Assembly: GCF_000189635.1 (NCBI RefSeq)
Contig: NW_002476353.1
Span: 496,001 to 560,000 of the forward strand
DNA: 64,000 nt
Reading direction: 5' to 3'
From: Tetrahymena thermophila SB210
Taxonomy: Eukaryota > Ciliophora > Oligohymenophorea > Hymenostomatida > Tetrahymenidae
Shown here: positions 1-64,000 of the stretch, piece after piece
Layout of the letters: every line of letters starts with the position of its first letter
How positions within the stretch are numbered: position 1 is the first letter of the stretch
Notes under the pieces: generated by a model
The model's database searches: none
Told to the model about the DNA's origin: nothing
Seen by the model: the letters and a program-made list of their open reading frames with translations, nothing else
Position numbers and translations under genes: made by a program

Positions 1-3000
1 ACAACACAACACAAAGAGTTTTACATAAAAATTCTTTTCTAATTTTCTTTCATTTTTAAAAAAATATTAATGTTTTATCTTCACTAAACTGAATTTGTTT
101 TCTTAATTTCATTTAATTTTAAATCTTAAATCGTCACAGATATATTGTTAGAAAAAAAACACTTTTTAAATGTAAAATCACTTCAAAATAATATCAATTC
201 AGGTAGACTTTATTAATTTATAAAAACAATACTTTTTTTTAAAAATTATAAAGTAAATTTATTTTTTTGGCTTATGCTGTTTTTATCCTCCTCATTCACA
301 ATTTTTTTAAAAGCCAAAAAAATAATGTAAAGCTGTTAGAGATCTAAGCTGATAATAAATGAGAACATGAAATATCAATAATTTGTCGTTGAAAGTCGCT
401 TAAAGAAAAGATGATTTATAATATAATTAATTTAAAATTTAGATTCTGAAAGTAATCCTCAATGAAGTTTAATTTGATTGATTATTTGTTTGTTAGTTAG
501 TTAGTTAGCATGAAAGTTAAACGAGTTGTATTCAGATAGATTTGTAAAAAAAATATTGTATATGCCTTTAATTTAATAATCAAATATTCTTTTTATAATA
601 ATTACGTATTATTTAATTATGTCACTTTTAAGAAACGAGAGTTGCTTTTTCTCATAAAATTAAATTTTCTTGATTATTTGTAAAATGACTCAATTAATAA
701 ACAGATGAAAGAATTGATAAATAACAAATATTTTTAAAAATAAATAAAAAAATAAATATATTTTTTTAAATTAATTGCTTATAAAATGTTATTAAAAAGC
801 ACCTATGAAAGAAAAACATTTATTTTGAAAAATTAAAATTAAAAAATCTGAGCAATTAATTAATTTATCTTTCAAAAGATAAATTTAAAGTAAATAAATT
901 GATAAAATTCTAAATACTTTATTTGTTGCTTTCATAATCTATTACGCTATAAATATTTTGCTTAACATATTTTTAATTACACTTAAATAAATGTATACAT
1001 TTACTTGCCATATTAATAAACCAAATACGTTTCCATATCCTTCCTGATATTAACTAAAAAATCAATTCAATTAATACCATCTAAATATTCTGTATAAAGT
1101 ACTTTATCACTACTTTTTACAGCGAGACATCTAAAAATTTATATGCCTCTGATTATAAAGTATCAGTAGCTTTCATTAAGTGTGTTGCTAAACTTTTAGG
1201 ATAACTTAATTCTTTTATCAAAATAAGGCATATCAAATTATAAAAGAAATCATTTATGAAAATAAAATACCCGTTTTAAAACAGCACATAAAAAGTTTTA
1301 CTTCTAATTTTTTAAACTTAAACCCTATGAAAATTCATTTTATTAATTTGATAAAATTAAAGTCTCTAATCATTTATATTATATATAGCATGTTAGAAAA
1401 ATAATAAAAGTTATTTTTAAATTTTTAGAAATAAATATTATTATATATTTATTGACTGATTGATGATAGTGGACTCTCAAAATTAAGTTTAAAATTTATT
1501 TAATGAAAACAAACATAAGAATTATATGATAGCTTATTATTATTATTATTAATATTTCAGATTTCCTTATTTAAAAACCTTGAAAAAATATAATTCTTTT
1601 ATAAAATAATTACATTTATTCAATCATTCATTTTAAAAACTTCTTCAAAATAAATTCTTTCTATTAGTTTGTTCATTTTTTTAAAGTAATTAGTATGCAC
1701 TTTATCTATGATTTAAATTCTCAAGCTTTCATAAATAATAAGAATGTTATTCTTGTTTGTTAAAATAAAGTTAAAAAATCTTATTTTTCATGAAATTATA
1801 ATAATTTACTATAAAAGACTATAAAATATTATTTAAATTCTTAGTGTAAGCGTTCAATTTAAACAAAAATGACAAGTTAAGACTTAATGATAAAAAAATT
1901 GTTAGCAGCTGTAGAAAGAATGAGTCTTTACTGAATAGATTATTTATTAGACTAGGCGATTACTATGATTAAATTAAAATATGACTAAGAATATACTGTC
2001 TATAAATATACTAAAATTAGTTTAAAAGAAACAATCAAAAAAATAAAGGATTAGAGCTCTTAGAAATGAATTGTTTTAATAAATCATTGTAGTCTTTATT
2101 GAGTATTTTATATTTGATTTTGATTTTCTTTATATAATTTTTAAATGCTTATTTCAATTTGATTCATTCACAAGACTTCACTTACTCATTAATATGATTA
2201 AAATAATTCAATGTAAAACAGTATTATTATTTGTCAAATTGATGTAAATTATTTATTATATTTTGCAGTTAGAAAAAGCTAAACACGCGTTCAATACAAT
2301 AATTTAATTAGATCCTATTCATGTATTTATTCCCACTTGATGATTCTAAGATTTTATTTAATTTTTGTTTACTTTCTTTTCAATTCAATGCTGATTGCCT
2401 TTGCTATTTTTGAGTCACATCTTAATTCTTTTATAATTCGTTATTTGGTATTTATGCAATTTAACCATTGATCAAATCTTTTGAACAGAACATTTTGGTT
2501 TCCAAACAACTATGCGTTAGGCAAATGGTTCTATGATATAAAATATCATATTAATCGTGAATTATGCATTTTCACTTCTCTTTTTTTTATTTTGTATTTA
2601 TAGCATATTTATTTTATACCTTTAATTTTACAGCATATACGTCAATCGAAGACTTAGTAATACCTAATTTTACATTATTCCTGATATTCTTTTATCATTT
2701 GGAAGAATCAAAAAATCTTATAAGATGTAATATTAATCATATATATTGTAAAAAGAGCTTTTCTGTAAAAAATAGTATTCTATTTTGTTTAAATTTGTGT
2801 AAAAATACCAATTTGTTTTTAAATCGTTTTCTTTTTGGTATACAGTAAAACTTATCATATTTCCATGCATTCTTAAGTGCTGCTATATAACAAAATACAA
2901 TCTCTTTAAATTTTAATAATTTTTAAATTTACATTCCTGATAATTTTAACCTTCAAAATAATTCTTTAAAACAGTTTATGATATATTTTTGGTCATTGAA

Positions 3001-4213
3001 ATCTTATAAAAGTGGTTATAAAAACATAAGGCAATCAATATTCACAATTTACAAGGTGTATTTTTAAGCACATACTTATGTTTTAAATCCTACTTTTAAT
3101 TATCTTTAAACATTTTAGAAGGTTTTAGGTCACAGATGGGTTTATTATGAAGTAGATTTATTGGCTAACAATAGATGAATTTAGAAAAAAAAGCTAAAAT
3201 TTAACTAACTTGAAAATTTACACTATCGTTAATCATGTTTAGAGTGATTGTTAAGATATAAACTTTAAAAAAGAATTTTAATAATCTTTTATTAAGTGTT
3301 ATTTTTATTCTTTGAAATTTCAAATGAGTGAGTCATGATTAAATACACTTCAGAAAGCTATTTTCTGGTTGAAATTTAACTCAAAAGTTTGTAAAGTAAA
3401 ATAATCAAAGTCATTTAATAAATAATGGACAAAAATTATATTAATCAAAAGATTTATCTTTCTAAAAGAATTTACTATTAAATTTATTTTACATATTTAA
3501 TTTAAATTATCTTTTATTTTATTTTACATTATAACCACTCATTTTAAAGTTAATTTAGTCTCTACCGGATAGCCAATATTTCTTCACTCCCTCTGTATTA
3601 AATTAATTAATGCAATAAAAATTACTTCTAAAGTTTCCTTTAACAGTCACATAAATGCTCTTTCCCTTGCATAAAATCACATCTGAGTATATTTTAATTG
3701 TTTTAACACCAATATATCTAGATAAAATTAGAGTCAATATTTAATATTTTCGGTATATGCAATAAAACTTTCTGATGCTTAAGGTCTTTATAAAGACTTT
3801 ATGATTTTTTTATTTTTAGCTTTTAATAATTCTTTTATTAGCAACTAATTTAATTCATTGATTAATATAAACCAATTAATTACCCTTTATAAACCTCACT
3901 AATAAATTTATAACTTTATTTTTATTTATAAATTTCATTTTATCATTTTTACTAAAATGGTATATTCTAAATTTTTTTAAGAGGATGAGAGTAGGTATTA
4001 TCAATACATTTATTCATTCTTAATATTTATTGTTTGTGTGTTTTGAGTTAAAGATAAAATTTTGATGTTTGTTTAAAACATATAAATCGAAAAATAAGTT
4101 TGGTATACAAAGTATATAAGTTTAAACTAAAATTCACAAATGAAATATTTAATATAAGAATTATTTATCTATTTATTACAGGTTTTATAAATTATAAATA
4201 TTTATTTACTCAG
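1..4213. other. AT-rich stretch without an intact gene; scattered coding-like scraps
   Basis: No reading frame here can be joined into a whole protein. Most of it is homopolymer-rich AT sequence typical of ciliate intergenic DNA. Protein-like scraps stand out at about 1030-1290 (open on both strands), 1870-2060, 2270-2335, 2485-2660 and 3115-3176 on the plus strand. The scraps near 1870-2335 resemble tetratricopeptide repeats and are listed separately. The 3' end of the ISWI gene on the opposite strand closes the region. Confidence 0.6.
1870..2660 (+). pseudogene. Probable decayed TPR-type gene fragments
   Basis: Three plus-strand pieces read like protein. About 1870-2060 encodes a stretch containing LFIRLGDYYDQIKI and, after a one-base shift, YDQEYTVYKYTKIS. 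After a TTTTGCAG acceptor near 2269 comes LEKAKHAFNTIIQLDP, which fits the second half of a tetratricopeptide repeat. About 2490-2600 encodes TFWFPNNYALGKWFYDI. In-frame TGA codons and a frameshift separate the pieces, and no GT..AG intron of the right phase joins them. I infer a decayed gene. A spliced gene with unusual introns remains possible. Confidence 0.35.
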
Positions 4214-8768
<4,555 letters not shown>

Positions 8769-9503
8769 TTTACTATTATCTTGTTCGTTTATGCTGTTTA
8801 ATTGGTGCGCTATTTTATTTTAACTTATTTTCTCCCTCTTAATTTATGTTTTTAGCTAATTAAATATATTTATTATTGCGCCAAAAATAGGAGCTATTTT
8901 ATACAAGTTAGTTCTATCAATCTTTTTTTTAAAAGAAACTTATGATATAAGTTTTAATATATCTTCTCATTTTAATTAAATCTTATATTTTTATTTAATT
9001 TTTACATTTAAAGATTGATTATCTTTAACTTCTAAATTTAATTTTTAAATTAATCAACAAGCTAATTTATTAATTTTAATTAAATTAACTGAAAAATAAA
9101 TTATAAAAAATATTTTAAATTAAATTTAGAAAAACGATTTTGAAACAATTTACTTACCTTGTAGACTAATTACTAAATAAATCAAAATCAAATTATATTT
9201 TTTACTGAAAAATAAATTATTAACTAATATGAGTAAATGAATGTCATTAAATATATCAAGAGTCAATGCAAAAAAAAAAAAAATATTTCAATTCAATTTG
9301 ATTTAAAAGAATCTTGGCAATAAATCAAATAAAAATTTAAAATTTGATATGCGAGTATTGCTATTATCAATAATTATTCGTATTTAAAAACAAAAATTCA
9401 AAAAAAACTTTGTTTTTAGTTGAGATACTTGAAAAACAATTAAAAAATAATCAAGTTTAATAAGCATACAAACTTATAAAGAAAATAAAAGTATATTTTA
9501 GAA
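8769..9503. other. Divergent intergenic spacer between ISWI and SAS6
   Basis: This very AT-rich stretch of about 730 bases lies between two genes transcribed away from each other, so it should hold both promoters. I see no TATA-like or other site I would single out, no repeat of note beyond A/T runs (for example near 9272), and no coding signal. Confidence 0.6.
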
Positions 9504-12500
9504 ATGGCTGAGTACTAACCTTCATACAGAAAGATAGATTTAAATAAAAATGGAAACAGCAATAATTTATTTAGTAAAGTGAACACAAGTTCTGTCCAGA
9601 ATCTTAACTAATCAACTACAGAAATCAATACTAATTAAATTATGAATAGCAACAATAATAATATATTTGGGACATATTAGCCTAGCAAATTTGAATTAAA
9701 TACAGGAGTATCTTTTATGAATGATCCAAGTAAAGTTCTCATTCTTCAATATTATAAAATGAATTAGCCTTTTTGATTTATCAATTTATATGTAAAACTT
9801 TATAAATAGGTGTTAAGGGTGGTGACATTTTTGAAAATTAAATACCAATAAAAATTAGATAGTCAGGGAAAGAAGATATGCAAACAATATTGAACCTTAA
9901 AATATTTACTAGTAGCAAAGGAAACAATTAAGGACAAGTATTAAGATTAGAATTAACAGATGAAAATAATCAGTAATTTTGACTATTTAAAATGCAATCA
10001 ATAACTAATTTGTTTATTTGTTTTTAAACAATTAGCCTCTTCTTATTTCTTATGGAATTAAATGAAACTGAGTTTTTGCACGTCAAAAAGGAATAAAATT
10101 TGCATGTGGATTTTTTCTCTTTCCCTTAGCAATTTGCAGAAAGAGTTGAACTGTGTTTGACTTAAGATTTAGACAGCAAAGTTTAGTAATTACTTTTAAA
10201 AATGATATTAAATCACGTTGAAAAATTCAAAAACAATAATATATTGTTTATGATTTGATTTAAAAGATTTTTGCTATTATATCATAAATATCATAAAATG
10301 TTTTAAAAATAGATTTTTCTGCATGCTTGATATCAAAAATAACAGCGAAGCTGATTTTAACATTGTAGAAATGAACCATTTCAAGTCTCTTATACATTTA
10401 TCATTAAAATTAAGACAGGCTAATGATGAAATCTTAAAAAATTTTATTGCAAAAAAATTATAAATCTAAAAAATGGAAAATGAATAATTGAGATGCTAAA
10501 ACTCGAGATTAGAAGAAGGTAAATTTATTTGATTTATGTTTAAGTAAAGTTTAAATTAAAATAAATTTACTAAAAGAATTAAACCAAAAATCTATGGATG
10601 TTAGAATAAACTCTGACGAGCTTAAAAAATTGTAAGATGAGAAAAGAAGGATTATTGAGGAAATTAAATTAGATGAGTAAAGTAAATTTTAAAAAGCTAA
10701 AGAAGAGTATTTAATGAAAGAAGAAAAAATAAGAAGATAATATGAATAAAGTAAATTAGAAAACGATTAGGTAACATTTATTGATATCAATGAATATTAG
10801 AGTTTTGATTATAATAAATGAATTTATAAAAATAGAAATATAGAGAAGATATTGAATTATATCAAGATAAATATGAAAAATCTCTTAATAAATGTCAAGA
10901 TCTTCAAGAAAAACTTACTGAATTACAAGCTTTATTGAAGGAATTTTAATCTAAGACAGCCACACTAGAAAAAGAATCTACTATGAATAGGAGAGAAATA
11001 GAAGAACTCAGAGTTCAAAATAGGGAATTAAATGAAATCAGATTTAAACAAGAAAAAAAAATTACAGAATTATCCTTTGTCAACTAGGGTATGACAAAAT
11101 AAATAGAAGACAAAGAAAATCTCTTAGTGAATAATAAAGATTTAGTTGAGAATTTTAATAACCAGAAAGTAAGTTTTTAAACATATTGCTCAAAATGATA
11201 AAGTATTAATTTTAAATTTAAGGATTTATTGAAGCAACAATGCGATGAATACAGGAATTAAATATTAAAATTGGAATAGAAATTAGATTTATGCAGTGAA
11301 GAAATCAACAAAGGAAATAAAATTATTGAAAAATTATAAGAAGAACTATAAAAATCCAAGAACAAAATAAAAATGAAAAACTAGATGGTGCTTAAATAAG
11401 AATAATTCTTGGAAGAAATAAGACAAAAAAATGATGAATTAGGAAATGAAATCCTTAGAAGTAAAATCAGCTTATTTATTAATAAGTTATTATTTTTTAT
11501 GAGAACTGCTCAATCAACTAAAATCTGATTTAAATTTAGATTAAAAATTATTCACTAAATAAAATCAGATTTAAATTAATATTTTGAACTATTTCTAATA
11601 ATTTAGAATTAATTTAAAATTTTTTTTAAAGCAATTCTTTGAAAAAACTTATTTTAAATATTTTGTTTAAAATTAATTTAGAGGAGAGAGAAATAAATAA
11701 CAAAGATCTCAAAATAAAAGAGCAAGAAACATAAATCAATGATTATAAAGAGAAGTTGCAAGAGAGCTGTAAAACTATAGAGAGCAGTCAATCAAGTAAG
11801 CTTACCTTTTTAATTTTATTGTTGTTTAAATGAATTTTTAATGTAAATAGTGATTTAATATTTGAATAAGTAATTAAATGAAGGAGGAATTAAAACAAGC
11901 ATGATTTCTACAACTGCTAAACCTTATTTCTCCTCTAATTATGAAAGCGTAAGAAAATTTATTCATTTAATATTTGCTTATTTGAATTCAAAAAATTAAA
12001 TTAGAAATATGCTACCACTAATTACGCATCTAACACAGCAGGAATTACTAGGAAATACTCATATCTTGACTTAAACACAGAAAGTTCTTAATAAAATGCT
12101 AACGGAGTTACAACACCTTATAGCTTAGCTAAAGATAGTTAAACAGCAGGATTAAATCCTACATTTGGAGGCACTACAAATTATAATACAGTATAAAATA
12201 AACCCTCATATACACCAACTAGCTAAAGCACTAATCCTAATGGTATTTATTATCTTTATAATTTAAAATATTTAATATATTTTTAATTATTTAAAAAAAC
12301 AGATTTGGTGTTTACTAGTAAATAATCAAACTATAATAACTACAGCGCAATAAATACTTAAAATTAATCTAGTACAATCAACTACAACAATAATAGTAGT
12401 AATTATTTACCTAATTTATCTAAGTAGCTAAGTAGTTCTAATAATCCTAATAACTATTCTGATCTTGTTTCATATAATCCTAATAGCACAAATAATAACA

Positions 12501-12801
12501 ATAACATTTCTCAATAATCCTTTACTTAGTCTGGATAATCTTAAAATTTATAAAAATATGAAAAGATATCCAAAGTAATTTTTTTTTCAGCTTTAATTTA
12601 AAATTTCATCTTATTTTAATTTAAAAGGAAGAAGAAAACGGAGATGATCAAGATTTCAGTTAAAAATATCTATTTAATAATAAAAATAGCAATATAAACG
12701 ATTAAAAAAAAAATAACTTCTTCTAAGAAGATTAAGCAGACGAACCATAGAGAGTCACCCCAATAAAATACCGCTAACCAAAAAATCCAAATTAAAACTG
12801 A
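9504..12801 (+). CDS. SAS6: SAS-6 centriole/basal body cartwheel protein (multi-exon)
   Basis: SAS-6 forms the nine-fold cartwheel hub that templates basal bodies. The start MAEYQPSYRK leads an N/Q-rich leader. The N-terminal head domain follows, with LFLMELNETEF, KKEQNLHVDFFSFP (about 10030-10190) and, after an intron, FNIVEMNHFKSLIHLSLKL (about 10352-10412). The FP and NxFKxLxHLSLK patterns are diagnostic of the family. A long coiled coil (about 10450-11800) dimerises the protein. The C-terminus is S/N/Q-rich, low in complexity, and ends QNPNQN before TGA. Roughly ten short GT..AG introns are present. Tetrahymena has two SAS6 paralogues and I cannot say which one this is. Exon edges are approximate; family identity is firm. 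Confidence 0.92.
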
Positions 12802-14490
12802 TTATTAAATAAACAAACAAACAACTTTACATTTAATATATTTTGTATAATTATTTTAACAAAGTCAACAATTCCAAAAAAATAAAAATTTCTTCATCTT
12901 AAAAGATATTTATTTATTCATTCATTCAAAAATTGCATGTTTATGCAAACATAAATTTTCAGTTTTTATTAATTTATATTGATTGATTTAGATAGTAAAT
13001 AAAACTTGTATTATTGATTTGATATTATATGATGAATTATAATTAGATTTAGTTAAATATATGAATGTTGTTTGCTATTTTTTGGCAGTTTTTAGTGAGT
13101 TTGTAATATTTTTTAATTTTATCATTAATTTTTAATGTTTATATATGATTTTAATTGAAGATATATTTTTATTTTAGTTTAATATACAATTTAGTTAGTT
13201 AGTTAATAAGTTATAAGCTTGAGATGGTTTGCGTTTAAATATAGTATTAAAGGAAAGAGTAATGTTTTATCTTAAAAAGAGAGTAGATCGAGAGGGTTTT
13301 TTTTATTTGTAAAATAACTTTGAAAACTATTAAAAAAAGAATTTTGGTGTTTGTTGAGGTTTTTAAAGATGGTTTTTTGATATTCTTAAAAGAAATGTAA
13401 GAACAGTCTTATATATCATTAAATACTAGTCAAGTTGTGTTGATGCTGCTATAAGTGAATCATGCATTTATCATTTATTCGACTATTATTTTGCTAATAA
13501 CTTAAAAAACTTTTAGCATATTTGCAAATGGAGCTTAAAAAAATTATTTTAATGATATATATTATATTCAGACATTATCTTTTATCCATTTTTATTATTT
13601 AATTTCTTTTTTTCTTATCTTTTTTTTTTTTTCTTAATTTGTTTTGCAAAAATAAGAAATTGAAATATTAATCAAATTCTTTGTTTTTAATAATTGATTG
13701 GATCTGTCAGTTAAACTTTTAGGAACTAATTTAATTAATTTTCAACATATTTGAAAAAAAAATAAATAATAAAAAACAAGAAAATTAAAAATAAATTTGT
13801 TATAAAGACAAAAGATAGTAAAAAATAGCAAAGAATCCATTTTTTAAATATAAGACTTTCAAGTTTTTTAAAATCAATGAATTAAGTTTTTAAAGCTCCA
13901 TAAAAAAAAAAATTATAATCTATTACATAAATCATGCCATTTATTTGGAATGTTATGATAAAGTAAGCAAACAAATTATATATGAAATAGATTGATTCTT
14001 CAAGATCATTCATTCATATATCGTAATAGATTAATTATACATTTCGAATTTAAGTTTTTGCAAAGAAAGATCGTACTCACCTATCCACTAACCCACTTAT
14101 GATTGTCTTATATATTAAATTAATGAAGATATCTTTAAGTTAGTTTTATCAAAATTCTACTTTTAAAATACACGGATAGCATCCAAGATTCTTTATTAGT
14201 CTTATTCTAAATTATCCTATTTAAAAATTATTTATTATCAAATATCTTCTATCTCTATTTAAAAAGAATAAAAATAAAAACTAATAAATAATAAAAAATA
14301 AAAAATGAAAATAAAAAGTACTAATTCAGCAGCCATATTCTGGCAAAAATTAAATAAAATAAATTATTATATTTATCTTGGCTCTCTACATTAAGATTAA
14401 GTAGTATCAAGCATAAATGTTTTAATAAAAATTAAGTTCATCAAATATTTATAAAAATAAAATTTTTATCTGTTTCTATAGTTGAAATAT
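12802..14490. other. Intergenic AT-rich stretch, nothing recognised
   Basis: Long A and T runs and short GTTAGTTAGTTA-type simple repeats (about 13193) dominate. I found no acceptor/donor pairs framing a plausible exon on either strand, no RNA gene signature and no terminal repeats. Confidence 0.6.
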
Positions 14491-14498
14491 ATAGCACT

Positions 14499-14550
14499 TC
14501 CAGGTATTAAATTCTTATGGATGTGGAAAAGTAAGAATTTAATTCCTGGA
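14499..14550. repeat. Hairpin: 19-bp inverted repeat with 14-nt loop
   Basis: The left arm (14499-14517) starts TCCAGGTATTAAATTC. The right arm (14532-14550) is its reverse complement at 18 of 19 positions, with a 14-base spacer. The structure stands out in sequence that otherwise is almost only A and T. It could be a small non-coding RNA hairpin, the remains of a short inverted-repeat element, or a transcription-end structure. The sequence alone does not decide. Confidence 0.6.
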
Positions 14551-15011
14551 TTAGCTTAAATTTAAAGTAGATTAATTAAATAAATAATTTTATTTTGATT
14601 ATAAAATATTTGTAATATCAATTTTTTAAATTAAATATGTAATTTCAAATATTCTATTTTTAATTTTTAATATATTTTTATTTTATAATATTATATGCTT
14701 TAATTATTTTAAAACGAAATATTTATTATTTTATCATCAAATAATTTCACTTTTAGAAAATTCAAAAGAAATTAAAAATAAAGAAAGAAGAAGAAAAAGA
14801 AATTACAGAAGGATAAAAAATTCTAAAAGATACAGAAAATTAATTAAATATTTAAAAAAAACAAATAAAAATAGAAGAAAAATAAAAGACAAAATTTAAA
14901 AATCAAATTAAAAGAAATTAACAGAACAAACAAACACATATAAGGAATTAAAAATAAATCTATCAATTACCCTCTAAAAGCAGCCCCATAAATTAAAAAC
15001 AAATTTAGCAG

Positions 15012-15084
15012 TTCCTGGTTTTATTTTTACAAACTCAACTGGGTACTTACATATATCCAATCAGGGGTATTTTAAAACTAGGAA
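15012..15084. repeat. Second hairpin sharing a TTCCTGG core
   Basis: TTCCTGGTTTTA at 15012-15023 pairs with TAAAACTAGGAA at 15073-15084. All twelve positions pair if one G-U is allowed. The loop is about 50 bases and can itself pair GGGTA with TATCC. The TTCCTGG core is shared with the hairpin about 500 bases upstream. A folded RNA or a paired repeat element is possible. I do not recognise an snRNA or snoRNA class. Confidence 0.45.
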
Positions 15085-15424
15085 TGGCTATATTCACTAA
15101 AATAAAATTTGGATGAATAAAAATTAAAATAAAAAATTTCCTTTATGTCAAATTGTTTATCATATTGTAATAAATTAATAAACTAATTAAAAATTTAAAA
15201 GTATTTGTCTTAAATAAAATAAAAGTGTTTTAATTATTATTAAAATAAAAATATTTATCTTTATTAAAATAAAAGTATTTTATCTTTATTAGAACAAAAT
15301 ATAATAAAAGTATTTTTTTAAATAATTTATTATGATTAAAATATTAGGAATTCACTTATAAAAAAATAAATAAATATATATGATAAAAATAAAAAATAAA
15401 ATCTCTCATAAAAAAAGAAAAACA

Positions 15425-15898
15425 ATGTTAAATATTAAAAAATAAATTAACACTGATTATTATGATGATTCAGAATATGAATAATATGTGATTAATATCT
15501 ACAGATGCTATTCTAAAATTTAATAATCAGGCAATATTTTAGATCATGCTTTTGTTGTATTACAAACAAATACAAGCTTTTGGAAATTAGAAATAGGTGG
15601 AAATAAAAATAGAGTTTGTTTAGTTTATGAAAAAATAGAATCATCATTTGAAAAATTCTTTGGTAGTTATAAAGCAGATAATATAAAAAAAGTTTAAATC
15701 AAAGAAATAATAAGATAATCTTAAGGATACATTGAAAAAAATCCATATAATTTTGTTTTTTAGAATTGCTATGATTTTGTAAAATTCATAATGGAAAATT
15801 TTACAGAAGATATAACAAATACTTATGGATTATAATTACAAGAATTCAAATAATATCTTAAAGTACCATTAGTAATACTTAAAAAAGTATTAGATTGA
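15425..15898 (+). CDS. Small single-exon ORF with NlpC/P60 (LRAT-like) His-Cys pattern
   Basis: A 157-residue protein is encoded without introns from the first ATG to TGA, with eleven in-frame TAA/TAG codons read as Gln. His41 lies in a DHAFVVLQT strand. Cys115 lies in FQNCYDFVKFIM at a helix start. The order His before Cys, with NC..F, fits circularly permuted papain-like folds such as LRAT-type NlpC/P60 or PPPDE proteins, which act as thiol hydrolases or acyltransferases. That assignment is inference from the two motifs and length only. There is no signal peptide or membrane segment. It stands alone between two hairpins upstream and the receptor gene downstream on the other strand. A domesticated or mobile origin cannot be excluded. 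Confidence 0.6.
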
Positions 15899-16398
15899 CT
15901 TGGAAAGCAAAATAATAACGTAAAAATAGATATATACTTATCATTAGATAAATAAAGTTTATTTATAAAATTATCAAAAATTTATTAAGAATTAATAAAA
16001 TATTTTGCTTTATATTTTTTAATGTTTTATTGTTTGTTTATTAAAAAAAAAGATTTGTTTTTTTATGAATTATTAATTTTCACTAATCATACATCTGACT
16101 TAAGTTACCTTATTTATCTTAATAAATTTACTTACTTTACATATATTATATTTCCTGATAAGCCAACTCGAAATTCCAACTGAGTGACTACTTTTACTAT
16201 TTCTACTCCTAGTTTTAATTGAAATTTTATTGTTTTTTTCTTAGATTTTGAGAATATCTAAAACTTAGTTTGATTATTATTACTAAATTAAATTTAAATA
16301 AATAAATAAAATTAAAATTTTGCTTAGCAATATTTAAAATTTTTTACAAATAAATAAAGATTTATATATAAGAACTATTTATTAATTAATTAATTATA
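15899..16398. other. Intergenic stretch with one exon-like island on the minus strand
   Basis: Most is AT-rich filler. On the minus strand about 16290-16133 reads as an exon: it follows an ATTTAATTTAG acceptor, encodes a basic Ser-rich segment with RSRNSKSSHSVGISSWLIRK, and ends at a good donor GTAAGTAAAT. I could not attach it to the receptor gene, whose TGA lies just upstream at 16401-16399, nor find a partner exon. Confidence 0.35.
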
Positions 16399-19300
16399 TC
16401 AGAAATGTTATTGTTTTTAAAAGATTCTGTAAGAAAGGATGTCCTTAAAAAATTAATTGAAATTAGAATGTTTATTATATTTATGATTTTCACATTAAAA
16501 CTGAAATTAAAATGCTGTATTATCATTTTATGATTTATCTAAATTTTTTATTGAGCAATCTTGGTTTAGGAAATTGTTTTATTCATTAAAAATATTCCTT
16601 TGGTAATGAAATGTTGTTGGGATAAATTCTTCAGGAAGACCTTGAAACGGATTTACATAGCTATCATAATTATTTAATTCTTCTTCCTCATCTGATACAA
16701 TGATAATAATGTCCTATCTTTTTCTATATTCTGGTTAAATTAATTACAAATCTAAAATTGAACTGTGATCATTATTAATTTATTTTAAATTCTCTTCAAT
16801 AATAATCCTAGTATTACTATAATATTCAATTTTTTCTTAATTAGATTGTTATTAATCAAAACTATTTTATTATATTTAATCATAATTATCTTATTATTTT
16901 TAATTATTTACAATTTTTTATTAATCTAAAATATTTTAATTAGAAGTGGTTTCACTTTTGGATATTTTAAAATTATCTTACAAATAAGATTTAAGCAGAA
17001 GATTTTTCCCATATATGTTGTTGTAAATTACATGTCTTAGGGCTTAAGTCCAATTAATAACATTTACTTCACTGTAATCAACAGTTTAATCATCATATAT
17101 GCTGTCATCAAATTTATTGTTTAATTACTAAATAATATGATCCTTAATTTAAAATAAAAGATGATACAAATGGTTCTATGTTTAAATAGGACTTAGATTA
17201 TTTAAAGAGACAATTTAATCAGAAAATTAAAATACTTATACTTTATCATCTAAATGAATAAAATTGTTGTAAAGATTTTAAATGAATGACAAATAATATT
17301 TGATTTAATTGCTGTAATCTTTGTAGGAAGTAGGGCATTGCAAAATGATAAAAATATTAAGTGGGTCTCCTCTATATTTTACAATTTCATTTTATATCAA
17401 TAAATTATCTAAATTCATATTTTAAAAATTTTCATTTAAGTAGGTTAAAGCTTCAAGCCTTGTATGAGGATCAAAAATTTACCCATATTCTATTACTCTT
17501 GTAAGAATTTAGCAGCCTTCAAACTTTTTATTAAATTTTAAATATATTCTAGCTAAATTCATAAATTTTAGAGTTTCTATTACACTCTAAGGAAAAACTT
17601 AGTGAATAAACAAATCTTGTGGAACTGTATTATTATTATTATTTTATATTTTAAGGTAATTTTATTGCAGCTATAAAAAAGCAACGTCTTCATTTTACAT
17701 TTAGAAACTTTTCTCAAAGTTGAGTAATAACTAGTCCAATGTTTTAACATCATAATCTGTATCTCCTTTATATAGATTCCAAATTTTATGGGCTTTGAAT
17801 AAATATTTAGCAGCTTGATTTATAAAACCTAAATCAATATGAAGAGAGCATAACAATATATAATTTATGTGTAAACTAGGGTGCAGATTAGAATGAAAAA
17901 AAGTTTTAAGCATTTTATTACAAATTTAGGAATAATATATCCCCTTTTTTAAATAGATGGATTTATTTTTTCTTGAGCAATTAGGTTGGAAAGTAATGTT
18001 TCTTAAAGCATAAACCAAAATACAAATTTTAGTAGACAACTATTGGTAATTCTATAAACTATTATAATCTTTTTAAAAATTAATGTGTTGCAGCTTTTCT
18101 GCAAATTCTTAGATTGTGTTTACACCATAATTTTGAGATAGCAAATTATTATAAATGGAAGACTCCAAATATTCTACAGCTTTTAGAAAATCGCCTTTTC
18201 TTATGCATAGAATACCTAGATTGTAATAGCAAAAACTGACTTACTAAAAATTTTTTATTTTCACAAAAATGTTCTTAACAACACAGAAATTAATAATAGA
18301 AGCTTCTATATTTCCTTAGCTAGACTCTTATTTAGCTAATTAAATAACCTATTAAAGTTGTAAGAATGCTTCTTAGATAATTTTCATTTCTAGGAATGTA
18401 TAATCCATTTATTTTAAATCTAATTCTTGTTAATCATTACCATTAATACTTTTTTAATCAATTTTATCATCAACCTCGCTGAATATGATGCCGAGATTAT
18501 TTTGTATAGTCGCATTTGATTGAGAATGCTGACGATTAATTAATTTTGATTATTCTATTTCATTTACTGATTGTATTAAATATTAAACTTCTTCTAATTT
18601 ATTTACTCTATTTGGAGTAGTTTGGCACTATTTATCATCACCATTATGAGCATCATTTATACCATTTTTATTTTTTTCCTCATTTACTTTTAATTTAAAT
18701 GCAGATATCCTTTATTAACTTTATTAGTCATGATGAAAATTAAAAAAACTTTTATTTCTCTTACTTTTTAACTAATCTGCAGAAGCTTTTGGACTTTCCT
18801 CATAAAAAGTAATAGTTTTTTATCTTGTTTAAGGAGTAAATGTTTTTTATTATTCTATTTAATGCGCTAACAAAATCTTTTTATAGGATCCCACCTAAAT
18901 TCTCTATGTGACTTAAGGTTCACTATTATTTTCATGACTAGTGAAAGCTCTGCTTAAAAATCTTGTGGCAGAAAAATTACTATTTGCCTTTTAAACACGT
19001 TATTTTTCAATACCACTATCTCTAATATGGAATTGCTTTAAAAACAAACACAAAAACTATATTGGCATATCAATGATATGAAATAATACAGCAAAGTAGT
19101 GAATAAGAGATATAAGAAGGATAACTAATATGATACAAACTTCAATAATGCATAGTTTTTTAAATATACCAAAAAAATAAAAATTAGCTTAGTATATTAA
19201 ATCACTGATATCAGTGTGAACTCTACCAATATAAAATGGTTTTTATTCTTTCAATTTATTTGATTAATAAGCATTGATCCTGCTGGTTACCTTAATAGGA

Positions 19301-21480
19301 ATTATCAAAGCAATACTACATTAATATAATATAATTAACTTAAAATTATATCTCAAAAATTTAAAAATAATTAAATAGTTAAATAAAATAAGATAAACCT
19401 TTTTTTTAAGATAAAAAAATTCATTAATTGATTTTTTATCTTTTATTGTATCAAAGTCAAATTATTTAAATTTTTTTAATAAATTTCTAAAAGCTGCCAG
19501 TAAATTATTAATTTTAAGCATATTAAAAAAAAAAATTAATGAATTATTTACTATTTATTTTAGTCTTTTTCAAAATATAAAATATTACTATCTGAGCTGG
19601 AGTTAAAATAATAGTTAATTTCACTTATGTCTAAATCTTCATCTATGATTTTTTGCAAATTACTTTAAAAATTTTAAGCCTAAGAGTCGTCAAACTAGAA
19701 AAGTGTTCTATTATATTCTACTTATTCCCATGTATTTAATATTCCATTGCTTCTATCCCAATTTTTGTGGTAAAATATCTTTTAAAATTAAAATTTTGAA
19801 TTATAAAATGAAAGTTAATTATTCAGTTTTACTGTATGGGTATCCTTATGAAAGAAAACAGTATAGCCTTCCATAAGGGAGTTTTAATCTAAAGTATCTT
19901 AATCTTTAAAGTATCTATCAGCCAAGTTAGTTATATCTAAATTAAAGCTGTACACAGAGAGGTTATTGTCATCAGCATCATCAAACCTTTAAGAAATAGT
20001 TATTCCAATGGTGAACGAAGATATTTGCAAGTATGGACTGAAAAAAGTAATCCCTTTTTTAATTAATTTACAATTCGTTGAAATAGAAAAAGTTGTATCT
20101 TCAAATGATAATTAGTAAAAAATAAACACTTATTGATTATTTTTTATAAGATATTTTGATTTTATATCTCTTAAAATATATCCATTAATGATTTAAAAAA
20201 TTTATCAAATTATTTAATTATATAAAATTGATAATTAATTTATCAAATTTTTAGTTTATAATCAATTATTTATTATTACCTTTATTTTACATCGCAAGCT
20301 AATACCAGCCCCTACATCTTGGATCAAAATTTAAAAGATGTTTTCCTGGAATACAATTCATATAGCTTGAACCTCCATAGTTTTAAACCCTTTATAGAAA
20401 AGAATAATGCTCAATTTATAAAGTTAGCATGAAAAAATTTTACCTGGATGGAGTAACTGCCATTAAAGATGAATTAAATGAATTAAAATAAAAAGAAGGT
20501 TTGACTAATCCATCGGCTAAAGAAGTTTAAACGCTCTTAGGAAAAAATACAAATCTCCAGTTCTTTTTTAATAAGGGTGAGAATAAATAAATAAATATTT
20601 TTAATTTAAATAGAAATTAACAATTTGAGAATTAATAAATATAAAAAATGTAATGTTTATCAATTCAGTACCATTTAGAGTAAATTCTATTATTGATATG
20701 GTAAATTTTCATAATCAAGTATCTCTCTATGAAACCACTGCTCCAGATATATAAAATTTTTTTTTTATTCTTTCATTTAATAGTCTTTGCATTTTTTTAA
20801 ATCATAATTACCCATTGAGCACTACACAGGTCTGAAATTTTATACTTTTACTGTTTATTGTTAAATAAATATGAATGATGGATATATTAAAAGTATGTGG
20901 AGTATCAGAAAAAATTATCATAAGAAAATATTTTAGTGTTCAATGGTTATTAAAATAACGTATGAATAATAATGGTTAGAAGCAAAATATTACACTTAAC
21001 TTTATTTGCATTGAATTTATTATAAAGACTTTGCATCGTATCCATATAATTTACTAACTATTTTCAAATAAAAATAAACAAATTAATAAGTAAGTTTATT
21101 TGATTCTTTTATATTTAGTGAGTAGTAAGTAGTAGGCTTAAATTTGAAATAAAAGTATTGCCTCCTCCTTATATCCTATCAAATATCAATTGCCATTAAA
21201 AATATATTTTATTTACTTAATTTAATTATGCCTCAGAGAGATATGCATTACAAAAAACAAAATTATACAAGCTTTGCTTTTGAATTGATACAATCCATTA
21301 CTATGATAAATCCTACCTTTTTAAATAAAATATTTATAGGTGTTCTTTGAAATTAGAATAATTGATTTACCAATCCATAAGAGAGCTGAGTAATAGCGTG
21401 TACTAGATGTATATAGAGAGAGCTACTCCTACAATAATTGGTAAGCTTACACATATAACGATGCGTAAACTAATTATCAT
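16399..21480 (-). CDS. Cache-domain transmembrane receptor-like protein with TPR-like and vWA-like regions
   Basis: The start MIISLRIVICVSLPIIVGVA is a signal anchor. The outer region is split by several short introns and carries the Cache hallmark FDPRCRGWY (about 20306-20332), as in extracellular ligand sensors. An intron of about 63 nt (phase 2) near 19480-19550 joins it to one long final exon. That exon holds hydrophobic segments near 19420-19280 and 19175-19050, then a polar Q/N-rich cytosolic part. A TPR-like helical stretch follows (YNLGILCIRKGDFLKAVEYL near 18200 and INQAAKYLFKAHKIW near 17800). A vWA-like stretch comes last (NIFIILQCPTSYKD then KVQVFQFSD, about 17370-17190), whose metal site DxSxS is not intact. 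The stop follows FQKQQHF. It probably senses a small molecule at the cell surface. A kinase or cyclase domain is absent. Confidence 0.72.
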
Positions 21481-21850
21481 TTCTCCTTACTCTATAAATT
21501 CTTAATTATTTTTTAGCTTTGTTTTTAATTATTGAGAATTAAATTTTTTTAAGCGTATTTTTATCCGTAAAATATAAATAATACTATTGCTAGATTAAAT
21601 AATGTTTTTTGGGCAATCATATATCAGTTTAATGTGTAAATTAAATTTGTTATCTATATTAACTGGAAAGAACTATTACAATAAAATTAATAAAAGGAAT
21701 AGGTAGTTTATCATGTTAAAAAATATTAATAAAATTCTAAATTTAGTACAAATATTAATTAATAAGTCAGTTAATTAACTAACAATTTAGTTATAAAAAG
21801 TAATTGCATAGTAAAATTAAAGTTTTATAAATTTATTAATAGTATATATA
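21481..21850. other. Short spacer between the DGAT2 and receptor genes
   Basis: These 370 AT-rich bases separate two genes read in the same (minus) direction. They must hold the DGAT2 3' end and the receptor promoter. I see no recognisable site. Confidence 0.6.
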
Positions 21851-23078
21851 TCAGTAAATTATCATTTCGTTATTATTGTTAAATCTAGCTTTATGCCTAT
21901 TAAATAACTCTTTGAGTTCAGTTATATACATTTAGTGGTATTTCTCTACATCTTATTTGGTTGGATTCTCTATTTTAGGGAGCTGTATTCCTTTTGCTAC
22001 AACCTTTTATAAAATTATATCAATTATTTATCAATAAAAAATTAAGAAATTAATTAATTTGATTATTTTTATTCAAAAAAAATCGATAATAAAATTATTT
22101 CTTTTAAGAATAAATGAATTATTTTTAATCCATTTAAGCACTTAAAGAAATAATTGAAAATTTTGTTTCATCAAATTAAATGAATTTTAAGTTTACTACT
22201 ATAATCAGTAAGAATAATAAAATAAAATTACTGAAGTTAAATTATAATTAGGATCAGGTAAGATAAATAGATATTTTGAGTAGAAGATAGCTGTTACTAA
22301 TTTTAGTTTGTTTAGATAAAGCCTGAAATTAAGTAGTGTGTCATCCAATGTTTTAAAAAGCTTGTTTTCATTAAATGTGTACATAGGATAGATTTTATAG
22401 CCATATTTTAATCCATATTTAATAAATCCCTTTCTGTGCTTAATATAAACTCTATTTAAAAAAGTAGATAAATTAAAAGCTGGATTTTTGGTTTGTTGAA
22501 TTATTTAGAATTTAATTGTTTTACCTATCTTTTGTTTAGCTGCTAAGTGTTGCTTCCTCAAAACCACCTGGGACTAAAGCAAAGTTTTAACCATTTTCGC
22601 ATAACTTTTTAAAGTTACTACCATCAACGCTCTTAAAACCCCACCATTTGCATAGCATTCCTAAGAAAGGAGTGGATAGCAAGAATCTACTGCTCAAAGC
22701 TGGCATTTAAATGTAGGTATTCAGATTAAGTAATAAACCTACTGTTAAAATTCCATGAGGATGAACGCATAACATAGAATTATTTTTCTGCATCTCTTCT
22801 TCAAATTCAACAATAGCGTGGTTGAAATAATTATGGCACTCGAAGTATTAAAAGAAATTAATGAAGGTTTAATTCTTTTTTGCAAAGAATACTTAGTAAA
22901 TTATTTATGTAGCAGTAAATGTCAATATCACAATATCTCTTTATATGAGACCTCTAATTATCAGATAGACGTAGATAATGAATAAGGCCATAATAACAAA
23001 TACAAAAAAGACTCCAATTGAAGCTTTTATTTTCTTTATCTTATCTTATTTTTGAGAGTCAATACTTTGCGAAGCCAT
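21851..23078 (-). CDS. DGAT2: DGAT2/MOGAT-family acyltransferase
   Basis: This ER-membrane enzyme adds an acyl chain to diacylglycerol (or a related acceptor), giving storage lipid. The N-terminus MASQSIDSQKQ is followed by a hydrophobic hairpin-like segment (about residues 20-55). The catalytic HPHG is at 22752-22763. Next come TPFLGMLCKWWGF, then the family glycine motif ALVPGGFEEAT, and the C-terminal KIENPTKQDVEKYHQMYI ending at NNNEMIIY. Length, about 330 residues, and domain order match DGAT2. At least two introns interrupt it, one of about 200 bases just before the last exon (near 22010-22240). Substrate specificity within the family (DGAT, MOGAT, wax synthase) cannot be read from the sequence. 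Confidence 0.9.
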
Positions 23079-24942
23079 TTAATTAATTATTCTTATACAG
23101 ATAAATTGCTACTATATTTTATCTTTTATACTGAATTTCTTGTTTTTTTTATTTAAATTTTGTTGATTATTATTTAAGTTCTATCTTTATAAACAGGAAA
23201 CCTTAAATTTATTATACTAAAACCATAACTCGTGATGTATCATGGATCATTTATACACCTCCTTTAGAAATACCAGACAAGTAATTTAAACTGGTATGGT
23301 TTTTTGACATAATTTACGCAATTTACTTTTCATCTATTTATATCTGTGAAATTCTTTTTTAAATCTTGTAATTTCATGAGGAAATATTACATACATATCA
23401 ATGTAAGATTATAATTTGATACCACTTTTACAAATACTTCTTAATTTCTTGCTCCTAAATTTTAAATAATCAAAACTTATATTACATATTAACTATTTAA
23501 TGATACAATAACAAGAATATTTCTTATCTAATTCTAAAACTAATTCCTTATAATTTCCAAGAGTAATTACTAAGTACCTTCTTTACATACTTCATTGATT
23601 AACTTAAATGAATTATTTATTTATTTAATATAACCCTATCTCAATTTTATTTATTAAATGCTTTAATTACTAAAAAAATAATTTATAAAATTTAAAGGAT
23701 AAAAAAAATATAAGTACTTTTTACAAACTTTTTAACATGTAATGATGTTGAAATTAAAAACTTTTAAAGCTCCTCTTAAAATAAATTAACCAAAGAGTAG
23801 TTTACACTATTTATGTTTGATTTATGAATGAAAATAACTTAAATAAAATTTGAACTGTGTTATTTCAATAAATAAAAATAAATATAATAATTGAATAATA
23901 TTAATGTAAATAATTTTTAAAATATAGAAATCTTTTTTAAATTTAATTATCATACAATATATTATAAAATATTCTATCCAAAAAATTAATGCAAAATTTA
24001 GAATATTCAAATATTAATTGATATTCTCATTCAAATTGCAAATATTTATCAATCTCTGTTAAAAATTATTAGATAAAAAGGAATATTTTTTTTTTTGTTT
24101 GGAATAATCAACTTATTAATTAATACTATGCTTTTGTTAAAAATTAAATTTTTTTTATTTAATTAAAATATTAAATGGAAAAAATAAAAAATATTAATAT
24201 ATCTCTTATCTTTGATAAAAATTATTAGATAAGAAAGAAATATATTTTATTGTTTGGAATAATCTATTTATTAATAAATTAAGAATATACTTTTGTTAAA
24301 AATTAAATTTTTTTTTATTTAATTAAAATATTAAATGGAAAAAATTACAAATATTAATATATCTCTTATCTCTGATAAAAATTATTAGATAAGAAAGAAA
24401 TATATTTTATTGTTTGAAATAATCTACTTATTAATAAATTAAGAATATACTATTGTTAAAAATTAAATATTTTTATAACTTAATTAAAATATTAGATGGA
24501 ATTGAAATTAATAATTTAAATCTTTTTTTATATTCAAAAATGAATTAATTACTTAGTTTTTTATTACTTAAATAAAATTTATATTATGTAATTTTTAAAC
24601 AAATCTGATATAAAATAAGATATTTATGCTTTTTTTAAAAGCTGCTAGAATATTAGAAATAAACAGAGTTAATTATTTTTATATATGTAGAAAGTAAGAG
24701 AGGAAATTGATATAAAAAATAAGAGCAATAGACGGATGGATGGATAGATAGATATATAACAAGTGCAGTTGATTAAACCTTTATATATGATTTTGATTGT
24801 TTCAAATTTATAGTAATTAAATTTTTCATTCGTATTGAGTTTGTTATCGATAAAATATATTTCTATTTAATTATATTTCATTGATTCTTTGTTCATAAAT
24901 ATTCTTAAATTAAAAAATTGTTCAGCATTTATTTAGAGTTTT
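23079..24942. other. Intergenic stretch containing a tandem repeat
   Basis: No coding signal was found. Apart from the three-copy repeat at 24050-24500 the sequence is AT-rich filler with a short GGATGGATGGATAGATAGATA run near 24734. Confidence 0.6.
24050..24500. repeat. Three tandem copies of a ~158-bp AT-rich unit
   Basis: The marker AAAAATTATTAGATAA occurs at 24061, 24217 and 24377, spacings of 156 and 160. Each copy continues through GTTTGGAATAATC (GTTTGAAATAATC in the third), a TTGTTAAAAATTAAAT segment and a TTTAATTAAAATATTA segment. Copies two and three are nearly identical; copy one is more diverged. No frame runs through the copies. Confidence 0.85.
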
Positions 24943-26541
24943 TCACATGTTAGTGTCTACGAAAATATATTACTTGTTTAGCTTTTCAATATCTTTTTCT
25001 AATTAAGTTAATTCCCTTTCACATTCTTCTTTCCTATAATATTTTTAGTTATTATTTAATATTAATTTTTCTAAAATTTATTTATTTATTTACTTTCTTT
25101 TTAAACCAACAGTATCAATTTTATTAATATGAGTGATAGTTTGGTACTCCTTATTAACTGCTTCCCATTTAGCCTTTAAGCCATCTCTAAGTTATCTAAC
25201 TTCTTCTTAGGACATCAAGAATCTAAATTTTAACAAAAATTATGTTAAAATTTGAATATGAATTGTATTTTTTAGTTTACCTCTATCTTTGTTGTTCTTC
25301 AGCCTCTGAAAGATGAAGATTTTAGATCATTTTATATTCAGTTTGTAAATGTTCTTTATTTCTAACAAGATAATTAGGAACTTTGCCATAATCTCTTTTT
25401 GTAAGATAATTTTCAGGTTCTTTCATAGCTTTGGGAGCCTATTTTTAACGCAAAAAGTATTTAATGAAAATTTTTTTAATTGAATTCTGAAGATAGTTTC
25501 ATCTTTTAAAAAAATAATTTAGTTTTGAGTTAATTTGTACATTTATGTAGCGCATTTTGCTACTCTTTCTTTTTTTGTCTTGTTTATTTTTTTTTTGTGT
25601 AAAACTAAATTAGTAAAAATACAACTTATTATTATTGTATTAGAAAAGCCTATTGAATTAGTATGAATATCTTTAAAAAGAAAGGCTTTTTGTTTGATTG
25701 ATAATATCGCTTGATAAATATTTAATTAATTTATTTATTAAAAAGAATGAATGAATGAATTAATTATTTGATCATCAAATTACACTTAAAATATTTTCAA
25801 CTGCATTAGTGACAATGTAATTTTTGTGAGATTGTTAGTTCATTAAAGGTTTTTCTTCTATTTTTGGTACATTTGGTCTTCTTGACTCATGATCAGCGTA
25901 CTTAAAAGGCTTAATTATAGGGAGCTATTTTATAAATTAAAGTATGTTGGGCATTGAAATGTTAATTTGTACTTTTTTATATTTTTTTTAAATTGCTGAT
26001 AAGAATAAACTATACTTTGTTAGAACCCATTGTGCCTGTATTTTTTTTTCTGAAATCACTTGTTGAAGGCTTTATTGATCCTATTTATAATGCAAAATAT
26101 CAGTTATTATCAAATAATCGCTTTCATCAATCAAAAATAAATTTATTTTGCAAATTCAAATATTTAAAATGAATTCTTATATCTTGGATCAGTTATATTT
26201 ATTATCTTAAAACCTAATTTTACCTTTAACTCTGCCAAAAGTTGAACAGAAATCTTTATGGGAATGAGGACCTTTAGATAACTCAAAATCACCAGCTAAA
26301 TTAGCAACCTATTTAAAAATTCAATAAAAAATTTCAATTTCTAATCTTAACAACTTTTTCATTTTTGAAACTATAAAAAAATATATAAAAGCATTCTTAC
26401 TCCTGGACGAGAGGTTGTATGATTAATGAAAGTAGACCCAGTTGGTGGCAAGTCATTTGGGTATTATGATCTGTAACGTCTCTCTTTAGGGGGAGGTACG
26501 TATTCTTTAGGGATAAGATTATAAATTGATTCCTCTTCCAT
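24943..26541 (-). CDS. ENKUR: Enkurin (FAP106-like ciliary inner-junction protein)
   Basis: Enkurin is a calmodulin-binding protein at the inner junction of ciliary doublet microtubules. The start MEEESIYNLIPKEYVPPPKE carries the family's ESIYNLIP signature. The middle exons hold LAGDFELSKGPHSHKDFCS and YIVTNAVENIL. The C-terminal enkurin domain contains KRDYGKVPNYLVRNKEHLQ, LRDGLKAKWEAVNKEYQ and ERELTQLEKDIEKLNKQY, ending VDTNM. About six exons are separated by introns of roughly 60-120 bases. Total length near 260 residues agrees with animal enkurin. It is read away from the neighbouring kinesin gene across a 1.4-kb spacer. Identity is firm; internal exon edges are approximate. Confidence 0.93.
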
Positions 26542-27961
26542 TTTTAGTTTTCTTAAACCTTTCTTTTATATTATTTTTTATTTATTTTGATATTTTTTCT
26601 TTCTTTCTTTCAAATAAAGGTTATCTTTATTTAATTTCTTTAATCCTCATCCTGTACCAATAAATAATAATCCAGCTACTCACTCACTCACAATTCATTC
26701 ATTCATTATTTATCAATCTATTTATTTATACAGACATTGTGATTGACTCCTTTCATGAATTCAATCAAGTATAAATTATAAAAAGCTTGATTTGATCGTT
26801 TTTCTTTTCAACCATAATCTTATAATTTCATGATTATCTTCTCAATCAAATTAAATTGTTTTTTTATTCTATTTGGTATTGTTATTAGTCAAATTATGCA
26901 TTCATATATACAAAAAACAAAAAGATAAATAATCAAACCAACTACTTTTCATTGTTAAAATTAAAATTAATTTTTGCATTTTTAAATATTCAAAAATCAA
27001 CTAATTTATTTTTGCATTCAGATTTTTTTTTTATTATAATTTAAATAAAACTAATTTCATTTTGATTTCAAAATTAGTTAACATTTGTTTGATAACCATC
27101 ATTTTATATAAATTATTGAAATTATAAATTTTATAATCTTTAAATTTAGATCAGCAAATAATAAGATTAATGGTTAATTTTTAATAAAATTTAATAGTCA
27201 TATGTTTTAGCCCTTCATTTTATACTTAAGGACAAATTATATTTTTTATTTTCTTAAAACTCCTTTTCAGATTTGCTAACTTAAAAAATAAGTGTTTTTA
27301 TTTTATTATTTATTTAATGCTTACTTTTTTTTGAGTGTGTTTGTTGACGTTGTTTTAAATAAAATATCTACAAAATGAAATCAAATAGTTTTCAAAGCTC
27401 ATAAAACTTCTAACAAGTATTTATGATCATTTTGATTCAAGCTTATTCTAATTAAAGATATTTTTGAAATTATTTAGATCTAAATTAAGTAGAATATTTT
27501 AGTAGATCTAGGATAATAAAAATAACTAAAATTATACTAATTTTATGTTAAAATTTCAAATTTTGTACTTGATGATGCTATACAATTAGCTTTAAAAATA
27601 ATGTGTTGAGTAATACAAAGTATTAAATACTATGTTACAAATATAATAAATTGTATCTAAAGATCCCTGATTTTACTGGAAACAACAGTTTAGATAATAG
27701 TAATTGCTAATTAGAAATGAATTAATATCTGGTTTTATAAAAAAACTCAAATAAAATTAAATTTTTTTATATTTTATCTTTGTTTTTCATTAATTGACAA
27801 ATTAATTTCCATACATAACTTTAATTAAAAATAAATAACAAAAATTTTAATTGTCATTTCAAATACATTAAAATAAGTACACAATATCTAGTTTCTTATT
27901 TAGGTACCTTAAAATAAATAGAGCAAATCTTTAGCAAAAATTATTATTTTCAATATTAGCG
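26542..27961. other. Divergent intergenic spacer between enkurin and kinesin
   Basis: AT-rich, with short CATT and CTCA simple repeats near 26680-26720. The promoters of both genes must lie here. I see no coding island, RNA gene or distinctive site. Confidence 0.55.
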
Positions 27962-30900
27962 ATGAAACCAGTTAAATCAGCTTCTTTACCATAAGTAAAT
28001 TAAATTTTTGAAATCATATCAATTAAACAAAATTATTTTAAATTACTTTGTAGGCTTTTTCATTGTAGCAACTTAAAGATTAATAAAATGGATAAAACGC
28101 TACTGGATAAAATGAAAACCTAAAGGTTGTTGTTAGATGCAGACCGCCTTTACCTAGAGAAATATATGATTAGCACTTTATTTCTACAGTAAGCGATTAT
28201 TTATTCATTAATTATGGGAGATACAAATATTTTATGACTTTATGTTTAAAAAATATTTTAAGGTTGAAGTATCTCCTGACTATAGGAAAATATCTCTCTA
28301 TGAATATAGAAACATTGATCTAGTTCCTCCTGAATAGGTTCCTCAATATTTAGATAATTAAAACAATTACTCAGTGCATTAGTTTACATTCGATTTCGTG
28401 TATGATTAAAATAGTTCATAAGAAGATGTCTATAACAATACAGCAAGAAACTCTGTTCTCTCTGCTTTAGATGTAAAAATTACGAATAAAAAATTCATAG
28501 TTTTAAAATGCAAATACACAAAAGTTGTAAATAAAGACATAAAAATAAATATTTACAACAAGCTTACATTAAAATAATATTTAAGCACATTTTGATTAAT
28601 AGATTTCACAGAAAGAATAAATACAATTCTTTTATTGGAGCATTTTAAATTGTTTTTTATAATAAATTAATGCTTTGTTAACTATAAAAAGGGTTTCAAT
28701 GCATCTATCATAGCTTATGGGTAAACAGGCACTGGTAAAACATACACTATGGAAGGTTTTTCATATAAATATCATCATCCTAATATTGGTATTATTCCTA
28801 GATCAGTGGATGAAATTTTCAATTACATCCAAAACTGTTAAGGAAAATAGGTAATGGTTATTTTTATTTTTGCGCCAAATATTAGATAAAAATTTTAACA
28901 TCAATTGAACCAGTGCAATTATTTAAAAAATTTGTTGATTATTTAAAAAGTCAACTTTCATGGTGAGAGCAAGCTATTTGCAAATTTACAATGAAATAAT
29001 ATCTGATTTGCTGAAGGTAGATAGGCAAAACTTGAGTATCCGTGAAGATAGAAAAAAGGGTGTCTATGTTGAAGGTCTTAGTGAGTGGGCTGTCAGATCT
29101 CCAAGAGATATTTATGCTTTAATTAAAAGAGGTTTTTATTTAAATAATTATATCTAAATTTATTTAACTGATATGTTTGTTAAATGAAGGTGCTGTTGCC
29201 AGAGCAACTGCAAGCACAAAGCTCAATGATGTTTCAAGTAGATCTCATGCTGTTTTTATCATTACGGTTGAGTAAATGTATACTGATGATGAAAACAAGC
29301 CTAAAAAAATTAAGGTTGGTAAACTAAATCTTGTGGATCTTGCTGGTTCTGAAAGAGTAAGAGTTTCAGGAGCAACAGGGTAAAGGTTGGAAGAATGCAA
29401 AAAAATTAATTAGAGTCTATCAGCACTTGGTAATGTTATATCAGCTTTAACAGATCCCAAAGGAACCAGAGGACATATCCCTTATAGAGATTCCAAAGTG
29501 AATATTTTTTATAACATTTTTTCGAAATGCATATATATATATTTAACTGTAAATAGATAACCCGTTTATTAGAAGATAGTTTAGGTGGTAACTGCAAAAC
29601 TACTATGATAGCAACTATATCTCCAGCAAATGAAGCATTTGGAGAATCGGTAGAATTTTTATATTTTAGAACAATAACTTATTTATGTCTTAATTTTTAA
29701 AAAGTTATCCACACTTAAGTTTGCAAATAGAGCAAAAAATATCAAAAATAATCCTATTGTTAATGAAGATCTTGATTAAAGGGCTTTATTAAGAAGATAC
29801 GAAGATGAGTTGCTAAAACTTAGAGGTGAACTATAAAAGAAATCTCAAAATATAGTAGATTAGTAGAAAATATAGTAGCTTGAAGAAGATAAGCAAAGAG
29901 TTCTTTAGGCTTATCAGTAGCGCTCTAAAGAATACTATGAAGAAATAGAGGCCAAAAAGTTGTTAGAAGTAAGAATAATCAATAGTTTAGAACTTAATAA
30001 TTAAATTTCTAATATAATAATATAGGAGTAAATAAAAGCTTTATAGAGTTAAGTGTTGATGGGAGGTCAAAAATTAGAAGAAAATGAGAGAATAAAGAGT
30101 ATGCTTGAAGAGTAATAAAGGAAAATAAGATAAGAATATGAATAGAAAGTTTAGGATTTGGAAAGAGAAAGATAGCAAATAGTTTAAGATAAAGAAGAGA
30201 GTGATAAATATAAGCAGCTGCTGTTAAAGTAGAGAGATATTATGATAGCACTCACTTCCAGATTAAATGAAAGAGATGAGTCTATTGTTTAGTATTAAGA
30301 AGAATTGGATGCATATGAAAAAATTAACAAAGTATTATATTTAAAATAAATTAATGAATGAATTAGTCATGCATGTTCTTAATATTTAACATTTTTAAAA
30401 ATAGGATTTAGATCAGAGTTTATAAAAATATGCAAAACGAGTTATACAACTGTAACATATTTTAAAATAGAATAATATAAATTTCCCTGATGAAATAGAT
30501 AATTATGCAAATTACTCTTAAGTTACTTATGGTATAATTGCTATAGTACATATATCTTCTTAAATTAATATTGTTATTAATTTAAAACAAAGGTGATTAG
30601 GTAGCTTACAATGTGGTCAATGATAAGCTCAACAAATATGATGAAAAACTTATAGAAATGTCTTAGATCATAGAAAGTTAGAAATACGAAATCGAATAAT
30701 TAAAGAAAAATTCGCATTAAAATGAAAATACTCCAAATCAAAGCAGAACAAATTATTACCAAAATGGTGACTTAACCTAATTGTAGAAAGCCTTAATTGA
30801 GAAAGGTATGTCGAAATTATTTTATTTTTCGAAGCCTATTTAATAATTTAAAATAAAGATCATTTGATTACCAAATTGAGAAACGAAATATAAATAAATT

Positions 30901-31054
30901 CTGGATCCACTCTTTCCCAATCTTAGAGCTCGTTCTACTCTTAATAACAAGGCTTTAATGAGTAATAAAATAATATGAATATTCATTAGCTGTTTAATCA
31001 AACTTCTGATATGAAAAGTAAATATAAATTCAAACACAAATCATAAATATCTTC

Positions 31055-31090
<36 letters not shown>

Positions 31091-31783
31091 TTAAATCAGA
31101 TTCTGTTGATTAAATTATTTAAGCCTTAGCTTCTCCTAATAATCCTAATTCATTTGCTGAAGTTGGATAACAACTACTTTTATTGTAATAAAAAATAAAT
31201 GGAAACCACTAGCTTTTGTAAACTTTTTTTGATTTAGCACAATATTAAATATTCTTTAGAAAAAAAGCAACAGGAAGCATCTTAAAACCTAATTCTGGTA
31301 ATTTGTAGCATTCGCAAAGCACATAAGTGATGAGATAACCAAATGAAAGAGTGTAAGAAGTATTCAAGTTAACTTAACAATTTATTCTTAAATTTAAATA
31401 GGAATGGAAAAAAAGTTAATTTTTAGCATTTAGATGATGGAGAAGTCAGAGAAACTTAATCTATTGATTAGTATAGATAACATAATAATTAAAATGCGCA
31501 ACTATAGTAGCAGCAAGTATAACACAAGCCCATGTTTTATCAAAAATTATCTTAATAGCAAATTGAAGAAATGATAAAAAATAGATAAAATAAAAATAAT
31601 AATTAAAATTATGTAAATAGCAATTAGTAAAATCACTAATAAGGCTAATCACATAGCTTGAATAGTAATCAAAATAATTATAGTAATTAATCAATATATT
31701 CAATCTAAAACCCATAATCATCGTACTCATAAATACAATAGCATTTATCACAATTTTAGAACTAGTTTGCTAAGAAAATGTGA
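27962..31783 (+). CDS. Kinesin with N-terminal motor domain and long coiled coil
   Basis: This is a microtubule motor. The start MKPVKSASLPQ is in a short first exon joined in phase to exon 2, which leads into NLKVVVRCRPPLPREIYD. The motor has the P-loop GQTGTGKTYTMEG (about 28721-28759), switch I NDVSSRSH (about 29226-29250), switch II LVDLAGSERVRVSG (about 29332-29373) and HIPYRDSK (about 29476). The neck reads FANRAKNIKNNPIVNEDLD. A stalk follows, with LLLKQRDIMIALTSRLNERD near 30220-30280, and then a very Q/N-rich tail ending QNQFAKKM. An N-terminal motor predicts plus-end movement. I cannot place it in kinesin-2, -9 or another named class. About eight short introns are present. Confidence 0.92.
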
Positions 31784-32089
31784 ATGAATCGTATTTTTTA
31801 ATTTTATTTATAAATGAATTAAAATTTAGTAATCAATATGCCATTTTTATAAGTAAATATAAATAAATTTATTTATCTATCTATCTACCTATTTATGTAA
31901 TTATATATATTAATATAGTATATAGGTAATTTTTGATAAGAGTAAATTAATTAACAAAAACTTTACTTACAATTAAATATATTTAACTTATTAAACAAAA
32001 TACCAAGAAAGATTTATTTATACATTTGTTGATCAAAAATATTGTTTTGAGATAATTTCTTGTTTTTGAGACTTATTATTAATTGAATA

Positions 32090-32758
32090 ATGGACATTGA
32101 TGAAATATTGTAAGAAACAGAAACTTATATAGAATAGCATAAATTGTTATTGAGAATTAAATACACTCCTGAATAATAAAATTGCTAAAGTTAGCTTAAA
32201 ATATGCTTGATAAACCAATAAAATAATCGATTCTAAATAGAAATTAGAGACGAACACATTTATAATATTTAAAAAGTTGAAAAAGAAAATTAAGAGTAAA
32301 AAGTAAAGCAAACATAAAATTAAGAGAATGAAATTTTGCACCAAAATGTTTTACCATTTAAATTTAATTTACTATGGGTTAAAATGCTTATATAATTAGG
32401 AAGTATGAAGCATAGCGCTATTGAAGAAGATATTAATTTTATTTTAGATCAAAAAAATTAAGAAAATGAAGAAATCGTTTAAATACAATATTTGAATATT
32501 AATGAAGAAGATTTAAGTATAGACCCTATTTGTAATTTTTCAGAAGACTAGCTAATAAAAATAAAAAATTATTAGAGTGAGATCTAAAACATCTAAGCAA
32601 TTTTAATGGTCATTACTTATATGGAATTTATTAACTTGTAGATATAAATACCTTTAATAAAATAAGTTAAATAGAAACTAACAAGTTAGCAAGAAATACA
32701 ATAACAATTATTAAATCTATTTGAAAAGTAGAAGAAAAATATTTTAAATTCTGATTGA
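32090..32758 (+). CDS. Hypothetical 222-residue protein, single exon
   Basis: An intronless frame runs from MDIDEILQETETYIEQ to KNILNSD before TGA, with about 37 TAA/TAG Gln codons. The product is Gln/Glu/Ile-rich and mostly helical, with likely coiled-coil stretches at both ends. A central hydrophobic piece reads LPFKFNLLWVKMLIQLG and another, near the C-terminus, ILMVITYMEFINL; neither is clearly membrane-spanning. I do not recognise a family. It starts 307 bases after the kinesin stop on the same strand and could be a co-located but independent gene. Confidence 0.6.
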
Positions 32759-33435
32759 AGCATATTTATTAAATTCAATTTTATTCATTAAAATTATCTT
32801 TTTAAATGTATTATAAAAATTAATCTTAACAAGTATAAATTTATTTTACATATGTATCTTTATATATTAAATAATTATTTCAGATATACTATCTTATATT
32901 TTTACAATTTTTTTTAAAATAAAAAAACATTTTAGGTTTAATAAATAAATTGTTATTTTTTTTATTAGTTTTTAAAAATTAAAATAATTGATTGATTAGA
33001 TAGATTTATTTATTTATTAAAAATTATAATAAAAATAAATAATATTATTTTATTGCTATTTGTATCAACTAAATCAAACAAGTCAATCTTATTAATTAAT
33101 TTATTCATTTTATTCTTTTATATATCTATATCTTTTTTATTTATTCATTTATTAAAGTAGTTGAATTTAGAATAATTTATATTTGCAGGTATATAAATAG
33201 TAAATAAATTACAAAGACTAAAGAGAAACTAGAAGTTTATTCAACTTTGTAGGTAGCAATTATATAATTAATATTGATATTATGAGTGTAAATGTTATTA
33301 TATTTAAGTCATTAAGTTTGTATGTATGTATGAAGGTAGGTAGGTAGGTAGGTCTATTAAAACAAATTGAGATTTTTTATATTGTAGGTAAGTGGTAAAT
33401 TATGATCAACAGCAAGAATATTTACTTAGTAGAAA
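32759..33435. other. Convergent intergenic spacer with simple repeats
   Basis: The spacer lies between the 3' ends of two genes. It holds a TATGTATGTATG run followed by four to five GGTA units near 33320-33353 and GATTGATTAGATAGATT-type repeats near 32990. No coding signal. Confidence 0.6.
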
Positions 33436-34666
33436 TCAAACTTTAAGAGTGCTGTTAAATCTTGATCCTTGTTAATATCTAGAGATAGTTAAGCTAGTTG
33501 GGGCTTTTTAAATAAAAAGAAGATTTAACAAAAAACAAATATAATTTTCATTAATATTATTATTATTTTATTTACCTTTAGATGTAAAAGATCTCTAAAA
33601 TGCTAAAAATTCTTTTTACTATTGATCTTCTAACTCTTTCTTGACATTTTAATACTTTTAAAGTAATCTATTTTTAATAAGAAACATATTTGTTGCCATT
33701 TAAATTATTGATATTTATGATTAATTTCTAATAAATCGATTATTTAAGAAGAATTGTTTCGTTTGTTACCTCTCTAATTCGATGGATCTATTTTTTCTTT
33801 ATTCTTCTTAACCTGAATATATTCTTTAACGGAGAGCATTTAGTTCGTTATTTTGTCTCTGTCTCAGCTAGTTGAGTTAATTTTTTATTTTTGCTAATCT
33901 TTGTTAGTTCCATCCATTGCTTTCTTCCTTTTGAAGTTATATTCTCTTTTATTGAATTTGATGAGCCTCCAAATATCTAAAATATTTATTTATTTATGTT
34001 TTGAATTGTGAGGTCATGTTAGTAATGTATTTTGAAATATTATGCTAGTGTATATTAATTTATTACCTGTTTTGCTTTGCTAAATGTTCTTCCATTTTCA
34101 TTAAATTAAGAACTTCAGAAGAATCTTTAGGAACAAATGGCACAGCTTTTTCTAATTCTTCAGAAACACGTTGGTATTCGTCGTCTTATCTTTATATTAA
34201 TTCTGTTTCTATGTTTTTAGCTTCTTCATTGAATTCGGCCATCTTCTTATCCCAAAATTCATTGAATTAGTTGAACTCTTCAAGATGAGCTTTTTCTACT
34301 CCCAGTTTTTCATTTAAATGTCTTTGCTTGAGCTCCTCCTTTCTTTTCTTCTCTAACTTCTCTTTCAATTCCTTAATCTTTTTTTAAGCCATTTCTGCTT
34401 CAATATACTTTCCTTATTTCATGCAATTTTATTGATGCTCGCTTAAGACATCAATTTATTCTTCCAAATTTTCGACTTAATTTCTCAATTCTTATTCTTA
34501 TTGAATATTTTAATCATATTCCTTTTATTATTCGTTATACTATTCTGTTTTACAGCCAAAAATGGATGAGATTATAAGCATATTTGACGCCAAATGATTG
34601 TAAAAGCACAATTTGCTATTACCACTTGGAATCGATCAAAATAATGAATTTACCTTCTCCGTTCAT
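33436..34666 (-). CDS. Coiled-coil protein, conserved-looking, family not recognised
   Basis: The first exon is only MNGE plus one base, then an intron of about 120 bases leads into QYNEQQKEYDQNIQQEQEL. The rest is almost continuous charged coiled coil, with CMKQGKYIEAEMAQKKIKEL near 34400, the block FNQFNEFWDKKMAEFNE, and RYLEAHQIQQKRIQLQKEE after the next intron. The C-terminus breaks the helix: RYQQGSRFNSTLKV, then TGA. About 290 residues in five exons. The periodic CMKQGKYIEAE type motif is common in protist coiled-coil proteins, but I cannot name it. A structural role near microtubules or basal bodies is only a guess. Confidence 0.72.
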
Positions 34667-36237
34667 CTGTATAATTTAGTTCTTTTAAAATCAGATATTT
34701 TTATTTCAACAAAAAGGAAATTAATTGGTATATGTTTAACTAACTTTTTTTAATTTTTTACTTTTATTTTTGATAATAAATTATATTTACTTTTATTACA
34801 ATTATTTTCTTTTTAACTTTCATCTCATTCATTCCTTCATTTATTTTTTAATTTCATTTACTAACACATCCATATTTGGATGATTGCCAATAAATATCAT
34901 TTTGAATGATAATAAGATCTTTGATTTGGTTATTTTGCAAAATCTTTAATTTTTATTATTATATGAATTAATTGTTAAATAATAAACATTTTTTAAAATT
35001 CTCACTATGCTATTTCTGTTAAAATTTCCTATGAATGACTTCTAATAAAGAGAAATGAATATTATGTTAACGATTTATAAAATAATAACTTTAATTCTTA
35101 TTGATAATTATAAAAAAATGAAGATATTCTTCAAATGTTAATGTACTTTTAATATTTATTTTTAAATGAATAATTATTATTATATTAATATCAATAACTA
35201 ATAATTGTGGTTGGTATTAGTGCTTACCATTCAAAAAAAATTAATTAAGGAGAACCATTAAATATAAATTAAGTAAGAAGACAAAACTAATCAAACAATC
35301 TTGATATTTTTTTTAATAAGAATTTTTACTTTTAACCTGTTTACAAAATAAATTATAATTTATAGTAATTACAAATTTTTTATGGTATAAATGGCGTTTA
35401 ATAATATAATTTCAAAGGCTAAGATTATTCAAAGTATTAAAAACCATCTTAGCATTTACAAATTTTTAATATTAATCATTTTTTATCAACCAAATTTAAA
35501 TTTTAATATTAATATAATGTCAAGATGTTATTATCTTTTGGGCATATTAAATTTTATTTAATAGTTTATACAAGTATTTAGTAAATCTTATCATAATTTT
35601 TTTTGTTTTAAGAGCTAGTTTTACAGGGAGATTGATACAATCAATTATTTTAATTTATAAACAATCGATTCATTTTCAAATTTTAGAACTTAAAGTTTAT
35701 CTATTTAAACTTATATGACTAAGATTAGCTCTTTAAAAAAGGATATTTTTATTAATAAACATCTTATTTAATAGTATAAAATAGTTCAAATGAATTTGCT
35801 TATTATTATGATAATTAGAATTACTACAATTTTTAAAGTATTTTAAATTTATCTTGGTCATTTTAATTTATTTTAATATACTTTCTCTAAATAAAATAAA
35901 TTTAATTTTTGTTTATTAACTCAAATAGGTTTTTAAAAATAGTAATAGAATAAATAAAAATATTTATTGAATATTAGATAAAATTTTTAACTTAAAGGTT
36001 TAATCATGAAAATTTAAGAAAAAATAAAAAATGTTTATTACATAATTTTATTAAATAATAAATGTAAATGAATAGATTTTTACTTTAAAAATTAGCTTGT
36101 TTAAATAGTATTTTTAATCTTATTTGTTTAAAATTTATTTACTCAAAAATATTTAATTACTGTAATTTAATAAACTATCTTGGAGAGAAATTTATTTATT
36201 TATTTGTTTAATATTTTAGTTAAATTTATATACATAG
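34667..36237. other. Intergenic AT-rich stretch, nothing recognised
   Basis: About 1.6 kb of AT-rich sequence between divergent genes. No frame, RNA signature or repeat of note was found. Confidence 0.55.
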
Positions 36238-36600
36238 GATAAAAATATTACTAATATTCAACAACTTTTGGATCAATAAAATGAAAAAGAAAAATTAATA
36301 TGGTTGATTTCCTTTTCTTACCTAAAAATAAAAAATTGAAGATAAGGCACTTACTTGTAAAAAATTAAATATTAATCTTATTTTAAGGTTAGAATATAAA
36401 AATTTCAAGGAAAGTATTTATAAATTAATCGAGCATAGTCTAGAGGTCGGGTAGAAGAGGATAATAAATAAATGATGGAAATTTAATGCATTTAGATAAG
36501 GATGCTTTTGATGAGCTTGCTTAGTTGATTGATGAATAAGCAAGAAAGAATATCTTTTCTGATTACAATATCTTTAAAAATATAGCGCAATAATATAAAA
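36238..36600 (+). pseudogene. Coding-like fragments upstream of fimbrin in three frames
   Basis: Three open pieces follow each other in different plus-strand frames. The first is NITNIQQLLDQQNEKEKLIW (36238-36300, after an ATACATAG acceptor). The second contains LEYKNFKESIYKLIEHSLEV (36389-36448). The third contains LDKDAFDELAQLIDEQARKN (36489-36548). An 82-base GTATTT..TTTAG intron (36414-36495) would join the second to the third in phase, but the first cannot be joined. Fimbrin does not need these pieces. I infer a small decayed or unannotated gene; confidence is low. Confidence 0.3.
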
Positions 36601-36702
36601 AATAATATATATTTATAAAATAAAAATAAATTAGATTCATTGCATAAAAGCATTTACCATATTATAAAAAGCAATTAAAAATAGATTAAGTCTGTATTAA
36701 AA

Positions 36703-39472
36703 ATGGATACCTTAAAGACTGCTGTAAAGACTAATGTCGAAGCTAAATAAAGCGACACAAATGCTATTCACTCATTTACTTAAGATGAAGTTAATGCTTA
36801 CTGCGAACATATTAACTACTATCTTTCTGTAATATTATTTTTATATTTTCAAAAGTTTATTCAGTTTTATCAAAAAACTTTAGGATGATGCTGACCTCAA
36901 AGAATTATTGCCAATTGATCCTTAAAGCAATAAGATTTTTGAAGCTGTTGGAGATGGTGTCTTGCTTTGGTAATTTCACGATTTTTCAAAAATTTGTTAT
37001 AGAATTTTATTTTGTTAATTCTATTTAGCAAATTAATCAACAAAGCCACTCCTGGTACTATTGACCCTAGAGCCATCAACACCAAGAACCTTAACATCTT
37101 TAAGAAAAATGTAAACATATTAAATATTTTGATTGCAAGAAAATTATTTAAAAAATAATCTCAATCAGTCAATAAAAGGAGAATTTTAATTCATTCCATT
37201 AAATTTATTTTCTTAAAATAGGAAAACTTAACCTTAGCTATAGCTTCTGCTAGAGCAATTGGCTGTGTTTGCGTTAATATTACAAACAATAGCATTATAG
37301 ATAAGAGAGAACATATTATTTTGGGTCTTGTTTGGTAGATTATCAAGGTATTTATTTTATTTTTGGATTTTTTTTTCTTAAATGTTTGTTTGTTTATTAA
37401 ATATGTGAATATTTCAGACCTTCAATATGTTTTTTATAATAAAAAGGCTTAAATGTTGTTTAAGATTGACTTGAAAAACCACCCTTATTTGATTAGACTT
37501 AAAAAGGAAGAAGAAGAAATTAGTGATCTTCTTAAACTCCCTAAAGAAGAACTTTTGATCCGTTGGTTCAATTACCATTTAGAAAATGCTAAGCACTCAA
37601 CTAAGATTAATAACTTTTCTAAGGATGTTTCCTCAGGTATTTGAAATGAGCTTATTGAATATTAATTAAGGCATTTATATATCCGAAAAAAAATTTTTTA
37701 TAAATAGAATAAGAAAAATAATTAATTTTATTTTTAAATTAAATTAGGTACTGAATACACAGTTTTACTCAACCAAATTGCTCCTGAAAAGTGCAACAAA
37801 GACGGATTAAATTTAGAACACCTTGAAAGATGCAAGAAGGTTATTAATGATTCTAAACTTTTGGGAGTACCTCCTTGTATTAAGCCTTCTGATATTGTAA
37901 ATGGAAATCAAAAGCTTAACTTGATTTTCTGTGCTCACTTATTCAACAATTGCCCTGGTTTAACTCCTACTGAACAAGAAAAAATTGATGCTGCTGGCAT
38001 GATAGATGATGATAACGATCCTGAAGCTTCTCGTGAAGAAAGAGGTAAATAAGAAATTTATTAAAAATTCAGATTAAATTCTTATTTTAACTCGCATACA
38101 CTGAGCATTTGAATTTAAGTTTAATTTCTGAAAAAAGATTTTATATATCTTATACAAATATTTAGCCCATATTATCAATATCAGTTTAGTTTTTAAAGAA
38201 AAGTAATTAACTAAATCAAAGATATTATTTAAGATTACTGGATAGGAAAAGATTGCTATGTAATTAATGGAAAAATAAGCTATCTTAATAAAATTTATCT
38301 CTATATCTTTATACCGATCAGTCAAATAATTAAATGTTAATTTCACTGAGAAAAAAACTTTTTTGAAGAATAAAAATAATTAACTTTTTTGGATTCATTT
38401 AAAATGAAATTAATGGTTTTAAATTTCAATAATTTATCAGTAAAAATTTGAAAAAGTTAATTTTATCCTAAAATTTTATTCTTTTTATATCAAATTTCTA
38501 TTTTAAGGTATGGTATTATATCATTTTTAATAAAAAATCTATCTATACATAGTTTTCAGAATGTGGATGAACTCTTTAAATATTGAAGATGTTTATCTTA
38601 ACAATATGATTCAAGATTTAAGAGATGGTATCGTTTTATGTAAGATTATGGATAAATTAGCTCCAGGAAAAGTTGACTTGAAGAAGGTTTCAAATAAAGT
38701 AAAAAATTGAATGAATTTTCTAAAAGTTTATTTTAAATTTAATTAATTTATTTCTTTATTAAATTAAAAATAGAACTCTAAATTCACTAAAATACAAAAC
38801 GCTAACTACGCAGTATAATTAGCTAAGGATTTACATTTATAAATTGTTGGTATTGGTGGTACTGATATTGTAGATGGTAACAAAAAGCTTATCCTTGCTA
38901 TTGTTTGGTAACTCATGAGAAAGTAATCATTACAGGTAATAAACAATAAGCAAATTTTAATACAAAAAATCTATCAAAAATTATATCTGATAGCTTATTC
39001 ATTCATTAATATTATAAATAGTAGTTAAAGGCGTTTTGAATTTTAATTTAATAATAGGTTATTGGTGAATTGAATGAACAAAAATTAGTAGAATGGGGTA
39101 ATAGTAGAATTCCTCAAGATAAACATATAACTGGATTTAAAGATAAATCTCTTAAAAACTCACATTTCTTCTTCAAGATTATGGAATCTATTGAACCTAG
39201 AGCTATCAATTAGGATTTGATAACTCCTGGTGAGACTGATGAAGAAGTCACTAACAATGCTAAATACGCTATCTCTGTTGCTCGTAAGCTTGGTGCAGCA
39301 GTTTTCCTTGTTTGGGAACACATTAGAGACGTAAAATTAAAAATCAAATCTTATTATTATATAATAAATTATAATTCATTTTATAAAATAGGTCAATCCT
39401 AAATTTTTAATGACATTTACTGCTTCTCTCTACCACTGTGCTAAAGAATACGAAGGAAAGAAGGTCTAATGA
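36703..39472 (+). CDS. Fimbrin/plastin, four calponin-homology domains
   Basis: Fimbrin cross-links actin filaments into bundles. The start MDTLKTAVKTNVEAK is the first ATG of the frame whose exons contain CH1: ELLPIDPQSNKIFEAVGDGV, then LINKATPGTIDPRAIN. Next are CH2 (LGLVWQIIK, HPYLIRLKK, LIRWFNYHLENA), CH3 (ERVFRMWMNSLNI, LRDGIVLCKIMDKLAPGKVD) and CH4 (LVEWGNSRIPQD, FFFKIMESIEPRAIN, ending YEGKKVQ). Animal plastins start with two EF hands. Here only about 30 residues precede CH1, so a calcium-binding headpiece is missing, as known for Tetrahymena fimbrin. About nine exons. One intron (38045-38552, 508 bases) is much longer than the others and falls exactly between the two actin-binding halves. 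Confidence 0.95.
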
Positions 39473-40548
39473 GATTAATTAAATAATTTATTATTTTTAT
39501 CCATATATCTTTATAAAAAGAGATTAAATACAATGTCAAAACCTTATATAAATACATACTATTTGTAAAAAATAATATAATATTTTAAAAAATAGATTTT
39601 ATTGATGAATTCTACTTTTGTTTTTAGTTTTTTTTAATTTTTTTCTTACGTTAAAAATGTTATTTAATCAATTATTTAAAAAAGTTGTTATCATAATTAC
39701 ATTAATTATGCATTGATTTTTTGCTGATTTGTTTGATTTAATTTAGATTTTATGCTTTTGAAAAAGTTTTTTTGGGATAAGTGATAAGACTACATCTTGT
39801 TCATTTATGAGATAGGCTTTGCTATTTATTAACATGAAAAATATAATAAAGAAAAATTGAAAACCTCTATTTTTATTTTTATGTAAGTGGATTAAATTTT
39901 TCACGTATATTTTTAATTGAATAAGTGAAGGATAATGATATAGAAAAAGAAAAACTAAAAAACTTTGGCTATTTTTTAAAGTAAATTAATTTATAAAATC
40001 TTATAAATTTGTAAATGTAAATATCTAGCTCAGGGAAGGGATTTATAATCTTTTAATGATTTTTATTTATTATCTATTCTAAAAATAGTTATTATTAAAA
40101 TAAATAAATTTTTCTTTATTTATCACTTTTGGTTGATGGGTAAACAGATTTTATTAGAAGCTGTATAATTTTATTAGAAGCTGTATAGCTTTATTATCTA
40201 ATTCATGGATTATTGTTTTTAATATTTTGAGGTGTATTAGAATTGTAATTTTGAAAGTGACTAAATTAATTTTTAAATAGTTTAAGTGCTCTAATGTGCA
40301 TGAATGTATACTGAGTTATTTATAGGTTGCTACTTCAAAATAGATTGAAGGCGCTCAGTTAAATTATAAATAATTAAATTAAAAAACAAACAATACCTAA
40401 ATAAAAAAATAAATAATTATTCTTTGAAAATAAGTAATAACTAAATACTTACTATCATTAATAAATTTAAACTGAATAATTGTTTTAAACGTTTTATAAA
40501 AACAAGTAAAATTTTATAGCTTTATTTTTTCGAGTTTATTTTAAAATA
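39473..40548. other. Intergenic stretch with a 20-bp tandem duplication
   Basis: AT-rich. A 20-base unit beginning TTTTATTAGAAGCTGTATA is repeated head to tail at 40149-40168 and 40169-40188 with one difference. No coding signal. Confidence 0.6.
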
Positions 40549-42132
40549 ATGATGTAAGATTTATACTAACTAGACCTCATTTCAAACTCAAACTCTTGCT
40601 TTGATAACATAAGAGGATTACTATTCCCAGCTCTCTTTGAGGAAGAAAATAACTTAGTTAGAATTAAAGAGTTAGCTTCACATTCTCAGTAAAATGAACT
40701 ACTTAAAAGACTAATTTTAGTTAAAGTTAACTAAAATTTTGATTAAAAATCTTCTAATTTGTATAGAGAACTTGCATTAAACATGGGATTTAACTTGAAT
40801 ATATAAATCTAAGAGAGTTCTTATTTTGAGTAGTAGGAGGTGCCAACCTTTTAGGAGCATATCGAAGATCAATAAAATGGCGGCAAACTGAAAAGAAGTA
40901 GTTCTTTTAGCAATGATGAGAATGGTCAACATATTTAGGAAAATATGATGTTCTATGAAATTTAAAATTTGTTTTTTGGAAGAATTCCTTTGTACGTCAA
41001 GAGCTTCTTAAGCTCTAAAAAAGAATATTACTAAATACATAATTAATTTAATCGTGTATTTTTCATGGACTAAAATCCATTCGACTTATCTTCAATTTAC
41101 TTAATAATTAATTCTGTATGCTCATTTATGGAATGTGAATACGCATCTAACTTATTTAAATCTATTTAAGATTTTAATAATTCATAAAAATAAGATTAAA
41201 ATTTGATACCTATTTCAGAACATGATAATGCTCCTAAATTAGACTGTTTAATATCAAACTTTAAGGATAATCTTTTGGTTGAACTAGTCTAATCTCTTCT
41301 TGCAGGAGAATAAATTAATGAAAAAATTAGAGTTTCTTTCACTAATTAATAAATTTATTTTGCATTCTTTTTAGTGATGCATGTAAGCAAAATATGTACT
41401 CTTTCATTTGGTCTAGGGATAAAGAATGAGATTGATCTAGGCTATTTTAAAAATTAGGAATAAAATAAAACCAGTTTTTAAATAAATTAAGAAGAAAATG
41501 GATAGAGCTATTGCTAAAATTAGTAAAATTGTTTAAATTAATTTTTATAGTGCTAAGATTGTAATTTATGTGCTAATAATATTCCTTCTTCAATTGCTTT
41601 AGATGAAACCACAATTCCTTCATCAAATAGCACAGAAATTTAAGAAGATGAACTTTTTAGTGAAACCATATTTGAGGAAGTAGGATAAAGAGAAAAAATT
41701 TAAAGTAAACTACATAATAATATAGATAAAAATATTGAGTATTAAGAGTTTTGCATAAGTTCAATTGAGCCATTTTTGAGCAGCTCACTTTTATACGCTA
41801 TAGATGAATCTCACAGATGCTTAAAAACTGAAATTTATCCCTTTGAAGAATTATTATAAATAAATAAAGAACATCTTTAGTATTATGTGTAATGCTTGCT
41901 TCATATAAAAAACTATCAATAAAACCCTAAAATCCTAGAGTAAATCCCACCAGAAATAAAAAATTTCATAAAATACCTAGTATTTTACCCAAATAAAATA
42001 GACAAGAAGATAGCTCATGGACTAAAAAAGCATTTACAATCTTTTGAAGCCTTTTCTTAATTTGTTTAATTTATTACTGATTGCCTTCTGTTCGCTAACT
42101 TAAATGTATTTGAGTACTAAAATTAGTTTTGA
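40549..42132 (+). CDS. Hypothetical 527-residue protein, single exon
   Basis: An intronless frame of 528 codons is open from MMQDLYQLDLISNSNS to FEYQNQF before TGA. That length is very unlikely by chance at this base composition, and GC content rises across it. It has a Ser-rich patch (KRSSSFSND), a Cys cluster (CLNQFLQCQDCNLCANN near 41530-41590) that might bind metal, and otherwise mixed helical sequence. I recognise no domain, signal peptide or clear membrane span. An alternative start is the second Met. The lack of introns contrasts with most neighbours. Confidence 0.72.
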
Positions 42133-43914
42133 TTTGGTTCTACTTTCTTTCTTTCTATCCTTTTTTCTTAATGGATTAATTAATAAAGATAATTTCATTG
42201 TCAATAAATATATAAACAAAAAAAAAAAAGCAAACAAACATTTAAACAAATAAACAAACAACCTATTCTAATTAAACTAGTATTTTAAAAAAATTCATTT
42301 TTTATATTTTAATTTATTAAAAACTGTATATATATTTATATATAATTTAGTAATGTATTATAAACTTGTATTAAATACAGTAGAATTATTTTTTTTATAA
42401 TTTATTTAAATCAAATCTTCATGTAAAGTTTTGTTTTACCATTACTTATTTTAATTTAATGATAAAATTAATTAAAAAAAAAAATAATTAATCTATTTAT
42501 TTATTAATATAGATTAATTTTTTAATATTATTAGCTAGTAATTAAAAAAAATTAACAGTGATTCTAATCTAATAATTAGTTCATATATGACTATAAGCCC
42601 TCCAAAATTTTAATCAAAAGTAGGGATTTAAATAAAATATTTTTCGGAGGATTTATTTTATATTTTTAGTTAAATTAATCAATTTACTTAAGATTAAAAA
42701 TTTGTTAAAAATAAAATATCTTAACGTTCAAATCCTTTCCTAATTAAAATATTGAAAAAAATATAGGTTTGAAATTTTTAAGAAAAATAATTAATTATTT
42801 GCAAAATTAAATAAGTTTGTTAACTAATTATAGATAAAAAAAGCATTCATAATCAACTTATGTCTCAAACAAAATAGTTTTTAAAGGATAACAACTGAGA
42901 TTACGGCTTCTTAGGAATTAAGTTTTTAGCACAGCGTTCAAATAGAGACTGAGAAAATGATTATTTTATGCAGTTTTCTAACAATACTCAAGTTAGAATG
43001 GAATAGCGAAAAATTTGTTAATCCCCTTTTTCCTAATAACAGAAATTATGACAAAATATTTACAAAATTCTGTAAAAAAAGAGTAAAAAAATAAGAAAAC
43101 ATTCATGATTCATCAAGTTTTTAAAGCAAAAAGTTTTTTAATCTTCAAATTCAGACTCACATCGTACCCGTTTAGAAGGATGAAATTTAAAATATTTTCT
43201 TATCAACTACTCTAATAAAAATAAATTAATTGATTTTCAAAATATCTTAACAAAAAATTTTACATTTATTCTCTAATAATTAAATAGTTTTTTCTTCACA
43301 TTCTTAATTTTCTTCATTAGATTAGATATGCTGTAGTTAACGATCTCCAATATAACTTAAAATAAAATAACCTATTACATTTAAACAAACTATTACCATA
43401 AAATACATTTATATTTACCAAATAAGATAATATCAAATTTACATCAAAAAAAACAAAAAAGAAAAATAAAATTTTGTTAATAAAAATAAAAATCAATCAA
43501 TACCAATAATAATAAAAATACCCAAATTAATTAATATCTTAAAATTTATAAATCTTCATGAATTAATTAATTAATTAAATGAACATATTATATATATCTC
43601 ATAATATACTAATCTTGTATACAACTTATATTTACTTTAAAAATATTTTAAGTGATGGATTATATTAAAATTATTTCTATTATTTATTCTTACTATTCTA
43701 TTAATATATTAATTATATTTTTAAACAGTGATTAACTGAAATAAAAAATATATATCAAATGGTTTACATTGAAAATAGATAATTCAAATATTTATTTGAG
43801 GATATGAATTTTTACATACAATTATCAATATATCTTATTTAGCTTATAGGTTGATAAGATTATTATTTCAAAAATAAGAAGTTTAGAAATTTAAAATAAA
43901 ACTTATATAAAATC
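42133..43914. other. Intergenic stretch with an unresolved coding-like island
   Basis: AT-rich except for a denser island at about 42757-43330. There a plus frame is open from 42757 to about 43653, and pieces on the minus strand also read like protein. A weak hairpin (CCTCC at 42599, GGAGG at 42646) precedes it. No tRNA or other RNA gene was recognised. Confidence 0.45.
42757..43653 (+). other. Uncertain open frame, possible gene remnant
   Basis: After an AATATAG acceptor the frame reads without TGA for about 300 codons, with its first Met at 42957. The first 190 codons have ordinary composition, for example TEITASQELSFQHSVQIE and PLFPNNRNYDKIFTKF. The rest decays into AT-rich Ile/Lys/Asn sequence, as expected of non-coding DNA. 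The minus strand gives equally protein-like pieces (SKRVRCESEFEDQKTFCF, about 43185-43132). Strand and reality are undecided. Confidence 0.25.
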
Positions 43915-45595
43915 ATGAGTGACTGCGCTTATTCAGATCCTAAGCTTAAAAAAGTACATTATCACCTCCACTATAAGAAAGATTCTGCACAAGCATTAGC
44001 TTCTCAAAATTTTCAAAGCTAGCAACACGTACATGTTTCCAGCATTAATAAACCAACTACTTAACAAGTTTAAGTTGGAACATCTTAAAGAGTTTTTGAT
44101 ACTGGTTTTATTCAAGTTGATACATCTTAAATTGAAACTATTGATATCAACCATAAACTCTTAGCAGAGAGAGACCAACTTAGATTCAGAATAATTAATC
44201 TAGAAGAATAGCTTGTTACTTCTCTTGAGACATAAAAAATAGAAATAATTAGATAATTAGAACAAAAATATGTAATTTATTTGACATTTAATACTTGCTT
44301 AATCAGATTGATTTTAAAATGAAATATTTTATCCATATTAATTATTACTTTAATAAAAGAATGAACAGCTAAAAGAATTAGAAATTACTCACTCTAAGTC
44401 TATAGAGTTAGAAAGGAGTTAAATGAGCTCTCTTAGATAATAAGTTACAGAACTTTCAGCTTAGAACATTACTTACAAAGAGAATATAACTTCACTATAA
44501 AAAACACTGGAAAAATATGAATAAAAATTCGAAAAGTTTTCTGAAAAAAGTAAGAAAGAAAAAGATTAAATTAAAAAATCTTTCTAAGAAGATATCGAAA
44601 AATTATAAAATGAAATATTGAGTTTGAAGGTAACATTTTAAACAAATAAAAATGAAAATCGTATTGATATATATTAATTTGATAATAGGAAAAAGTTAGA
44701 GATAGTGCTCTTAATAATGATAGGCCAACTAAAGTCTATTTTGAAGAGCAACTAGCAAATGTAAAAGCTTAGCTTTAATTAAAGGTTTTGAGAATAGAAA
44801 AGCTTGAATCAGATAATTAAGGTTTAGAACAGCAACTTCACTAGCAGGCATTAGAATTATCCTCTCTTCAAACTCAACTTAAGATAAAAAGTTAAGATTA
44901 TGACAGGTATACAATTTAAAGAAAAACTTCTGATATAGAAAAGCAGATGGTAGAACTATAAAGATAATATGAAAAGACAATTTTTAACTTAGAAGAAAAG
45001 ATAGATCATTAGAAATAAAAGATACAGAAACTGAAACTATAAATATCGAAAGGTCCCATTAAGTTAGACCCAGTTATTGTAGATCGCCCTGTTTAAGTAG
45101 AAACAGTAGTTGAAACCGTTAAGTATATACCAGTGGTAAAATAAAATAAAATAAAAAGTTTATATTTTATTGATAAAAATAAAAAATAAAGGAAAGAGTA
45201 GTAAAAGAGCATGGATTTGATAATAAGAACTCTGTATTGCTTGCTTAAAACGATAAAAGAACAGAAAAAGAATTAGAACTAATTAAACACTATGAAGATA
45301 AAATAGAGTAATAATCTTTTCTAATCACTTAGCTTTAAAGAAAAATAGAAACCTTTTCAAAAATACATACATTACAATCTTAGACATAAACTGCTTAGGA
45401 TTAACAAGTTCTATAAGCAAATGAAACAGTTAAAAAATAGTAAATAATTTTTTGCTAAAATTTAGCATATTTATTTAGCATAATTTATTTGTTAACAGTT
45501 AATAGGAAAACGACTACCTCAAATAGAGTTTATAAAACTACGAATCAAATTTAAATAATTTAACTAAGAAATTTGATGAGCCAAACTAATTCTGA
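43915..45595 (+). CDS. Coiled-coil protein with alveolin-like Val/Glu stretch
   Basis: The start is MSDCAYSDPKLKKVHYHLHY. An N-terminal segment, VGTSQRVFDTGFIQVDTSQ, precedes a long coiled coil (about 44160-45030) rich in Gln, Glu and Lys. Near 45060-45200 the sequence changes to VIVDRPVQVETVVETVKYIPV, continued after an intron by ERVVKEHGFDNKN. Such Val-Pro-Glu-Lys runs resemble the repeats of alveolins, membrane-skeleton proteins of alveolates. A second coiled coil follows and the protein ends TKKFDEPNQF. About five exons. A role in the cortex or epiplasm is inference from one short stretch; it could equally be a basal body protein. Confidence 0.7.
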
Positions 45596-46768
45596 TAATA
45601 TTTAACTGTTTGTATTTGTTTATAAACTAAATTTGTGTTAAAATACCTAAAAATAATTTTTATTTATTTTGACTATATCAAAATAACTTACTTTTTTCAA
45701 ATAAATGTAAAATAATTGTAGCAAAAAATTATTAATTGCTAAAATATTTTAAATTAATTTAATCTCCTACAAATAAATTTATCAATCAACCAAAATTCAT
45801 GAAAAATTTATTTTCTTTTGTAAAGCAGATTCCAAGATGTAAATTTAAAATGAGCAAATTTTTTTAAAAAACAACATAATTATTATTAAAAAAGATTGTT
45901 CAAATATTTTTTTGCTAATTCTTAAAATATTTTAAATTAATTTATCTAATTAAAAACGAATTTATTAATGAACCAAAAATATTTGAACAATAATTAATAT
46001 TTTTAAATAATATATGATATTTGATTTAAATTTCAAATAAGTTGTTAATGATTTTTCAATGTAAATAAATCTGATAAGTAAATAAATAAAAAAATATAAT
46101 AATCAATTTGTGTTATAATTTAAATCATATTAAGAAAAATAAATTGGTTAATTATTTAATTATTTTATTTTATCTTCGTTTTTAAAAAAAGAATTTCTTT
46201 CTTTTCTAAAAGTGCATTTAATGTAATATTTTTTTCATTTAAAATTTATCTCTAGCATAAAAAAAGGTTCATATACTAAGCAGAAGCGTGTAAGATACAC
46301 TCATTAAAAAAGAATTTATAAATTTATTAAAATCTTATATAAATTTTTATAAAGATTGAATCTAATTAATTACCCACTTTTGCATATAAATAAACAAAAA
46401 TTTGATTACTATTTTAAATTTTAAATTTTCCCTTATTAAAAATAGTAAATTTGATATGAAACTCTTATTTTTAATAAAATTCAAAATCAAGTTGAAATTT
46501 AAGTTGTGTTTAGATGAGAAAATTTACTGTAATAGATTCAAATATTTGTAAACAATAAATTATGCTTGAATATAAATTTACAGATTTTTAATTAGTTAAT
46601 TAATTTATATATTTTAGGAAGGAAATTTCCAACTACTTTACACATTTATAGTCAGTAGGCTTTAGTTTTTAGTTAGAGAATAAGATTATTTAAGAATGGG
46701 TTTTTGAATTTAGTTAGTTATGCATTAATATTTTATTTTTTTGAAAAGTGATGTAAGAATTTGTTCAC
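45596..46768. other. Convergent intergenic spacer
   Basis: AT-rich. Two loosely similar segments of about 75 bases, near 45725-45800 and 45910-45985, share AAAATATTTTAAATTAATTT and TTTATnAATnAACCAAAA-type blocks and suggest an old duplication. No coding signal. Confidence 0.5.
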
Positions 46769-48795
46769 TCATATTTGGGTATTAAATCTAGATATCAAAG
46801 GCAACTCCTCTTTAAGTTTTGCTTTAATCCTTAATCTCGATTTTTAACTTTATGCTAAAATATCATATATTGTAGTTGCGTGGGGACTTCTACTTAGAAG
46901 CTCTTGTTTGTATTTATCTTTTTCTTCTTTTATAGCTATAATATTATAAAATTTTATGAGTAATTAATATAAAATAATATCTAATATTTAAATTGTTTTA
47001 AGGATTCATTCAATAAATATAACAATAGCTAAACCAAAATAAAAAATTTAATATTTATTTGCAAATAATGACCACACATTAATAATTTGATACATTCGCA
47101 ACAACCCTTGTAAACTTAATTTACTTAATTCCACTCATTTAGTATACACAAATAAATATCTATGGGAAATACTGAATCTGCTTATTTTTTTTTGATGAGG
47201 GATTTGATTGATAAATTGTTTTGAGTCATTAATAAGTGAAGAGGATAAATTTTTTTTTCATAAAATAAATCAGAGATAGTTAGCTAATTAGTTAGTGATA
47301 GTAGAAATTAATATCCCCAAAAAATTTTTAATTGATTTAGATCTTCTTTAGCAAAAAATTATAATTTTATTTACATTTATCGAGTATCTAGTGTTTCTCA
47401 AGGTTTTCAACTCTAACTTGCTTAATTAGATCATCGTATTAAATTTTCATTTAAGGATTTCTAGTTATTTCTTTAAATTTTTCTATGTAGAGGTCATTAT
47501 CTTATTTTTTTAGATATGACGTAAAAGGAATACTTATCTTTTATTTTTATTGTTTTGCTTCTCCCTTAGCCGTATCTTTTCCATAAAAATCTTCTGATTC
47601 AAACTTACTCAGCTATATTTAACAAAAAAATTAATGTTTAAATTGTGTTTAAGGTTTAAAATTAATTTATAATCGATCTAATATGTAATTGTCTTAACGT
47701 TAAGCTAGCTAAAAATAAATTCTATTTTTGACGTGATTGATGGAAATAAAATACCAAGTAAAGCAATTAACAATTAATTTATAAAAGAATTAAAAATGCT
47801 TACATCAACCATCATCTTTGAGAGTCTGTGTTTTATTAAGTTATCAAATTATTCTATCTTTTAGTTATCTTATATTCTTTTTTTCTCCTCCAACTCTTCT
47901 TAAATCTATTTAGGTGATTTACTTTACATCATAGAAGAGTTTTTAAGCACAGAGGTATAACCCGATTCTCTTAGAAAATTTTTTTTCGGGCTTTAGCTTA
48001 ATGAATTAGGTCTTATGTATTTTTTTTAAACGTTATTGTAATTATTGTCATTTGAAATGTTAATATTAGTTAATAAGAAATTTTATGGATCTTCGCTATT
48101 CTTAAGGCTTATGCTAAAACTTTAAACATCAGACTTTTTTTGGTATGGTGAGCTTGATTTCACATACGAAGAAAGCACTCTTTTTCTTCTAGAAGGAGAA
48201 CCTGATACAAAAAGTCTATAAATTAAATAAAAAACCTAAATAAATGATATAATAGTAATAAATATTGTGCTAATTTAATTTAATTAAATCTAAATCCTTT
48301 TCAATCTCTACAATTCAAGCATTTACTTTATTTAAATTAATTCTAATTTTTACTAATTTATTTTTTTTTTAATAATCTATGAATGAAATATTTAATTAAA
48401 TATTTATATTACTTCAAATTTTAGTAATATTTCGTCAATTAATCAATATCTTGGTATGCTTTAGAATCTGCAGACTCCACCGTTTAAGGAGTAAAGCTTC
48501 CTAATTACTTAAATTTCGATTCTTAACTAAGACCATAAGTCCTTCCATAATTACTGTTACCCCTTACATTTGGAGTATAGCGTTCTTAAAATATTATATT
48601 AGCCTTAGGACTATCTTAGGCAACATCTGTAAACGCCAAAGTGCTTTAATCTCCTGCGCTGCTCTCCTTGCATTAACTAGATATTTTTTTATTCAATTTC
48701 AAGCAGGGAGATAAGCCTTCATCAGATTTAATATTTTTCTACACACTTTAAGAGCGTGTTCGAATATTTAACTTGAATTTGTTAAGCTAAATCAT
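46769..48795 (-). CDS. Hypothetical Ser/Lys/Gln-rich protein, at least four exons
   Basis: The start is MIQLNKFKLNIRTRSQSVQK. The first exon is Ser-rich and disordered (ERYTPNVRGNSNYGRTYGL). The next has basic Ser motifs (SGSPSRRKRVLSSYVKSSS) and a helix, QEELEEKKRIQDNQKIEQF. The third contains YLKKQDNDLYIEKFKEITRN. A 439-base intron (46936-47374, phase 1) joins it to a last exon holding ELLSRSPHATTIYDILAQS and ending LISRFNTQI. Without that splice the frame would stop at 47226, but the last exon's acceptor, phase and composition favour joining. No family recognised. Possible phosphoprotein. Confidence 0.62.
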
Positions 48796-49900
48796 ACAAA
48801 TATATTTATTGTTACTTTACTCTTTTTGGTAAATTTCGTTATTTATTTTTTTAATCTTTTTTATTGTTTCTTTGTCAAAATCAATTATTTATTTTTTTTT
48901 ATTGTATTTGACTTTTAATTTAGTGGTTTAAATATGTGGTAATACCAAAAAATATTTACTGCATATTTTTTGAATTACTATTGAATTAATTAATCATTAA
49001 AAAATACAATTGATAATTATTGATTTTGGATTTATGCAAATAATATTACATTTAATATACGTATGTATTACTATTAGAAGCTAAACTTCTAACTATCAAA
49101 TATTGATGTTTAATTTAAAACATATATTGTTTTTTAATCATTTTTGATGAAATATCACAATCATATCCACTCTTTAATTCACAACTTATATTTGTCTTTA
49201 TTCTGTGTGCTTATTTAATTACATTATTATACTTTTATTCCTTTTATTAAAACTAGTTATTTATTCCTCCTTCTTTCCTGAATATTTTCGAATTTCAAGA
49301 GTCTGCAAAAACAAAAATAAATTTTAAAAATACTAATAAATGATAATTAAGTAAGCTAGTAGTTTGAATAATTTAAATATTCCTAAAATTCAAATGCAAA
49401 TAGATACATTTAATTTTTTAAATATGCAACAAATTTATTAAAATAATCATATCTAACGCAAATTTTAATTATATGCTGACTTAATTTATGCTTTTTTGTA
49501 AAAAAGTAATTAATTTATATTAAAATTTTAAAGTTTGACTTTCAACTTTTTTAAATAATAAAATTAACAAATTATGGTAGCTTTTAAAATAATGTAATTA
49601 AATATTCTATTTAATTTGATAAAAATGACAAGAATTTAATTACTAAAATAATAACTTATATATAAATAAATTTAAAAAAAATAAATTAGATTATATATAG
49701 TGAGTGTATTATAGTACTACTATAATATTTTTCTTTTCGCTTAAAAAAAATCAATTAGTTATTTTTTATATAATTTGATATTATCTATCTATCAGTCTTT
49801 TAATTTATTTATTAATTTTGAATAATATCAGATTTACTTATATATTTTAATCAATCAGACTAATAAAATAACAAATTCGTTTGCTAAAATTGAATTTAAT
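48796..49900. other. Divergent intergenic spacer, nothing recognised
   Basis: About 1.1 kb of AT-rich sequence upstream of both flanking genes. No coding island, repeat or RNA gene seen. Confidence 0.6.
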
Positions 49901-52113
49901 ATGGTAATATCCAATTTATTTATCGATTTGACTTAATTATAAACTCTATTCAAAAAGAAAAGGGATTAACAAGAATCTGAAGAAGAGAGCGAGGAAAGTG
50001 GGGATGACTCTGATTCTGTCGAGGTTTAGAGGGCAACAAATGTTAGGGCTAAATCATATCATGATTCAAATAATGTTATTTTAGGAAAAAGATAAAGGAG
50101 AGAATCAACCAAACATGCCAAAGGTAAGTTCATCTCTAAATTAACAATTATATAATTTCTTTAATGACTTAGAATGACAATCATTTTAATAATTTAAAAA
50201 ATAAGATGACTTGATAGGATTTAAGGAGAAAAAAAAGAAGCGCGGTAGAAAAGCTAAAAAGAAAAAACCTTTGCCAATAGTAAATAATTTAGATTTAAAT
50301 ATTTAAAAACAAACCTTTCTTAATTTAATTTATGCATATATTATAAATATGATTTTATAAAAACAATGTAAAATACTTTCAAATTTAAATTAAAAATCAC
50401 ACTAAATTGATAATGATTTTATTAGTAGAAAAAGAAGGGTCGCAAGAAAAAGAAAGTCTCAAAAAAAAGTTAAAAAAATGGATAGTTGAGGGGAAATGGT
50501 GAAAAAAGAGAAAAAAAAGAGAAAGGAGAGAAAGTTATTAAAGAAAGATCTAAGGTAAAGGTAGAGGATGAAGATGATGAGTTTAGACATCAAAATCCTA
50601 ACTTGATTCATCTCTCAAAGCTAAATAAAATATTTGTTTTGCACAGCAGTGAAATAAGAGCAAACAAAAAAGACAAAAAAAAGCTATTTCAAAATACCTT
50701 ACTAGCTAAAACACCAGAAGAAAAAAGAACCTCACAATCTATCATCGAATGTGATTTAAGATACTTTGATTTTACTTATTTGACAAACATATTTGACTCG
50801 TTTGATGGTAATTGAATATTCAATTTAACAATATATTTATTTTTAATTTTATTTATTCAAAAAAATTTATTAATTAAAAAATTTTATTTTATTAAAATAA
50901 AATCAAAACTAATTTAATTAATTTTAACGCTTTTAAATTGTTAAAAATTTAGTTGTAATGATTGCTCCACCATTTGATGCAATATCGATTTAAGAAGTAT
51001 TTGAACTAAAAGTGGAGTTGATCTCTAAGCAAGGATTTCTTTTTTTCTGGGCAAAAGATGTTCCAACAGCTACTTCATATGAAATAATGTCTAAATGGGG
51101 ATATGATGTTATTGATCAAATTATTTGGGTGAAAATCGATAAAGTAATTTAACTAATTACTAACATTTTGTTTTATTTTATTTTATTATTAGAATGAAGG
51201 GAAAATGATTTTAGAAGACAAGCCAGACAAATATTTTTATAATTCAAATGAAATGTGCTTAATAGGTGTCAAAAAGCACCCTTCCTCAAAGGGAGTTGAG
51301 TATCAATCAAAGGTATCAAACAATATCATAGTTTCTCATCAACCATAGAATTAATCTTGTCCAGATTAAATATACGATATTATTGATTTGATGATGCCAG
51401 GAAGCAAAAAAATAGAACTTTTTACTAAACAGAAAGTAATCAGAGGAGGCTGGTTTGGGTTAGAGCATAAGTTTTAACCAGAGATAAACTAAAGTAAAAA
51501 TTTAAATCAACAAATCAATACTAAAGAATCAGATAAAGCAGCTCATTTTGATCATACTAAAGTCTAAGATATTCAAGCTATAAAAAATAATTAAATTCCT
51601 ATTTTCAATTAGTAGCAATGCCTTAAATGTGAGATGAAACCAATCGTTGGGCTGTATTTTTCTTGTGAAACATGCAAGATAGATACTCAGAACTCTTTCT
51701 CTATATGTAATTTTTTCCTAAATTAATATTTTTAAAGTTATTTTTTATTTTAATTATAGGCTAAGATTGCTTCTTTAATACATCTCCAAAAGAATTATTT
51801 ATTGGAAATCATAACGAAAACCATAAATTAGAAATTGTTCACGAAATACCTCAATAAACTTATAAATAAAAAGTAAATAAATTAATTAATTAATATCAAT
51901 TATATAAAGAATCAACTCATTTTTAAAAAAAAGCTTAAATGCACGAATATATCTTGTTAGAAAGATTTATCATACTCTTTAGTACACAAATGCTTAACCT
52001 GTTTTGAATTGTACTTATGTGAAAAGTGCTATGCAAACCAAAATAAAGTTAAGCTTCCAAATACCCTCAAGGATTCACATTAATACTACCATGATTTTTT
52101 TATGATTAAATGA
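49901..52113 (+). CDS. MT-A70-family (MTA9/AMT-like) protein, catalytic motif degenerate, with two ZZ-like zinc fingers
   Basis: MT-A70 proteins methylate N6 of adenine in RNA or DNA, usually as a catalytic and a non-catalytic pair. The N-terminus is acidic then strongly Lys-rich (KEKKKKRGRKAKKKK), suiting DNA binding. The methyltransferase fold shows YFDFTYLTNIFD, then VVMIAPPFDAISI where active enzymes have DPPW, then GFLFFWAKDVPT, WGYDVIDQIIWVK and DLMMPGSKKIELFTKQ, GGWFGLEHKF. APPF replaces DPPW, so it should be a non-catalytic partner, like Tetrahymena MTA9. The C-terminus adds two Cys/His clusters: CLKCEMKP..CETC..CQDC..HNENH, then CTNISC..CLTC..CEKC..HQYYH, matching ZZ-type fingers. 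It ends HDFFMIK. About seven exons. The first intron may start at 49904; the frame is open either way. Confidence 0.87.
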
Positions 52114-52535
52114 AAACACAAACTATTAAGTTTTAGCACTAAATTTTAAATAGAAAATTAGTTATTTTTATATAAATCTAACTTTATAATAATGTTGTTT
52201 CAATTTATATTTTTTTATTCAGTAAATATAAATTATCAAGATATTACAAATCATTCATTTAATGCTATTTTATCATATGAGCAAGCATACATAAAAGTAG
52301 TAGATAGATATATAAAAAAATTGGAATCAGTCAAACATCAAACATTCATTATAAAAGCAAATAGTTAAAAAGAGATATTTTTATATAAAAATTTTTAAAA
52401 GCTTGAGCATGCAAAAATCAATCTATTAAATTTCTTATTTTGCAAATAATTATTAGCAAAAATAAAGCAGAAAGAATAGTTTGCTATTTATACTTACTCT
52501 CAAGTTGATCAAAATATCTTAAATATTATCGTAGA
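52114..52535. other. Short spacer between two plus-strand genes
   Basis: AT-rich, 422 bases. It holds the 3' end of the MT-A70 gene and the promoter of the next gene. No distinctive site seen. Confidence 0.6.
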
Positions 52536-55499
52536 ATGTCTAGTTAGGTTGAAGAGTAGCATTAAGAGAACTAAATTAATAAAGAACATGAAAATAATGA
52601 AATGATATAATCATAAAATCATGAAATTCAAAACAACGAATAGGATGATAAAGTGCATGAAGGATAAAATATTGGTTTTGAAGATAACCAAATGAATTAA
52701 GGTAGTGAAAATAATTAGGGACAGTATGATAATAGTTAATAGGAGTAATAAAACAGCTAAATGCATAACGAAGCAAGCTAATAAGAAAATGAAGAAAATT
52801 TGATTTCAATTCTAAATTTTAATCCTGAAAACCATAGAGAGCCTATATTAAACTCTCCTAGATCATTAATGGCATGTTAAATAACAGGAATAAATCCAAA
52901 AATGCTAATTAAAAAGACTCCTGAAGAGATGTATAAAACGCTAAAAAATAAATCAAACTTAAACGAACAAGGACTCAAAATGTTATCTGAAAATTAAGAA
53001 AAGAGAAGATTAGAAAAAGTTCAAGAAGTGATAAAAGTACAAACTTCATTTGATAATTAAAAAACATATTTGATTTTAAGATATTAATACATTAATGGTG
53101 TTTTTAATATTCTATTTTTAATTTCTCTTTTATATTTATCAAAAAGGCTAGAGAAAATATCATTAATGATAATCTAACAAGAGATGATAAAAAAATTTTG
53201 CAATAGTCTATAATGCTTAAGAATAATAGTATCATGCAAAGTTAGTATAAGTCTGAAACTAATTTTGATGTAATTAGTATTTAATTTTGAAAACAATTTA
53301 AAATGTTTATCGAATTAAAGCGGTATTTATAATGTTAAACATTTATTAAAATACAGTCTCAGCAAAGATCATTTTACCATCCTACTGAGAATCAAAGTAT
53401 GGTTAGTCAAGTTGTAAATGCAAAACTTTAAAAAACAAAATATCTTTAAGTAAACATAATTTAATTTAATTTGAAAACTGTTATATTTTAACTCTTTATA
53501 ATATTTGCTTCTACTTTATCAAGAGAAGGGAGATAGAGAATATGATTGGAAACGAAATGAGAACTTATAAATTGCTTGAGGAGTCTAATAAAAAAGATCA
53601 GCGTCTGCTTTTAATATCTCAACAAAAAGAAGTTATCAGATAAAGAAGAAGGATTGAAGTATAAATATTATATACAGTATTAGACAATTTAAACTAAAAT
53701 ATTTTATTTTTAAATCAGTTTGAAGAAAATTAATTGGTTAAAAAATAAAATCTTGAGAAGTTAAGATAATAAGACGCTTAAATGAGGATTTAAAAAGAAT
53801 AAGAATATTAAAAAAAGCAAGAAGCCTCCAATCATAACCTTTAGGCTTTAAAATCAATGATTTAAAGGTTTAGGAAAGACGAATCAGATAGAAAGGTAAA
53901 AAAAATAAGTATTTCTTTAAATCAAATATTTAAATTATGTTTATTAACAGGTGGTCAAATCATAAATAGCTCTCTCTACTATTGCTTAAAAGGATGAGCA
54001 AAAAAGGTACCAGGTCGAGAAAAAGTATTTAGAGAAGGAAGAAAAATTTTAGCAGAGATAGCAGCTATTCTAATAATACATTTAAAGAGTGTAATTAACA
54101 CTAAACTAATATTTAAAATATTTTATATGTTATATAATCTAATTATAAGAGGTTAAAAAAGAGACGAAAAAGGAGAAAGAGCTATTGAAAAGTATAATAA
54201 ACAAAATCAAGATAATTTCTAAAGACTGGAAAAGAAAAGAATGGTAATAAGTTAGCAAATAAAGTTTTTCAAAATTTAAAAAATGTTTATTATCATTTAC
54301 TTTTTTATTTATTTATTTATTATTTGTAATAATATGTATAGCAATAAGAATAAAAGTAAAGAATTTTAGAAGAAAGATAAAAAATGATTGAACAAATTAG
54401 ATAAACTTAGATAGTCAATAAAATAAATGAAAACCTACACAAGGACTCAAGGATAAAGAGTGCGAATGTATAATATTATCTATCTTTTGGGTTTTTAACA
54501 AGTTAGTTAATGTTTTCTAAAAGAATTTAAAAGCAATGACAATGAGTTCTTCAAATTAAGAGTTTATGAGTTAGTTAGATAGGGAAGAATAAAGAAAGCA
54601 CGAAAGAGATATAATAAGAGAGAGGATCATCTAAGAAAAGTTAATGGAAAAGAGAATAAAAGAGGAAGAAATTCTTAATAAGAAATAATTATTAGTTTAA
54701 ACTGAGTTAACAAAAAGACATGAAAAGTATTTGCTAAAAGAAAGAGCAGCAACAGAAAAAGCAAATGTAAATTATTATATATTTAGTTAGCTAGTGTATA
54801 ATATTATTGTAAAATATCATAGAACCTATAAAATTAGAAGAAGTGGTTCTTTTAAACATAGTCTAATCTAAAACTCATGAAGCTTTTAAATGCATAAGAA
54901 AATATTTAAAGAATTTAAAATTAATAAGAAAATAAGAAAGCGATAATTAATGAAAGATTATAATAATTTGAGGATAGGAGAAGACAAAGAGAGTAAATTT
55001 AAATTTTCAGTTTTAATTGATTTAAATTGATTTTAATTATTAAAAGGTAAGAATAAAAAGATGCTCTTTATGAAAAAGAAACTATTTTAAGATAAACAGA
55101 AGTAGCTAAATAAACTTTAAAGCGTGATTTAAATAAATTATTCCAAACAGGAAAGGAAATAAATGTTGAAAAGATATCTAAAAAATATAACATTCCATTA
55201 GGTAATTTTTTTATAATAGCATGTCTTAATCAATCAATTTTACTTTAAATTAAAGATTCTGAAGAGTAAATTATGTCTAGATCTATGGTAGATTTTGATA
55301 GACCAACTAGAGAGCTTCAAAGCTCCCATTCCCCTACTAGGAATTTACATACTAGCCAGTAAGGATAAAGACATAGATCTAATAACTTATCAAAAAACTA
55401 AAGTGGTATGTTTATTGTTTTTAGTTGGAATAAATATTAATCAATTTAATTTAATCAAAAGAGCATAATAATTAACATGAAGAACATTATGAAGTTTGA
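52536..55499 (+). CDS. Long coiled-coil protein with SPRSL-type N-terminal module
   Basis: The start MSSQVEEQHQENQINKEHEN leads a Gln/Asn/Glu-rich, disordered N-terminus. A conserved-looking module, SPRSLMACQITGINPKMLIK then TPEEMYKTL, follows at about 52856-52945. I associate it with a group of protist coiled-coil proteins in which a Ser-Pro-Arg-Ser-Leu-x-Ala-Cys box precedes the coil. The remainder is a charged coiled coil spread over about ten exons with short introns. The tail is Ser-rich (MSRSMVDFDRPTRELQ, SSHSPTRNLHTSQQGQRHR) and, after a last intron, ends HEEHYEV. Likely cytoskeletal, cilium or basal-body linked, but that is inference. Confidence 0.72.
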
Positions 55500-56421
55500 T
55501 TAAAATATTTGCTATATTTTTTTTTTCTAAAACTAATTTTATAAATAAAGTTTTGATATATTTAAAATAATTTTACATTAATATATTAATAAAATGATGT
55601 TTTTCTTTTGAAGATAATTAATTAATTAATTAAATATTTAAATTTGCTAAATATGAATCATTTATAAAATGATAAAATAATATTTTCATCAACAATAATT
55701 TCTAAAAATTTTTACAAAATACATTTTAACTAATTAAAATTTTTAAAATAATCTTTGCCAATGTGAAATTATTTGATACGAAATGATTTTAGATATTTTA
55801 GATTGGTCAGTTAATGAAGCAAAAATACATTTTTTGTTTTTGTTAAAATCTTTCATAATTAATAAATAGCCACCAAAAAAAAAGTTTGAAAATTTTATAA
55901 TTTAAAAATAATTAATAGTAGAATAAATTAATTATTCTGTATTGAGTTATTGAAATAAGTTTTCTTTAGGTATTAATTAACTTTGTTATTAATTAAAATT
56001 AAATTGTAAAGTGAATTTATCCATTTTTTGAGTTTAAGTATTTTTGAAAGAGTTAAATATTGCTTGGTTTGTTTCACTTAATCTTACCAATGATTTTATG
56101 GAATTTAAGTAGATGATCTTGATTATATTTTAGTTCATATTTTTTCCACAATACTTTTTTCTTTTACAATGATTTTTTATTTTAGAATATTTTTTTATAA
56201 GAAAATACATATTATATAAATTAATTTTAAAAATTTGATTAATACATTTTTATAATGAATTTAAATGTTATTTATTTATATTGGTAGGTAGGTAAATAGA
56301 TAGATATCTAAATAGGTAGGTAGGAATATTGTTTGTTTATTCGTTTTTAATCTAGATAGATATATTCTATTTATTTATTTATGGTTTGTCTAAAAATTAT
56401 ATATATATATATATACCTGGG
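55500..56421. other. Convergent intergenic spacer with GGTA/GATA and TA repeats
   Basis: AT-rich. TAGGTAGGTAAATAGATAGATA and a second TAGGTAGGTAGG block lie at about 56284-56325, and an (AT) run lies at about 56399-56414. No coding signal. Confidence 0.65.
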
Positions 56422-57364
56422 TCACCTTCTAGTTGACTTTTAAATTTATTTTTGCTTTTCGGTGGCTTTTGCAATGAAATTTTATTTATCTAGATAGCCT
56501 GCTTTTCTATTTTGTTCGAATTTCTTTTCCAACTTTTCTTTTTTAGTGAAAGACTTCCAATCAAGTTTTGATTTGTGTATTGATGTTATGCTCTTTGATT
56601 TACTATTTATTTTATCCATAACTTTTTATAAGTATTAAAATCTATTTTTCATATCTAATCTATGTTTTTCTTCTTAACCAAGCTATTAAATTACTTCTTA
56701 TACTACTTCAACTTTTTCTACTTTTTCTACTTTTTCTTCTTAGACTTCTTAGACTTCTTACACTTCTTCTTTATTATTTTCTTCAACTGATTTTAAAAAA
56801 TACATTTTATATGCTATTTCTTGCATTAAATTTATAATTATTACTAATTATTTCTTATGGTTCTTCCTTTTTGCTTTCGATGATTTCTTCTTTGACATTT
56901 TTGGATTCTTCAAATTTCATTTAATTGATTTCCTTGCTTTCAAAAAGCTAAAATTCTTTTAAATAAGCCTACTCATCTGCTCTGCCTACTATTTCACCAC
57001 TAGAATCTACTATAAACTCTTAACCAGCGAATATTACTTTTCTTTATTTATCATCTTCGTTTAAGCGAAGTGCTTTTTGGGCTATTTATAGTAAAAGATC
57101 CTTATCTTTTAACAGCATCTATGTTTATTTCCTAATTTCATTTATTTAATTCATTTCTTTTTCTCTAACTTCCTTCTTTAATTCAATCCATGATTATAGT
57201 ATCTCTTGATGCAGCTCCTCTTAATTCTTTTTTTTTTTTAAATCTTTGAGTTCTTTCTTTTCTCTCTTGTATTCTTCAATTTCGCTTGCTTGAGGAACAT
57301 AATCTTCATCTTCTTCTTCCTCCTCTAAGTCTTATAAGTTAATTTTTAATAGACCCTCTGACAT
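56422..57364 (-). CDS. CFDP1: BCNT/CFDP1/Swc5-family protein (SWR1/SRCAP complex subunit)
   Basis: Members help the SWR1/SRCAP remodeller place histone H2A.Z in chromatin. The start MSEGLLKINLQDLEEEEEDE runs into DYVP, the acidic entry typical of the family. A Lys/Glu-rich helix and an FAGQEFIVDSSGEIVGRADE segment follow. After an intron near 56800-56850 comes another acidic region. The C-terminal BCNT domain is clear: SIHKSKLDWKSFTKKEKLEK then AGYLDKQNFIAKATEKQKQI, ending STRR. Length near 285 residues fits the family. With the ISWI and MT-A70 genes this is the third chromatin gene of the window. Confidence 0.9.
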
Positions 57365-57963
57365 CTGTTCTCTATATATACTTCTTTATTAATATCAAAT
57401 AGTATCTTTAACCAATAATTTTTAATTAATTAATAAATATATTTGTTAATATTTTATAAATTCTTTTTAAATAGTATTTTTAGATTATTTATTTTTTTGT
57501 TTATTAATAAATAGTCGCGCCAGAAATTTTAAGTGAAAACCATTTAATATTTATAATATATTTAAAATAAAAGTATAATAATTTTATTTAAAAATTTAAC
57601 GTTATTTAACCTCATTTAGAATATATTTATTTTATTACATTAATTTTATTTATGTATCAATCAATATTTGAATAGCTAGTTTGTTCGTATCTTTACAAAG
57701 TTATTAATTAAATTGTATATTGAAATTAACTTCTATCAATTAGTTTTAATTTAGCAGTAAAAAAAAGATAAAATGTAGAATTAGTCAAGTAAACTATATA
57801 TAAAATTAGGCTCTTGTGTTTGTAAAAAAATTAATAATTTTTATTAGATTAGGTTTAAGGAAGTTAAAAATAATATAAATTTGATCAAATACTCATTAGA
57901 TTGTAAAATTCTTCATTTTTATGAAGGGTTAATCAATTATTTTTTTTTTAATATAGATCAGAA
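57365..57963. other. Divergent intergenic spacer, nothing recognised
   Basis: About 600 AT-rich bases upstream of both the BCNT and the LRR-like gene. No coding island or repeat seen. Confidence 0.6.
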
Positions 57964-59806
57964 ATGGTGATTCTTTAAGACAAAATTGACTATTTAAAGC
58001 ACCTTTTTAACAATTAAAAAGACTTAAAAGAGCTTGTCTTTGATTGTAATATGTAAAATATTTTATTTACAATTCAAAAAGAAACTATGGATAACAGAAT
58101 TTGTATTTTTAGTAAAAATTAACCTTGTGTAAGCCAATTAAACTAGAAAAAGAGTATGAATGTTGTTTCAAGTATTTTAAATTATTTATCTGATGCTCAA
58201 AGCTTAGAAAACTTAAAATTATAGTTTGAAAAGTAAAAAATGATGTCAAATTAAGCTTTTGCAATTAATTATTCCTTTAAACAAAAAGATGGAATATGTG
58301 CGGAGAAGAATAAGTAAGTGATCTAACTGAAAAAGTCAGAGATATATTAAAAGTTTGCTAACTTAAATAATTTACATTAAATTTATCAGGGTAATCATTT
58401 TATAAAAATGTTTAAAAATTAATTTTATTTATTTTAAATAAAAATTAAAGCTGGAACAGTGCTCCTGTGACTCTCATATAAAAAATTACATCTATTTTGA
58501 ATGATCTTCAAAGAAAAAAAAATATATTTTATTTGGATTTAGATTTTTCAAGGTATTATTATTTAGTTTAAAGAATAAATATTAAAAATAGTTTAATTTA
58601 TTAGTTGGGATAAATGTACTGAGTTGGACATCATCTAACTTGGTGATTCTTTGATAAATATTAGCTTAAATTGTCCAATTAAAACTTTAAGACTTAATTT
58701 TTCATGGTATTTTTAAATTATCAATAAAAAACATTTTAATAACTCATTTTCTAATATAAAGGTGGTGGCACATTTAAGAAACTGGACTAAATTTTATAGG
58801 GAAGACTTTAGATAAACTGAATCTAAGTTAAACATTAAAAGATGAAATTTGTATTAATCTCTAGCAGTAAATTTGGTTTTTAGAATATCATAAAATTTTT
58901 TATTTGTTTTAAGCATTTCTAAAGTTTAAAGAAATGGATTTGAAAGACTTTTTAATTCTTTTGCAGAGGTTAAAACAAGTTCTTTTAAGCTTAATATGGA
59001 TTAGTAAGTAAACATTTTAAAATAAAAGAAATAATTTTGCTTAATTTATGAATTTAATCTAGTTGGTAACAGTTAAAGGATGAGGATATAATATTTTTAT
59101 CATAGTAGATATCAAAATTTGCTAGAAAAAATTCAAACAATTTAAAGAATTTTTCTCTTATTGGTTCAAAGTAGATTTGACTGATTAATTAATAATTTTA
59201 CATAAACCTAATTAATTATCTAAAAAATAGTTGGACTCAAGTCACAGACAAGGGAATGAATTACTTGCTAAATAGTATTAGAGAAGTTTTAGAATAAAAT
59301 ATAAAATGCATAGAAAGTTTTCAAATTAATCTCAGCGAGTAATAATTTAAACTTATTTTAAAATTAATTGTTGATTAAAATAATAAATAAGTTCTAAGAT
59401 TCAGAATGTAGAGACTACTAAAAAAGTATTTAGCTTATTATAAATATTGAAATAAAATGAGGCTATAAATCTAAAATTATTTATCTTCAATATTTCAAAG
59501 TAATTTACTATTTTTTTTGAAAAGAAAATGAATTTGATTTATTTTTTATTAAACAGATGGAAGATGTTTGATAAAGAGAGCGAAATTTACAAGGATATAA
59601 TTCAAAATTTAATATAGCTTTTTTCGAATAAAATGATAATATTAATTGAATTCAAAGGAGATTGTGTTCTCGAAAGCTTTATGAAAGAAGTTAAAAATTG
59701 TTAAATTTATAAATAAAAAATTGTGCTTTAATATAGCATAATCTAAGACAAATTATAAGCCTATCGTAAAGAAATTTTATGGGATTTAATTAAAGTTATA
59801 AAATGA
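57964..59806 (+). CDS. Leucine-rich-repeat-like protein, about one repeat per exon
   Basis: The start is MVILQDKIDYLKHLFNNQKD. After a helical N-terminal exon the gene is broken into small exons whose ends share an LxLxFS/LNLS pattern followed by an aromatic residue at the splice point: IFYLDLDFSR, then CPIKTLRLNFSW, FIGKTLDKLNLS, LKNFSLIGS and IKCIESFQINLS. The exon with WTQVTDKGMNYLLNSIREV fits an LRR unit (helix then beta strand). The C-terminal exon reads MFDKESEIYKDIIQNLI and ends LWDLIKVIK. Such repeat-per-exon LRR genes are common in ciliates and usually mediate protein binding. Exon joins are approximate and no partner can be named. Confidence 0.65.
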
Positions 59807-60424
59807 AACTCATTTATGCTTATTTTATGTTAATAAATAAATCAAAGTAAATGTCTTATTTTTTATTCTAAAAATATTTTACGATTAATTTAAAAAAATA
59901 GAAAATTAAAATTTTGAGTAAATGAAAAGAGATTAAAATTCCACAATTAAATTTTAGTTTATAGATTTTTCTAGTTTTTATTTAAAGATATAAAATATAA
60001 AATCTTTTTTATTGAATTGAATGATTTTTTTAATTTAAAAATCTAATTTCAATTTATGAATGAATGAACAAATGAATGTGTCTTTTTTTATTAGCACTAT
60101 AATTCTATTTGAAATATCAATTGAAAAAAATGAGTATTTAGGTTTTAATTGATTTATGTCAAAGGTAATGATGAATGTTAGTTAATTAAATAATATTTGT
60201 AATGCCTTATATATTTAGAATGTGAAAGAAAAAATAGTAGTAAATTAGTAAAATAAAATTGAAATAAAGAGAAAATATTAAAAAGAGATTGGGTGTGAAT
60301 ATCTGAAAAGAATCCACTTAAATAAAACAAAAGAAATTTAATAAATAAATAATATTAACATATTTGCATTAAAAGATAAAGATAAAAGAAGGGAAATAAA
60401 GCAAATAAATAAATATCAATAGAG
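59807..60424. other. Intergenic spacer, nothing recognised
   Basis: About 620 AT-rich bases between two plus-strand genes. No coding island, repeat or RNA gene seen. Confidence 0.6.
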
Positions 60425-62373
60425 ATGTTAAGACTTAGATTATTTGATGCTTATGAAAAGATTTCAATGACCTTTTTAGGGCCCTTATACCGTAGAATTG
60501 GTAAGAGCCTTGCCCAAACTGGTCTCAATATATAATAACCTTATACTTCTGATGATCGTTTAGTGCCTTCTTTGAGAAATATTAGAGTTACTAACAAGAT
60601 TCCTTCTATTAATGATGTATGCTATTATTTATAAAAATTAGCAATTCCATATAGCAATTAGCAGCAAAGAAAGATGAAAGCCTTTAAAGAAAAATTATTT
60701 AAAAAACAAAAATAATTTTTCATTAAAAAGCTTTAATCATAAAAAGAAATTTTATATATAAAATCTCAAACAAGTAAGACTAAAAAACTTGTTAATTCAC
60801 ATATTTTTTGATAAAATTAGAGCGAATTTATTGCACCAAATAGCGTAGTTATTGGTGATGTTATTACAAAGGAAGGTTCTTCAATATGGTATGGCGCCAC
60901 TCTTAGAGGTGAATTAGGACCTATTGAAATTGGCAAATAAACTGTTATTTAAGATTTAGTTAACATTTAATCAGGCAAATAAAATTAAAAAACTCAAATT
61001 GGAGACAATGTATTTATTGGACCTAACTCTTATATCCAATCTTCTAAGATTAATGATAATTCTTTCGTTGGTATGGGTTCCACTGTCTCTACCGGTTGCA
61101 ATCTCGCTTCTAACGCCGTTGTTGCTGCTGGTTCAGTTGTTCCTGAAAACACCCAAGTTCCTTCTAACCAAGTAAAATAAATATTAAAATTACTTTAGCT
61201 GTTTGACATATTAAGATAACTTTAACTAACATCATCCAAATCAAAAATAGCCAAAAAGATTTTCAAATGATTTTTAGATGTATGTAAACATAATAGAATT
61301 TTAAAAATAGTAATAAGGGCATACATAAAGTGAAAGAATTAATTGACAAAAAGCAGATTTGAAGTTGCATTAAATTAATATTTTTTATAATAAATAAAAG
61401 ATTTGGGCTGGTTCTCCTGCTCAATACTTAAGAGATATTACTCCTGAAGAAAGATAAGTTTTGTAAGAGCATCACCAAGAATGTGTCCAATTAGCTCGTA
61501 TTCATGCTGAAGGTAGCTACAAATAAAATTATAATTTATTTAAAATACAATATAAATAGCACAAAGCTAGATTCATTAAATTTATAGATGATATTTATAA
61601 CTTACTCAAAGACAATAAATAAATAGATATTAGTTAGTTGCTTAAATCCATATAAATATTAAATGCCTGATATTACATAGAATATTAAATCTTTGTGTTT
61701 GAATATTGATTTCTAGATAGTCAATAATCAATATCAATCAGTGAAAATAAATATCATTTATAAATTTATATCTTATTCTTGAAAACAAATTAATTAAGAT
61801 TAAACAAAATTACTAATCTCTTCATTTTTAAAAAATAGAAACTGAAAAGAGCTTTAGAGAAGTCCTCAATGACTTTGATAGAATTGTAAAAACTTAAATT
61901 TTATGGATATTATTAAATTCAATGTAACCTTTTTTTAAGTGTCTGATGATATTTATTTAAAATTAAAGACAGCTGAAGCTGAATACGATCATGAATCTTT
62001 GGCTTTACAAAAGATGAGAGACTTAGGTTTCCCCATGGAAGGTGAAGAAGAAGAATACATTGAATAAAGGTTATTTATTTATTGCATAGTTTTACTCTAT
62101 ATATTAAATGCTAATCATATCTTATCCTAAAACAGAGTATTTATGAGAGAACAATTACCACCTCTTGAAAGTGAATTCTGGAAGAAGAATTATGATCCTT
62201 ATGAATAGGATTTATTCCATTTCCCTGATAGTTTCAAAGCATATCAATAATAATACAAAAGATACGATGAAGCTAAAAAATACTTTGAAGAAAATCCTAA
62301 TGTTGAAGCTACTATCATTGATAGAGAATTTAAGGAACCAACTAATAAAAAACCTTGGACAAGAAAATATTGA
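60425..62373 (+). CDS. Gamma-carbonic-anhydrase-like subunit of mitochondrial complex I
   Basis: Gamma-CA-like proteins form a trimeric left-handed beta-helix attached to complex I in plants and protists, including ciliates. The N-terminus MLRLRLFDAYEKISMTFLGP is basic and amphipathic, suiting mitochondrial import. The hexapeptide-repeat core reads VVIGDVITKEGSSIWYGATL, IEIGKQTVIQDLVNIQSG, IGDNVFIGPNSYIQSS and SFVGMGSTVSTGCNLAS, then IWAGSPAQYLRDITPEE. Active gamma-CAs have three His zinc ligands in NIH and GHxxxxH contexts. Here they are Gln, Pro and Gln, so it should be inactive and structural. A C-terminal extension of about 150 residues (MRDLGFPMEGEEEEYIEQ, PLESEFWKKNYDPYEQD, ending KKPWTRKY) is unusual for bacterial or plant members. 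About six exons. Confidence 0.9.
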
Positions 62374-64000
62374 TTTAATTCATTTAAATAACTGTTAGAG
62401 AGTATTGTTTTTGAATAAGAACTTAATAGTCAACTAAGTACTTACTAGATAAGAATTACATGTTGCCTACCTAGTTTTAATATTTCAAATCCATAACTTA
62501 TGATTGACATCAATAAAACATCTTACTTAATTAAAAAAATTTCTCATTCTTACTCACTCAAATATCATTGTTTTTGTTATATTTAATAATTTCATCTATT
62601 TTGATTCATTCTCCCTCAAATTTATTATATTAAACTAATTCTTCAATAAAAATTTTACCAAAAATACAATATTATTATGTTAATTTCCAAAAAATATATG
62701 CTTCAAAAATTTAAACACTCCAAGATAAAGTCAAATAAAATAAATAATAGATAGTTTGAAATGTATATAGATAGATATATAAAACGTTTAAAAAGCATAT
62801 TTAATTTATATAATTATATTGCCATTTTAAACAATTAAAACGGATTAATTTGTAAATTACAACAAAACAAAGTCAGAAATTGTTTAATATTTATTTTCAA
62901 TAAATTGTATTACTTAAAATTAAAAAGAAAGAAAAAACTTTCTTAAATAATTTTTAAAAATTTTTATTTTAAAAATAGATAAAAAGTGTATTAATTATTT
63001 AATCAAGTAGAAAATTCATTTCAATCTTTTGAATTAATAGTTTAATTAGTTTTTCATTTTATTTGAATTAATTAATTTAGTTTTAGTTTTACTTGAAATA
63101 TAACTAATATTATTGCTAGATACTTTCTTTTGATTTATTATTTTTTTAAATAAGGGTTTTTAAAATAATTTATTACAAAAAATTGAGTTTTGAAATATTT
63201 GAAAAAATGATTTGGATTATTACTAAGTGATATAAAAGTTATGAAAAATGAATAAATAAACTAAAAAATGAAGTAATTGATTAATAAAAGTAAATTAATT
63301 ACAGTAGATATACATATATACTTTAATGAGGGATTCTGTAGGATATTAAAATTAAATTATATAATATTAAAAATTAAACAAGAAGCTAATTTATGATTTA
63401 AAAAAAGATATTTATGCATTTCTTAAAACTTCAATTTAATACATTCAAAATTTATTACAAATAATAAATTAAATGAGGCTTGTTTGTAGCATTTGAAAAT
63501 ATGATTTGAATCATTATTATTTGTATAAAAAGTTATAAATGAATAAATAAACTAAAAAAGAATGCAATTGATTAACTAATAAATGCAAATTAATTATAGT
63601 ATAGAAGACATACATATAAACTTTAAAGAGGGATTCTGTAGGATTTTAAATTTAAATTATAAATAAAATTAAATTTGAAACAAAAAATTAATTTATGATT
63701 TAAATAAAGATTTATTTATTTATTTAATTCTTAAAACTTCAATTCAATTCATTTAAATTGATTAATCAATAAATCATTTGGTCGATGTGTTAACTTACGA
63801 GTATGCTAATTGTTATGGTAGGACAAGAATTTAAAAAAATTAATTGAGCTAAATAGCTTTTATTAGAATTATTAAAAATATGAGTTGATAAAAAGATAGA
63901 TAGATAGTTAAACTCTAAATTTAGGGTGTTTAAATATTATTTATTTTTAAATGTTGTAATAAATCAATCAAGATGTTTTTAGCTTTGTGAAATATTCACA
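62374..64000. other. Intergenic stretch containing a diverged 300-bp duplication
   Basis: No coding signal to the end of the window. Apart from the duplication at about 63140-63760 it is AT-rich filler with short GATA runs (near 62768 and 63893). Confidence 0.6.
63140..63760. repeat. Two tandem copies of a ~300-bp AT-rich unit
   Basis: The marker GAGGGATTCTGTAGGAT occurs at 63329 and 63629, exactly 300 bases apart. Both copies also share AAAGTTAT then AAATGAATAAATAAACTAAAAAA, a CATACATATA block before the marker, and TTATGATTTAAA with TTCTTAAAACTTCAAT after it. The copies have diverged by small indels and substitutions. Confidence 0.85.

What the first reader, a model, noticed from the sequence alone, without database searches (positions are those of the whole stretch)
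49901..52113. Pseudo-catalytic MT-A70 protein carrying two ZZ-like zinc fingers
Seen: an MT-A70 fold with APPF where active enzymes have DPPW, preceded by a very Lys-rich region and followed by two Cys/His clusters of ZZ type. Known: Tetrahymena DNA 6mA needs a catalytic MT-A70 plus a non-catalytic partner. Inferred: the fingers could read histone tails or SUMO and steer a 6mA complex to certain chromatin, an adaptor design worth testing.
Basis: partly seen in the sequence, partly recalled or inferred. Interest (0 to 1): 0.75.

Follow-up and report, generated by a model that had tools for sequence, protein, structure and literature searches.

The report
Tetrahymena AMT5: dead methyltransferase, zinc fingers
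This is AMT5, a known Tetrahymena gene tied to placing adenine methyl marks on DNA; its enzyme site looks broken, so it probably acts as a helper subunit rather than an enzyme.

Summary
A seven-exon gene (49901-52113, +, TAA/TAG=Q) encodes 553 aa: a Lys-rich N-terminus, an MT-A70 domain reading APP-F instead of DPPW, and two C-terminal ZZ fingers. The genome is Tetrahymena thermophila. The gene lies beside the genome's only BCNT/SWC5 match, as published tags demand (SWC5 TTHERM_00136450, AMT5 00136470). So it is AMT5, a named member of the known AMT2/5 family (MT-A70 plus C-terminal ZZ).

AMT5 looks enzymatically dead. Asp395, Trp398 with its loop, Lys513, Arg536, Asn539, Asn549 and Gln550 (METTL3 numbering) are lost; AMT2 and all 56 other aligned relatives keep DPPW. 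One relative outside that alignment, P0026, is also degenerate. AMT5 lacks the first two of the four fingers seen in full-length relatives, and the two kept lack the acidic residues of known ZZ readers.

Best reading: a METTL14-like non-catalytic partner, most likely of AMT2, in de novo 6mA; a review credits both genes, the primary paper was not readable. The partnership is inferred. AMT2 and AMT5 both lie beside SWR1-complex genes, which is unexplained.

The parts
49901..52113 (+). AMT5 gene, exons 49901-50123, 50218-50279, 50429-50807, 50953-51143, 51193-51706, 51760-51872, 51934-52113
   Evidence: identity and tags in PMC8265677 and PMC5844071
50084..50578 (+). Lys/Arg-rich arm, about residues 62-145, with RGRK-type AT-hook-like runs (by eye; Pfam gave no AT-hook)
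50732..51477 (+). MT-A70 domain, about residues 197-380
50964..50975 (+). APP-F in place of DPPW; catalytic loop deleted after APP
51358..51360 (+). Cys 341 in place of the family's Lys (METTL3 K513)
51424..51474 (+). stretch in which R536, N539, N549 and Q550 are replaced by K, V, H and K
51607..51836 (+). ZZ finger 1 (third finger of the family), ligands C428 C431 C443 C446 C457 C460 H474 H478, split by the intron 51707-51759
51934..52110 (+). ZZ finger 2 (fourth finger of the family), residues 495-553
56425..56631 (-). BCNT domain of SWC5, the neighbour that identifies the locus

Best explanation
The gene is T. thermophila AMT5 (TTHERM_00136470), a fast-evolving member of the AMT2/5 family of MT-A70 proteins with ZZ fingers. 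Its methyltransferase domain has lost the catalytic motif, the catalytic loop and nearly all SAM contacts, so it should neither bind SAM nor methylate. It most likely works as a non-catalytic partner that pairs through its MT-A70 domain with the active paralogue AMT2, as METTL14 serves METTL3 and MTA9/AMT7 serves AMT1. Its Lys-rich arm would hold DNA and its two remaining ZZ fingers would serve assembly rather than histone reading; the pair would lay down 6mA de novo in the new macronucleus. Shown here: identity, domain make-up, loss of catalytic and SAM-contact residues, absence of two fingers. Inferred: the AMT2 partnership, the DNA contact, the role of the fingers.
For: Identity: TERT fragment 135 of 137 aligned residues equal to T. 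thermophila; only BCNT match of the genome next door. Dead site: D395, W398 and K513 are present in 57 of 57 aligned relatives, N549 in 56, N539 in 54, R536 in 53, Q550 in 40, and all are changed or missing in AMT5; it keeps 1 of 7 strict site columns against 28 of 46 other conserved columns, P 0.038. AMT2 of the same genome is intact. Eroded partners are the rule in solved MT-A70 pairs: NALW in MTA9 (PMC9852454, passages). AMT5 knockout did not change vegetative 6mA while AMT2 knockout cut it by 37.8% (PMC6245762, section 9); a review says de novo 6mA needs both (PMC13297926, passages).
Against: No interaction was seen by me. A recombinant AMT2 fragment methylated a GATC probe alone in vitro, so AMT5 is not strictly required for AMT2 activity. 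With a wider definition of the site the enrichment of losses is not significant (4 of 11 kept against 25 of 42, P 0.19). The branch is long (1.17 against a median of 0.17) and no close orthologue of AMT5 appeared in the protein searches, so wide conservation of the pair is not shown. The review and others call AMT5 a methyltransferase.
Confidence: 0.55

Rival explanations
1. AMT5 is a dead methyltransferase that acts apart from AMT2, as a chromatin scaffold or as an alternative partner of AMT1.
For: Dead site as above. PMC12695648 (section 6) notes that AMT2/5 often co-occurs with AMT1, hinting at a partnership. AMT5 lies beside an SWR1-complex gene.
Against: AMT1 is reported to work with MTA9/AMT7, p1 and p2 (PMC9852454), and its paralogue AMT2 is the nearest active relative in the genome. 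Nothing here shows an AMT1 contact.
Confidence: 0.2
2. One reading: the two ZZ fingers read histone tails or SUMO and steer a 6mA complex to chosen chromatin.
For: ZZ domains of HERC2 and p300 are solved with H3 or SUMO1 tails (listed); the fingers are real ZZ folds.
Confidence: 0.12
3. AMT5 is an active methyltransferase with an unorthodox site.
For: The literature groups AMT2 and AMT5 as methyltransferases; D377 and the domain's structural residues are kept.
Against: Catalytic Asp, the Trp loop and the ribose and methionine contacts are all gone; changing DPPW alone nearly abolishes AMT1 activity (PMC11760949, passages).
Confidence: 0.08
4. AMT5 is a decaying gene without function.
For: Long branch; two fingers and one loop lost; no vegetative 6mA change on knockout.
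Against: Seven exons stay in frame and all 16 zinc ligands are kept; the transcript is measured and reported as raised in starvation (PMC8265677, passages); a de novo role is cited.
Confidence: 0.05

Closest known systems
AMT2 / TAMT-1 (TTHERM_00388490; C179 of this genome, L023)
   Same: MT-A70 followed by ZZ fingers; same ciliate group on the tree
   Different: Keeps DPPW and the SAM contacts, has four fingers and a Q-rich N-terminus
P0026, a metagenome protein of 518 aa
   Same: A second degenerate member: NPVW, S at 536, H at 549, K at 550
   Different: Keeps K513 and N539, has four fingers and a shorter branch; host unknown
METTL14 and MTA9/AMT7
   Same: Non-catalytic MT-A70 subunits that pair with an active one (PMC9852454, PMC9174199, passages)
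   Different: Other MT-A70 families by PMC12695648; no ZZ fingers described there; AMT5's pairing is untested
ZZ domains of PRT1, HERC2, p62, BIG and ZZZ3
   Same: Zinc-ligand pattern and fold
   Different: AMT5 fingers lack the acidic binding residues; finger 2 has a CxxxxC first pair

Membership tests
AMT2/5 family of MT-A70 proteins | MT-A70 domain | tested here: met
   Pfam E 1.4e-21, over cut-off
AMT2/5 family of MT-A70 proteins | C-terminal ZZ fingers (number not part of the published definition) | tested here: met
   Two fingers; full-length relatives have four
AMT2/5 family of MT-A70 proteins | Groups with the family on a tree | tested here: met
   In a group of 8 of 46 rows, support 96/93, with METTL3 as outgroup; AMT1, AMT6/7 and METTL14 were not in the tree
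Active MT-A70 methyltransferase | DPPW motif and its loop | tested here: not met
   APP, then an 8-residue gap against METTL3
Active MT-A70 methyltransferase | SAM contacts K513, R536, N539, N549, Q550 | tested here: not met
   C, K, V, H, K in AMT5; METTL3 numbers recalled, matching MTA1 contacts in PMC9852454
Active MT-A70 methyltransferase | Enzymatic activity | not testable with these tools
   needs purified protein
Non-catalytic MT-A70 partner (METTL14 type, by function) | Eroded active site with kept fold | tested here: inconclusive
   Erosion met; the fold was modelled for P0026, not for spliced AMT5
Non-catalytic MT-A70 partner (METTL14 type, by function) | Complex with an active MT-A70 protein | not testable with these tools
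   needs pull-down or complex prediction
ZZ zinc finger | Eight Cys/His ligands and ZZ fold | tested here: met
   Ligands in both fingers; fold for finger 2; Pfam score below cut-off
ZZ reader of histone, SUMO or N-degron type | Acidic residues CDxC..DxDxC | tested here: not met
   Sequence comparison; the residue rule is recalled

The most novel reading that the evidence does not exclude
De novo 6mA in Tetrahymena is made by a specialised heterodimer in which AMT2 brings catalysis and reader-type ZZ fingers while the dead paralogue AMT5 brings a basic DNA arm and structural ZZ fingers. The unit is tied to H2A.Z deposition, which would explain why AMT2 and AMT5 (and by tag number AMT6) lie next to SWR1-complex genes.
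Probability: 0.2. Interest if true: 0.75.

Novelty: new variant of a known kind. Interest (0 to 1): 0.45.

Why it matters
AMT5 is cited as one of the two proteins needed for de novo 6mA. If its site is dead, one of the two is a partner rather than an enzyme, and claims about its activity need a fresh test. It would be a further active/dead MT-A70 pairing after METTL3-METTL14 and AMT1-AMT7, here arisen within one family. How 6mA is first targeted in a new macronucleus would become testable by separating catalysis (AMT2) from the helper (AMT5).

Tried and rejected
Kinship to MTA1, MTA9 or MTA9-B: not favoured. The best protein hits are AMT2/5 proteins, and in the PDB METTL3 (E 1.2e-21) scores above MTA1 (about E 7e-16).

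Sequencing error at APPF: rejected. It would need several base changes plus a missing loop, and five further contact residues differ.

AMT1 in G000: not found by PF05063 (8 matches in 4 loci), by a METTL3 piece (7 matches in the same loci) or by a DNA pattern for DPPW (6 sites; 3 in the MT-A70 genes on C179, C190 and C248, the other 3 frames not MT-A70-like by eye). Unresolved.

YL1_C (PF08265) gave no match in G000 or the controls; YL1 (PF05764) gave one.

AMT6 beside ARP6: ARP6 was located on C57, but an MT-A70 profile found nothing above noise in two 7-kb flanks. PMC12695648 says that AMT6/7 can be missed by the Pfam model, so this link rests on published tags only.

More degenerate members: of 121 proteins listed (one search found 140 and listed 120), 56 were aligned, all DPPW; P0026 is NPVW and was added later. 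The other 64 were left out: 32 show DPPW (six of them, P0116-P0121, look METTL3-type) and 32 have no DPPW string and, by the first 70 residues printed, seem to start past the motif. One search added 11 proteins; P0122-P0125 were inspected, all DPPW, the other seven were not.

In the Fisher test five of the 18 'lost' columns outside the site are finger columns cut off from the AMT5 row; this works against the claim made. The wider-site test was not significant (P 0.19).

Papers not held, so not read: Cheng 2025 (PMC12077518), Wang 2019, Wang 2025, Sheng 2024, Beh 2019. I therefore do not claim that AMT5's dead site is unreported; I only did not meet it in the passages read or the listings.

Full report
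What is there. Under the ciliate code the window holds a seven-exon gene at 49901-52113 (+) for 553 residues. Its introns are 49-149 bp, start GTA, end AG and are poorer in G+C (0.08-0.19) than the exons (0.30). The protein has an acidic then Lys/Arg-rich N-terminus, an MT-A70 domain (Pfam E 1.4e-21; in the PDB METTL3 E 1.2e-21, MTA1 about 7e-16, METTL14 3e-14) and two C-terminal Cys/His clusters.

The clusters are ZZ fingers. Pfam's ZZ score is below its cut-off (13.1 against 21.4 bits). The stretch matches the solved PRT1 ZZ domain at E 2e-4. The last finger lies in one exon, 51934-52113, and is predicted at mean pLDDT 92.2 with a 20-row alignment. Its best PDB neighbours are ZZ-bearing: SAGA Ada2/Gcn5 module chains, KCMF1, HERC2, dystrobrevin, BIG, PRT1. 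The leading ones have Foldseek probability near 1 but E-values of 0.016 and above, none reaching 0.001, for a 59-residue model. Its eight ligands are invariant columns of the 20-row alignment. Zinc is not modelled, and finger 1 was not folded.

Which gene it is. A TERT fragment of the same genome equals T. thermophila TERT (6d6v) at 135 of 137 aligned residues; the two differences are at an exon edge. PMC8265677 (passages) gives AMT2 as TTHERM_00388490 and AMT5 as 00136470, both with several C-terminal ZZ fingers. PMC5844071 (section 7) gives SWC5 as 00136450 and SWC2-like as 00388500. The only BCNT match found in the genome is in the window at 56425-56631 (-), 4.3 kb past the finding with one apparent gene between. 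The only YL1 match is about 3.1 kb from the end of my model of the other MT-A70/ZZ gene, on C179. So the window gene is AMT5 and the C179 gene AMT2. AMT2 has DPPW, as Luo 2018 reports for 00388490 (PMC6245762, section 9). The other MT-A70 loci seen are a METTL3-like gene on C190 and a METTL14-like gene on C248, named by eye.

The family. Three searches listed 132 proteins (one search found 140 and listed 120), most with both Pfam domains, among them entries named Ichthyophthirius, Paramecium and Galdieria. The full-length relatives aligned carry four fingers. PMC12695648 (section 6) names the family AMT2/5 and calls its fingers of unknown function. On a tree of 46 rows with active-site columns removed, AMT5 falls in a group of 8 with AMT2, the Ichthyophthirius and Paramecium proteins and P0026 (96/93). 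Its branch is 1.17 against a median of 0.17, and its sister is not resolved. METTL3 was the outgroup; AMT1, AMT6/7 and METTL14 were not included.

The dead site. In the alignment of 57 members (56 found proteins plus AMT2), D395, P396, P397, W398 and K513 are present in 57 of 57, N549 in 56, N539 in 54, R536 in 53, Q550 in 40. The 56 were picked by a pattern that asks for PP followed by W, F, Y or L after a CD-R/K start, so NPVW was missed and is treated apart. AMT5 has A395, no W398 (loop deleted, F aligned with Tyr406), C513, K536, V539, H549 and K550; it keeps D377, E532 and F534. MTA1's SAM contacts D182, D209, S332, R357, N360, N370 and E371 are in PMC9852454 (passages); the METTL3 numbers are recalled. 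AMT5 keeps 1 of 7 strict site columns against 28 of 46 other conserved columns (P 0.038); with a wider site, 4 of 11 against 25 of 42 (P 0.19, not significant). The case rests on which residues are gone more than on that statistic. P0026 shows a second, milder loss (NPVW, S536, H549, K550; 4 of 7 against 41 of 46, P 0.06), and its model still matches METTL3 and MTA1.

The fingers. AMT5 lacks the first two fingers of its relatives. AMT2's second finger matches BIG, HERC2 (solved with H3 and SUMO1 tails) and p62, and has the acidic turn KDFDLC. At that place the AMT5 fingers have NSFSIC and FELYLC, and no Asp follows the first Cys. This speaks against histone reading by AMT5 and points to AMT2 for any reading; the residue rule is recalled.

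How it most likely works. METTL3-METTL14 and MTA1-MTA9 are active/inactive pairs; in MTA9 an eroded NALW motif can be mutated without obvious effect (PMC9852454). AMT2 and AMT5 are the two ZZ members known in T. thermophila, one intact, one dead. Vegetative knockout of AMT5 left 6mA without significant change, that of AMT2 cut it by 37.8% (PMC6245762). [quoted passage not shown] the primary paper was not readable). A dead subunit needed along with an active paralogue is the simplest account. Against it, a recombinant AMT2 fragment worked alone on a GATC probe, no close AMT5 orthologue turned up, and I saw no interaction data.

An unexplained neighbourhood. AMT5 lies 4.3 kb from SWC5 and AMT2 about 3.1 kb from SWC2. 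By published tags AMT6 (01005150) is four steps from ARP6 (01005190). Of 60 AMT-SWR tag pairs 3 lie within five gene steps (0.02 expected with 27,000 genes, a recalled round number); of 125 AMT pairs with the other chromatin genes of the same table none does. This was noticed after the fact, the third pair could not be verified in the assembly, and no functional link follows from it. A paper search on SWR1, H2A.Z, 6mA and gene clusters listed 10 of 21 papers, none on this by title.

Verdict. Observation and coordinates are right. The gene and its architecture are known; the evident loss of activity of AMT5, with the absence of its reader-like fingers, is the part worth a specialist's attention.

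Noticed in passing
window 56425-56631 (-) and L041 (C179:328814-329641): Both AMT2/5 genes lie within about 3-4 kb of SWR1-complex genes (AMT5-SWC5, AMT2-SWC2); by published tags AMT6 is also near ARP6. Post hoc, third pair not verified.
   Followed up: partly
P0026 (onward, sequence printed): A metagenome AMT2/5 protein with four ZZ fingers has NPVW for DPPW and, like AMT5, H and K at METTL3 549-550.
   Followed up: partly
L022 (C248): The METTL14-like gene carries DPPW, where METTL14 is recalled to have EPPL.
   Followed up: no
G000 (whole genome): AMT1 was not found by family, protein or DPPW pattern searches, although T. thermophila has it.
   Followed up: partly
L023 4383-6758 (C179): An open frame past AMT2's last finger holds a KKRGRLPKLK AT-hook-like run; Ichthyophthirius AMT2 (P0013) ends with QRGRPKKK, so AMT2 may have a DNA-binding tail not in my model.
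   Followed up: no
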